Of a stretch of 64,000 nt of DNA, positions 1 to 64,000 are shown one piece after another. Location: the NCBI GenBank assembly GCA_025765595.1, contig JAIVFH010000025.1, positions 1-64,000 of the forward strand. The letters are read 5' to 3'. The DNA comes from Obelidium mucronatum. Taxonomy: Eukaryota; Chytridiomycota; Chytridiomycetes; Chytridiales; Chytriomycetaceae. Position 1 is the first letter of the stretch, and every line of letters starts with the position of its first letter. A program made the translations under genes and the position numbers. The notes beneath the pieces were generated by a model. That model did no database searches, was not told the DNA's origin, and saw only the letters and a list, made by a program, of their open reading frames with translations.

Positions 1-410
1 AACTCTAGAACAGCGTCAGCTGGGGCCCAGACTCCCCAGACTGTCTCCCAAGGCTTCACCAAGGTGGTCCACTTCAAGGTAGACGTTTCTTTGAAAACGA
101 CTCCTGCGGCGCTGTTGGCAATTACAAAGGCTTTTGAGAAACCTTCCAAAAAGACTTTTTGGGATTGTTGTGCAGGTATCGTCACCATAGAAGCACAATC
201 TGAATATTCAGCGGCAATACTGAGTGGAATTATCGCCGAGTTGATGATTGTGATGCTGCTTGCGTGTGATCCAGTCCACACAGGTGGACTCGGAGGAGCT
301 TCAGTGACTGAACCCTCTGAGCTGGAAGATGCGGAGGCAGGAACAAAGATTGCGGAGGGAGCAGGTCGGCTTTGTTGTTCTCGTCGATGCGTCTGTTTTG
401 TTCTGGCCAT
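1..410 (-). CDS. Unknown protein, N-terminal part (runs off window)
   Basis: An open frame starts at an ATG (408-410, minus strand) and runs about 136 codons to the window edge without a stop. The first 45 residues are rich in Ser, Ala, Pro and Glu and look disordered. After that comes a more structured stretch with hydrophobic strands and several Trp near the edge. I recognise no domain. The first residues (MARTKQT) match the histone H3 tail, but nothing after them does, so this is taken as coincidence. The gene lies downstream of WDR19 on the same strand. Before the element at 633-5641 inserted, the two were separated by only about 235 bp. Confidence 0.45.
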   Translation of the reverse strand, partial: MARTKQTHRREQQSRPAPSAIFVPASASSSSEGSVTEAPPSPPVWTGSHASSITIINSAIIPLSIAAEYSDCASMVTIPAQQSQKVFLEGFSKAFVIANSAAGVVFKETSTLKWTTLVKPWETVWGVWAPADAVLE

Positions 411-632
411 ATAAGTTAGACTTCAACAGTTTTCTGACATAGTTTTTTTATGGTTGACTCCAACGCAGGTAAATTGGGTGTATTCTCTCATATCGAATTC
501 ATCTCTATCATTTCCTCTATCACGAGAATCCATACCAGCCCTTGAAATTCGACCATCGTATTCTTCGTCGTGATCGTAAACACCAAGCCATTGAACTGGC
601 CTGCCAATTCCAACAATTTCATCCAATTCACC

Positions 633-1035
633 CTAGGCTCAGTGTCAGCCTTGCTCTCGGAACTCTCAAAAAGAAAAAATAAAAAAAATTTCCATTTTCG
701 AGCCCCAGCGAGAAGGCTGATCGACAATCTTCAAAACCCGCCAACTCCATTTTTTGTAGCGGAAGAACCAGCGGATGGATCTTCCTCAAATTCGGCACAG
801 GTGTAGTTCAACTTATTTTATTAGTTTTGGCGGCCTTTTGGCCACGTGTTTCTGACAGTTTCCGTTTGAATAGTGGGGCCGCGTTTCAGACGTCTCCAGT
901 GGACTCAAAACACGCTATATGCTCCTATGTCTTGTTTTTTTTTCAGTATATCCAATATATCAACATATTCTATTACCGTTCGACACGTTGATTTGACCTG
1001 GAAATCATTTTTTGTTCTGTCCGGAAACACATCAA
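633..1035 (+). repeat. Left terminal inverted repeat, 403 bp
   Basis: This is the exact reverse complement of 5239-5641. It holds an A-rich stretch near the outer end, a small palindrome around GGCCTTTTGGCC (832-843), an ATG at 927 and a polypyrimidine-CAG (T9 then CAG, about 936-946) that looks like a 3' splice site. The repeat ends just before the frames of the two genes diverge, so it probably supplies the same promoter and 5' leader to both. Confidence 0.9.
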
Positions 1036-3560
1036 CTCAACTGAAATCAACAGTTGCATTTATGATACGCGACAGCCGCGGGATGTTTCGGGGCAAGGCC
1101 GACCCACTGACTCAAGATCCAAGCGACGTCGGTACTGAGTCCGAAACTTCACCTGAACGTAGCCACAGCCGCAAAAAGGCATCAGTTGGACTGGAAACTC
1201 CTCTTTCCAATCAACGCCCAACAAGAAACACATCAAATCCATTTTCGACCCATCAAATGGGTTGCCCAATCCCGTCCATGAGTTTGGAAGAGAGATTGAA
1301 CGATTCTCGGGATGCCAATTTAGGATCATCCTTCACAACTCATTTACGTGCAACTGGACAATCAGAGCATTCTGCAAAATTCCGTGCAGCAATGGCAGCG
1401 GTAAAATCGGCGGCTGCACAAAAAGCAAGCTTCAAATTTCCGGAAATTGAGGCTCGAGTGGCCATGTTGTCCATTGATGACCAGCTGCAACTGTTGCAGA
1501 ATCTCTTCAACGCTTTGCCTCTTCCAAAGCAACGCGATTTTCTTTTGAATAATGCATCTGCTCTCTCGAAAATCGAAATCAAAGAATGCCTGAAGGTTGA
1601 TATTGCTGCTCCAACCGTTGTTAACCGCTTGAATGTCAGTGTGCTTCTCGAATCTTGGGAGGCCAGTGCGCCCTTTATCTCGTCTCTCATCGGAATGCTT
1701 GTTGGACATGAAAAACCAAAGCTTATTCTCATCCTTGGAATCATTCTTTTTTCTGCATCTCAGAAGTACAATCTTCTGCAGTCGGAGATTGGTTTGATCT
1801 TGTACTCTAATGGCGCTTCGCAGAATCTCGTAAAACTAATGAATAGTATGGGTGTATCAGTTGGAAATGATACAATTCTTGACCGGCTTGTTGACATGAA
1901 ACAGCAAGCTCTCGATCTGATTCCAAAAACATTCCGTTCAAATAGTATTCTCTTGATCCACGACAATGTGGAGCGATACAACAAGACATACCAAAAGACT
2001 CAAGGAAACCAAAACCAGCTTGTGTCCCAAACGCTGCGTGGATTCATTCTTATCACACATGATCCAGCAATGCTACAACCCGCTGTGCCAATTAAGCCGC
2101 CATCACCATCCAATATTGTTGCCGACGCTTGCGAGTTGGCCTGGTATCATTCTCAGACTTTTAATGAATTGTACAATCTCATCATCAAAGAATGCGCGGA
2201 GTTCAAAGACCTATCTTCAAGGCACAACCATCCTAACCGCCCCCATAGACCAACTGGTATCCTGCCTTTGCCCATTATGGACGAACAAGAAATGACTACC
2301 AATGGATCCATTCGGATTGGGGAGCAATACACTAAAGACTTCAATATTCCGCACAACAAATGTATAAAAGTCCCTTTATTTGGAGATTTGGGGACAGTCA
2401 CATCTGTTCGCTCTGCAATCAATGAGCGCAAACATGAGTGGGGTAGCTCTGATGTTGAGAAGCTGCAACACCTGATGCCCATCTATGGAGATTTTCATCT
2501 TGGAATGGCCGTTGATAAAGCCCAAGTCTCCGCCATGGGCTGGGAGCCATCCTTTCCAGGAACTATTGCTTGGTTTGCTCGAATTCAAAACAAGAATATC
2601 AATGCCAAGAAAGCGACATTCTACGAGATGCAAGATGTGCTAAACGGCTCCCTTAGCGCCTATGTTGTTGCACTTGCGGACTCTATTACAGTGGATTACG
2701 CCAATGACCTGTCGGAACTGCAGTCAGGTAGTCAAGAAAAGCTGGACTACATTGTGAATACTCTCCTGCTTCATGTTAACAGAGCAGTCTATCAATTGAA
2801 GCCGATTGTAAACAAAGGAAAGCGTGCTACGGAGTATTCTCCTTTGGAAACCCACCCTTTCCGCAACTACATGCTGCAATTTATACGCTTGCGACTTCAA
2901 TCATTGGTCTTCTACGATTGCATTCGCTATGGTGACGGAGAAGGCGTGAATATTATGCATAAGCTGTTCTTGCCATTGCTCAAGAGACACTCCAAAAAAT
3001 ACGCACAGGGAACTGTGCGTCAGTTGTGGGATTTATCAATGATGACTCCTCGGGAACGAGGAATATGCGTACAAAACGCGTTTTTAAACTCAAAAGGACT
3101 TGTGAACTCCTTTTTTCCCAATGACTTGGGAATGGAGCATGAAGTCCTTGCCATGAAGTCAGTTCAATCCAAAGCAGGAAGTAACCGCAACTGGAATCAT
3201 ACCCAAACAATTTCTATGACTGCATCTCATGTCTGTAGCTTGACTAGCTCTCTTTTTGACCACTTGGACATTCCAAGAAGACGAGCATATCATCACGACG
3301 TGGATACAAAAAAAGACAAGGAGACCATGATGTTTGATGTCAAATCTCAGATGAATCGAGTACAAGGCTACTTCAAAGTGGGTGAATATGCCTTTAAACC
3401 TGTGCTGGAAGTGGGTTACAAGGAGTTAGTCAAGGATGGATATATTGCTCGGCAACTGAAGAACTTTTTTTGTGGATCTGGGGATGAGGATGATATTGAG
3501 GAGTTAGATGAACGGGTGTTTGACGAGGATGGTGTTGAAATTTTTGATTTAACGAAATAA
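927..3560 (+). CDS. DUF6589-like large protein of the TIR element
   Basis: An intronless frame of about 877 residues if the ATG inside the TIR (927) is used, or 832 residues from the first ATG after the TIR (1062). The second is favoured if the T9-CAG in the TIR is a leader-intron acceptor. The N-terminal 100 residues are Ser/Thr-rich and basic. The middle has a patch reading HDNVERYNK. Further on comes LMPIYGDFHLGM, similar to the GDFH block of fungal DUF6589 proteins; the assignment is from memory and tentative. The C-terminus is acidic (repeated D/E after residue ~860). It converges on the RecQ gene. It may be the recombinase or an accessory factor of the element, but no catalytic triad was established. 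Confidence 0.6.
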   Translation: MSCFFFSISNISTYSITVRHVDLTWKSFFVLSGNTSTQLKSTVAFMIRDSRGMFRGKADPLTQDPSDVGTESETSPERSHSRKKASVGLETPLSNQRPTRNTSNPFSTHQMGCPIPSMSLEERLNDSRDANLGSSFTTHLRATGQSEHSAKFRAAMAAVKSAAAQKASFKFPEIEARVAMLSIDDQLQLLQNLFNALPLPKQRDFLLNNASALSKIEIKECLKVDIAAPTVVNRLNVSVLLESWEASAPFISSLIGMLVGHEKPKLILILGIILFSASQKYNLLQSEIGLILYSNGASQNLVKLMNSMGVSVGNDTILDRLVDMKQQALDLIPKTFRSNSILLIHDNVERYNKTYQKTQGNQNQLVSQTLRGFILITHDPAMLQPAVPIKPPSPSNIVADACELAWYHSQTFNELYNLIIKECAEFKDLSSRHNHPNRPHRPTGILPLPIMDEQEMTTNGSIRIGEQYTKDFNIPHNKCIKVPLFGDLGTVTSVRSAINERKHEWGSSDVEKLQHLMPIYGDFHLGMAVDKAQVSAMGWEPSFPGTIAWFARIQNKNINAKKATFYEMQDVLNGSLSAYVVALADSITVDYANDLSELQSGSQEKLDYIVNTLLLHVNRAVYQLKPIVNKGKRATEYSPLETHPFRNYMLQFIRLRLQSLVFYDCIRYGDGEGVNIMHKLFLPLLKRHSKKYAQGTVRQLWDLSMMTPRERGICVQNAFLNSKGLVNSFFPNDLGMEHEVLAMKSVQSKAGSNRNWNHTQTISMTASHVCSLTSSLFDHLDIPRRRAYHHDVDTKKDKETMMFDVKSQMNRVQGYFKVGEYAFKPVLEVGYKELVKDGYIARQLKNFFCGSGDEDDIEELDERVFDEDGVEIFDLTK

Positions 3561-3583
3561 TAATTGCGTTACTTTTTATTTGG

Positions 3584-5347
3584 TCAATTCGGCATTTTCT
3601 TTAACTCCTTCAAATATGCAACAACAAGTGTTTTTGCTTCAATTTTCCATTTGTCTTCGAAACTATCAATCCAATCAACAAATGAGTCGAGAACCACACC
3701 CTTCAGATCTCTGCAAATATCATCGATGACTTCCTGTGGGAATCTGCAAAGTCCCAACTCCCATGGTACTCCAATCAAACAGCTTTCCCGCCATTCTGAC
3801 AGCTCCGAAAACAGTTTGATAGATTCTTCAACTGTCAATCCACATTGCGAGCGAATGTGCCTTTTTTGTTTGAGCAATGGAGTGTTGGAAACATATGGAA
3901 TCAAGCCAGACTGTGCTATAGTTGGTTTACGAGACTCACAAGCATCACAGCACCGGTCATTTGGTACCGGATCAAGCCCCTTAAAGTACCCCAAAAGAAC
4001 CTTCCTTCGGCAAACTGGATTTGAAGTTGAAGGTGTTGATGCAAAGAGAGAGTACACCTCTCTGTTGGTGGCCTTACTCTCCTTCAACGCCACAGAATCG
4101 CTTTTCTTGTCTGATAAATCCTGGAGGGAGTGGAAGAAGAGACAACGACTGGGCAATCCATCCCTTCCAGCCCTCCCAAATTCCTGGGCAGCATTGCAAA
4201 ATGATACTGGAGTCTTGTAATGAACAACAGTTCTAATTGAAGGATGGTCCAAGCCCTGGCCCAGCATTTGAGTGGTGCAAATAACCTTCAATTGATTAGG
4301 GTTTTCTCGAATCAGGCCTAGTACTGCGTTTTTGTGGGATTCCGAAGACAAGGCAGTTAAGTGAGTGAGCACGGGGGGGTAATTGGAGATGCCAGCTGAA
4401 AGGTACGTGTAAATCTTGTTCAGTGTGGTCTTTGAATCGCAGAAGAGGACCAGAACAAATACACTCGGATCAAAAGTTTTTGTTTCGAGAGCTATTTTGA
4501 TGAATCCAAGATCCTTTTGCATCTCCTTCCGCTCCTGGACATCGTAAAACAAGTTTGGCCGATCCACACACCCAATAATTTCGACAAATCCTGGTCTCAA
4601 TCTCAGTCGATTGCACATCTTGTTGTACATTGACTTTGGAACCGTTGCTGAAGCTGCAATGAAAGGAATATCCTTGAAATGAACACGAATGTTCTCCAGA
4701 TTCAAATAGTCTTGTCTCCAAACATCTCCAGCGTTGGTCATTTCGTGCCATTCGTCTACTGCAATCGCGAACGCAAATTTTTGAATGACTTTGAGTATCT
4801 TCATGTCCTTTCCTCCAAGAATACTTGTTAAAAATTCCGGAGTCATCCACACAACATCAACATTTCCACTCTCAAGCAATTCCAGTGTTGAAGAATTCCC
4901 AATCTTGTTCATATCCAATGATCCAAAGGCTGCCGGTCGAAGGGGTATGTCTGATTTCTCCAAATTTGCCATTTGGTCAATCATGATTGCCAAGAGTGGA
5001 GATATAATGAACAAAACCGATTTTCGATCACCAGAATCCACCATTCTTTGCATGTGAGCCAGCAGAGACAGGTAAAAAGTGTACGTCTTGCCTCCGCCGG
5101 TCCTTTGAATCAATACGCAGTCTTTCCCATTCAACACAGCCTTGACGCAAGCAATTTGATAGTCACGAGGAGCACTCTCGTAGTACTTGGCGGTTAGCAG
5201 GATGCAGACTTCCAAGATGGGATCATGTTCTAGTGACATTGATGTGTTTCCGGACAGAACAAAAAATGATTTCCAGGTCAAATCAACGTGTCGAACGGTA
5301 ATAGAATATGTTGATATATTGGATATACTGAAAAAAAAACAAGACAT
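3584..5347 (-). CDS. RecQ-type DNA helicase of the TIR element
   Basis: An intronless frame. It gives 587 residues from the ATG inside the TIR (5347) or 551 from the ATG at 5239, whose A is the last base of the TIR. Superfamily 2 motifs are in order: Walker A TGGGKT, motif Ia SPLLAIMIDQ, motif II DEWH followed by WRQDY, motif III ASAT, motif V GQGLDHPSIRTVVHY and motif VI QEFGRAGRDG. A Cys-rich segment (CRRKVLLGYF ... CCDAC) then fits the RecQ zinc-binding subdomain. No HRDC domain is visible. The usual RecQ DEAH box is DEWH here. The role is likely ATP-driven 3'-5' unwinding for element mobility or replication. It resembles telomere-linked RecQ helicases of fungi. Confidence 0.85.
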   Translation of the reverse strand: MSCFFFSISNISTYSITVRHVDLTWKSFFVLSGNTSMSLEHDPILEVCILLTAKYYESAPRDYQIACVKAVLNGKDCVLIQRTGGGKTYTFYLSLLAHMQRMVDSGDRKSVLFIISPLLAIMIDQMANLEKSDIPLRPAAFGSLDMNKIGNSSTLELLESGNVDVVWMTPEFLTSILGGKDMKILKVIQKFAFAIAVDEWHEMTNAGDVWRQDYLNLENIRVHFKDIPFIAASATVPKSMYNKMCNRLRLRPGFVEIIGCVDRPNLFYDVQERKEMQKDLGFIKIALETKTFDPSVFVLVLFCDSKTTLNKIYTYLSAGISNYPPVLTHLTALSSESHKNAVLGLIRENPNQLKVICTTQMLGQGLDHPSIRTVVHYKTPVSFCNAAQEFGRAGRDGLPSRCLFFHSLQDLSDKKSDSVALKESKATNREVYSLFASTPSTSNPVCRRKVLLGYFKGLDPVPNDRCCDACESRKPTIAQSGLIPYVSNTPLLKQKRHIRSQCGLTVEESIKLFSELSEWRESCLIGVPWELGLCRFPQEVIDDICRDLKGVVLDSFVDWIDSFEDKWKIEAKTLVVAYLKELKKMPN

Positions 5348-5641
5348 AGGAGCATATAGCGTGTTTTGAGTCCACTGGAGACGTCTGAAACGCGGCCCCA
5401 CTATTCAAACGGAAACTGTCAGAAACACGTGGCCAAAAGGCCGCCAAAACTAATAAAATAAGTTGAACTACACCTGTGCCGAATTTGAGGAAGATCCATC
5501 CGCTGGTTCTTCCGCTACAAAAAATGGAGTTGGCGGGTTTTGAAGATTGTCGATCAGCCTTCTCGCTGGGGCTCGAAAATGGAAATTTTTTTTATTTTTT
5601 CTTTTTGAGAGTTCCGAGAGCAAGGCTGACACTGAGCCTAG
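5239..5641 (-). repeat. Right terminal inverted repeat, 403 bp
   Basis: This is the exact reverse complement of 633-1035. Its outer end lies only 12 bp from the TAA stop of WDR19 (5654-5656). An AATAAA on the minus strand (5646-5651) remains between that stop and the element, so WDR19 may keep a usable polyadenylation signal. Confidence 0.9.
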
Positions 5642-5653
5642 CTTTTTTATTCT

Positions 5654-8600
5654 TTACACACGCGATGCCGATGGCGCGGCTACTGCTGCTTGCTTTTCTG
5701 AACCTACTGCCCCAAAAGGCACGTCCATATCAGTTGGCGTTGTTGCTTTGCCTGGCCCAGCAGCTGTCCCTGTAGTATACTCTTTCGTTGCAGGATCAGG
5801 TTGATCTTTCGGTTGAGGGGTTGTGTCAACTCTCTCTTTCACTCCTCTTAAGAGCTCTTCCGCGTTTGGAGCAAGCTTGAGGTCCTCAACTTTCAGTTCA
5901 GCATTACACATTGAACACGCACTGGTTTGCGATACTACAAGTTTAAATCCTGACAAAAGAGAAGGAAATTCACAGCTTGGACACAAGCTCCACTCTTCCA
6001 GAGTCATGTGTTTTCCCTTTCGTAGGGTGTTAGTGTTAGCTTTTATCAAGAACCGGGCAAAAAATACCAACCGTAGAAATGCAATATGGTAGGTGATTCT
6101 TGCATTCAATACAATCAAGAGAAGTTTCAGGAACCATATATTTGCAGTATGGACAGGGCGAGAGCTTCTCGGATACAGTATTTTCTTCTGAGTCGGGGCG
6201 ACTTAAATGATGAAGTAGTTGCGAGTTGAGTTATTAATACAAAGGACCGAGCTTTTCTTACCGAACAATCTGCTCAATTTTTCGTTTGTATTTGGCGTCA
6301 ACCAAATTGCGATATTCTGGTCTCATGAGCATTGCTGCGTATTCATAGGCTTCTTTCTTCAAGTCAGACCGATGACATTCAATGACGGTAGATGTCAAGA
6401 TTGGAACAACATGAGTCGGAAATTTGGAAATACTGTTTGACACTCGGATAAGCATTCGAGCACCCAACTCGTGTTGATTGATTCGAACAAGCGTCTATTA
6501 CAATTCAATTATTTATTGAGTTATTTGTTAAGATGTTGTTGTTACCTTGACCAAAATATAGCTGTGAAGCAGCATCAACATGCGCTCAAGGTCAGCGGGG
6601 ATCTTTGCTTTACATTTACGCAGCTGCTTAAAGTTATCCAAAAGCAAATCATGGGCAGTACGGTAGTTTCCTGCAATTCAAGATTCCATAAAAAACTCAT
6701 AAACTGACATTGGGAATTTATACCTAGCATCTGTTCCTCTCTTGCAATGATGATGGCTGTTCGAGCAGCATCTCTGAATGCTCCAAGTGACATATATAGC
6801 TTAAAAATATACTTTGCCTCCTGTGGCATAGCCTGATTGTGAGTTGATTACACTCTCAAGAGACTACGTACCTTTGGAATTCCATCATTTTCACCCATAA
6901 GATAATCGATTAATTCGTGAGTGAGTCCGTCACTTTTAGCCATGCCCACAGTTTCAATTGCAAGTTCCACAGGTTTGCCATCCAGCACTGGACACCTGAT
7001 GAACATCCGCAAGGCGCGAATATAGTTCTTAGCTTTCAATAAATAAATTCCAGCATTCAGCAGTTGATTCTTCGACTCAAAGTACGTGGCAATGTTGAAC
7101 ACTATTAATCTAGTTAGATTTATGTTGGAAAACATTTATCGACACATACACATTTCGGTAGTTGCTTCAGATTGAACAATTTCACCAAAGTGTTCCATAA
7201 CATCGTGATGCTATAGAATTAATGTTAGATGGCATGCAGTTGATGTGGGGAAATTACTTGAGCCAATTCAAATGCTTCGTCAACCATTCCAGCCATAAGC
7301 AGAAACTCTACAACGCTTTTATAGTCCCGCATTGATTGGAAAAATTTGCTGACTATCCTCGCCGAATCCCGAGATCTGGTCTCCCTCACAATTTTGACTG
7401 CCCCATCAATATTCTGCAAATGTTCGACGTACAACCGAACCAGATTCTCATGATCTTTTCCTCGTTCGTAGGCTGACGCCGCTTCTTCGTATTGCTTTGC
7501 CGCTTCTTTTGCTTTTGCGTATTGTAAGAAAATTTTGGGACTTGACACCTGTTCCAACAAGGGACCCACTTTGTTCCAAAGTTTGCCTATTACAAAAAAA
7601 CACCAGTTAAATAATTCAAATATGAGAAATAAAATGACGTTATACCTTTGGTGTAAACCTCTGCCGCCTTCTCCCAATTCTTGGCCCTTTCATAGAGTCC
7701 ACCACTCTCCAAATACATTTTAATACCCTCCAAAATGGCCGCGCACTCAGTTAAAAGTTTGGCGTCATCCACTCCCGTCAGCATTTTCATTCCGCGGGAA
7801 GTATCGCCCATTCTAAACGTCATTCGCGTTACTCCAGCGGAGCAAGCCACTTGGTGGTCTTCTCTCACTGACTCAACCACTTTCATTCTTGTGGATGACT
7901 CTAAAGCTTTCTCGTACATTGTTAGAGCCTCCATGAACTTGCTCTCCGTTTCCAACTTCGAGGCAAACTCTCTAGAAATCACTGAAACATCACTTGGAGA
8001 AAGCTTTGATGCCAAACTCAAGGCATGATCCCAATGCATTAGGTCTCGTCTCATAATCAAGGCTTGAATAGGTTCTGAGCTCGAAAGGAACAGCTCTTGG
8101 GCCCGATCAAAGTCTCCGAATATCACTGAAACATGGCCAGCAAGGACATTCCGTTCTTCACATGTGGTTTCAAGAATATCAGAAAGAGTTATAACCATTC
8201 CAGGATCATGAAGAATCTGACAGTAAACCCGTTTGGCGGTTGTGAGATCCATAACATGGAGGGCAGCTTCGGCCAGCATCACCCAGGCTTTTCTTGATGA
8301 AACCACACCAATAAGAGCCCACAAGTCTGTATGTGTCTTTAGATTAATCATAATTCCTCTTTCATCTTAGCAGAGGGCAGATGTTCTGTACCTGTCATTC
8401 GCCCCAATGTATATAGCGTCTGAAGGGTTTTGCCAATCGCCTTTTCATTCTTTTCGTCAAATATCTTCACATTGATTGGTTCATGGGTGGTTAATCGAAT
8501 GTGCGACAGTTTTCCACCAGGAGTCTATGCATTTTTTTTTTTTTTTTTTGATAAATCAAGATATTAAATGGCTGTGTCTACCTGACAAATAACGATCCCA

Positions 8601-11382
8601 TCGTTTAAAATAAGTGGTTTGAGTCCATGTGGAAGTTTAGTAGTTCCTAAAGAGATGCATTGTTGGTCTTTGATTGAAAATGGCACATAGGCATGCGTGG
8701 TAATAAAAAGATCATCCCAAGACACAAATATGCTTCGTTCGCTGGATTGCGAAGTTTCCCAGACGAATCCGATGGTTTTTGCTAGATATATTTAAAAAGT
8801 CAGTCAACTCATATATGGACTGTTTTGTTGTTGTTTACTTGACAAGTTTGGTATGGAGAAAAGAACGTCAGCTACTGGATCACACAAGTAGGCATCTCCG
8901 TTTTCATCGCGGAAAATAAAACGTGCGCGTTTAGGTTGAGGATAAATTTCTTGAATGGATGTCTTTCATTGATTTTGATTAATGCTAACCAAACAAAAAT
9001 GAAGAGAACAGTTCTCACTTGGTGCTTGACTTCGCTAACCAATGCCCAATCTTCAAGAGAAAAGTGATGTATATGGCCGCTTTCAGTCCCATAAATCAGA
9101 AGCTCGTTTGTCAAAGACACGGCAGTGATCACCAATGATTCCATATCTGAGGGTGGGAAAGTCTTGGTAAAAGACGGAGGAAGGACAATTGCTGTTGGAT
9201 TTTCGATTTTAGTGAAACTTTCAATTTCTAGAAACAACAAACCTCGTTCGTCAATAGAATGCACTTGCAGCCGGCCATCAACTAACAAAACTGCCGCCAT
9301 AGTTGTATTGAGAGATGCTAGTTTTATAGTTCCGAGGTAATCCTGGACGAAAGAGAGAATTTAGTTACGACCACACCCCCAAAACTATATGCGAGTCACC
9401 TTTTGAAAAACATTTTCTCCAGGTTTAAGACTGAGTTTTGGTTTCGGAGCGTTCCATTTAACAACTGGTTTCGGCCAGCCACCTCTATAAAAGTTCATTC
9501 GACTGTTCATTCCGGCTGCAAAGTAAGTGGGACCAATCGCCACGATTGACGGTTCGAACTCGATTTCTTTCTTATACATGAATGTCATCCCTGTAAACCC
9601 GCTTTTGTTTTGGTCAACAATTGTGATTTCCCTTAGCGCTGTCACATATGCCTGCAATAAAATAAAAATGGGCTCAGTGACCTTGCGCAGACGGTGGAGC
9701 TAACTCACAATAACAGTTCCACAGCTGGATCCAATGACTGGAAGCTTAGATAAATATGTATAAACATTTCCACTCCGTGTTCCAACCGTCAAGAAACCAC
9801 CATCATCGGTCCACTCCATTCCAAGTAACCCACCACGATCTTCCTCCAACGTCAAAATCGCATAAACGTCTTTCAAGTCTCCCAATTCGTGGACTTTGAC
9901 ACAGCCGTCACCCGCTGTTGCTGCCTTTTCCAACGCTGCGGATATGCAAACATCGGACAGGTTATCCTTAAAGTTGTGCGATTGAAACACTTCTTGGCCG
10001 ATTTCATTCATATCTGTTCAAAGCGTTAGGTAAGTGCTTTCAAGAGTTTGCAATTCCAATCACAAAAACAAGAAGACGTACTGGTGGATACCACGATAAA
10101 GTAACCGCTCGAAAATCCAATCATCAAAAAACCTTCGCCAAACCATTCGTACGTGACGATACTTCCGTATTTAGACTGAAAAGCGAGCTCAATAGGAGCA
10201 TCGGGTGTGGCCATAGAGTGAAAGAAAATCGTCTTATTGGACAGGACGATTGAGAGAACCAACGATGGGGGTGAGTCAGCCGTCGTGGTACGCATTGTGG
10301 ACCACTTTGGATGAAAATAATTGAATCAGAACACCCTTTTGCCATTATTTTCTGAGGGGGGGATTTTCGTACCTGAAGTTTAGAAGGTTCTCCTTTCAAA
10401 CCCATCTGAAAGATTGTATCTCCATCGACATTGGACAAAGTAAACTATAATTACATCTTCGATTTAGTTTGAAAACCCGTACAGCCAAAAAAAAAAATGT
10501 TTTTTAACACATAACTGTTCCATCTGAACTAGCCACACGCCAGAACATCTTCCTTATTCCAGCAAAGACAAACAATCGCCTTTGAATGTTTACCCAGCAC
10601 TGGAATCTTTTTGGATGTCTTTTTGTTGTACAAGAGCAGGTTTCCTTTCGTCGACCCAACAGCAAGCTACAAAACAAAAAAACAAAAAAAAAAGAAAAAG
10701 AAAAAAGAAGGAATGAAAAAAGGAGATATATTCTTCGATCAGATAGTTGTGCCTTTTTTTGATTGTTTTTTTTTGGACAGACATACCACTTCAGACGAAT
10801 GACTCCAAGCCTGTTGTGAGAGACCTTTCATATTTGTATCTATAGGTGGAATCGATTTGCGTATACTTGCATCCCAGACATAGAGTAATGTGGATCCTTC
10901 AGCAACAGCTACAACCCATTCTCCATCAAAAGACCAACAGAGTGATATGCAAGGTCTAAACAAAAAATTAAAAAACCACGCGTTTAATACGTTATATACG
11001 TGAAAAGATTCGACTGTGACGTACCCTGGAAGCCCAACACTGTCGATACGATGCCCATGACGATCGATCAGATTCAGAATATTATTGACCCTTCAAGAAT
11101 AAAGACAGTTAAGTAGTGCTCCGATCAAAAAAAAAAAGGAGTCGTCAAAAAGTACCCCGATGTGGCCAGGATACTGCAGATGGACTTTTGCCACTTGAAA
11201 TGCACTTGTTGTTGCAGCTGCTGTGGAGTCGGCGGGACTGAATAACCGTGCAGCGACGAGTTCAGAGTGAATATTTTCTGCCAAAAGGATTTACGTTTCG
11301 CATGGTGTGTGTTTCTTTTTTAGTTATTTGCGTGTGCGGGGAGGGGAACCCTTTTTTCTTGGGCTGTTGCTCTCACATTCAT
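5654..11382 (-). CDS. WDR19: Intraflagellar transport protein IFT144 (WDR19)
   Basis: A multi-exon gene spread over about 5.7 kb. The order matches IFT144: N-terminal WD40/beta-propeller exons (about 11280-8380), then alpha-solenoid TPR-like exons (about 8350-6260), including ENDGIPK and [24 protein letters not shown]. Two zinc ribbons close the protein: CPYC ... CIEC near 6150, and CPSC ... CSMC near 5960. IFT144 is a core subunit of the IFT-A complex for retrograde transport in cilia, so this organism makes a flagellum. The start is uncertain. The conserved KIFTL opening at 11277 has no in-frame ATG; ATGAAT at 11382 spliced over a GTGAGA...CAG intron of 99 nt works best. The C-terminus adds a low-complexity Ala/Pro/Thr tail. 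Confidence 0.9.
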
Positions 11383-11598
11383 TTTCCAGATTAATTATTT
11401 TTTTTATTTATTTCTTTCTGAATTGTCAAACAAAAAAAAGAGAAGCAAGCCAAACACACAAAACGCACTTACACACCCCGACGCAAACAAAGCACAGCAT
11501 CTCAAAGGAAAGAACGTAAGTCGCGTAAGAATTAATTCCTTTTTTTTTTGTAAATTAAAAACCAGCTCAAGTAGACAACAGAATCACAAATTAAAAAA
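11383..11598. promoter_or_regulatory. Divergent promoter region, WDR19 / Rho GTPase
   Basis: About 215 bp separate the two divergent starts. The region is A/T-rich with poly-T runs and a C/A-rich stretch (11450-11500). I see no clear TATA element. Confidence 0.4.
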
Positions 11599-12524
11599 AT
11601 GCTGCACCGTGGAAGCACCGTCGACAAAGAGCCAGCCCAGCGCATCCGCAAGAAGCTCGTGATTGTTGGCGACGGATACTGCGGAAAGACTGCCCTCTTG
11701 ATGGTCCAAGCCGGTCTGGCGTTTCCAACTGTAAGCAGAACAAAATGTCCGATTTCTGGTCCCCCCAAAAAATAACCAACACACAATTCCACATACGTAT
11801 ACAATCCACTTGTTCAGTCGTACCATCCAACAATCTTTGAAAACTTTATCACGAGCATTTCAGTGAACGGGAAGCTTATTGATTTATCGCTTTGGGACAC
11901 TGCAGGACAGGAAGACTATGACAGACTGCGTCCATTGAGTTATCCGTGCAGTGATGTGGTCATTATAACATATGCAATCAATAACCGCGAAAGTTTTTGG
12001 TCGCTTGCGGACAAGGTACACACAAAAAAAACCTGGCTGTTTTACGAATCATTCACCACATTATTTTAATTTTTTGGCTGCTAATGATAGTGGAAGCCCG
12101 AAATGAACCACTTTCTGCCAGACGTTCCAAAAGTTCTTGTTGCATTGAAAAAAGATTTACGAAGTGATCCTGATACGATTGAAGAAATGAAGAGATTGTG
12201 TACTGAACCTATTAGCTATGAAGAGGTAATGTGGAAAAAAAATGAATAAGACGCACGCCTCTATCTTAAATTTTATTCGTTTTTTTTTTTTTTTTTTTTT
12301 TTTTGGTGTAAGGGTGCGAAAAAAGCGACAGAAATCGGCGCGAAAAAATACTTCGAGTGTTCATCAAGGACAGGTGAAGGAGTTCCTGAAATATTTGCCT
12401 ATTGTGGTGAGGAAACTGTGCGATTGGTATATGCTTTTTTTTTGACGGAAATACACAATTATTAGCAAAACTTGCACTTCTTTCCAAGAAAAAGCGCGGC
12501 AGTGCTCCATGCAAAGTCCTTTGA
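11599..12524 (+). CDS. Rho/Rac-family small GTPase
   Basis: Five exons joined by short introns. P-loop GDGYCGKT (G1) is in exon 1. Exon 2 has effector region YHPTIFENF and G3 DTAGQE. Exon 3 carries G4 as ALKKDLR, where Rho proteins normally have TK/NKxD. Exon 4 has G5 ECSSRTGEG. The last exon (from 12489) adds KKKRGSAPCKVL, a basic stretch plus a CaaX box (CKVL) for geranylgeranylation. This end is reached only if the intron about 12428-12488 is removed; read-through gives a hydrophobic tail and a stop. It is a molecular switch for actin and polarity at the membrane. The Ala in G4 is unusual and could change nucleotide affinity. Confidence 0.85.
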
Positions 12525-12708
12525 CACGGACAACTCTGCCTCTCTCTGTGTATTGCTTTGATGTTTGATGTTTTAGCCAAGAATAATTAAATAATTTTCT
12601 GAAATCTTAAAATTGTGGAAGTCTGATATTTTTTAATCAACCTTTACATTCAATGAATAAGATTCCAACATTTTTTCCAGACCGCCAAAATCACTCACGT
12701 CCACACTA

Positions 12709-12733
12709 CACACACACACACACACACACACAC
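12709..12733. repeat. (CA)n microsatellite
   Basis: A run of about 12 CA dinucleotides lies in the short gap between the ends of the convergent Rho GTPase and AsnRS genes. Confidence 0.9.
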
Positions 12734-12776
12734 CTACTGCACCCACACAAAAATCCCACAACAGTCATCACAAAAC

Positions 12777-14962
12777 TTATGGTTGACATCTTCCTGGGAA
12801 ACGTGGGTACCAACAGGTCTCTCTGACAGTGTAGCAGTTGAGCAACCAAGCAACAAAACGCTCAACACCCAAACCAAATCCACCGTGCTCGCAGGTTCCG
12901 TATTTACGTTGGTCAGTAAACCTAAAAAAAAAAAAACCAACCATTTTGAGAATCAACAAAAAGAAAAAAAAGACAAACAAACAAACAAACCAGTAATATG
13001 GAGTAGCATCAATTCCTTCTCTCTTGTAGGCTTCCATCAACTCAACATAGTCACTGATTCTCATACTTCCCCCAACAATCTCTCCAACTCCAGGCATCAA
13101 AACATCAACCGAGTCCGTCAATCTCCTGTCATCATCACATCTCTTCATGTAGAAACTCTTGATTTCAACTGGGAATTTGCATAAAAAGATGGGTTCGCCA
13201 ATAGTATCCGTCATTCGACGTTCAGGAGACTCTGGAATGTCTTCTCCAAATTCAAATGGTTTTCCAGTCTTTTCGTTGATAATGTTGCGTTCGTTGAGCC
13301 AGGCGATCGCTTCAGTGTATGGCATACGCTTGAATGGTCTGGAAGGTGGCTTGAAGTCCGGGTTGAGTTCCTTCATCAGTTGGGATCCAAGAGGGTCGTT
13401 CATGACGGTTTCAACAACTCCACAAATCTAAAATAAAAAATAAAAAATAAATAAAAAAATGAAAAAATAAAAAAGAGTAAGAAAGAAATGATTTGAGAAG
13501 AATTAAATGCATTTGACACAAACATACCATATCTTCAATGTTTTGCAACAGGTCGTCAAAGTCAATAAAGGCATATTCAGCTTCACAGTGCGTGAATTGA
13601 GACAAGTGACGTCTCGTGTGAGAGTTTTCGGCACGGAAACTTTCAGCGATACAGAATGAATCTCCTACACTTGGCAATGTGGTTTCCAAGTACAATTGCG
13701 ACGATTGAGTCAAGTATGCTTCTTCTCCGTAATATTTGAAACCGAAAAGAGTTGCTCCTCCTTCGACTTGGGTTTGCACCATCAAGGGAGGAGTGATTTC
13801 CGTAACTTGCTTTGACTCAAAGTGGGAACGGAAAGCTTTGATAATCAAACTACGCATCTTGAGAATAGAGGAAGCTTTGTCACCACGGATAACGAGGTGG
13901 CGAAGGTTGTAGAGAACTTCTGGGTTGGATTCCTGTGTTTTTGTTTGTTAAAAATTGCATGAAAAAATTCTCTGATATCAATTTACCTCGTTGAATTGGG
14001 TTTCGAAACTCTCGTCACCAGATGGTGCACGGCCAATAAGTTCCCAGTAGTCAACAACAAGTTCGTGACCTCCTGGTGCCTTTTTACCAGCTGGAACTTC
14101 GTTGAGCAGTCCATACACTTTGACAGTTGATTCGCGAGTGAGGGTCAAGGCATCGTAAGTGTGACACTAACAAAAAAAACTGTCAGAACACTGGTAGATC
14201 AAGGAGTTTTATGTGGTAAGAAACCCCAGATCCTTACCACACGTCCCTTCAAGAGGCATTGCAAGAGACCAGTTCCATCACGAAGGACCAAGAACATCAT
14301 ATCCTTGCCTTGCACACGCATGTTGTGGACCCATCCGTTGACAGCGACTCTCTTTCCGCGGTTGTTGACTCCCTGGCCAATCTTGATCTATGTTTCATCA
14401 ATGGAGTCAATGGAGTCAGTGGAGCGCAACACACAAGCCTCTGCTCTCCCACCTTTGTCGCAGCGCCCAGCGACTCGTCGTTGACGAGCACAATGTTCTT
14501 TGCCTCCTCGAGCCGCTTTTCGTCGTCGCCGGCGCGCGCCGCCTTCTCGGCCTGCGTTGCAGAGTGTTAGCGCCCCTTCACCGCACCGCACCGCCCGCAC
14601 GCACGCACCGCGTCCTTCGCGCGCAGCTCCGCGGCCTTCGCGCGCTTCTTCTCCTCGGCCTCCCACAGCTTCTTCGCCTTCTTGCGCCCGGCGCCGCTGA
14701 TCTCCTTGAAGCCCTCGACGAGGTCTTTGCGCACAAGCAGCGCCACGCCGTCGGCCGCCGCGCCCGCCGCCATCGCGCGCAGCGTGCTCTTGAACGGCAT
14801 CTTCTCGCTGCCCGTGCCGCTGGCGTCGTGCCCTGAGACTTCGCACACGTGGAGCGCGCTCGTGTTTTCCTTTTCTGCAAACAAGGAAATGCGGTTGCGG
14901 CGAAGCCGGTTAGTCGCCAGTGTCGCTGGCGCCGCAGGAAGTGTCGTGCGTGACTCACCCAT
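12777..14962 (-). CDS. Cytosolic asparaginyl-tRNA synthetase
   Basis: A class II aminoacyl-tRNA synthetase that charges tRNA-Asn. The eukaryote-specific N-terminal extension is present ([19 protein letters not shown]). The catalytic core includes [28 protein letters not shown] (motif 2 region), [20 protein letters not shown] and motif 3 [15 protein letters not shown]. The protein ends normally at [10 protein letters not shown]. The first coding exon is only ATGG (14959-14962), followed by a GTGAGT intron. The second exon (about 14570-14880) is strikingly GC-rich compared with the rest of the gene, which has ordinary composition. Confidence 0.92.
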
Positions 14963-15105
14963 GTCGGTGTTGTTTTTTTTTTTTCTTCTTTTTGCTTGTG
15001 TGATTCACCCTCAATAAATTATTAAAAAAAAACAAATCTTCCCATCGACAAAGAACCAATCCCTTTCCTTTCTGGATTCAGAAGAGAACATAAAATCCAC
15101 ACGCT

Positions 15106-16000
15106 TCAGATATCCTGTCCATCCGCCTTAATCCACTCGGGACGGACAACCACCAAATCTAAATACTCCTCTCGCCCCTGCCAGTAACCACACGGATTGA
15201 ATTTCCCTTCATCATCCATGTGTCCTGATAACAAAAAACAAGAAGGGGGGCTCAGCATCATGAAACATTCAATCAAAACCAAGAACTCACCAGGACATTC
15301 AAGGTTTCCATTTCTGTTCTTGAACTTTGATGGACGAAGTCTACCCGTAGCGCCTACAGTATAGAGGACAAATTTCCAAATCGTTGGAATCAGATACTGT
15401 ATTCCTTCCTTCGACGAAAGAATACATACACTTTGGACATTTCGGAAAGCAGCCCTCCTGGATACACGCCACAATACGCGCCTGCATTTCTGCCTTTGTT
15501 CCACTTTGGATCTGATCGTTTCTTTGCAGAGCCGCCTTCAGCTGTTTGGCGTTCGCAGTCAAGATTGCCTTCATCTGGTCGCGTGAGGGGATCCCGCCAG
15601 GTCCCGCTTTAAACTCGTCGTCGTCGTCGTCGTCGTCGTCATCTTCTTCCTTTTCGTCATCATCTTCTTCCTTCTTTATCGCGGTCTTTTTCAGTTTCTT
15701 TGACGCCGGCTTCGTTGCTGGTCTCTTTGTGCTCTTTGCCTTCTTGCCTGACTTCTTGCCGTCTTCTTCGTCTTCTTCTTCGTCTGCTTCGTCGTCGTCT
15801 TCGTCTTCTTTTTCGCTGCTTTCGTCCAACTCAACTTCAGAATCCGAATCGTCGTTCGACTTTCGGCGCCTCTTGGCAGTCGTCTTTGTGGACTTCTTTA
15901 CGACAACTTCTTCTTCTTCTTCTTCTTCGTCGTCTTCTTCTTTGCTCGTGTAAACAACTGGTTTCGCCGAACGGCCGCTGCGTCGAGGTCGGGTGGACAT
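15106..16000 (-). CDS. Acidic nuclear protein with PADR1-type zinc domain
   Basis: Three exons. The N-terminal two thirds is low complexity: long Glu/Asp runs alternating with Lys-rich patches, typical of chromatin-associated proteins. A short helical segment (QMKAILTANAKQLKAALQRND) follows, then Cys residues spread as KCPKC ... LECPG ... FNPCGYWQG. This fits the PADR1 zinc-binding fold seen in PARP-1-like proteins. No PARP catalytic domain, BRCT or WGR domain follows, since the protein ends at ADGQDI shortly after. It is probably a DNA- or chromatin-binding factor. The PADR1 assignment rests on Cys spacing and the surrounding residues, so the function stays open. Confidence 0.7.
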
Positions 16001-16103
16001 TAACTAAAATTTAATATTAATAATAATAATAAATTGAAATTAAAGTATAGTAAATTAATCAATATTTGGAGCAGTTTTAACTTTATCAATATTCAACAAG
16101 GTC

Positions 16104-16881
16104 TCACAAACTGTCATTAAACACGCGTTCGTACAATTCTTAAAAAGGGGGGGAGAACATGTAAATTGAACAAGAATAAGAACCTTAAAAAAAAAACAAT
16201 AATAAAAAAAAATATCAGTTTTAATACGGTACCTTGCTTTCCGCTGATGGCTTGCAAGTCACTGTTCTTTTTCGCATACGTTTCCAGTTCCTCAAAAGTC
16301 GCTTTTCCACTCTCCACCTTCACACCAATTTTATCCTTTGTCCAAGACTCGTAACGAGCTTTTCTCATCTTGTCCAAGCGACCATCTTCGACAAGCTTGG
16401 CTGCATTCAAGAGTCCTTTGGCAAACACATCCATACTTCCAATATGGGCAATGAACAAATCTAGTAAACTGTTTAAGCTGGAAAAAAAAAACCCCCCACA
16501 AAGAAATACAGTCAATACCTTCCAAATCAGTAGACTCGCGACGCACTTTGCAATCAAAATTAAGTCCACCCGTCTTGAATCCACCCTATGTGTAGTGATA
16601 CAAAAGTCATCAATACGTGACACCGACTATGTTTTTTTCAGGGGATATTTTTACCATATCAATCAAAGCCTTCATAACAAGAGTAGCTTTGCGCTCATCC
16701 ATTAAAAACTGATCGGTATCCCATCCAAGCAATTCATCGCCCGTGTTGCAATCAATAGACCCAAGTTTGCCATAGGCGGCACTCAAAACAATGTCATGTT
16801 CATACGAATGCCCAGCTAGAGTCGTGTGGTTTGGTTCAATGTTGAGGAGGAAGTGGTCATCCAAATCATAGTGTTCTTGAT

Positions 16882-16922
<41 letters not shown>

Positions 16923-18027
16923 GTGAGCCATATGCAGTAAACAAAAAAAAAAAAAAGCACAACACAACTCACTCAAAAAACACATGACAGTTTGAGCATC
17001 ATAATCATACTGATGCTTCGTCGGCTCCTTTGGTTTCGGCTCAATATAAAACTGAAACGTGGCTCCAATTGCCTTTTTATGAGCAACAGCCATATGGAAA
17101 AAGTCTGCCATATGATCCAATTCCTTCTTCAAATCAGTATTGAGAAGCGTTTGATACCCTTCTCTACCACCCCAAAACACGTATCCTTCTCCTCCCAGCT
17201 TTTGCGTGACTTCCATGGCTTTCTTGACTTGAGCACATGCCTGTGCAAACACCTTCACGTCTGGGTTTGTGGCTGCTCCGCATGCGAATTTCGGGTGCGA
17301 AAATAAGTTTGCAGTTCTAGAATTGAGACTCTAATCAATGACTCTGTTGATACCTAAGGGGGGGGGGGGGGGGGGGGGGGGGGGGGATTTTTTTTTTCTT
17401 TCTTCTCATTACCCCCACAGAAGCTTCACCCCAGTCTCCGTTTGCTTGGCCAACATGTAATCCGTAACCTTATCAAGCAACTTATTTGTTTCGTCGATGG
17501 TGGCCAGCTCTGGCGCCACGTCTCTGTCGTGGAACGCGTAGAATCCAACGCCAAGCTTGACAAAGAATTCAAATGCCGCGTCAACACGCGCACAGCAGGA
17601 GGCGACAAGGTCGTCAAAAGACACTGAGGTGTCGTCTGCGGTATCCCATGGACGGAAGAGTGTTTGTGGCTGCCGAAACAAAAAAAAAAAAACACTGTGA
17701 GGTTGAAGGATGGAAATAGTTGCCACCCGAAAACAACTGACCCCAAACGGGTCGGATCCCACGCCGCGGAAAGAATGCCAATAAACGACCGAGAATCGAC
17801 ACCAGTCAGACTGCATACGAAGGGAGCGGTGAGAACTTGGTGGCATAAACAAAACAAAAAAGCAACGGTGATTTTACCATCTTCTTGCCAAGCACCAACT
17901 GGTCCTTGTTGTAGTATCGGAACGACAGCGCATCTTTCGTCTTTTCGCCTTTGAATGCGATTTCCTTTGTTGCAAAGTACGTCTTCTGCTTCTTTGGGGC
18001 TGCGTCGCGGTCCTTTCTTGGAGACAT
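16104..18027 (-). CDS. xylA: Xylose isomerase
   Basis: Converts D-xylose to D-xylulose. The characteristic segments occur across about seven exons: [35 protein letters not shown] (catalytic His region), [29 protein letters not shown] (metal-binding Glu/Asp), [17 protein letters not shown] and [11 protein letters not shown]. The end [13 protein letters not shown] is reached through a short last exon. Most fungi use the reductase/dehydrogenase route. Isomerases occur in some chytrids and in Neocallimastigomycota and are thought to come from bacteria, but this copy has many introns and so has been resident a long time. One intron holds a run of 29 C on the sense strand and another a run of 39 A. 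Confidence 0.93.
16883..16921. repeat. Poly-T tract, 39 nt
   Basis: A homopolymer inside a xylose isomerase intron (poly-A on the sense strand). Its length is likely to be unreliable in the assembly. Confidence 0.9.
17358..17386. repeat. Poly-G tract, 29 nt
   Basis: A homopolymer inside a xylose isomerase intron; it is poly-C on the transcribed (sense) strand. Confidence 0.9.
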
Positions 18028-18073
18028 TTTTGTTGAGAATATTTCTTTTTATTCAAATTTCATGGCTTTTTTT

Positions 18074-21000
18074 TCATGCCAACAGGTCATCAAGATCCTC
18101 CTCCTTGAACTCTTGCGCGGCACTGCCTGACCCATCTGCAGGGAACCCAAAGTCGTCATCGTCAAAGTTCAAATCGTTCTTTTGAAGAAAGAAAAAATAG
18201 AGTTAATAACCAACAGTAGTTCTTACCACAAAAAGTACTACTCACAGCGTCTGCAGGTGCGGGTGCATCTGCACCTCCAAATCCAAAATCATCTTCTCCG
18301 CTGGCTGCCCCTGATGCAGAGTGCTGTATAAATTCCTGTCATGTTTAGAATAAAAAACAAAGCAAACAAACAAATAAAAAAAACAAGAAATACTTACAAA
18401 TCCGTCGGCTTCGACAAGCTGATTAGACACTGGATTGGGCGATTGTGGGGCAGATACAAAAGATTGTGGTTTGGCCACTGGAGACTGGTTGGCAGATTGA
18501 GGGGTTGGGACGGCAATCTGTGGCGGTGCGACAGGTGAGGTCATAACAGCCGCTTTTTGCGCTGGAGATTTTGGAAGCGGGCTAATTGCTCTTGCTGGTT
18601 GCTCGTGTGGTTGGGCCGGTGCAATTTCTGGGGGTCCATTGGGGAACTTCTTCTTGAGCTCGCCAATGAAATCAATATCCAGAACATCCTTCCAGTCAAC
18701 ATAGTCAGCAGCAGGTACAGCCTTCTTGTTTGATCTGAAGTGCTCCAAAAACAGACCGTACTCCACATCTGGGAACAAGTTCGCGTATTGAGCTGGGTCG
18801 GCCAATGAGTCGGCCACCTTCTTTTTGTTGGCTTTCACTAGAGACTCCTTCCACAAAGCAACAACTCTACTGATGTGAGATGGAAGATATGTGCGCGCGA
18901 GGAAAGCTGCTTCAGCGTGTCGGTTGGTGGATACCAAGAGATCAATCGCTTTTTCAACTTGATTGCTGATCATAAAGCAAGTGAATGCAATATTGTGCTT
19001 TCCCTTTTCGACAGCAAGTTCGGCCAACTGTCTGATACCCTTTGCATTACCAGAAGCTTGGTAGTACAATAAAAGACCTTCGATATCGCCAGCCTTTAAC
19101 AGGCAGTCTTCGGCAAGATCGAACTATTGTGGTTATAAAAATTAGCGTGTGGAAAAAAAAAGTCAAACTTCACCACTCACCATCCAGTTGGACAATGCCA
19201 AGTCTCCAACCAGCTTCCAATTATGCTCTTGATCAATTTCTTTGGCAATCTCGTGTGCAATTTGGATTTTTCCCAACTGAACAGCCAAATCAAATCTGTG
19301 CTCTGGATCAACAGACACATTCAAAGCTTCTTCTCTCAGGTTTTGACTTTCCAAGAATCTGGCGATTCTACCACGCTGGTCAGCGGGCACGTTCGGGAGA
19401 ACAGCCTGGGCCGATGCCAAGTCTCCTCGGAGAATGTGGGTTTGGTATTCAATCAAACTGACGGGAAGCGCATAAGAGAATACGTTCAAGTCCTTGTCGG
19501 CCAAGTAAACTCGATTATCACGAGGAATATAACCCAACAAATACATGGTGCTGAAAACGAAGGTTTTTAGGCAAGTAAATAACAAAACAAAATAAGGGGT
19601 ACCCACGTGTCAAAGTGGCTAATTGTAGAAACGTTTCCTCCAACAAGATAGTTCAAACGATTGGCTGTGTTTGTGTAGATAAAGCAATCGCCAACCCAGC
19701 AAGCCGTCTTGATTCTGAGGCCATATTTAATAACAACAACGCAGAAATCAAAGGACTTACGTTTCAGACACTTCCGCAACAAAATCGAAGGCTGATTCAA
19801 TTCCTTCTTCTCCAATCGAATGGGCGCCATGAGTGTCCAAATACTGCTGATACGCCACACGATTGAATTTCAGGACATACGCAATATCGTCGCAGCAGAT
19901 AGCCACAAGGTCGGATTCCGACCAGAATACATTCTTTACAACGACATCCACACGTCGGACTGTAACACCAGTCTCCCAATCATAAAAGTTGAGGAACGAG
20001 TTGCTGCGAACACCGAGCAATGGTCCACCAAAGATTCCTTCGGCGCTGTAGCTTGGCTTAATTTGTACATTGGTCTTCTCCTTAAAGTTCTTGAAGAGTT
20101 TGATTTTTGATGAAGATTCGCGCGTGGCATATTCGTTGCTGTCCATCGCCCAAACAAACTCCAATGCGCTTCCAAACTCCTTGTTTCGCCAGGCAAGAGC
20201 AGTGTAAATAATCCATTCTCCGTCACCGCAAACAACCACAAACCTGCAAACAAACAGGAAAACAAAGTGATTGTTGAGTTCTCAGTAGGAAAATATAGTC
20301 AGTCATTTTGACTAACCGGCCATTTGGACTATGCTGCAAGCTCTGTGGATAGACTTCACAGCTTCCGAGTTCTTTTGTTGGAAGCATCATTTTTTCCCCA
20401 TCCTTCACATTCTCTTCGGACGATGCCTTAATGTTTGCAGTTTTGATTTCACTGTGCTTTGCCCAAATGATCTTTCCACTGTTGTCCATACTGACAGAAG
20501 GTTCTTCACGACCAAGCTAGACGCAGGAAGAGTTAACACTCCAAAAAAACAAAAACACCTATCCAAACCTTGACGACAATCGTTCCTTCGTCATAACCGA
20601 AACCAATATCGTTGCTTCCCTTAATATATGCCGTAGCCCACACACGTTCCATTCCGTAATTCAAGGTGTTTTCCAGACGGTATGTGTTGGCATGCCAGAT
20701 GCGCACAGTTCCTGATGCGAAAAATTAAAACCCAAGAAGTTGTATGGATATCTTCACAAGAAAAATATGCCAACCATCTTCACTTCCAGAGATGATAATT
20801 GGCAGTTCAGGGTGGAATGCCACAACAGTAACGTTTTGAGTGTGCCCTTCCAGAGTCTGAACACAGGTTTTATTTTGGTAATCCCAAATCTTGATCATCC
20901 TAAAGCAAAATAATAAAATTAGAAAGGAATTGAGGAATGTGATACGCACTTGTCATCAGCACCTGTGATAAGGTATGGCTTATCACCGCCGTGGTAGTAA

Positions 21001-21952
21001 TCAACGCAGTTGACTCCCTTTTCGTGTCCATTCAAGGTATAATTGGCAACAGAAGTTCCAAACGACCAGACCTGATAATGTGGTAAATGGAAAATCCCCC
21101 CAAAAAAAATATCCCACCTTGACGGTTCCATCAAGAGAAGCACTGGCAAAAGTATTTTGATCTTTTGGGTTGATTGCAATTTGCATCACTAAGTGAGTAT
21201 GTCCTTCAAAAGTCTGCAACGTGTTTTGTTCGTGAGATATTTCGGCTCCCCAGTCCCAGTCGACATGATCACATACCATCATATTTCTCCAGTTCTTGTC
21301 CCAATCCCAAAGCTTAATTGTCATGTCATCCGAAGAGGACAAGACATATGATTGAGTTGGGTGAACAGCAATGCATCGAATGTAATCCTGATGGGCGTCA
21401 AATGCTGTCACCTTCTCATGAGTCTGGTAGTTGAAGACCCGCAAATGCATGTCATCGCCTCCAGCAATGAACCACGACTTCCTCGTAATGAATTTGACAG
21501 CTCGCACTGATTGGACATTAGTAGGGGACAAAAACCCAACGACTCTAATAGAAGGCAAAACGCACAAGGTGCTTCAGTAACTTCGAATGTCTTAACCAAC
21601 GTCTAAGCAAAGCAAAGAATGACGGCGCTATGAGTTTATGAACAGGGTTCTGCTCTAATCTAAAATAAAACCCCAAACCTGGGTTTCGTGGTTCCAAATG
21701 TACGTATTTCCATTGTACAGCGCAGTAATTAGCCACGGTTCTGTAGGATGAAAGTCCAAGGCTTTCACACGGTCGGATCTGTTGGACAGTTTCCTCTGAG
21801 GCAAGTATCGACTGTTTAACACAAGGCCTTGATGGAGGATCTTACAGAGAGATGAAACACACCTTGATTTCAAGACGAAGGGGCTGTATTTATTCAATTG
21901 CGACATTAGCGAATGCAGTATTGCTTTGCAGTGACTGGTTAACACTCACCAT
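18074..21952 (-). CDS. COPB2: Coatomer subunit beta' (COPB2/Sec27)
   Basis: A COPI vesicle coat subunit of the Golgi-ER pathway. N-terminal WD40 repeats follow the family order: [92 protein letters not shown] and [15 protein letters not shown]. The alpha-solenoid follows, then a Pro-rich linker and an acidic C-terminus ending in EEDLDDLLA. The first coding exon is the ATG alone (21950-21952, followed by GTGAGTG), and the second is only 21 nt (21863-21883, PLRLEIK). Together they restore the conserved MxLxIK start. The gene is otherwise normal and full length. Confidence 0.93.
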
Positions 21953-22135
21953 TTTGATGGACTTTTTTTTCGCTCAAATAATCTCAAAATATAAATATCA
22001 ATTCCGTTGAATTAAACTTGACTTATTGAAAGGAAGGAAAAAGGAAGTGGTCTTGAAAAGGAGCCGCATTTCTTTGCAAGATTGTTCCATTGAATGGTTG
22101 GATAGTTTTTTTGTTGAGATTGCCACAGATCCCCA

Positions 22136-25100
22136 ATGACATCCCCCGCCTCAAACAAAAAAACAGACGTGACCATCGCGTTTATCCAAAACTACTGCTA
22201 TTTCGAAAACGTTCAAGTCAATGGCTCCTATGTTACTAACTTTACACTATCATCCGAGCTCTCCTCAGCTGCTCTTGATGACCCTTATTTGAGTTTTATC
22301 TATGCACCGGATTTTGCCATGGCAGCAGCAATCGATCTGATCAACAACGACACGAGCATTCTAAATGACGTCAACATCAGAGTTAAACGTTTTTCAGACT
22401 GTGGGGGGTGGTATCCGGACGTCAAAAACTATTTTGGAATTTCTGGAGGGTTTGCATCAAGTGTTATGGTTGAAGATATTGCAACAAACCACAAGGACGT
22501 AATTGCAGTCATAGGAAATCAATACAGCACGACAGCAAAGTATTGAATGACTACTTGTGCCGTTGATACAGACATTAACGTGTATTCTTGATAGGGGTTC
22601 AGCAGAAGCTCTGTCTTTATACCAGGTGCAACTTGAAGCATTTTACAACTGATGAAAACTTGGCGATTAATTCTTTTGAAATTAGATTCCAAACTGTGGC
22701 GGAGGGACCTACAGCCCAACCTTAAGTTTCAAGGCAAACTATCCGTATTATTTTCGAACAGTTGCCAGTTTGGGAATAGGAGACCACATTTACCAACTTC
22801 TCAAAACATGGAACGTGAAGCGCATAGCCATCATATACGAAAAAGATGATAATATGAGCCTCCAGCTAGCGCGTGATTTCCTGGAATCAATGAGTAGGAA
22901 TGATGTCGAAATCACAGCGAATCTGCCAACAGCAACCCATGTCTCAAACGAAACAATTAAATATCTCAAAACTTCTCTTTTGCGTGCTGATGCAAGGTTT
23001 TTAGTGTGTGGGTATGGATCTGGAGACGTTGACACATTTTTTCGTGTTTTTCCAGATACATTCTGATCATGGGGCTCCAAGGGTACACAACCGAAGTTTA
23101 TATTAACCTTGCCAAGCAGGGGATGGTGGGTAGCCAATATGTATGGCTTGGTTTCCAGTATCCAGATGCATCCATCATTGACGCCGGAGACTTTGGTTAT
23201 TTGAGTGGATATATCATACCATTTACCAAAACATACAGCTTAAATTCGAGCTGGTCACTTGAGCTTTATGAGCGCATGCAAGCCATTGCTGGTTTTGATG
23301 AGGAAGCCGCAACGTAAGGGGCCCTTTCAACTTTACATGTACTAAAGCTTTTGTAAATATGCAGTTTGCAACACCTTACTGCGGATTTAATGACAGGTGA
23401 ATATGTAGATTGCGTAATGTTAATGATGAAAGGTCTGGACAAGGTATCCATTCTGAAGTCACCACGGAACAACTCGATTTAAAATCAACAACTCCAGCTG
23501 TTAAAAAGTAATGAGAACTTTACCCCTCAAATGCTGGCATCTCGGCAGCTTCAGCGTTATATGAATTTCACTTTGTTTCAAAATCTAAGATATTTCGGAT
23601 ACAAGGGCAATCCAGTAGAATTGACCCAGCATGGAGACTTGGCAGCGTAATTAAATACCTCTTTTTTGAAAAATATTTTGAACTTTTGGTTTGCAGGCCA
23701 TACATCTTCAGCAGCTATACAGGCAATGACATTGACAATAACTTCTTTGGGGAGACGAATGCAGAAGCTTCCAATTTCACATACTATAACTCAAGCCCCT
23801 CAATTTTTTATGGAGGTAATTTTATTTGAACTGATCGAGTCATTTTCCTAAAACTCTTTCAGGTGCATCGCGTCCTCCTCTGGACGGTCCCCCAATTCTT
23901 GAAATACCTGAATTTGTTCCCAATATTTCAAATGGAACTGGAGGAGGTATTTTATTTTTCAGCGTCTCTGGGATCCTGCTTTCGTCTGCCAATGTCTGGT
24001 TCACTCAAAAGAATCGACGAAAGAAAACCATTCTTCGGACATCTTACGCGTTCCTTATGCTCATACATATATCATCTCTTATGTTTTCAGTATCGTTGGT
24101 TTGGTTTATCGGTCGACCTACACGGCTTGGATGTCATTTGTCAATGTGGTGCAAGATACTTGGATTCGGAATTCTCATGCCAACCTTAGTTGCCAAAAGT
24201 CACATGGATTACACTCTTATTTTAAGTCGGAAGAGACTTGGTCGCAATAATCGGTTGATTTATATCCAAGCTATCGCTATTGCGGCGGCTATTGTTGGAG
24301 AATTGATTCTCCTCACACTTTGGTCAACACAAGCCAAACCTACAAAAGTCCTGGTATTCAATACACTCAGCTACACAACTTCATACTGCTCGGATCCAGG
24401 ATATTCAAATCCCTATGTAATTGCACTGTTGGTGTACAATTTGGGCCTCGCCCTTATCGCCATCTGGTCGGCTTATTTTTCTCGAGATGCCGAACCTCTA
24501 AACAACGAGTCCACATTCCCGTCTATAATAACAGCTGCGTTTTCAATCGCCGCAGTTCTCATTCTCCCAGTCCTTAACGTCTCATCACCAAGTCCCACCT
24601 CATTCCTCATCCACACTGCAACAATATGGGTTCTTGTGATTACAACGCAGGGCTCAGTCATGATACCAAAATGGGCTTCAATTCACGCCGACAACAGGAA
24701 ACGGAATGCAGAGCTCAAGTCTTTAATGGCTCTAAACAAAAGCAACCAGAGAAACTCTTCTGTAGTAGCCGCAGCTGTTGCTCCCAAGATGCGGAACAGT
24801 GTAACAGGAATCCCCGCAATCGCAGTGACTGAAGCGTCATCGTTCCTCCCTCAACAGAAGAGAAATTCAGAGTCGTTTGAGAGTCCCAGGAATTGGCGAG
24901 GCATCTTGAGCACAGCTGTAGGAGGGAACGTGGTCGGTCGAATAAGTTCGACAAGGAATAGTAACTCTGCGACGGCTAAAAAAGTGGCAGTGGATAAACG
25001 ACCAATCAATGTACAATACCTGGTTCGGGACCCCCGCCCTTCTTTTGAATTGCATCTTCCCGATTGGAAACTAAATATCTTTTTTTTTGTAAGGGAGTAA

Positions 25101-25468
25101 GTTGCGTGAACGTTCAGAGCTCAAAGAATATTTCAACTACACTCGGCTCATTTTGGCAGCTTTCCGAAATCCTGCTCATCACGTGCCGAGACAAATCATG
25201 GCTGTATGCCTTTGGAAACGATTCCATATGCTGTCTGCCTGTCATAGAGGAAACCAAATTCAAAAAAGAATCTCCTCCTAGTTCTAAGGGCGTCAAGTTT
25301 GGGGAGGGCAAAGGCGGTGGTCACTTTGTTTGGATTTTGGAAGAACCTGGATCAAACAAGAAGCAACAAAAACATTACAAACCAAACAAGATTACATGGA
25401 AAATGGAGTTTCAAACTCGTGAGCGGATGGAAGAATTTTTAAACATCTTTGCGCGTCTTAAAGAATAA
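22136..25468 (+). CDS. Class C (GABA-B-like) G-protein-coupled receptor
   Basis: A multi-exon gene. The N-terminal 400-500 residues form a periplasmic-binding/ANF-receptor-like ectodomain (TYSPTLSFKANYPYYFRTVASLG, VKRIAIIYEKDD). A seven-helix membrane region starts near 23950 (ILFFSVSGILLSSANVWF) and includes CHLSMWCKILGFGILMP and MDYTLILSRKRLGRNN. The tail is long, basic and Ser-rich. The last exon (from about 25161) ends with a beta-rich stretch and a final helix (RERMEEFLNIFARLKE) that looks like a PH domain. No signal peptide is seen at the chosen ATG, so a short upstream exon may be missing. Class C receptors of this kind are known in zoosporic fungi; the ligand is unknown. Confidence 0.82.
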
Positions 25469-25983
25469 ACAGAATGCAACAAAATAACACTGAGCCGCCA
25501 TCGGATCCAACAAGACAGGCACAAGGTTGATTTTGATTGCGACATTCAAATAGCTTGAGAAACACTCTCAGATTTTATTCCACAAAAAATACTGGCAACA
25601 AAAATGAAAGCAAACTGCAACAAAAATTTGAGTTAGTTTTTTAACAAAAGGAACAAAGAGACAAGCTGTGTGCGTTTGTGTATAGACGTCCCATCAGGTC
25701 AAGTAAGTTGTTCTCATATAGCCAAGGCATCTCTACAGGAAACTAACAAGTGTATCACCCATCCCACCAAACTGAGCACAGGAAACAGAGGGGGAAAGAG
25801 CCCTCAATTTGGCAGAATTCGATTCCATGGAAGAAACAAGCCTCCAAACCAACATCCCTTCAACTCTTCAATCGCAAAAAAAAAAGGATCTTGCTCTTCG
25901 AGCAGTCGAAAATAGAATCTCGCAAGAAAAGGAAAATAAACAAGAAGACGTAAAAGCATCGCAGAAAACTACATGACGGCCAT
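25469..25983. other. Intergenic, no feature seen
   Basis: 515 bp between two convergent genes, A/T-rich and purine-rich on the plus strand. No conserved frame, RNA gene or repeat was recognised. Confidence 0.5.
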
Positions 25984-26532
25984 TCAATCCTCCTCTTCCT
26001 TTTCAAGTAAGTCACAAACCAACATCTCCCCCAAATTCTTCTCAAATGAATCGGTGTATACAAGAAAGATAGGAATGAGAAGAGTGGATTCAACAGAGAG
26101 CAACACCTCCACCAATGTCAACAGATGAGGAGTAGCTGCAAGAGGTAAAATAAAGCCTCCAGCAACATGATATCCCACACCTCATAAAAAAAAACAATAT
26201 TCACCCTACAAACCGCCGAATAACTCCAACACTAATTCTCGCTTGGATTTCGACTCAGCAAAACAAGGGGGGTCAAAGGAAAGAAGAGACAAAAGTCTCT
26301 CCTTTTTGTAGTATAATCCAAAGAGAACTTGCTTTCACTTCACATTCACGACTTAAAATTTGCTTGCTCCATCAAATCTCACCCCCTCCCTTACCCAGCG
26401 TAACATGTACGCTTCCGCCTTATACTCCACAAATTCATGGATGAGAATCGAGAGTCTAAATGGAAGCATGATGCAGCAAACAAACTCCAGCCAAAGCAAA
26501 AGGAAGTGACGGAACAAAATTCCTTCGGAACT
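25984..26532 (-). CDS. Unknown multi-pass membrane protein, 3' exons
   Basis: Three exons join in frame across good GT-AG introns. The first (about 26532-26403) reads FRHFLLLWLEFVCCIMLPFR and so on to YMLRW. The second reads QVLFGLYYKKERLLSLLSFD up to LELFGG. The third starts VGYHVAGGFILPLAATPHLL and ends DLLEKEEED followed by TGA at 25984. Several hydrophobic segments alternate with charged loops, and the C-terminus is acidic. No family was recognised. Exons further upstream were not resolved. A possible first exon with a signal-like run starts at an ATG at 26924, but I could not connect it. Confidence 0.5.
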
Positions 26533-27167
26533 GACGGAAGGGGGGAGAGAGAGGATAATATCTGCACGGCCTTACAACCAACATCCACAAAGCTCTCAGA
26601 TGCCGCTCAAGATTAACATGCATTTCAAAAATAATTCGCACACCCAAAAGGAGGCGAGGCATTGACACTCTTCATCCACCTCATCTCACACTATACTTTC
26701 ATGCCAACACCAACCCCAAGAAAAAAGTAGGATTGAAATGAAAGTCAAAGAATTTAAAGTTCCTCGCTATTCAAAGAGAAAAGGAGAAAGGGGCCATCAA
26801 GAGTTGACCACAACCCAAACTAGCTACCTTCCCATTCAAGCAAGACACCAAAAACAGAAAAGCAAAACAATCTAAATGCAAAAGAAGAGGAAGAAAAAGG
26901 AAGGAAAGAGATCTCGCACTCATTGAAGAAGCTAAGACTGCCACAGACCCCCCTCCTCTGCAACCATTCGCTCAACAACGAAGAAGGGGCCACTCGCTAA
27001 CTTCTGCAAATAATACCCAGGCCTCGAACCTTTTACAGTTGTTCATCATGTGGGAAACACACAGCTTGTGGAGGGGTGGAAGGAAGGGATGAACTCACTA
27101 TAAAGAGACATGCGGAGTCCAATTGTCTTAATCTTCAAACGCCGCAAGAAAATATTTGATTTTTTGT
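26533..27167. other. Unresolved stretch upstream of the membrane-protein exons
   Basis: 635 bp between the unknown membrane-protein exons and the 3' end of the signal peptidase gene. It probably holds the 5' exons of the former; several plausible donor and acceptor sites exist but none gives a convincing continuous protein. No repeat or RNA gene was seen. Confidence 0.4.
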
Positions 27168-27959
27168 TTACTTCTTCTTTTGATCGACAGCAGGAAGTGT
27201 AACGAGTGTTGGAGCTGACTTGTCTGCAATCAAGAACCCAACATGTGGCATAATGTCCCAATGCAATGTCAAATTTGCTTCAACGCCACTAAATAAAAGA
27301 AGAACCCAAACAAACGACGGTTAATGGTATATAGTGACAGCAAGAGAGTGGGTTACTCAACGCAATCTTGTTGCTGATATCCGAGAGCAAGTATTTGCAC
27401 TTTTTTCTCTTCAATTTGATGGTTGATTCTTCTTTGGAGGTAATAATGTCGTCCCAGAGCGTTACTTGGTTGAAGTTCTGTATTTTTGGTTTTAACATCA
27501 AGTGGAGAACTTTCATTGGTTGTTTACGTGAGAGTCGGTTCTGTATTCGGCAACGAGGAAAACAAAAAGTTGCTTCGTGTTCCAATTGAATAGCGGCGAT
27601 AGATCTGTTTGGGCATTGAGTAGTTGGCGACCGGCCGGTGTTTAAGTGAGGTTACCTGCGTTTAAGTCGAAGTGGACAGTTGCCAGCTCCGTCAACGGCT
27701 TCTTCTGATCGTAATAATAACCCAGCCGTCCCATTTTTCTATCAACGCGGTAGTCATGAGGAAGGCACGGGTTGCATTTAAATCGAGAATTGCGAACATA
27801 CACTGATGCTTTGGCCATGTTCACATTGACCGAGGGCGTCGAAGCGGAGTAGAGTAGAGCCGGTCCAGTGATAGCAACGACCGCGAGGACGCCAAAGAAG
27901 ACGGAAGAGAAGAAGGATGTGACGGCATTCAGTCGATTGAGACTTGTACTCAACGACAT
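27168..27959 (-). CDS. SPCS3: Signal peptidase complex subunit 3 (SPC22/23)
   Basis: A single-pass type II ER membrane protein of the signal peptidase complex. The N-terminal helix (SFFSSVFFGVLAVVAITGPALL) is followed by the luminal domain: FDLNAG, LSPLFNWNTKQLFVFLVAEY, NQVTLWDDII, and the last exon with LTLHWDIMPHVGFL. All are hallmarks of the family, joined through four exons. The ATG at 27957-27959 lies inside a 52-bp unit that is duplicated directly upstream, so a second ATG (28009-28011) opens a short upstream frame of 11 codons. Confidence 0.9.
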
Positions 27960-28054
27960 TTTTATGAAATTAAGCTTATATTATATTTGGTCCGACTCTC
28001 CTCAACGACATTTTTATGAAATTAAGCTTATATTATATTTGGTCCGACTCTCCT
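27951..28054. repeat. 52-bp exact tandem duplication at a start codon
   Basis: 27951-28002 and 28003-28054 are identical. The unit begins with the first codons and ATG of SPCS3 and ends in the stop codon of SDE2. It therefore duplicates the whole 5' leader of SPCS3. Confidence 0.95.
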
Positions 28055-28835
28055 AATTTCTCTCCTCTTCGCTTTCCTCATTGTCTTCGTCTTCGTCGCT
28101 GTCAGAGTCGTCTCCCCTACATCGACAACGCTTCAGTCGGTTGCAATAGGCTCGTGTGGAAAAAACCATATCCATACCAAACACGCTTCTTGGTCACAGT
28201 AGCTGTCGCGGGAGCACTTGTCTTTTTGGCTTTAAGGAGGGGAACCGACTTTTTTTGCAATGCTGCATAATACAAGGCAGTTAGTGCGACTTATGCGCGT
28301 AGAACCAACAAGACCCACCCTTTTTCACCGTGTCCTTAACATCATCGAGTACTTGTTCGTGCTGTTTCCCGAAAAATGAACAAGGTTTCCATTAAACTCT
28401 ATCAATCGAGGGACAGTCGAACGATTCACGGAATCCACCAGCAATCCAATGTATATACCGTTTCTTCAAACTCTGGATCGTCGTATCTGATTTTCTTCAC
28501 TTCTGGCTCCTTGAGGCCCTTTTCGATCTTTGCCTTAAGCTCCTCCTTCAGCTTGCGCTTCCGCTCGGGCTCGGCCTCCTTGTAGTCGGCGATTCTAAGC
28601 GGCGCCAGTCAGAAACACGCAAAGACCGCACACACAGCACCAACTTCTTGGCGTCGTTGACGGTCTTCAGGCGCCGCCCGGACAGGTCGCGGCACGCCTC
28701 GAAGTTCGTCGTCTTCTGGCTCGCCATGCGGCCGCCCTGCGCGCGCAGCATCGAGCCGAAGCCGCCCTTGCCGCCGCGGAGGCGCAGCGGCGGCGCGGCG
28801 GCGGCGGCAGTCGGAGGGGCGTCCATTGTGGCCAT
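28053..28835 (-). CDS. SDE2: SDE2-like splicing/genome-stability factor, without Ubl
   Basis: The start of the mature SDE2 domain is unmistakable: [20 protein letters not shown], then the conserved [18 protein letters not shown]. Coiled, charged exons follow ([20 protein letters not shown], then [15 protein letters not shown]). The last exon is acidic ([19 protein letters not shown]) and stops at 28053. In other species SDE2 is made as a ubiquitin-like fusion cut after GG to expose Lys. Here only about 20 residues (Ala/Pro-rich) precede the GG|K site, and the 186 bp up to the divergent SSRP1 start leave no room for a ubiquitin fold. The first exon is very GC-rich. Confidence 0.85.
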
Positions 28836-29021
28836 TTTAATGCAGTGTTTTTAAGTTTTAGTAAACACCACCGATGTCTCTCTGTTTCTTGTTTATTCTA
28901 TTGTTTATTCGCAGAGAATTAAAACATCTGCTTGGGTCTTGCTTCAAGTTGCTTGGTGTCCAGACTGCTTCTGTGCAAATAATAAATAACAATAAAGAAA
29001 TAGTCTTACTTCGAAAACCAA
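28836..29021. promoter_or_regulatory. Divergent promoter region, SDE2 / SSRP1
   Basis: 186 bp between two divergent start codons, A/T-rich. No specific motif was recognised. Confidence 0.45.
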
Positions 29022-31927
29022 ATGATGGGTGACGCTCCACGAATCCAAAATACATATGAGAACATCTTCATTGGTGGCAAGAATGGACCGCAGGTTTGTT
29101 GTCTGTTGGCTCTGCTTGCTTGTTTTCCAGCAGCTGCTCTTGTCCAGACAGCACTCACACCAACCAAACAAAAAACTGCGCTCTAGGTTATGGGCAAATT
29201 CAAACTTGCCGAAGCGGGAATTGGTTTCCAAGAGGTTGTTTCCAAGAAGGTTGTGACAATGCGGGGCCAGGACATCCGCCGCTCCGTCTGGCAACGGTGC
29301 GCAAAGGACTTTGAGCTTCGCATTGAACTCGCGAATGGAACAGTGCACAAGTTTGACGGCTTTTCTCGAGACGTACGATGACTGTTTTTCGCCTTGTATC
29401 CAAGTTTAATTCGTGTTAACACCTTTTGTTTGTGGTGTAGTCTTTCGATGCCGTGGCCGAATCATTGCGACACCATTACGGCATCGAGCTGGAGGCCAGG
29501 GACACTGCTCTCAGAGGCTACAACTGGGGAAAGGCAGAGTTCCAAGGCTCGTATCTGGCCTTCAACATTGGCCAGAAACCCGCTTTCGAAATCCCTCTAA
29601 CAGAGGTTGCCAACACTGCTCCCATTGGTAAAAACGATGTTTCGATTGAGTTTGTACAGCCAGAGCCACTTGCGCCTACCGAACCCGGTGGCAGACCTCC
29701 TCGCATCAAGGAAGACTGCTTGGTTGAAGTCCACTTCCACATTCCCGGAATGGCACTCCAATCACAGGTGGATGAATCTGGAAAACAAATGAAAGACAAG
29801 GACGCGTTGGTATTGAAGGAAGGAGGGGAGGAGGGTGAAATTGATGAAGAACCGGTTTTGGGTGACGATGGCGAAGCTTTAACTGCTGCTGCCCTGTTCT
29901 GTGACACCATTAAAATGAGAGCCGACGTTGGTGCTGCTCAAGGCGAATCTCTTGTTACTTTCGACGATCTGCTGTGCCTGACCCCACGGTATTCATTTTT
30001 ATTCACAACGCCTAGCATTGACTGATAGATATCATTTATGTGTAGTGGGCGATTCGAGGTGGATATGTTTGCCACATTTTTCCGTATTCGTGGAAAGTCG
30101 AACGACTACAGAATCTTGTTCAATTCTATTAAGCGCATGTTCTTGCTTCCGAAGCCAGGTATAGACTGTCATTTTCTTTGAGCTGCGTTGATTCTGATCA
30201 TCATTTCTTTTAATTATCATTGCTTATGATTAGATGAGTTGCACACAATGTTTGTGATTCAATTGGATCCTCCATTGCGTCAAGGTCAAACCCGATACCC
30301 ATTCTTGGTCTTTCAGTTTGATCGCGATGAAGAAATTGACGCTGAAATTAAGTTGGACCAGTAAGTTCTTGCTTTGAGCCTCTTTTCAGTTGGTCTCGTA
30401 GTTTAATTTGCTGCTTCAGAGAGGCAATCACTGCCCAGTACGATACCCGTCTTCGTAAGGATTACGATGGCCCTGTGTTCATGGTCGTCTCTGAGATTTT
30501 CAAGGGTCTGTCCAATATCAACATTATCACACCTGGAATGAGTTATAAGAGGTGAAAAGAAACAAAAATCCCAAAACTCAAAGCACTAAATACATCCCGG
30601 CAAACCAAAAAAAAAAAAAATCAACCTCCACCAGCACACAAAATCATGCGGGAGTCAAATGTGCTCTCAAAGCAAACGAAGCTTTCTTGTATCCCTTGGA
30701 AAAGTCATTTGTCTCAGTTCCAAAGCCAGCCACGTTGATTCCACACGCAGATGTCAATTCAGTCACGTTTTCCCGTGTTAACAGTGCAAGCTCCTCAACC
30801 AAGACGATTGAAATGAAGATTAGCACAGCCGGTGGAGAATATGCTTACACATCGATTTCAAGGTTTTGTGTTCATTCATATAGTTGCAGTGTGACTGGGG
30901 TTTTTGATACTTGCTTTTTTTATTCCTTCCTTTCTCCCCTTTTGCAAAAGAGAGGAGTATCAGAACCTTGCTGAATACTGCCGCAACAAAAAGCTCCGTG
31001 TGACCACCGAAATTGGCGATGGACAAGGATACGACGCGATGGACACGGATGAAGAAGATGAAGGCGGAGATGGCAAGAAGAGAAAGCGCATCCAGAACTT
31101 GAAGGATCCATTGAGTGGAGGTGGTGATTTGGATGACTCTGAAAGCGGTTTGTTCCTTTTTTAATCCTCTTCTTCCCGTTTTGTGCCATTTTACTTAAAA
31201 ATCCAACTCCCCCCCCCCCCCCCCCCCCCCCCCGTCAAACGAAACAGAGGACGAAGACTTCCAGGACAAGGACAGCGATAGTGACGTTGACTTGGAGTAC
31301 GACACGGATGCATCGTCGGACGGTGATTCAGATGATGAAGACGGGTCTGCAGCTGGATCCGATGGTAACGCCAGTGAGGAAGAGACTGAAGTTGCCAAAC
31401 CAGAAAAAAAGGAGAAGAAGAAGAAGGAAAAAAGCTCGTCGTCTTCTGTATCCAAGAGTGGTGGTGGTGGTGGTGAACCTGAAAAGAAGAAGGCGAAGAA
31501 AGACCCCAATGCCCCCAAAGGAGCATCATCATCGTTCATCCTTTATTCAAACGCAATGAGGAACAGAATCAAGGAAGACGAGCCAAGTTTGAGCATGACT
31601 GATATTTCAAAGAAGATTGGTGCTTTGTGGAAGGAGGTTAGCGCTGACGAGAAGAAGGTACAATAATCGTTTGGTCTGCAAGGAAGGGACTTTGTATTGA
31701 CGACGGCAATCACTGTATTTTTTATTTTGCAGAAATACGAAGATCTCGCGGCTAAAGACAAGGAGCGTTACAAGCGTGAAATGGCGGCTTGGGAAGCTGG
31801 AGGCAAGAAAACCTCGTCATCATCAGCATCTGGCGATAAGAAGAAATCGTCTTCTTCTTCTACGGATAACTCACCACCAAAGAGCGAGAAAGTCAAGAGC
31901 TCTGAATTTGTGGAGGATGACGATTAA
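29022..31927 (+). CDS. SSRP1: FACT complex subunit SSRP1 (with HMG box)
   Basis: A histone chaperone subunit for transcription and replication through nucleosomes. In order: an N-terminal PH-like domain ([45 protein letters not shown]), the tandem PH middle domain ([57 protein letters not shown]), an acidic region, a Lys/Ser-rich linker, and a C-terminal HMG box ([19 protein letters not shown] ... [16 protein letters not shown]). The HMG box is fused, as in animals and plants; Saccharomyces Pob3 keeps it on a separate protein. Nine or so introns; one holds 25 consecutive C. ATG 29022 is followed at once by a second ATG. Confidence 0.95.
31209..31233. repeat. Poly-C tract, 25 nt
   Basis: A homopolymer within an SSRP1 intron, on the sense strand and shortly before the 3' splice site. 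Confidence 0.9.
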
Positions 31928-32223
31928 GCGTTGGTTCTTTTTTTGTTTTGAAATGAGTAACCCTGTGGAGTGGGAAACATAATTTGATATTCTGTTGATT
32001 TATTGGGGAATAAAGTACTTTCCCGTTGTTCTAAAAACGTCAAGGTTTCGGCATTCTCAAAGCGTTCGAGTACAAGGACTACTTTCCACTACTTTTACTC
32101 CACAAGTTCTTGTTGAAGAAAACCTAGAGTCTTCATTGCCCATTGCCAATTGCATAACAATAACTGAAAAATGATCTGAGGCAGGGTTGATTTTATTGAC
32201 TGTGTGGTAACTCGTTGATACAA

Positions 32224-32665
32224 TTATTGTGCCTGTCGGTCCTTTGCAACTTGGTTGAAGACCCCAATAATAACTTTCGAAGAGTCAATAAATCGATCGA
32301 CGCAGTTTGTCATGCAGGCTAGCAGTATCGAGTAATGTGTTAGCATTTTGCTCTTTTGGATATGTGTTGAACACATACATTCATCGTAGCGATCCAAACC
32401 AGTCTTCACCTTCGAGTTAACGATGCATTTGTCCCAACAGATGTCCGTAAATTGCTGGAGGAAGGGGTCAGTAGCAGATATATGGACATTACAAATGATG
32501 TTAACATTACATGGACTTGACTTTGGAACGCTGCTCGCTGCTGTTCTTCTTGCACAAACTGGGCAACTTCTGAGTCATGCAACGGGGCAGTGGATTGGTT
32601 TAAAGCAGCCGACTCAGATCGTCACTTCTTTTACCTTTCTTTTCGCGTTCTGATAGATTCTCCAT
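32224..32665 (-). CDS. TIM8: Mitochondrial import chaperone Tim8
   Basis: A small intermembrane-space chaperone that, with Tim13, escorts membrane proteins to TIM22. Four short exons assemble a protein of about 88 residues: MENLSEREKK, EVAQFVQEEQQRAAFQSQVH, QFTDICWDKC and CMTNCVDRFIDSS. The twin CX3C motifs (CWDKC and CMTNC) are the family signature. The 31928-32223 gap downstream shows nothing. Confidence 0.88.
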
Positions 32666-32727
32666 TATTATTTGGTTTATTTTATTAAATATTTATTTCT
32701 AATAATTTTTTTAATACAAACAAACAT
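32666..32727. promoter_or_regulatory. Divergent promoter, Tim8 / Elongin-B-like (62 bp)
   Basis: Only 62 A/T-rich base pairs separate the two divergent ATGs, so both genes must share core promoter sequence. Confidence 0.45.
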
Positions 32728-33151
32728 ATGGCTCCTCTCACACTCCGCGCTAAACGCCTTAAAGCAACATACTTTGTCTCAGCCGAAAGCAATGATTCAG
32801 TGCTCGCGCTGAAAGGAAAGCTTGCACACATGATTGGCAAGAAGGAGGCTAAGGACTTGCGCCTCCAAATCCTCGACCAAAGAGATAAAACAAAACCAGG
32901 CGTTTTAGCAACACTCGAAGGTTTGTTGTGCATGAAAATCAATGATCATTGTGTACTTAACTCGCGTGCTTTTTTTTTTTTTTCGCGTGGTGATGAAAAT
33001 AGACCCCGCGTTGCTTGAGCAGCTTGGTCTAACAGATGATGCAGTCGTATACTTTTCGTACTGGCTCGGAGAAGGTCAAGATGGGTCATGGGAACCTGTT
33101 CAGTTTATTGAATTCGAACCATTGAATGATGAGGGAGAAGGTCATGCGTAA
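32728..33151 (+). CDS. Elongin-B-like ubiquitin-fold protein
   Basis: Two exons give about 109 residues. The fold pattern is ubiquitin-like: a first strand (LTLRAKRLKATYFVSAES), a helix (SVLALKGKLAHMIG), then LRLQILD, and a second exon with LLEQLGLTDDAVVYFSYW. The C-terminal tail (VQFIEFEPLNDEGEG) is acidic. The order fits Elongin B, the partner of Elongin C in Cullin-2/5-type ligases and in elongin. The assignment is by overall pattern rather than by a diagnostic motif. Confidence 0.65.
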
Positions 33152-33193
33152 AACAATAAAAAGTGTGTATTCCGGAGCGCTACGCAAGGTTCA

Positions 33194-35080
33194 TTATTCA
33201 TTCTTTTTGCTAGTTCGAAGGGCCTCCAGTCGAGATTTAGCCCGTTGAAGCGCCTCTGTGAAAATAAAATGCGTTCATATTGGAACCAAGTAAAAATGTG
33301 GATTTGCCTTCACCTGATATCGTTTTGGCGTTATTCTTAACATATTGAGTTGGATTGCTTTCCTGTAGAGGATCTGGTTCCGTGGTTGTACATAGCTGCC
33401 TGTTGGATCAACGTGTGATTCTCTTTTTTTTAGTTCTCCTTACATAGCGTGAATTTTTACTCCTCACCCTTGCTGATGAATTAAATTCATTTTAAAGTTA
33501 ATAGATCCACTTGATTCCGTTTGAAACCCGTACTTGATGAGCTTGGACCCGCGGTGACCAAACGGAATATAGTCGTAGGTGATGTCATCAAGTTCAGTGG
33601 ATCCTCCCACCAAAATGCTCTTGAGTTGAGAATATGGGCTGACCAACGGTTTCCAGGTTGATACATTCAAATCATAGCATCCTTTAAAAAAAAATAGGAA
33701 CGAGGTTAAGTAAAATAACAGCCAAGCCTTATAAAAAAATTCTCCTTCCAAAAAAAACCTGGTTCTTTGGGTACATCCACATATCCATACCCGAGAACTA
33801 TACTACGATCCCAACTATCCATTGAACAAACTTCAAAAAAGATCTTGGGCCATGCAGTATGGTTATCTATAAGTGGGGGAAAACAATGGTTAACGCCAGA
33901 AATGGCATGTCTTCATTTGGACCACTCACATCCTTGCACTGAAATCAACTCCACTTCGATAGGAAACGCAAATCTCGCTTCCCACAAGCCACTCTCTGGT
34001 AAATAGATCCCACTTGAGCATTGCGTGTATGCCGATAGAAGTGGTAAATGACCCCCCTCAACAGTCCATCCTTCAGTCAAATCGACCAGGTAATGGATGT
34101 ACACACTGGCTCCATAGAAACCTCTCGCGCTTGATATTTCTCCCATCAAGACTACGCGCAATCCAGGCGCAGACGGGGGTCGTTGGAACGATGATGGAAG
34201 GTGGATTTCTTTAGTTTGCATTCGCCTGAAGGATACATGAACACGGGTTCAGTAACAAGTGTTGCCATACTTCCCCAAACTCATTATATAAAAAAGATTC
34301 GGGGTTTTTTTTTCACCTGTCGTAATATTCGCTGTAAATCTTCCACTCCTTTTCTTCATCTACGGGATCAAGTTCTTTTGAGATAAGTTCAATCCTATAT
34401 TGATAAACATCTTCGTTGATTTGAAATTGATAAATTGAATCCGAGACGTTGAGGCCTGGCTGAAGAAAACATTGGAATTTCAATAATAGTAAGGAATGTT
34501 TCCGGAAACATCTAATCAAACCGTCATTGTAACCAAACCACTATCATGGCATTTAATAGTGCACAGCTTTTTTTCGTACGATTTCATTTGGAGATTGTCA
34601 GTGTTGGGTTCTCCTCTAACGTGAAAACAAACCTTGTCAATACAGTTGTTGGACAACCAATAACAAAGACACCGCTTACGCTTCGGAATAAATATACGCC
34701 ATAATATGCATCTCTGTAAACTTCACGTCCAACAAGGGCTTGTACAAATGAACGGGAACTTCCGAGACTCCCGTGTGCAATGGATCTGAAATAAAAATAA
34801 AAATAAAAATAAAATAAAAGTAAAAATAAAAAAGAATGGTACCAAATTCGGCGTTCAAAGAGGCAGCTATAGGACCTTTGAGCGTTTTCGTCAAAGTAAG
34901 AGCCCGTTTAGCCATATCACTCAGTTCCTCGTCCTTCGATGTGGTGACAGGGCGATAAATATCTTCTTCATTCAAGTATCCATCAGCATCGACATATGTG
35001 AACAGAAACATTCCGCCTTGACTTGTTGCATTCGCGGATGGGCTCATGTTTTCATCGCCGCCTTCGCCGGAAGATTTCAT
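33194..35080 (-). CDS. MKS1: Meckel syndrome protein 1 homologue (B9 domain)
   Basis: A transition-zone protein of the ciliary gate. The central B9/C2-like domain is clear: SSARGFYGASVYIHYLVDL, then WEARFAFPIEVELI, then VLGYGYVDVPKEPG, followed by the family-typical STWKP, ILVGGSTELDD and GFQTESSGSINFKMNLIHQQ. A C-terminal helix (EALQRAKSRLEALR) ends the protein. The N-terminus starts at the FLFTYVDADGY block, so about 100-130 residues found before that block in animal MKS1 are absent or lie in an unrecognised upstream exon; only 147 bp separate this ATG from the next gene. Together with WDR19 it shows a functional flagellar apparatus. Confidence 0.85.
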
Positions 35081-35227
35081 TTTTCGGGATTTGAGAATAT
35101 TTCTTCTCCCTTGACTGTGGTGCTGGCTTTTATTTCCTTTCGAAGATATTTCCCTTGTTTTTTTTTTAGTAAGGTGCTTTTTTATTATTCAAAGTGTTGT
35201 TGGGTGGTGCCAAAAATATCTTTATCC

Positions 35228-35665
35228 TCACTTTGGACTCATGACCTTCTTTTGCCATCGGACAATTAATTCTTCCGGTTCCGGTAATAGTTCATGCGAA
35301 TATGAAAGAGAAGATCTCTCGTTACGAAGTTGTAGATGTAATGCAGTTCCTGATGAGAAGGAAGTGGGGGTTAGTTTTTTCCGTCTGTGTTAGAATGGAA
35401 TGAACAGTCACCATGATGTAGATGTGATAATGGAACGCGTCGATCTGCAACTTTCCGTAGAATTACTCGGATCTTTAGGTTTTCCTGAAAGGGGAAGAAT
35501 GGATGGCGTTTTTTTTTTTGACAGGTGAGTGTGAGTGTATGGGTTGAAATAAAAATGCTTTGGATGCCTGTTTTTGGCATTTGCATCTAAGTTGAATTCG
35601 ATTACCAGCTGGTCTATGGTTCGGTAGCATCTCGTTACGTTGATGTCGGCTGTTGCGTTCTGCAT
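35228..35665 (-). CDS. Unknown small protein (~83 aa)
   Basis: Three exons joined by GT-AG introns give about 83 residues, from an ATG at 35665 (MQNATADINVTRCYRTIDQL) through ENLKIRVILRKVADRRVPLS to RWQKKVMSPK. It is predicted helical and basic, with no signal or membrane segment. Forty-nine bases separate its start from the divergent phosphatase gene. No family was recognised; the compact helical make-up suits a subunit of a larger complex, which is inference only. Confidence 0.55.
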
Positions 35666-35714
35666 TTATTTAGATTGCAAAAAAAAAAGTGGAATTTATA
35701 ATAAAACTAATTGT

Positions 35715-36674
35715 ATGGCAAACACAGCAATACCGCCCATCAACTTTGGATGCGTTGAGGTTTGAGTGTCTCCTTCTACTTTGTTTGACAGTTTTTGTGT
35801 AGTAAGATGATGACCCTGTAGGAAGATCTTTACCGCTCAGGTTTGACCAAACCAACCCCTTCCAACCACCCATGCAAATGTGAATCGATCGACGAATCAC
35901 ACATGAGAACATCAAAAAAATTACCTGTTTCAATAACGGGATCTCTTGCGTGTCTGTCAGCATTTTAATCCATACCTTTGCTTGATTTCAGGCCAACCAA
36001 ATGAACTCAACTTCCCATTCCTTGAACGCCTTAATCTGAAAACCGTCGTATTCTTGGCTCCCGAAGAACCAAATCAACGATTGTAATATTCGTTAGACGT
36101 TTGCACATAACAACAACTCATCAAAACAACCCACAAAGTCTAAATTTTATTGACGATCAAGAAATCGAATTCCATCATTTGGGACTTTTGAATTCGTCTG
36201 CTAATGCATGGGATCCTATTTCAGAAGAGGTATCCGACGCCCGATTTCTTTCTTTGGGTCTTAATCCTCTTTTTTTTTTTTTTTTTTTTTCCAGGTTGTT
36301 CTTGAATCGCTTGAACTTATTTTGGATCCCAAGAACTTTCCTTTAATGGTCATGTGTAATTTGGGAAGGCACCGAACGGGGACTGTAATTGGATGCTTGA
36401 GGAAATTGCAACGGTGGAACTTGACGAGTATCTTTGAAGAGTATCGAAGGTTTGTTGAATGCTAGCAGAAAAGCACCCACAAGGCTGACAAAATTGTCTT
36501 CGCCTAGATATGCCGGTCCCAAAGTTCGGATTCTGAACGAGCAGTTTATAGGTATTTAAAAAAAGAAGGAAAACTTCCGCTGTATTCTTCAGTCTGTTTG
36601 AATGACGCGTTATATCGCATTTAGAGCTGTTTGACACCGATTTAGTGAAGCAAACCAAGAGTTCGCTGCTTTGA
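35715..36674 (+). CDS. SIW14/PFA-DSP-type phosphatase
   Basis: An atypical dual-specificity phosphatase of the Siw14 family. In yeast that enzyme removes the 5-beta-phosphate of inositol pyrophosphates. Exon 1 (35715-35759) gives [10 protein letters not shown] 19-nt microexon (35822-35840) gives EDLYRSG. The next exon continues [20 protein letters not shown]. The catalytic loop is CNLGRHRTG (CX5R), followed by [14 protein letters not shown]. The end is VKQTKSSLL. The exon chain restores the continuous family pattern (xLYRSGQP, then NFPFL, then CX5R), which makes the microexon convincing. Confidence 0.88.
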
Positions 36675-36762
36675 CAATAAAAGCGCACGAAATTGATCGA
36701 AATTGATTGAAATTGAGTGAATTGATTATGCTCTTTTTCAAAGCACTCAAAAAACAAGCGAA

Positions 36763-38606
36763 ATGCAAATGTTACTCGGGCTGCTTGTGCTTGCATTCGC
36801 GCGCGGCGCCGCGGCATTTGACTTTTCGTGGTCGCCGGGGCCCGGCAAGGCGCCGGGCAACGCGCAGTGGACGCGCTTCTTCCTCGGCGCCGGCGGCAGC
36901 GGCAGCGGCGCCGCGCCCGCGGACATTGCGGACTGCGCCAGCGCCGCCGCGAAGCGCAGCGCCTGGGCGCCGACGTTCGACGACGGCCCGGCGCCGCCGA
37001 CAGCCAGCGTGCTCGCATGTTTGTGTTTCTTTTTCTTCCTTCTTTCTTTCTTCTTTTCTTTGTGACTCTTCCTGCGCCCAGACTTTGCCGCAAAGAAGCT
37101 CACCGCGACCTTCTGGGTCATTGGCGTCAACATCGTCGACGAGCCAGACATGCTGCTGGCCACATACGCCCAGGGCCACCAGCTGGGCCTGCACACGTGG
37201 TCGCACCAGGACCTGACCCTGCTCAGCGACGATCAAGTCGTGGCTGAGCTGGTGTACGCCGCACGAGCTGTCCTGGAAGTCACTGGAATCGTGCCAAAGT
37301 ACTTTCGTCCTCCACGTGAGTTGATTCTGCTTTCCTAATTTGGATCCTCACTCTGGCAAAAATAGAGGGGAATATTGATGACAGAGTCCGTCGCATCGCT
37401 GCAGCTCTTGGATTACGCGCTGTAAAATGGAGCCAAGATTCGAGCGATTGGAAGTACATTGGTACAGGGAAGATGGGAACTGCCGTTCCATCGACTTTCC
37501 AAACCTGGGTTGATCAAAATGTCACAAATGCCATCTCCTTGCAGCACGACTACTTTCCAGAGACTGCCGCTGTAATTGGAAAAACTATGGACATTCTAAT
37601 CAAGGCGGGTCGACGACTCGTTCCACTATCAGAGTGTCTTGGTGATGGCGATGTACACAACAATCCAATTCTCATGAATTTCTTCACAAGTGGTGCATTT
37701 TCAGGAAAACAGTCGTCAGGTGGAAGCAGTGGTAGTATCCCTATTCAGCCAGTTCAACCTACTCAACCACAGCTGTCATGCCAGCAAGGGTTCACTGCTG
37801 GTACCGACGCTTGGGGTACTTCAGGTTGCATCTTTCTGGATGCTTGCCCTCCAGGAAGCTCTTGGTCCGTACAAAGTAATGGATGCGGCTGTTTGCCAGC
37901 TACACCTGTGTGGGACAACGCAAACTTCAAATGCATTTCGGACTCCCCATCTCCTGTGATTATTGATCTTCCACAGCAGCCTCCTCCTCCTCCTTCTTGC
38001 CCAAGCAACTTTGTCTCGGGAATAGATGCATGGGGTGTTGCAGGATGTATTTTGTATAACTACTGCTCGCCCGGTGGTTCCTGGTCAGTTGAAAACAACA
38101 AGTGCAATTGTTTACCGTCAACTCCAGTATGGGATGCATCAGCAAAGATTTGCTACAGCGAAATCAGCTCAAATCCAGTTATTGCAGCAGGCCCATTTAT
38201 ACAATCATCATGTCAATCAGGATACACATTTGGAACTGACGGATGGGGATTTTCTGGTTGCATTTCCCAAGATACCTGCCCACAAGGTGCATCCTGGTCC
38301 ATCAAGTACAACAACTGCGTCTGTTTGCCAGCAACACCTTTTTGGAACCAGGAAAGTTTCAAATGCCAAGCAGCTCAAAGCCAAAGCAATTTGGAATCTG
38401 CGACTTTGAACCCGGTTTCTGTTGATGACCAAGTCAGAGTGCGGTCTGTTGTTTCGGGAACTATGGCGGTTGTTGGGATCGTGGGCGCCATCTGTGGCAC
38501 TGCTTTTATTGTTTCGTGGAAATTAAAGCAGAGAAAAAATGATCAACGTTGTCTGGTGGCCGGTGATGAGATTGAGAAGGGACATGGGTTTCTATCAACA
38601 AATTGA
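36763..38606 (+). CDS. Membrane-anchored chitin/polysaccharide deacetylase
   Basis: A signal peptide (MQMLLGLLVLAFARGAAA) is followed by a NodB-type carbohydrate esterase 4 domain. Motif 1 is TFDDGP, motif 2 HTWSH and motif 3 RPPR; later come KWSQDSSDW and ISLQHD. This activity removes acetyl groups from chitin in the cell wall. After a Gly/Ser linker come three Cys-rich repeats of about 80 residues (GTDAWGTSGC, GIDAWGVAGC and GTDGWGFSGC, each with a SWSV/SWSI and a CxCLPxTPxW core). They may bind carbohydrate. A C-terminal membrane helix (VVGIVGAICGTAFIVSW) and a short basic tail anchor it. The first exon is much richer in G+C than the rest. Confidence 0.9.
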
Positions 38607-38791
38607 GAGATTGTGTGTATTTTTCCTTTTTTGCTTACATTGTATTTATTGAGGTGTGTAAAAAGAAAAATACTGGTTTTTTATCTTTTCTTTTGGGTTT
38701 CTGAAGCAAAACAAAAAAAAATTTGTTCCAGAATCACGAAAAAAAAGGAACAAAAAGACTAGAAAAGAATTGAAGACAACAGAAAAAGCAC

Positions 38792-39301
38792 ATGGCTACA
38801 AGAACGACTAGTACCTCTTCTAGTACTTCTGGGTTGGTTGGCGGAGTGACTGGCAGTACCAGCAGAACCAATGGTATCGCGTCAACAGCATCAACTCTGA
38901 GTCGAACAACAGCAACGACAACAACAAATGCAGCAGCAACAACAACAACAACATTTATACCAGTCTCGAGTGTAACCTCTGCCCTACCTGTTCCCCTGTC
39001 TTCAACAACAGTAGTTCTCAGCAACCCCTCACAAAACCAAGGTGGTAGTAGCGGCGCACAGATTCAAGGAGACACGAGTTTAGGAATGGGAATATACGCG
39101 CTAATAGCATGTGGAGTGCTATTGTTCCTGGTTTTAATTGGCTGTACAATCTCCAAGTGTCGCAAAGTGACAATGAAACGAAGAACCACTAATGCTGGAG
39201 TTTTGGAAAAGCTTCCTTGGGTTGGACCGGACGCGCCTAGTCGCGTTAGCTTGCAAGGGTGAGTTGAAACGTGTGTGCTTGTTATTCAATCGCCGAGATC
39301 A

Positions 39302-39339
<38 letters not shown>

Positions 39340-39709
39340 ACAAATGCAACCATTGAATCGACCACCAAGTTTTATTGGATCCGCATCCGATGCTGCGTCC
39401 GTTCGAACTATTCCTGTCAAACGTGGGTCAGCTCATAACCTGAAGGACGAAGTATATGACCATCGAGTGTTACCTTCTTCTACGGCAACAAACTTTTCGT
39501 CTCCCCAGTCTCAGCCTTCAACACTGAACTCGCTGCTGGGATACAGTTCTTCAACATCGCCATTATCACTGGATTCTGCAGATAGCAGTTCACAGTCCCA
39601 CACTGTCAGTGTGGAGGTAGTTGTTGCTCCACCACTGTCAGCGGAAGAGATTGAAGCGTTGGAATTGCGGGCAAAACATAAGCAAGATATTTTTGGTTTC
39701 TCAAAATAA
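38792..39709 (+). CDS. Ser/Thr-rich single-pass membrane protein
   Basis: Two exons around an intron with 27 A. About 100 residues of almost pure Ser/Thr/Ala/Val, likely heavily O-glycosylated, precede one membrane helix (GIYALIACGVLLFLVLIGC). A cytoplasmic part of about 170 residues follows, with basic (KCRKVTMKRR) and Ser-rich stretches. No signal peptide is seen at this ATG. The layout resembles fungal cell-wall stress sensors (WSC/Mid2-like) but without a recognisable WSC domain, so sensor function is only a suggestion. It follows the deacetylase on the same strand. Confidence 0.65.
39309..39335. repeat. Poly-A tract, 27 nt
   Basis: A homopolymer inside the single intron of the Ser/Thr-rich membrane-protein gene, ending just before the 3' splice site. 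Confidence 0.9.
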
Positions 39710-39750
39710 AAGTATGCATATCAAGTATTTATTAAGCAAGGCACTTTTAA

Positions 39751-42700
39751 TTATTCGTTTCTTTTTTTGGGGTTCGGCATTTCAAACTTGCTCCCATCAG
39801 CACTCCGTTTCATTCCTGAAAGTACAACCGTTTCACTTGCTACCACACTGTCCCAAAACCCAACATCATCTCCATCACTGTCAAATTCTTCGTTCTTTCT
39901 TGAACTGCTTGTTTCAGACCATACTCTCTTCTCCGATAAAACCTAATGGAATGTGTTATAACATTGTTTTTTGTGTCGATTAGAAAAGAACACACCTTCT
40001 TATATTGCTCTCGAATGCGAGAAACCAAGTCTTCTACTGGGTTTACCATGTCTTTTCCCACATCATCAAAATGATCTGCAATTACATTCAAAAGGTTTGA
40101 TTTCCTGAGATGATATCAAGAAGATTTTAGAGAATGTCAGGGAGGTTTTTTTTCATCCTTCTCACCAAATGTCTTTGCTGCGCATCAACTTAATAGCTTC
40201 ATCCCTCCCTACATTGTAAAATTCCTTGACTGCCGCATTCGCACGAACTTTATCACGTGGAACAGCATCGTATCCCGGCGAACACTCCAAATGAAGGCCT
40301 TTGAATTAGAAAAAAAATTCAATCATAAAAATTTCCCAAAAGTGCTGCAATGTTGACTTGAAACATTACCTTCAAGACCACGAACGCGAGAAAGCGCTAC
40401 ATATGTCTGTCCTTCTGAAAAAGCACTTCTAACATCAATAGACGCCAAGTCCAAAGACAATCCTTGCGACTTGTGGATCGTCACGGCCCATCCATACACC
40501 AATGGTACTTGCGTCCTCCACATCTTACTTTGCTCAGAAAACTGATAAAGAAAAAACAAGAAAGTGTTGAAAAAAAAAAAAAAAACTTGACAAATTTATA
40601 AGCAAAAATACCTCAATGTCAAATTGGAATTCCACAATTGTCCGGATGCGATTTGCGCCAAACGCTACCACTGGGAATTTGATTCCATTGAATCTTGGTC
40701 TGCCGTCCTCATCTTTCGAATAATCAAAGTCAATCACAACGCCTCTACTTCCATTCACTAATCCTTCTGATACTGAGAGATTTGTAATTAGCATGACTTG
40801 CGTTCCAATCCGAAGATTGATTGACTTGACTGCCTGAACGTAATTTTCGATGGAGGGGACAAACTGGTTTTTTTGTTGAATTGAAAGTCAGCTTTCCAAA
40901 AAGGAACATCAGAGACAAGAAAAAACAAATTACAGCATTAGCTTCCTCTGTATTTGCTCCATCGTTGCAGAAATACGTGTGGACTTCTCCTTCGTTCAGG
41001 GCTCCAAAGAAACGCTGATTGATTTCATCAGCTCTTGTTTTTTGAAATTGGTTTCAGAGACATTCTTTAAAATCTCGTTTTACATACTTCTTTTTATGCG
41101 TGACAAGCCTGGTGGCAAGCAATAGAGGTGTGTCGAGAGACCTTGTGCACTGATTCAGAACAGCGCAGTCTTCGTTGGTATAAATCCCTTTACGGATTCG
41201 ATTCAACAACTCTACAAATTTTCTGTCTCCTTGACGAAAAACCTACAGTAAGAAAACCAAATGAGACCAAATTTGCGTTCATGAAACACAAAATAAAAGA
41301 AACCGAACATGAGTAAGTTCTACAAACGCAAAATCACATTTCTTCCAAACGGGGCTTTGAAAGGCATATAGAGTTCTTGGGTCAAAAGTATGAACTCGTT
41401 TTTCCTTTACGTGACAGTTTCTATTCAGGCACTTTGCAAGAGCCATATTCTCACGATTTACAAGGACATCAAACCCCAAGCACTTGCTGCATTGTGGTTT
41501 TTCAGGTACAGGCGGCAGTTGGAAAAAATCGCCTGACAATATGACTTGGAGGCCACCGAACGGTTGATCATTTTTCCTCACCGCTCTTGCAATATACTCG
41601 ACCTGATTTGTAGAATAATTAAGATGTGTAATGTTACCAGCGAACTTCAAAAAAAAAATTGAATCTACCAACTCAAAAGTCTTGTGAGAAACCATTGATA
41701 TTTCGTCAATAATCAAAACATCCAGATCGTTCCATTTCTGAACGTTTTGTGCCGACATTTTGGCAATAACTTTCGATGCCACTTGAAGACCAATTCCAAG
41801 TGAAGCAAAAGAATGCAATGTTACACCTTTGACTGAAAAAGAAAACTGTTTATACGTATGGCTTAAGTAAAATATAGGCAGAAAAAGTTACTTTGAATTG
41901 CGGCAACTCCTGTTGGGGCTGTGACTGCAACTCTCCTCCCCTTTGCACGTAAAAACTCTATCACAGTGTGAAGAGTGAAACTCTTCCCTGTTCCTGCCGA
42001 CCTGTTCGATTGGAAAATCAGAGCATGTACGATATCTCCTCAAAAAGTTACCCTGTTATGAAGCAGTTCTCGCCACGATCAATCAATGCAATTAAATTAC
42101 GCTGTTCGGTCGATAGTTTCGCAATTTTCTCATCCAGACGTTCGACAGGATCTATCACAGGAAGGGGTGCTGAAGAGGGATGTTCCTTGTTTGTTTGTTC
42201 CTTTTGAGGTGTTTGCGGCATTTTTTGCAGTTCCGTTGGTGTTGGGGGGAAGCAGACTTCGGATAAATTTTGTTTGTTTGGCGAGTCTGGAGTTATTTCC
42301 GCCCTTTCATCTGAAGGAGGATCAGTTTTCGTAATCCCATACAACGTCAAGTATTTATCAGAGCTTTTGAGCCTATGTCTTAATAAATCCCCTTCCCGCT
42401 TCCTCCTTTCGCAGTCAGATAGCTTGCTTCGGTTTGTTTGATCTTTGGATATGTGGCTACTAATGTTTGAGGTCGTTGGATTTGCCGGAGGTGCAGCACT
42501 AGCTTCATTCTTCTTGACGGCTAGAAAGGCATCTTTTTCGTATCTTAATTCTTTTGCCAGGTCTTGGAGCTCTTGTTCCAAATGTGAAGTCGGCGGGGTA
42601 AAATCGAAATGAAGTGATGGCACTTTTGGACTGGTTTCGTTTGGTAGGGTTGTCTTCGAGTCCGTTGCTGGGGAGGTATTCACAGGATGAAGATCAGATT

Positions 42701-43661
42701 TGACATCGCGGGTCTCTTCAATGATACGCTCTGATTTAATATTTGGAAGTTCAGCGTTCATTGAGACAGCAGAAGTTGAGGTTTCCAACTGCTCTAATTT
42801 GATGTTTCCTTCAATATTAGACTCAGTTTTGATGTTCACGAGTTCAGCTTTCTGACTTGGTGTCTCTGTCTTGTTGGGGAGCACATTCTCGATTATTTCT
42901 GTTTTGATTCCAATGAAATATTCCTTCGTATCAACTCCTTCAACGATATCCTTCTTGATTGAGTGAGTGTTTCGGCTATCGTCGAGGGGCACATATCCAG
43001 GAGCTGTGAATTCAATCGGGTTAAGATTCAGAGGGAAATATTTTGAAGGAACTGAAAGATAAATTACGCGATTTACATGAGGATGTTTCCGCGGCGTCCG
43101 TTGCTCCTGAAGAGTCATCTGAAGACTTGGACCTGGGTTTAACGGCCCCTTCCTTTTTCGCAATACGCCGATATATATTACAATCCAATGACATTGCTTC
43201 GTAGGCCATGAGATACGCGCCGTTTTGTGCTTTTGGGAGGTATTCGAAGCTACAGCTGGCTTTGAACAAACTCTTCTGAATCACATCGTGTGCGCTGCGG
43301 TGCAGTTTTTTCATAACATCATTTCTAACTCGATATTCACCAGACATCTGAATGGGTTGCAACAGATTGAGATCCCCGAGTTGGTCGAAAAGGAGCAAGG
43401 GGATATCACCTGTTTCACAACCAGCTCTGAAGCCCCATAAACAGAGACTGACGTACATCCAAGATCGATTGCCCCTTGTAGACCGAGCAGCATGGCTAAA
43501 TAGTCAGCCTGGTTGCTTGTCTGTTGCTCGGTGACATTAGCAATTTCAAGCACCACCGAGCCGTCAAGAAACACAACGGCGGCAGATGCAGCTTTTCCAG
43601 GATTGCCGCGAGTGAGTGACTGGAAGTGTACTACGCCAACGCGGGGGTGATCGGATGTCAT
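39751..43661 (-). CDS. PIF1-family helicase with N-terminal degenerate RNase H domain
   Basis: The N-terminus has the layout of an RNase HI domain (RGNPGKAASAAVVF, SNQADYLAMLLGLQGAIDLG, VSVYGASELVVKQ, then MSGEYRVRNDVMKKLHR). All four catalytic acids are replaced: the usual FDG reads FQS, AEY reads ADY, GDSE reads GASE, and the last Asp (N..AD.LA) reads Tyr. A long Ser/Glu/Lys-rich linker joins it to a PIF1 helicase: Walker A GSAGTGKS, Walker B LIIDEISM, LSGDFFQLPPV, and the 3' motif YGWAVTIHKSQGLSLD. It ends PNPKKRNE. The intron joining linker to RNase H was chosen as a GTATTG...TTTCAG intron of about 120 nt. PIF1 unwinds DNA in nucleus or mitochondria. Confidence 0.82.
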
Positions 43662-44150
43662 GAACTTTCGGACAAAAAAGATGCAAGTTAGATACAATCA
43701 TGGTCAAGAACAAGCCAATTCGGATTGGCGGCGTCAAGTGTACAACATACCTTTGAAATCTCATCTTTTACGTTCGATACTTCTGGATACTTGGAATCAC
43801 GCTTTTCTGTGGGGTTTTAATCGATCGAATATAACCAGTTGTACCAATTCGAGGCCAACGAAGGAGGATCAGACTGGACCAAGGCTGCTTCAAACGAGAT
43901 TTTAGCAATATCAGTGGTTGCCAAAGCCCCCAAGCAGAGGCCAAAGAGCCCTGTTTTGAGCGCCCACAATTACAAGGAGGCAGATTGTGCGTTCCAAAGC
44001 CGCGGCCGCAGCCGCCAGGTTCGAAGACATTCTAAGTGGTTTTCATTGACTTACGCTGTAGAGCTCCTTGCTTGTTGCATTTTTGGCTACTGTTGCTCAG
44101 TTGGTGTTTGAATGATTCCTTAAAGGTACTCTGAAATCTTTCCTTTATTG
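43662..44150. other. Stretch without a convincing gene
   Basis: 489 bp between the PIF1 start and the tandem array. A plus-strand frame begins near 43839 (YQFEANEGGSDWTKAASNEI), but it has no recognisable domain and is cut off by the array. It could be a remnant of a gene lost when the array expanded. Confidence 0.4.
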
Positions 44151-47100
44151 GATCCCAGGTGGAGACAGGTTTGCTGGGCTGACCTGCTCATTTCCCTTCC
44201 TTTTCTCTGGAAATATATGGCTTTTGCATCCAATTTTGAAAAGTGATTCTAGGAATGGCCAAAAGAATGCAATTCTTCAGACAACCAGCAGCCCAACCAT
44301 ATGCAATGTCTATACATTTGAGCTCACCAGAGTGCCACCGTCCTTTTTGTTTTTACGTGTTTTTCCGTGTTTTTATGCGGTAATGTGTGTCCATTTGTGT
44401 TTTGTGCTTGTGCAACAGAATTAGATTGTTCGGGTACTATATTTGAGTGCACCAGAGAGATGCCTTCATTTCTGTTTTGTTTTTCACGTGTTTTGCGTGT
44501 TTATTTGTGTTAATGCGTAAGTTTATTGCGTGTTTATTTGTGTTAATGCGTAACTTAATTGCGTGTTTATTTGAGTTTTGCCAAGATTGCAAAAGACTTG
44601 GATAGTTCCCGCACTATACTTCAGGGCACTAGAAGGTCCCCTTAAGTTTGGTTTTTTACGTGTTTATGCGTGTTTATGCGTGTTTCTGCGTGTTTATGCG
44701 TGTTTTACTCGACATTTACGTGTTTTCTAGGTGCTTTGATTCTGATTGTTTGTCACCCAATACTCTAGCCCACAAACATCAATTTCTCTTTTGCTCAGTA
44801 TGCAGAGAGCAGCAGCCTGTGCTGTTGTTGGTTTGGTTGCCTCTGCCAACCTATTGTTCCCATTCCCCTACAAAGCGACCTTCTTCAGCCCTCTGTTGAG
44901 TTTAGTGTATTAGAATGCAGTATTTAGTTGTGTTTGATTTGGTTTTTATTTGGTTTTGGATTGTTTCTGTTGGCAGCTCAGGCAAAAAGGGCACCTGAGT
45001 GGTTCTAGCACATTTCACCTCATCAGTATCCCTGTCCCAATACTCCCACAGGATTGGAAGGCTTGGTGCAGGCCGACTTGGATCCCAGGTGGAGACAGGT
45101 TTGCTGGGCTGACCTGCTCATTTCCCTTCCTTTTCTCTGGAAATATATGGCTTTTGCATCCAATTTTGAAAAGTGATTCTAGGAATGGCCAAAAGAATGC
45201 AATTCTTCAGACAACCAGCAGCCCAACCATATGCAATGTCTATACATTTGAGCTCACCAGAGTGCCACCGTCCTTTTTGTTTTTACGTGTTTTTACGTGT
45301 TTTTATGCGGTAATGTGTGTCCATTTGTGTTTTGTGCTTGTGCAACAGAATTAGATTGTTCAGGTACTATATTTGAGTGCACCAGAGAGATGCCTTCATT
45401 TCTGTTTTGTTTTTCACGTGTTTTGCGTGTTTATTTGTGTTAATGCGTAAGTTTATTGCGTGTTTATTTGTGTTAATGCGTAACTTAATTGCGTGTTTAT
45501 TTGAGTTTTGCCAAGATTGCAAAAGACTTGGATAGTTCCCGCACTATACTTCAGGGCACTAGAAGGTCCCCTTAAGTTTGGTTTTTTACGTGTTTATGCG
45601 TGTTTATGCGTGTTTCTGCGTGTTTATGCGTGTTTTACTCGACATTTACGTGTTTTCTAGGTGCTTTGATTCTGATTGTTTATCACCCAATACTCTAGCC
45701 CACAAACATCAATTTCTCTTTTGCTCAGTATGCAGAGAGCAGCAGCCTGTGCTGTTGTTGGTTTGGTTGCCTCTGCCAACCTATTGTTCCCATTCCCCTA
45801 CAAAGCGACCTTCTTCAGCCCTCTGTTGAGTTTAGTGTATTAGAATGCAGTATTTAGTTGTGTTTGATTTGGTTTTTATTTGGTTTTGGATTGTTTCTGT
45901 TGGCAGCTCAGGCAAAAAGGGCACCTGAGTGGTTCTAGCACATTTCACCTCATCAGTATCCCTGTCCCAATACTCCCACAGGATTGGAAGGCTTGGTGCA
46001 GGCCGAATTGGATCCCAGGTGGAGACAGGTTTGCTGGGCTGACCTGCTCATTTCCCTTCCTTTTCTCTGGAAATATATGGCTTTTGCATCCAATTTTGAA
46101 AAGTGATTCTAGGAATGGCCAAAAGAATGCAATTCTTCAGACAACCAGCAGCCCAACCATATGCAATGTCTATACATTTGAGCTCACCAGAGTGCCACCG
46201 TCCTTTTTGTTTTTACGTGTTTTTACGTGTTTTTATGCGGTAATGTGTGTCCATTTGTGTTTTGTGCTTGTGCAACAGAATTAGATTGTTCGGGTACTAT
46301 ATTTGAGTGCACCAGAGAGATGCCTTCATTTCTGTTTTGTTTTTCACGTGTTTTGCGTGTTTATTTGTGTTAATGCGTAAGTTTATTGCGTGTTTATTTG
46401 TGTTAATGCGTAACTTAATTGCGTGTTTATTTGAGTTTTGCCAAGATTGCAAAAGACTTGGATAGTTCCCGCACTATACTTCAGGGCACTAGAAGGTCCC
46501 CTTAAGTTTGGTTTTTTACGTGTTTATGCGTGTTTATGCGTGTTTCTGCGTGTTTATGCGTGTTTTACTCGACATTTACGTGTTTTCTAGGTGCTTTGAT
46601 TCTGATTGTTTATCACCCAATACTCTAGCCCACAAACATCAATTTCTCTTTTGCTCAGTATGCAGAGAGCAGCAGCCTGTGCTGTTGTTGGTTTGGTTGC
46701 CTCTGCCAACCTATTGTTCCCATTCCCCTACAAAGCGACCTTCTTCAGCCCTCTGTTGAGTTTAGTGTATTAGAATGCAGTATTTAGTTGTGTTTGATTT
46801 GGTTTTTATTTGGTTTTGGATTGTTTCTGTTGGCAGCTCAGGCAAAAAGGGCACCTGAGTGGTTCTAGCACATTTCACCTCATCAGTATCCCTGTCCCAA
46901 TACTCCCACAGGATTGGAAGGCTTGGTGCAGGCCGACTTGGATCCCAGGTGGAGACAGGTTTGCTGGGCTGACCTGCTCATTTCCCTTCCTTTTCTCTGG
47001 AAATATATGGCTTTTGCATCCAATTTTGAAAAGTGATTCTAGGAATGGCCAAAAGAATGCAATTCTTCAGACAACCAGCAGCCCAACCATATGCAATGTC

Positions 47101-48100
47101 TATACATTTGAGCTCACCAGAGTGCCACCGTCCTTTTTGTTTTTACGTGTTTTTACGTGTTTTTATGCGGTAATGTGTGTCCATTTGTGTTTTGTGCTTG
47201 TGCAACAGAATTAGATTGTTCAGGTACTATATTTGAGTGCACCAGAGAGATGCCTTCATTTCTGTTTTGTTTTTCACGTGTTTTGCGTGTTTATTTGTGT
47301 TAATGCGTAAGTTTATTGCGTGTTTATTTGTGTTAATGCGTAACTTAATTGCGTGTTTATTTGAGTTTTGCCAAGATTGCAAAAGACTTGGATAGTTCCC
47401 ACACTATACTTCAGGGCACTAGAAGGTCCCCTTAAGTTTGGTTTTTTACGTGTTTATGCGTGTTTCTGCGTGTTTATCCGTGTTTATGCGTGTTTTACTC
47501 GACATTTACGTGTTTTCTAGGTGCTTTGATTCTGATTGTTTATCACCCAATACTCTAGCCCACAAACATCAATTTCTCTTTTGCTCAGTATGCAGAGAGC
47601 AGCAGCCTGTGCTGTTGTTGGTTTGGTTGCCTCTGCCAACCTATTGTTCCCATTCCCCTACAAAGCGACCTTCTTCAGCCCTCTGTTGAGTTTAGTGTAT
47701 TAGAATGCAGTATTTAGTTGTGTTTGATTTGGTTTTTATTTGGTTTTGGATTGTTTCTGTTGGCAGCTCAGGCAAAAAGGGCACCTGAGTGGTTCTAGCA
47801 CATTTCACCTCATCAGTATCCCTGTCCCAATACTCCCACAGGATTGGAAGGCTTGGTGCAGGCCGAATTGGATCCCAGGTGGAGACAGGTTTGCTGGGCT
47901 GACCTGCTCATTTCCCTTCCTTTTCTCTGGAAATATATGGCTTTTGCATCCAATTTTGAAAAGTGATTCTAGGAATGGCCAAAAGAATGCAATTCTTCAG
48001 ACAACCAGCAGCCCAACCATATGCAATGTCTATACATTTGAGCTCACCAGAGTGCCACCGTCCTTTTTGTTTTTATGTGTTTTCACTTGTTTTATGCGGT
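44151..48100. repeat. 930-bp tandem array, ~4.2 copies, dimeric higher-order pattern
   Basis: Copies start near 44151, 45081, 46011, 46941 and 47871 (the last ends at about 48095). Neighbouring copies differ at a few bases. Copies 1 and 3 share TTCGGGTACT and end GCCGACTTGG, while copies 2 and 4 share TTCAGGTACT and end GCCGAATTGG. Within each unit are GT-rich short repeats built on GCGTGTTTAT and ACGTGTTTT. No credible coding capacity is seen; frames of 83 and 134 codons recur in each copy but look like chance. Confidence 0.95.
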
Positions 48101-48499
48101 TCAAGTGTTCCAAATCTGGAATACGCTTTGTTATCATCACAGGCATTCCAAGATAGAATTCAAAAGTAAGGGGAATTTCGCTGGTGGCATCGTCATTCAG
48201 AAAACCAAGTTGAGACAATTCTGCGGTATTGACATCCTTCGAAGCCTCGCTACAATCCGATGGCACACCAATTGCTTTTCCCGAGCAAAGTCCATGACTG
48301 TCTTCCGCAAGACAGCGCATCATTCAAGATTCATTGCAGTAGCCACTGGTGCAAGAATTCTACAGTTGGTGGGACATTTGACAACGTTGACTAGGCTTGG
48401 GAACTTGTAGCGTTGATTTCATCAATATCAGACTGAGTCAGTGCCCCCCAACGCATTAGCGCTAGGATCCCCACAGGGTCATCTTTCTGGCGCCAAACC

Positions 48500-48660
48500 T
48501 GTATCCAATAAAATACAATAAAATAGGATTAGTGGAAGATACAAACTTCCTATTAAAGGGCCTTTTCCAATAAAAGCTTTTTCCAATAAAATAAAAATAT
48601 TGGAAAGGGCCTTTTCCAATAAAATAGAAATATTGGAAAGATGGAATCAAGGGAAAGCAA
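48500..48660 (-). repeat. Intronic TTCCAATA...TATTGGAA hairpins (cluster 1)
   Basis: Lies in a Helitron-gene intron that ends TATTGGATACAG. At least two complete short hairpins (TTCCAATA, an A/T spacer, TATTGGAA) and several half-sites are present. Confidence 0.75.
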
Positions 48661-49910
48661 AAAATATTGGATAGATGGAATCAAGTGAAATCAAACCTTT
48701 GTCAGAAACACAACAAAATTCAAGTTTGCCCATAGGCGTTGTCCAGCAGCAACATTTGAGCTGTCCGAAGATGTCCGGGAAGCATGGTCAAACAAAGGTT
48801 TTCCTCCAACGGGAGGAAGTTGCAACCAGTCTCCACATTTGAGCAGTCCTGGGGACTATTTCCACAAGCTTCACGAGTTCTCAAATCCCTTTTCCCCATA
48901 ATATCAATTTTTGTTATTGAAACCTCATCAACAATCGACAGGTAAACACATTGTATCTTGATTTTGAGTGTATGATTCAAAGGAGGAGATGGATCCAAAC
49001 ATATGGTCAACCCGCGGTAGGAGTGAATTGTATCTCCTTCAATCATAAGACCTGCCAACCAGTGAATGACATTGTTTCAATAGTATTTCTTCTCCCCCAT
49101 AGTTTTGCAAATGTCAACAATGCAGATATTACAGCCGATTTGCCGGTGCCAGCTTCACCACCAAGGTATCCAATTAGCTGAGGTTTTAGGTTGTATTTGG
49201 TGGGATCATCAATTTGGTGAGCATCATTAAGATAGAGGAAAAGAAGGTGCCTCGCGTAAGTCTCAAAAGTGTAATGCTGCCAAAAATCCAAGCAGAATGC
49301 ACTTGATATTTGACAGATTCTGGCAAAAGGTTTCAAAACAGAAGGATTTGGAACAGCACCAGGAGCTGGCTCAACCCAGGGTACAGGGACAAGTAAGTCC
49401 CCCAGACAAAGAACTTTCTCAGATTTGGACACTTGTCGATAGTAGCAATCCGCGCCATTAAAATCCAGGTCCTGTCGCACTTCCTGCGCTTTTGAAGCAG
49501 CTTTATAATCCTCGAAAGTTGTAAATGTTAGAAGATACATATGCTGCAATATTGGAGCATTGTTGACGGAAGAGGAAATAGCAGCATCCAATAGGGGATG
49601 GATGCTATTCAGATCGGCAGCAACGAACGCACAATAGAATCAGCCAATTTTTGTTCAAAGTCTCCCAACAAGTTCCCATCTTCATCATCTGGTACATGGT
49701 CACAAATGTCAGAAGAAGACATTAGTGAATCAGGATCAGAAAGCGGGTGCTCCCTTAATATCCTCTCTTCGTCTGATTCCTCATTTGAGAACTTTTTTTC
49801 ATTGCTCTCATAATACCCCCAATTGAGTTCCTCATGAAGCTGTGCAGCTGTTACATTGGCTACAGCACCATGAAGCAAAAAATGGGAATAGGCATCCTGA
49901 TAGGTCTGGT

Positions 49911-49967
49911 CTGTTCCAATAAAATGAAATTATTGGAAAGCAGGAAGACAGAAAACATAACATTTAC
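49911..49967 (-). repeat. 57-nt intron containing one TTCCAAT/ATTGGAA hairpin
   Basis: An intron of the Helitron gene from GTAAATG to GGAACAG. More than a third of it is the palindrome TTCCAATA...TATTGGAA, placed against the 3' splice site. Confidence 0.75.
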
Positions 49968-51249
49968 CTGAAGTGTACCTGAGGTCTGTTGAGGAAGTGT
50001 GAGGCTTGAAAAGACAAAGTAGACTTTTGTAGTAGAACTGTATGTCTGCAGCAGGTAAGTCCTTGGACATATTTGGCAATTGGCGCCTGTTGATGATTAG
50101 GACTTTACGTGCCAAATTCTTGTTGTGCACCCAGTGCTTCAACGACCCAGATCCCACAAGGTGGTACTGTTCAATACAATCAATGTAGTTCATATCAACA
50201 AGAGTCTTTCTGTGGGTTGGAGTGTTTGAACAGCGATCCCAGTATAGAGACATAGGAGATAAAGTCCCAGAGGAATTAAGAGCTGAAACAGAAATACTTA
50301 TGTCAATGAACTCTTCAGCAGATTCTGCGGGTGTTGAGTCAGGGTAGCAGCCAGTAATGAGACCCAGATTGGAGTACACATACTCATGTGAGCTCTTAAA
50401 TAAGTCGCCATCGTTGATGGTTAAGTACACAGCCATAGTAGTACAGATTTCCACAGGTTTTGTCAAGGTATATAACAGCTTGTTGATTATACAAAGCCCC
50501 CGCTCTTCTTTTGAGAGAGCAGAGTCATCTTCCCTCAACAAAACAGCATCCACAGTTTTAGAATACAGGCCAATTCTCATAATGACAGATGATTCCAGTC
50601 CCTGGCGTTTAAAAGTGTACTTAATCGTGTAAGCTGTTGATGTTCTTGTTGCGGAATTAATTAGAAACTGGACGTCCATGTTGTCCTGGGAAAGTTACGT
50701 CCAGTGCAGATTACACAGATTATAGTATTCCAGTCCAATTGAACGAAAGCTTTTCACTATACAGGTTGTTGGGTCCATAGCAGTTTCCAGCATATTTGCC
50801 AGGTTTGGTATCAAGAATCGACAAATTGAAGCATGAGGGGTTCTGGAGGTACACTTAAAGCAGGAGCGTGTATGAGACGCATGGTGGAACTGAAACTCAA
50901 GCAAACAAAGAGCAAACAGGACTGTCTCCTTGTTGGACATGATGAAATCCTTTGATGGAGGGGAACAACGAAAGCGATCAATATCCTCCAGAGTTATAGA
51001 AATGTTCTTTTCTTTTGCAAATTCCCGGATACGCTCCTCAAGAACATCCTTGTGGCAAAATGATCAATTACATGTTTTGCACTAAGAGGTGGTACATGGT
51101 TTCTTCCCAACTCGAAGTTTCTGGAAAGCTTCCCCCGGAATAGGAACAGTCTCCAATGTGCCATCACAACCAGGAGTTGGACAATAGTTGCAAGAGCATG
51201 AGAAGGGAGGATTTGTATCAAGAACAGTGTCACAAAAGGCCAAAGTGCG

Positions 51250-51345
51250 CAAGTTTAAGAAACAATTTCCAATAATTTCGGAATATTGGAAATAAGGCTT
51301 CCAATAATTTGGGGATATTGGAAAATTAGAAAATTGCGAGCTCAC
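51250..51345 (-). repeat. Intronic TTCCAAT/ATTGGAA hairpins (two)
   Basis: An intron beginning GTGAGCTCG holds two consecutive palindromes of the same TTCCAATA/TATTGGAA family. Confidence 0.7.
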
Positions 51346-52394
51346 CTTTTGTTAAATTCAGGGTCTTCCAGACGCTTACGAAAATCTTCTGACGTTTTGG
51401 GTAGCCCATGTATGGAGATATTCATGTGAAAGTGTAGATCTCCTTTTTTCTGGGTTTCAGCAGAGGTGGTTACATACCGGGGAACACCTAAACACCCACC
51501 CCCTCTTGTGGGAGCTCTGTACTTGAAGTCCCAACCAATAAAGCCTCCAAAAACACTTCCAGCACCCTACAAGCATAATCCGCACACTCATAAGGATTTT
51601 TTGCTGCTTCAGAAGCTCGCTTGGATAGGGTGGGTAGGATTAAGTTGTCATATTCCCCTCCAATGCTGAACTTCAATTCACAAAGTTCCCCACTCAAAAG
51701 ATGACAATTACTTGCAACAACAAAGCTTTGCAATGTTGCAGGGGATATTGTTGCAAATACATTGGGAACGCCCAATCTTTTCTGCAACCCAAAAGTGTGC
51801 AGAGCACTCTGGCGGGACTCATCAGAACCAGTGTACCCGCGAAGACCGGGCAACACTGAATTCTTCAATCCCAACAACAGACGCTTTACTTCTACTGGAA
51901 CAGGCGGCATACTAAGACGTTTGTTCCGCATGCTCCTGACACTTCCGAATATCTTCACGGGTCCACGATCCCTCCGCAACAACTGACTTCCGTAGTCGCA
52001 TCAACAGATACTGTTGCGCGTACGATCTATGTGATGAAGTACGTTCATGCGTTACACCAAGAAAGCCCCAATGCGCAGCTGCCTTCCCGTCATGACACTG
52101 GTATAAAAGTTTGATCCATCGTTCTTGAAAACGTAGAAGATCTGAAAACAGCATAGTCTTCCGGTGTACTGTTGTCAAGAACGTCAGGTGTTAGGGCAGC
52201 AGCGGCAGTGCTGTCTGGGACATCAGGTTGCGGGGCAGTAGGTGGAGTGTTTGATGAAGGTGAGAACACATAGTGTATAGTATCTTCATTAGAGGATGAA
52301 GCGGCGGAACCGGTGTTGCAGGTAGTGTGGTCCAACAAACGACATATCTTCTCATTTACAGCAGTCTCGCTATTGAAGGAGCGGTCGACAAATA

Positions 52395-52580
52395 CTGGTG
52401 AATCCCAAAGTTAGTAACAAAGTGAAGAAAGGCATTTCCAATAATACACCAATTATTGAAAAGCAGGAATGGTGCATGTTTCCAATAAGACATAATTATT
52501 AGAAATCCAAGATGGGAAGTTCCAATAAAACAAAACTATTGGAAAATGCAGAAACTAAAATTAATGGGAACAGAACTAAC
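52395..52580 (-). repeat. 186-nt intron with three TTCCAAT/ATTGGAA hairpins
   Basis: The intron begins GTTAGTTCTG and ends GATTCACCAG. It contains three hairpins of the family, in different states of decay, separated by about 30 nt. Confidence 0.75.
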
Positions 52581-52800
52581 CTCCTCCTTCCAGCTTATTC
52601 TCACCGCGGTGTTTGTTAACAAGATAATTGTGTTCTTTGTAACCAGAATGATGAGCCTCAAAAAATTCCAAGAGTTCATAAACAAAGTCTTGGCACTTAT
52701 ATTGGGTTTTCTGCTCCGCAATCTCCAAAGGTGTCCATGCTCCAACAAAGGTAAAGCGAAATGTGGACCCAATACTTGCAGGGACAGAGCAAAGCACTGG

Positions 52801-53507
52801 TGCACTGTTCTTTAGAATGTAATATTGGCAGGAGCCGCTTCAGGAAGGAAGTGCAAGCAAGAAGGCAAAGCACTGATTGGGGTATTTTTATTTATTGTTT
52901 CTTCAATATTTTGTTATTTTTGACTTCGCACATCCTTTTTTTGTTTTTGTTTATTGTTGTGGTACTCTGGATTTTGTTTATTACTTTAAATACATATGTT
53001 ATGGTTTTAAAACTTTTCTGTTCATTGTTTCTTACCTTTTTTGAAATAAAGTTAGGACTAGCTTTCAACTGGCTCTCAACTGGCTGTCAACTGGCTTGCA
53101 GCCTGTGAACTAACTGCAACGCGGCTGGCTTTCCACTGGTTAGCGGCTTGCACGCGGGGCGCCCACAGGTTGCGAGCAGCCTGCTAAGCGGCCCGTTAGC
53201 AGCTCGCGAGGTCCGGCTCGCTATGGGGACACGAAGAGTTACAAACCTGAAGACTAACACAGAATGTATTGAAACTGAACTAAAACTCAGAGCAGAAAGC
53301 TTGCTATTTATGCAAGTTCTGGAATTTCAAATAACAAAAGTTCAAAACTGAAAACAAACTGAAAATCAAACAGAAATTGTGATAGCAAGAGTGATAGCAC
53401 AATAATATGTGAAATCAAGAATGATATCACAAAATGAAACTGAAAAACTTAGTAAAATGACAAATCAAAGATGACAAATACAAAAATAGAAACTTAAAGT
53501 AAAATGT
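52801..53507. other. Non-coding stretch: short direct repeats and LTR interior
   Basis: 53060-53100 has the motif CAACTGGCT repeated three times in slightly varied context. A GC-rich patch follows at 53110-53225. 53230-53507 is A/T-rich and is probably the rest of the LTR that begins at 53610 (it contains CATAAATAGC, a TATA-like box, on the minus strand). No gene is seen. Confidence 0.4.
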
Positions 53508-53573
53508 TACTAGCGGGGATTGAACCCGGGTTTCCATCGTGGTCGCCTTAATGACCACTAAGCTACGGAAGTA
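53508..53573 (-). other. tRNA-like sequence with Pol III A and B boxes, inside LTR
   Basis: Read on the minus strand it contains a full A box (TAGCTTAGTGG) and B box (GGTTCAATCCC) at tRNA spacing, followed by a short T run. The T arm pairs 4 of 5 bases. The acceptor and anticodon stems pair poorly and the total length (about 66 nt) is short for a tRNA. It is therefore read as a tRNA-derived remnant or an internal Pol III promoter, not a working tRNA gene. Confidence 0.55.
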
Positions 53574-53610
53574 TAGAGAAATATCCCTATAAGACGGGTG
53601 ATTCCTAACA

Positions 53611-54479
53611 TCATCCCCTTCTTTTCTTGCAATTGCGAACACTTGCAGCAATCGCACCAGGACCAGGCTTATCGGGATATTTGGCATGGAATTCAGACAC
53701 CAACTCAGCAGAACCAGAAACATTGGCAGCAGGCTCCCAAGAGCGGTCAGAGTTAGAATAACCCATCCAATGTACCAAATATTGAAGTTTGTTGTAGAAA
53801 ACGCGAGAATCCAAGATTTCTTGAACTTCCCATTCTTCAGTGTTGTCTACGATAACTGGCGGAGGTGGAGGTTGGGTAAACGCGGCAACAATATTCTTAG
53901 TCTTGGGATGCAGCAAAGACGCGTGGAATACTGGATGAATACGCATGGTTGAAGGTAAGGCAAGCTCAAAGGCGACTGGGTTGATGACGCACTTGACTTT
54001 AAAAGGACCAAGTTTCTTATCATCAATCTTTTGAGAAGGACGATTAGTCTTGATATTGCGACGATCCAAGAAAACCAAGTCTCCGGGTTTAATTTCTGGA
54101 ACCGGTAACCGAGATTTGTTGGCTTGTGTAGTGTAACCTTCCTGGGCAAACTTTAAGTTCGCACGAAGGTCTTCAAGAATAGTTTTCATTGACGCGAGGC
54201 GATCTTCAGCGTCAGGAACAGAGGATTCACGAATAACAGAGGGGTCAAAAATTGGATTGGGACCAGAGTTTGCGAAGAACGGTGTATGACCAGTAGTGGT
54301 TACCAGAGAATCTTTGTAGGCAAATTCGCAAAGAGGTAACTTGGATACCCAATCGTCTTGCTGGTAGTTACAGTAAACGCGTAGGTATTGTTCAATGACT
54401 TGATTGAGGACTTCAGTAGATCCATCAGTTTGAGGGTGAAAAGCGGTAGAAATGTTAAGTTTAACGTTGATTCCTAACA
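53611..54479 (-). pseudogene. Ty3/gypsy integrase C-terminus with chromodomain (5'-truncated)
   Basis: The frame covers the end of a chromovirus-type integrase: HPQTDGSTEVLNQVIEQYL, then FAYKDSLVTTTGHTPFF, the GPY-type part (KLGPFKVKCVINPVAFEL), and a chromodomain (EWEVQEILDSRVFYNKLQYL, then WMGYSNSDRSWEP). It stops with TGA at 53611-53613 after a purine tract (AAAAGAAGGGGA). The LTR-like TGTTAGGAATCA begins at the next base. Gag, protease, reverse transcriptase, RNase H and the integrase core are missing. The upstream break lies exactly at a second copy of TGTTAGGAATCA (54468-54479). Confidence 0.85.
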
Positions 54480-55582
54480 GTTAGGGTTAGAAGAACAAGT
54501 CCGTCAAGATGTTATCCAACACCGCCGTTTCATCATTTGGTGTGTATCTCAGCTTTTAAACTTCTGCTTTAAAAAAAAATGGCAGGTTCAATTTTTTTTT
54601 GGGGCATTTCCCCAGCGTACAATAGTGTAGAATTGCGTACGATTGCGTTACAGCAAGCCCGGGCCACGTGCCTGTGCACTTTTGAGTAGGCTTGATTGTA
54701 AGTCGAACTTGCTTCATTTCCAACTGCTCGAAAACCATGAAGTTGCGCAGCACTACTGCTGTGCAACCTCAATTGACAACTTAAACTAAACTCGACCATG
54801 TATGTTTCTTTTCAGACGTTTCAAACTGGAGAATGTGCATGCGAGGTTGCTACTGGTGGGAGGCCAGGCTATGGTGTCACATTGAGAACTCAAGGAATGG
54901 TCAATTATGTTCAGTTGATTCCCCACCCTCTATTTGAAACCACCGTGTCAGTCTGCCAAAAAATAGCCAAGAGAATGTGAAATACTGGTATATTTGCATC
55001 AGATTACTGTCTTCTTGAAACTCAGCTTGCAATCTAAAATGTATTTGCACAGCTACTCTTCAGGACAAAGAGAACACTCCTGAAGTTGCCACTGGTACTA
55101 CAATTATTCCAAGCATTCCTCCCATTCATCAAGATCAACAATTCGTCACTGCTTGCAAAGCTTTTTTGAATAACCTTTAATTTTACCAACGGAGAAGTTA
55201 GGTCTTTTGCAGGACTTTCATTCAACACAGGAAGCAGAAAAATTGTTTTTGAGGAGTTTTGTTGTAAGGCTCTTCTAGAATGACCAGAAAAATTTAAGTG
55301 ACTTTTCTATTATTATTGCGAGAAAATCTAAGGCTGCCTTCTTGTTTCCAAAGCTGATACAGCAACGCCAATGTCATTTTGTTTTCTCTTGAAGGTTCCA
55401 GAATTTGTGCATTGGCTGGTGAGGTCTGACAGAACAAGGTTGTGGCCACTTCAAGATTTAACAGCTGGAAAATTGATTAAGTAAAAAAAAATGTAATGAA
55501 ATCAAGGAGTCAAAAGCTCTTATTAAGACTGTTGAACCTTCATGTATTGTGTGGGAGTGATAAATGGAACCACGTACTATAG
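54480..55582. other. Non-coding stretch with short telomere-like motif
   Basis: About 1.1 kb without a credible gene. It opens with TTAGGGTTAG (54481-54490) next to the broken retroelement. The remainder is A/T-rich single-copy-looking sequence. A plus-strand frame at 54798-54980 has no recognisable feature. Confidence 0.45.
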
Positions 55583-55860
55583 CGAGCGGCACGCGCGATT
55601 CGGACTCCGATTCGGACTCCGATTCGGGAAACGATTCGGAGTCCGACTAGGGTCCGATTCGGATCCGAATAGGAGCAACTCCGAATCGGAGTCCAAATCG
55701 GAGTTGCCAATAGGGCTATTGGCGCTCCTAGCCGCCTCCTAATGGAGTCCTAATCACTTCTCATTAGGAGGAAACAACTTTTTCCTGCAATTTGAGCATT
55801 GTCCTATTAGGAGCTACTCAGTCCTATTAGGACGACCGACTAGGACTTAACATCCTATGA
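55583..55860. repeat. Left terminal iteron cluster of the KDZ-like element
   Basis: Dense alternating copies of GATTCGGA/TCCGAATC and ATTAGGAG/CTCCTAAT in both orientations. They give many overlapping short palindromes. Confidence 0.8.
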
Positions 55861-56029
55861 AAATAACTGTCAACTGCAAAACACTTTAAAAAAATTCCCA
55901 AAAATTACAAACCATCTGAAAAAATTTAAAAAAATTGCAAAAATACAAAATTAAAATTCAGAATTTTATGATATTATAGTTAAAATTAATCATAAAAATT
56001 TATCAATTTTTCAAATAAACCTCTGGCTA

Positions 56030-58133
56030 CTAACATTTGCTAAGTTGCTCATTTCTCATGTCCACCATGCTGAACAAAAAAAAGTCTGCCTGAAGAGGGT
56101 CCAAATATCGCAAAATGTGTCCCATTTTTTCAAACCATCCAGCACACTGTTCTGCTGCTGATGTGTTGAATAAAGGCTTGTTTCCTTGGTATAGCCTAGC
56201 AAAAGACCTAGCGTCACAATTCTCCATGCAGAATCTGTCTCGACGACTATGGTTTCTGAAGTGAAATCGGTCAACAACCCAGATGATTTTTTGGTATAGC
56301 ATCCTAAGCACAGAAGTTAGATTCTATCACAGCAAATACATCCTTACTTATGGAGCAGCTTGTTTTGCTGAGCGCCGTTTTTCAAAGTCCTGACAAAAAC
56401 ACATGCTTTGTCATAAAACATGAATGTAGGATACTCATCCAGCCTCATGATTGTTTGACAAAGAAATCCTGTGATAAACTTGTTGGACTCAAACGAGTAC
56501 ATCTTCCCAATGTCCATAATGTGCCCACAGCTCCACACAACCAGGAACACCCCTGGCAGGAATCTGTCAAATGGGCTGTAACAGAACCCAAACTCCTCAT
56601 AATTCCTTTCATCATCCTTCACATGCCCCACTGACACTCGTGTCTTTCCTCCATACTTCTTTGCAGTTTTCTCACTTGTTGTTGATGGGTCTGAGAAGAA
56701 TTTTCCCACCGCCTCCATATGTTCTACTTCCTTGCACGACAGCGGCTGGTAATCAAAAGAGTTCTCACGTTCTCGTTTTTGATTCGCACATCCTGAAATG
56801 ATGCATTTCCCCTTCAATCCTGCATGATTGATACAGAATTTTGTATTGATCCCAATGATGTCCAAATTGCATCCAATCACTCTGCACAGCAAGTGCCCCA
56901 TCACTTTTCCATCCATCACTGCCGCACTATACTCCTGGCCTTTGCTATCAACAACATGACATTCTCCACATGAATGTTTCCATTTTACTGCAAAGTGCGC
57001 ATTCATCCACTCCACATATTCCTTCATTGCCAACCGCAAATCTTCTACATTATCAGACACTTGATTGCTTGAGTATTCTCCAAGATGTAGGGAATACGGA
57101 AACAGCCGTCCCCCCAAGATGGTTGGAAGCAGGAATAATCAAAATCTTCATGAGCTGCTTGAAGCGCCTCTGAAACTGCTGGATCCTGAATGTACTCTTG
57201 CAATAGGAGCATCTGGTACAAGTAATACGCCCGCTTGAAAATAGATGATGATGCAGCTGAAGGAATCCCTGAATACTGCTCAGTATCTGATGAAACAGAA
57301 GGAAATGCTGAATGGTATGCATTCTGCAGAGTATACATTTTACATCTAAGGAATAGTCTGTCAGTAAATGACAAGCAGCAAACACTACTAATAGCACTCC
57401 TAATAGCGATCCTAATAGCAAACCTAATGGCGCTCCTAATTGTGCTCCGAATCGCGCTCCGATTCGCTTCCGATTCGCTTCCGATTCGGAACGCGATTAG
57501 GAGCGCGATTAGGATCGCTATTAGGATCGCTATTAGGATCGGCATTAGGTTTGCTATTAGGACCAACACTTACAGCATTACAGACGGCACATTCTTCAGC
57601 CATAAATTTGCAAATGCAACAGTCATGTAGTATTTAGAATTGATTCCAATGACTTTTTGCTTTCTGATTGTATTCATTGGGTAATGTTCTATGGTGCTGT
57701 TTCCTTCGGTAATCTCTGACACTGAATCAACGTCATACAACTGAATACTGCAGCTCAAATTCACACAGCTGGATTTGTACAGAAGACCCGATTTAGCTGA
57801 ATCTGCATCCAAGATTGTGACTTCTTGCCATCTCCCAATCTTTAGATGGCTCTGACACTTGATGCAGTATGTAAACGGAGCTGACAGGATAATAGGTACA
57901 TTTGGGGTAATTGTTTCGTGAATTCTTGAATCAAAGACAGCCTCTGCAGTTTGTTTGGCTGCCAGGATGGGAACGCCAAAAGAAGTAGCAACAAGCTGAA
58001 TGAAATCCCGCAAACGGAGTGTCTTGTTGTAAGTCTTTTCAAAACTGCCGTAGATTGAAAACTCAGCTTGGAAGGCTGGGAACTGTTCTGCCAGCTGAGC
58101 TCCCATCTTGACATGTGAGGCAGGGATTTTCAT
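56030..58133 (-). CDS. KDZ-like transposase with CxC5/CxC6 cysteine clusters
   Basis: Exon 1 has the Cys pairs YCIKCQSHLK and CVNLSCSIQLYD, in the pattern of the CxC5 cluster. Later exons give VVDSKGQEYSAAVMDGK, the CxC6-like CIISGCANQK, and the C-terminal block VVDRFHFRNHSRRDRFCMEN, then FNTSAAEQCAGWFEKMGHIL and MVDMRNEQL. This order is that of Kyakuja-Dileera-Zisupton (KDZ) transposases of fungi. A run of six G (57110-57115) marks a frame change: one more G would join PSW to GGRLFPYSL without a break, so this copy may be dead. One intron (about 57360-57575) is filled with the element's own iterons. An upstream in-frame ATG at 58196 overlaps the divergent gene. Confidence 0.72.
57370..57560 (-). 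repeat. Intronic iteron cluster in transposase gene
   Basis: A series of CCTAATAGC/GCTATTAGG and CGATTCGC/GCGAATCG units matches the motifs at the element ends. It lies wholly inside the intron between the CxC5 exon and the next one. Confidence 0.8.
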
Positions 58134-58156
58134 TTTTTTGGCAAAGTTTTTTCCCC

Positions 58157-61100
58157 ATGCAATCACCAACACTGCCACTGCCAGACACACTGCCATCCCT
58201 CAGAGTCAGCAACGACCCGAACAGACTGTCCATCCAGTTCTCTTTTGATGAGATCAAGAATGGCTTGTGGAAACAGGCTCCTTACAAGACCTTGGATGAC
58301 AAGAAGACCATCTTCATCTTGTGGAGTGATCTGCGAGAAGTCACCAAAGAACTCTGTTCTGACCTGCACCAAAGAGTCATGGAAACCAAAGGGTCTCCTA
58401 AAGAGCTTGTAGAGGAGGCCACTGAGGCACTGGACAAGATGTTGAGGTCTGGGTTTATTTGTTTGTGTTTGACAGGTGATCGCTGACACACCACTCCCAA
58501 CCACAACAGATACATCAACTCCAACAACACATTGAAGCTGGTCTTTCTTGATAAAACCAAATGTACAGTCCACATCCCTGGGCTGAAGAACAAATCAATG
58601 GCAGAAGTGTACAAGTGGATCAAAGACACAAACCAGGATTTGACAGCCCTGGAGGACCTCTGCTTCAGTGGGATCGTGGATCTGGATGGAAATCGGTCCG
58701 AAAATGATGAGGAACGCGCAGCGGCGCTGGCGAAATACATATATGGTGAGTCTTATTCATTTTGGTGTGATGCGCTATTTGTCTCCGAATCGCGCTCCGA
58801 TTCGCTTCCGATTCGCTTCCCGATTAGGAGCGCGAATCGGAGCGCGATTCGGAGCACGATTAGGAGCGCAATTCGGAGCGCTATTAGGAGCGCTATTAGG
58901 AGCCGAATCGGAGCGCGCATAGGACCACAATTACAGCCCTTTAATTTTCTAATAATCTAACCCTTTTTATTATTTATTTATCTTTTAGCTAGAAAAGTTT
59001 CAAACAACAAGTACCATGTTGTTTTTGCTCCTACTCCTGCTGACACCAATGCCACCAAGATTGCCAAGAAGGCTACTGCTCGTGCCGCAAGACAACAGGC
59101 TGCTAATGAGGTTAGGTCTGATAGTGAACCTGATATTCCTCCTATCAGCCAGCTTCCAGGTTCTGCTGCAGAAAACGAGCCTAGAAGAGCTATCAAGTCT
59201 AAAATTTCATTTCCACTCTTGGGATCTGATGATCCAATTGGTTTGGGTATTTATAGTCTCATTTTTTTGATTGAATTACAAATATTTAATTTAATTATGT
59301 GATAGGAACACCAACCAAACAAGCTGGTTCTTCTTCCGATTCCACGATTCCTGCTCATACTTCTCCAAGTTCTTCAAAGGCTAATCCTTCTCCAGCTCCT
59401 CCTGGTTCTGCTAAGACTACTCCTGGTGCTGGCAAGACTGCTTCTGGTCCCCCATCTGTTTCCCCCAAGACTTTGACCAGTTCTGCTTCCAAGGCCACTA
59501 CAGATCCCAAGGCTACTACAGTTCACAACACTGCTAAAAATACTACTCCTGCTTCTCAATCTGGTTCCCCAAAGAGTACCACTTCTGGTTCCAAGGCCAC
59601 TACTGTTCCCATGGCTACTTCAGCTTCCAAAGTGTCCAAGGCAATGCCAGCTCCCAAAGTGTCAAAGGCAATGCCAGCTCCCAAGACAGCAGACAAGACA
59701 GCAGACAAGACAGCTGATTCCAGTTCCAAGCCAGTGCCAAAAACAGCTGTCCTCAAGCCAAGATCTGCTGGTGCCTCCAAGACTGCTTTATCCAAGTCAA
59801 TGTCTGTTCTCGAATCTCAGGCTTCTACGGTGGTATCTCCCGCAGTTGCTGAAAGCATTGATAATCTCAAGGCTAGCCTAAAGGCTTGGGCAGAAACTCA
59901 CAGAAAGTCAACAGATGCTGACGATTCAGAAAGTGAGTTAACACCACTTGACAATGCACCTGAAGGGTCTGAAGCTGATGAAGATGATGACATTGGAGAT
60001 GTTGATGGTGGAGAAAATGAGCTTGATGCTGAAGAGGAAGAGGAGCAGGAGGGGGATGAGGAGGAGCGGGAGGTACCAGTCCAGCAAAGAAAGAAGGTTC
60101 AAGCAATTGTGATTGAAGTTGATGATGATGAAATTGAGGTGGTGGAGCCAGCTGTACGAAAGAAGCGTCGTGTGGAGAACATAGATGCAGAGGAAGATGA
60201 AGTTGAGGATGATGAGGAAGTGGTGGATGAAGAAGAAGAAGTGCAGGCTCATCCCAAAAAGAAGCGACGTGTCATGAATCTTTTGGGCAGTGATGGAGAA
60301 GAAGAAGCAGAGGTGAAAAAGATGGTTTCTGTTAAATGCAAGTTTCAGAATCAAGGAGCAGTTTTTCGTTGTAATGTGGAAGGGACACTTGCTGAGGGAA
60401 ACAAGGCAAAAGGTGAGACCAAGTTGTTGTCTTTATTGTGCATTTTTAACAATCAATCCATTATTAGTTTTTCTTGCTGATGTTTTGGCTGCTGCAAAAG
60501 TCCATCCAGCCACATCCCACTTTCGCAGGAAGGTCCACAGTGTTAGTTGGTTCTGCCAAGAGGAGTACATCTTTGACGAATCAGTTTTGGTGGACATTGC
60601 TTTGGATCCACACAGCCCTGATTACTTTGATGTTGCCTACACTGATTCTGGTAGGATGACATTTTGTTTAAACATATTTCTCAGTATTTTTGGTATTTAG
60701 GAGCAATGTTTGATCCATTTGCAAGTTCTCCATTGATTAATTCACCTGTGACTGGGCCATCTCTGCAAGAAAAGCCATCTTCCATCGCATCCAAACAGCG
60801 TCGCCAAGTCCCCACGTCTGTTGCTGAAGTTGTTGCCAAAGCCAAAGGACGCACCGGCACCCAAGACAAGTTCATTAGTCAAGTGAAAGAAGTTGGTATC
60901 CGCTTTTCTTACCTGACGCAGGATCGAGAGCCACCAATGACCAAAACTCTTGCTGCTGCAACCTTGTCAAAGGAATTCCCCAACTTTGGAAATACTGTGG
61001 AAATTTTTCGGGCTTATGTTGGAGTCTACTTTGCTGATTTGGAATTCCAAAGAGTAAGTTTTTATTTTAGTATCACTTCAAGCAATTTCTTTTAATAATC

Positions 61101-61349
61101 CTTTATTTATTATACTAGCTCTTTCCAAATACGTACACAAGCTACTTTGACAAAGAAGATTGCATCTTCTCTTACAGCGATGTTGGGAAGCACATGTCAA
61201 AGTTCAATGCAAGATTGGTCCCTAGGCATCAAATATATAGTTGGAGTACTACAGGTTTTCAAGATGTTGAAAAGTACTTTCAAGGGTGCCAGGAGGGAGT
61301 GTTGGCAAATTCTTGGAAGAGGCAACCTGTTCAGAAGAAAACCCAGTGA
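58157..61349 (+). CDS. Accessory protein of the KDZ-like element, unknown function
   Basis: A multi-exon gene divergent from the transposase. The N-terminal exons read SIQFSFDEIKNGLWKQAPYK, then KMLR joined across a GTCTGG...ACAG intron to YINSNNTLKLVFLDKTKCTV, giving a compact mixed fold. The centre (from about 59310) is a long disordered region of Ser/Thr/Ala/Pro/Lys, then acidic with basic patches (RKKRRVENID, KKKRRVMNLL) suited to nuclear localisation. C-terminal exons (SHFRRKVHSVSWFCQEEYIF, DKFISQVKEVGIRFSYL, LFPNTYTSYFDKEDCIFSYS) look folded. It ends QPVQKKTQ. No known domain was recognised. One intron (about 58746-58988) carries the element's iterons. Confidence 0.6.
58780..58925 (+). 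repeat. Intronic iteron cluster in accessory gene
   Basis: Fifteen or so units of the GATTCGGAGCGC/ATTAGGAGCGC type in the first part of an intron. It is the same motif family as at the element ends and in the transposase intron. Confidence 0.8.
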
Positions 61350-61539
61350 TATTTTGAGTGTTGTTTTTCTTTGATACTTCTTTGATTTTTCTTGGTTTTT
61401 TGGATTTTTCTTATTTTTTTTGAATTTTTCTTTGATTTTTGGATTTTTCTTTGATTTTTGGATAGTTGTATAAAAAATCTTGTAAAATTTTATTTTCACT
61501 TTAAATGCATTTATTTTAGATTTTTTACATTCAATAGTG

Positions 61540-61816
61540 CTAATAGGGCCCCAATAGGAGTCCTACTAGGAGTTGTATTAAAGCCATTTGGTTTCCAATT
61601 GGCAGAGCAAAATGCTATTAGGAGTCCTACTAGGAGCAGACAAATGCTACTAGGAGCAGTCCTATTTGCTGATTTGCAATTAGGAGAGCTACTAGGGCCC
61701 CTAATCGGCCCTGATTAGACTCCGAATCGGACTAAATCCTAATCGGATCCGATTAGGAGCCCTATTCAGACCCCGAATCGGGCCCTATTCGGACCCCGAA
61801 TCGCGCGTGCCGCTCG
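61540..61816. repeat. Right terminal iteron cluster of the KDZ-like element
   Basis: Copies of CTAATAGG, CTACTAGGAG, GATTAGG and CCGAATCGG end in the 21-bp inverted repeat at 61796-61816. Confidence 0.8.
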
Positions 61817-61955
61817 GACCCCGCGCTGAATGGAACATGGAGCAACTTTTGGTTGCCAGTTATTTTCTTTTAATTGTAAGCCAAAAATGGCATGAACTTG
61901 TCCATTTTCTAACAATAGAACAATTAAGAAAACCCTTTTTAACCCTCCAACCATT

Positions 61956-63282
61956 TCAACAATGTAGAAACACCTTATCTATAAATAGAACTACAAGGAA
62001 TTGGCCTCCAACCCCCCTCAAACTCCCCCTTAACATGACAGGTTGACAAGCAACCTGCAATTCCCGTATCTTCCGATTGCGATCTGTTGCATCGCGATTA
62101 ATGTTGAAGGTAACTCCCCGCTTCTCCACCACAGCACTTCTCACAAACCTGTCCTGGTTGCGCTTCACCGCCCAGCTCGCTGTTCCCATTCCATCTGGCA
62201 GAATCAGCGAGATTCTCCGGTTTCTAGTATCCGCCTCCCCCGCCAACTCCGCTACCTCCACAAATCGTCGCTCCCCTGAATGCCACATCCTGGTCCCATG
62301 TTTTTCATGCTTGAACATGGAAACAATCGCCTCCCCAAGCACCGCTGGGATCACCACGTTTCGATCCGGTAGGTACAGTGCTGGCCATACCACGGGCGGT
62401 TCCGCGTCTTCCTCATCCACCACAACACTGAAGTTGATCCCGAACGTTGAATTTTTGCTGTCCAGGTGGAACTTGAAGTCCCCGCTGTTTGAGCACGCAA
62501 GAAACAAGGATGTGAAGATCCCAAAGTCTCGTTTTCGCAATTAGAAGGTGAGCGCTAAACTATAACAAACACATACCTTTGTAATGTTGGCCACCATCTC
62601 AAACACCTCCTGATGTACCAGAGACTCCACAACGCCAGTGAAGTAAGCGACCAGCGGCTGAAGGCCCTCAAAGTGGGGCAGCAGCTCTGGCTTGATGTTC
62701 TCCTTTCCAAACACCGCCAGCCCGTTCGCTACCTTTTCGGCATGTTCTTTCACCTTGACAGACGCTACATCCGCCGGGTAGTGTGGGTCCTTGATGCCGT
62801 CTGCAACTCCAGTCCAGGAGCACAGGTTGATGACGCGCTTGTTGCCGCGTGTCTTGACCTTCGGCTGCGAGCATCAAAATATTGCGGCAAGATCGCAGAT
62901 GTGCGGCATGGCGACCTTGAGTATATAGGGCGGCAGCTTGATTCTAACAGCAATCTCAACCTTGTTAGCAATGCTTGACCGCAACAAAACCAAAAACCCC
63001 CTCACCTCCCTGCAACAAGCTCCTCAACTCCGTCTGTGTTTAGACTGTACACAAACTCCTGTCCTTTGGTTCTGTCATCCAGCAGTCGCAGCTCTGCAGG
63101 TTTTGTTGCTGAAAATGTTTAACAGCAACCTCAGCAAAAATAAAAGTATTGGCCCACCAACCTATAACATCAGCGCGGCTCAGTCCCTGCTCAGACATGT
63201 GCTTCTGGCGTTTCAGCATCTGGTGTGCAGTGGTGGATGCTGACTTTTTGACGCATTTTCGTTTGTTACGCGTTTTGTCCAT
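61956..63282 (-). CDS. Unknown multi-exon protein
   Basis: Exons start at an ATG at 63282 (MDKTRNKRKCVKKSAS, basic). They continue with ELRLLDDRTKGQEFVYSLNT, then RGNKRVINLCSWTGVADGIK, then VKEHAEKVANGLAVFGKENI and VAYFTGVVESLVHQEVFEMV. The last large exon (62540-61956) includes DFKFHLDSKNSTFGINFSVV and FKHEKHGTRMWHSGERRFVE. No family was recognised. The coding sequence is richer in G+C than the neighbouring transposon. It diverges from the gene at 63438 across 155 bp, and its 3' end lies 140 bp from the KDZ-like element. Confidence 0.5.
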
Positions 63283-63437
63283 TGCATTAATAGATAAATA
63301 AATAAATAATGCAGTTAACTCAACTATATCAATGTAATGTATTGAATCAAATTATTTGTTGCATATCAACGGCTACAAAGCTGTAATAAAGTATTCTCTG
63401 GTTTGTTGTGTTCTCCCTCATCACTTTGACTTGAAGA
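63283..63437. promoter_or_regulatory. Divergent promoter region
   Basis: 155 A/T-rich base pairs between two divergent ATGs, including a short (AATA)n-like repeat near 63290-63310. Confidence 0.35.
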
Positions 63438-64000
63438 ATGCGACGCTCAACAAGACAACGCCAAGCCGCCGCCACCGCTGCCACCGCCTCAAGCAAACAT
63501 ACAGCAAAATCGGTCTCTTCTATTAACCCGATCTCTGCAATTAGAGCGTGTCCTGCTGCTCCTGCTGAGATCCTTGCCGCTCTGGATCAAATTGAGCAAG
63601 TGCTCTTGGATTGCAGCCGCATCTACACCCTGCCAGACTGCAACCTGGATCTAAAGCGATTGGAATCCCTCCTGCTTGCCAATGCCATCCTCCAGTATTC
63701 CTGCAGATTGCTTGACGTCAGGGGAGTATTTCCCCACAGCCTGCTACCATAACAATCAACCACACAAAAGGAGCTTTATTTCTGGGTTTTTTGATCAATT
63801 GGAGCAATGGGAGCTGCAGCATGTGGCGTTTTCTGCTCCAATTATGTTGTGTCAACCCATCAACCACTACCGCCACTCCCCCCTCTATCAGGACTATGGA
63901 ACAGCCATCAACGTCCTTCTCCAATCACCCACCAATCAGCAGCTCTTCAAGCTGTGGGTGGTGCTTGTCCCCAGCGACCCTACAGCCATCATCCCTACCC
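63438..64000 (+). CDS. Unknown protein, N-terminal part (runs off window)
   Basis: Starts MRRSTRQRQAAATAATASSK (basic, Ala-rich). A helical segment (AEILAALDQIEQVLLDCSRI, then LKRLESLLLANAIL) follows. After a probable intron (about 63718-63828), the frame continues HVAFSAPIMLCQPINHYRHS to the window edge. No domain was recognised. Its divergent layout with 61956-63282 repeats the two-gene layout of the transposon next to it, so the pair could itself belong to an element. Confidence 0.4.

Follow-up and report, generated by a model that had tools for sequence, protein, structure and literature searches.

A 5,007-bp element in the genome of the chytrid Obelidium mucronatum is likely an autonomous class II transposon of the AcademH type, with a DUF6589 protein (candidate catalytic residues D301, D442 and E692) as its probable transposase and a RecQ-family helicase as a putative accessory protein, a class assignment set by helicase type and target-site duplication length. 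The element was found in the window, a 64,000-nucleotide stretch of DNA (contig JAIVFH010000025.1, positions 1 to 64,000, forward strand). A preliminary description of this DNA had reported identical 403-bp inverted repeats enclosing a 5,009-bp unit. The two inverted arms (positions 633–1035 and 5239–5641) were indeed 100% complementary over 403 nt. The outermost C/G pair was not kept in all copies of the element and is therefore regarded as a chance pair, so that the element proper spans 634–5640, with a left terminal inverted repeat (TIR) at 634–1035 (forward strand) and a right TIR at 5239–5640 (reverse strand), each of 402 bp. The unit is thus discrete, as described, but its exact span, given by edges present in all copies, is 5,007 bp rather than 5,009 bp; 13 full-length copies were found, 11 of them with a 9-bp target-site duplication at exactly these edges.

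The two convergent genes noted inside the TIRs were recovered as two long single open reading frames, ORF1 (1062–3560, forward strand) and ORF2 (3584–5239, reverse strand), with stop-to-stop lengths of 896 and 606 codons, respectively, and stop codons separated by 23 bp. The likely start of ORF1 is 27 bp inward of the inner edge of the left arm, and the likely ORF2 ATG starts right at the inner edge of the right arm, at 5239. Each TIR probably doubles as promoter and 5' UTR for the gene next to it, the left one for DUF6589 and the right one for the helicase. A common 36-residue start of both proteins within the TIR (ATG at 927 and its mirror) was considered, as permitted by the frame, but for the helicase the inner start agrees better with the alignment of the families. 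Elsewhere, the window holds IFT144/WDR19-like and KDZ-associated CxC6 genes, which point to a fungus with flagella as the probable host.

To follow up the proposal that further copies be sought, we searched the organism's own assembly (48.3 Mb, 694 contigs), search counts being lower bounds. The TIR query gave at least 34 matches, 26 of which were the two arms each of 13 full-length copies; the other eight belong to partial copies on C182, C128, C33, C137 and C412, which were about 85–99% identical where aligned and were left out of the copy counts. The element is hence not single-copy: at least 13 full-length copies were present on 13 contigs with different flanks, which rules out an assembly hairpin, and three of the 13 lay less than 1 kb from a contig end (C25, C277 and C606). 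Both ORF1 and ORF2 were full length in all 13 copies. Compared with the window copy over 5,007 bp, nine of the 12 other copies were identical, two differed at one base, and the remaining copy, L020, had a length of 5,005 bp and 99.58% identity. Its differences from the window copy leaned to silent ones in both frames, the numbers being small (ORF1: dN 0.0015, dS 0.0073, dN/dS about 0.21, 7 changes; ORF2: dN 0.0016, dS 0.0165, dN/dS about 0.09, 8 changes).

An exact 9-bp flanking repeat, not fixed in sequence, was present in 11 of the 13 copies. When both edges were shifted outward by 1 to 7 bp, no copy (0 of 13) retained a repeat at any shift, and the left and right 9-mers of different copies matched in 0 of 156 comparisons. 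The joined flanks of the 11 duplicated loci were then used as queries against the same assembly, which allowed the suggested comparison of empty and filled sites to be made within one assembly. Uninterrupted counterparts were recovered for nine of the 11 loci (L009, L011, L012, L013, L014, L016, L017, L019 and L020), in the form of 11 contig stretches of 91–99% identity, whereas none was found in this search for L015 and L018. On the empty site, the two flanks overlapped by exactly 9 bp at eight of the nine loci (10 of the 11 stretches); at L020, where the stretch is AT-rich and the matches were imperfect, the overlap read 13. The empty-site 9-mer was one base off that of the filled locus at L009 and L019. 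Whether they are alleles or duplicated segments, these stretches show the site without the element. They are compatible with cut-and-paste and copy-paste movement alike and do not tell the two apart. Together, the copies, duplications and empty sites back the earlier view of a recently mobile TIR element carrying a RecQ/DUF6589 pair.

The window copy itself lacks a target-site duplication, since its flanking 9-mers, AATTCACCC (625–633) and GCTTTTTTA (5641–5649), do not match. Its left flank matched C21:325866–326501 at 96% identity over 631 of 632 bases, and some 370 bases of C21 past the insertion point had no match in the first 6,400 bases of the window. The right flank was single-copy in the assembly over the 1,000 bases tested, and its partner junction was not found: one reciprocal junction gave no match in the assembly, and the search for the other returned one match, with one mismatch, that is the end of copy L012. 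The two flanks thus seem not to belong together. Given that the copy starts 633 bp from the contig end, it is likely either that identical copies caused a misjoin or that two copies have undergone an exchange. The second copy without a duplication, L010, had flanks whose closest counterparts, each at 93%, lay on separate contigs, C406 for the left flank and C119 for the right. Weaker counterparts of its right flank (71–72%) occurred on C406 and C55 some 2.3 kb past those of the left flank; because these contigs also hold counterparts of both flanks, a local deletion at L010 is possible. Doubt attaches to the junctions of these two copies only.

ORF1 encodes a protein of probably 832 amino acids that matched DUF6589 (PF20231; E 2e-36), confirming the initial domain call, and no other family in a Pfam scan at E up to 1. 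Its D...D...E pattern suggests that it is a probable transposase of the DDE type. The family alignment pointed to D301 (1962–1964), D442 (2385–2387) and E692 (3135–3137), all on the forward strand, as candidate catalytic residues: D301-N302, D442, H479 and E692 were kept in six of six families, and D301 and D442 were each preceded by a mostly hydrophobic stretch, as is usual for the first two acids of DDE enzymes. This triad is one reading of the alignment, because E408, D625, D688 and E783 were equally invariant, and with 250 positions between D442 and E692 it would need a large insertion. The ORF1 profile gave no match to solved structures at E up to 1. When ORF1 and the six-family alignment were searched against a protein database, none of the 8,000 candidates scored for each passed, and viral contigs and prokaryote genome contigs yielded pattern matches with no relative among them. 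As the searched collections may hold few eukaryotes, this absence of outside homologues says little.

ORF2 encodes a protein of probably 551 amino acids in which Pfam recognised DEAD and Helicase_C domains, in line with the RecQ-like helicase originally proposed. Its best NCBIfam match was recQ_fam (E 2.8e-52; 178.1 bits, under the model's cut-off of 219.8), its best solved-structure match was the Bloom syndrome helicase (E 1.8e-29), and the match to the RecQ zinc-binding domain was weak (17 bits against a cut-off of 25). Helicase motifs I (TGGGKT), II (DEWH) and VI (QEFGRAGR) were kept, so ORF2 is probably an active helicase.

The prevalence of the gene pair within the genome was examined next. 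With the copies of this element included, the assembly contained at least 22 matches to the DUF6589 protein and at least 35 to ORF2. In five further families (L027, L028, L029/L030, L031 and L032), inverted arms of about 81–467 bp enclosed the same convergent genes, L030 being a near-identical copy of L029 with one difference in 5,241 bp. The DUF6589 frame was split into two ORFs in L028, L031 and L032, whose DUF6589 proteins were aligned as separate pieces only. L033, where fragments of both genes are not enclosed by matching inverted arms, was left out of the family comparison, as were L034 and L035, which gave helicase-like matches only. L027, L029, L030 and L031 were flanked by 9-bp duplications, which in the first three could also be read as 10 bp; no target duplication was seen at the ends of L028, where the left tip was doubled, or in L032, where the left tip was not found. 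Across the six families, the pairwise protein distances of ORF1 and ORF2 were correlated (r = 0.91), a value reached by two of 720 label permutations, counting the true order. Maximum-likelihood trees of the two proteins differed in branching, with mostly low support (DUF6589, 45–58; helicase, 54, 91 and 54). From the correlated distances, we read the DUF6589 protein and the helicase as long-standing partners that have diverged roughly in step.

The element ends were also compared between families. The 17-bp tip TAGGCTCAGTGTCAGCC, at 634–650 (forward strand) and again at 5624–5640 (reverse strand), is common to the window family and two diverged ones, L028 and L029/L030, whose proteins are only 31–37% identical to those of the window family. 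Short elements with these tips also exist, for example one of 144 bp at C376:13316–13459. Inward of the tip, an inverted-pair scan revealed a subterminal palindrome at each end, with arms at 645–652 (TCAGCCTT) and 713–720 (AAGGCTGA) on the left (645–720) and at 5554–5561 and 5622–5629 on the right (5554–5629). A perfect inverted pair of 8–12 bp, with its first arm starting at nucleotide 11–16, was present at one end at least in all six families, including CAGACTGCTCTT/AAGAGCAGTCTG in L031, CCAGCCTCTCC/GGAGAGGCTGG at the right end only of L027, and a pair at the right end of L032, where the tip was picked by eye with no target duplication to confirm it. For each of the six ends tested, between 0 and 13 of 2,000 base-shuffled versions had a pair at least as long as the one observed. 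In the first scan, shuffles did as well in 3 (window), 1 (L028), 0 (L029) and 0 (L031) of 200 trials, and there was no signal at the left end of L027 (28 of 200) or in another stretch of L032 (40 of 200). Single-stranded DNA folding of the first 100 nt was clearly better than that of shuffles in L029 (z −3.18) and L031 (z −5.05), weakly better in the window element (z −1.64), L028 (z −1.25) and the left end of L027 (z −0.89), and worse in the L032 stretch first used (z +0.94). The scans and folding scores together support an inverted motif pair at the ends, while a folded hairpin is not established. The letters of the pair differ between families and the symmetry stays, a pattern that fits putative binding sites changing together with the protein.

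These observations can be arranged into a possible course of transposition. ORF1 would probably bind the tip and the subterminal inverted motifs and would probably pair the two element ends; the D301/D442/E692 triad would then cut, joining the ends to target positions staggered by 9 bp, and gap repair of the staggered joints would leave the 9-bp duplication. We infer cut-and-paste rather than copy-paste movement. ORF2 would be a co-transmitted accessory factor, probably unwinding or remodelling either the ends or the intermediate of strand transfer and repair. It is possible, though rather unlikely, that RecQ is instead an obligate second component, and that transposase and helicase work as a pair at the subterminal palindromes; they might, for instance, unwind or extrude these, or drive a strand-displacing, copy-type intermediate. 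If true, this would make DDE transposition dependent on a helicase.

Other identities for the element were weighed against the AcademH-type reading. RecQ is also reported from KolobokH and from a rhodophyte Kolobok, in the latter on the complementary strand (PMC9587614), so that helicases have been captured more than once. The element might represent a superfamily of its own, in which a DUF6589 transposase was independently joined by a RecQ gene and the likeness to AcademH (helicase gene, 9-bp duplications) is convergent. We regard this as improbable, because the type of helicase and the length of the duplication agree with published descriptions of fungal Academ and AcademH elements.

As for other known superfamilies, Kolobok elements duplicate TTAA, long TIRs and duplications of about 9 bp are typical of MULE-type elements, and Helitrons have neither TIRs nor target-site duplications. 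The MULE-like ends and duplications, together with the RecQ genes of the Kolobok lineages, are what would favour a RecQ-carrying member of another known superfamily, be it KolobokH or a related Kolobok, MULE or KDZ/Zisupton. Such membership is nevertheless highly improbable: the 9-bp duplications have no fixed sequence, in contrast to TTAA, and at E up to 1 Pfam recognised DUF6589 alone in ORF1, with no MULE transposase domain. The separate convergent genes found here also differ from the arrangement in KolobokH, where RecQ lies downstream of the transposase domain and which is reported from fungi only; Kolobok-1_CCri, from a rhodophyte, has its RecQ on the complementary strand (PMC9587614). 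The duplication of Zisupton is 8 bp long (PMC12730594), against 9 bp here. A Helitron, with its HUH nuclease and helicase, was rejected in view of the 402-bp TIRs, the 9-bp duplications and the lack of an HUH domain in the Pfam results for both ORFs. It is extremely improbable that the element is an artefact of assembly or an ordinary inverted duplication with two host genes; such a view would draw on the window copy, 633 bp from the contig end, without a duplication and with unpaired flanks, against which stand 13 loci, 11 exact duplications and nine empty counterparts. The possibility raised at the outset, that the TIRs are themselves an artefact, is ruled out by the different flanks of the 13 loci and the empty sites.

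The AcademH-type reading suggests a function for a Pfam family labelled unknown, with DUF6589 as a probable transposase. It also provides a RecQ-carrying transposon that moved recently, whose ends are defined, whose genes are full length and whose empty sites are available, so that the question of why such elements carry RecQ becomes directly testable. RecQ-like genes in fungal gene catalogues can thus be transposon genes, as noted for Academ in PMC6416283. In the open-licence literature searched, no paper named DUF6589 or linked it to a transposase, and none mentioned chytrids, Academ and transposable elements together.

At the level of kind, the element is not undescribed, as had been suggested, nor does it, on present evidence, embody a new transposition or replication machinery. 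AcademH, the helicase-carrying Academ lineage, is already in print (Kojima 2020, via citing papers). AcademH elements carry a RecQ-like superfamily II helicase besides the transposase, as this element does in ORF2 (its recQ_fam match lying below the model's cut-off), and have duplications of 9 or 10 bp (PMC10045372), compared with exactly 9 bp here in 11 of 13 copies and at eight of nine empty loci. In AcademX, the sister lineage in the same superfamily, a nuclease takes the place of the helicase and the duplications are 3 or 4 bp (PMC10045372). Among fungal Academ copies, 1,568 of 1,938 had recognisable protein domains, with the DEAD helicase and recQ_fam named (PMC6416283), and recQ_fam is the best NCBIfam match of ORF2. 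KolobokH and Kolobok-1_CCri resemble the element as DNA transposons with a RecQ helicase. On the side of the transposase, the comparison extends to the D/D/E pattern seen in ORF1, and the case for DUF6589 as the transposase of an AcademH-like family may be called fair. AcademH is reported from fungi, where it is cited as low-copy in Basidiomycota, Ascomycota and Mucoromycota (PMC10799480), whereas 13 near-identical copies were found here in a host that looks flagellated. The element is best read as belonging to a new AcademH-like group that has been active recently and in which DUF6589 would serve as transposase.

Very short elements bearing the same tips (the outermost 17 bp of the arms) as the 5,007-bp transposon were present elsewhere in the O. 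mucronatum assembly, one of 144 bp (L048, G000:C376:13316-13459) and two of about 79 bp (L053 and L054), and these are likely non-autonomous relatives. At another locus (L021, G000:C182:36000-42000), two partial copies of the element face outward with flanks that are mirror images of each other, and the resulting palindrome is possibly a fold-back introduced during assembly. Among the further families with the convergent gene pair, L028 carries a doubled left tip, with TAGGCTCAGTGTCAGCC occurring twice in tandem at one end (L028:1883-1916). In the most diverged family (L032, G000:C5:185500-195400), the DUF6589 domain is followed by a PHD-like finger, scoring 15.7 bits, under the curated cut-off of 24.

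To the right of the element, window 5654-8366 (minus strand) resembles the terminal part of an intraflagellar transport gene of the WDR19/IFT144 type, and the host is therefore probably flagellated. A seven-transmembrane domain of the class C GPCR type (7tm_3, E = 1.8e-21) is encoded at 23835-25097 (plus strand). A KDZ transposase-associated cysteine cluster, CxC6, at 56347-57138 (minus strand) probably represents a third type of transposon within the window. A Ty3-type retrotransposon probably has its tail at 53614-54480 (minus strand), which encodes a chromodomain and an SH3 domain like that of Tf2-1.
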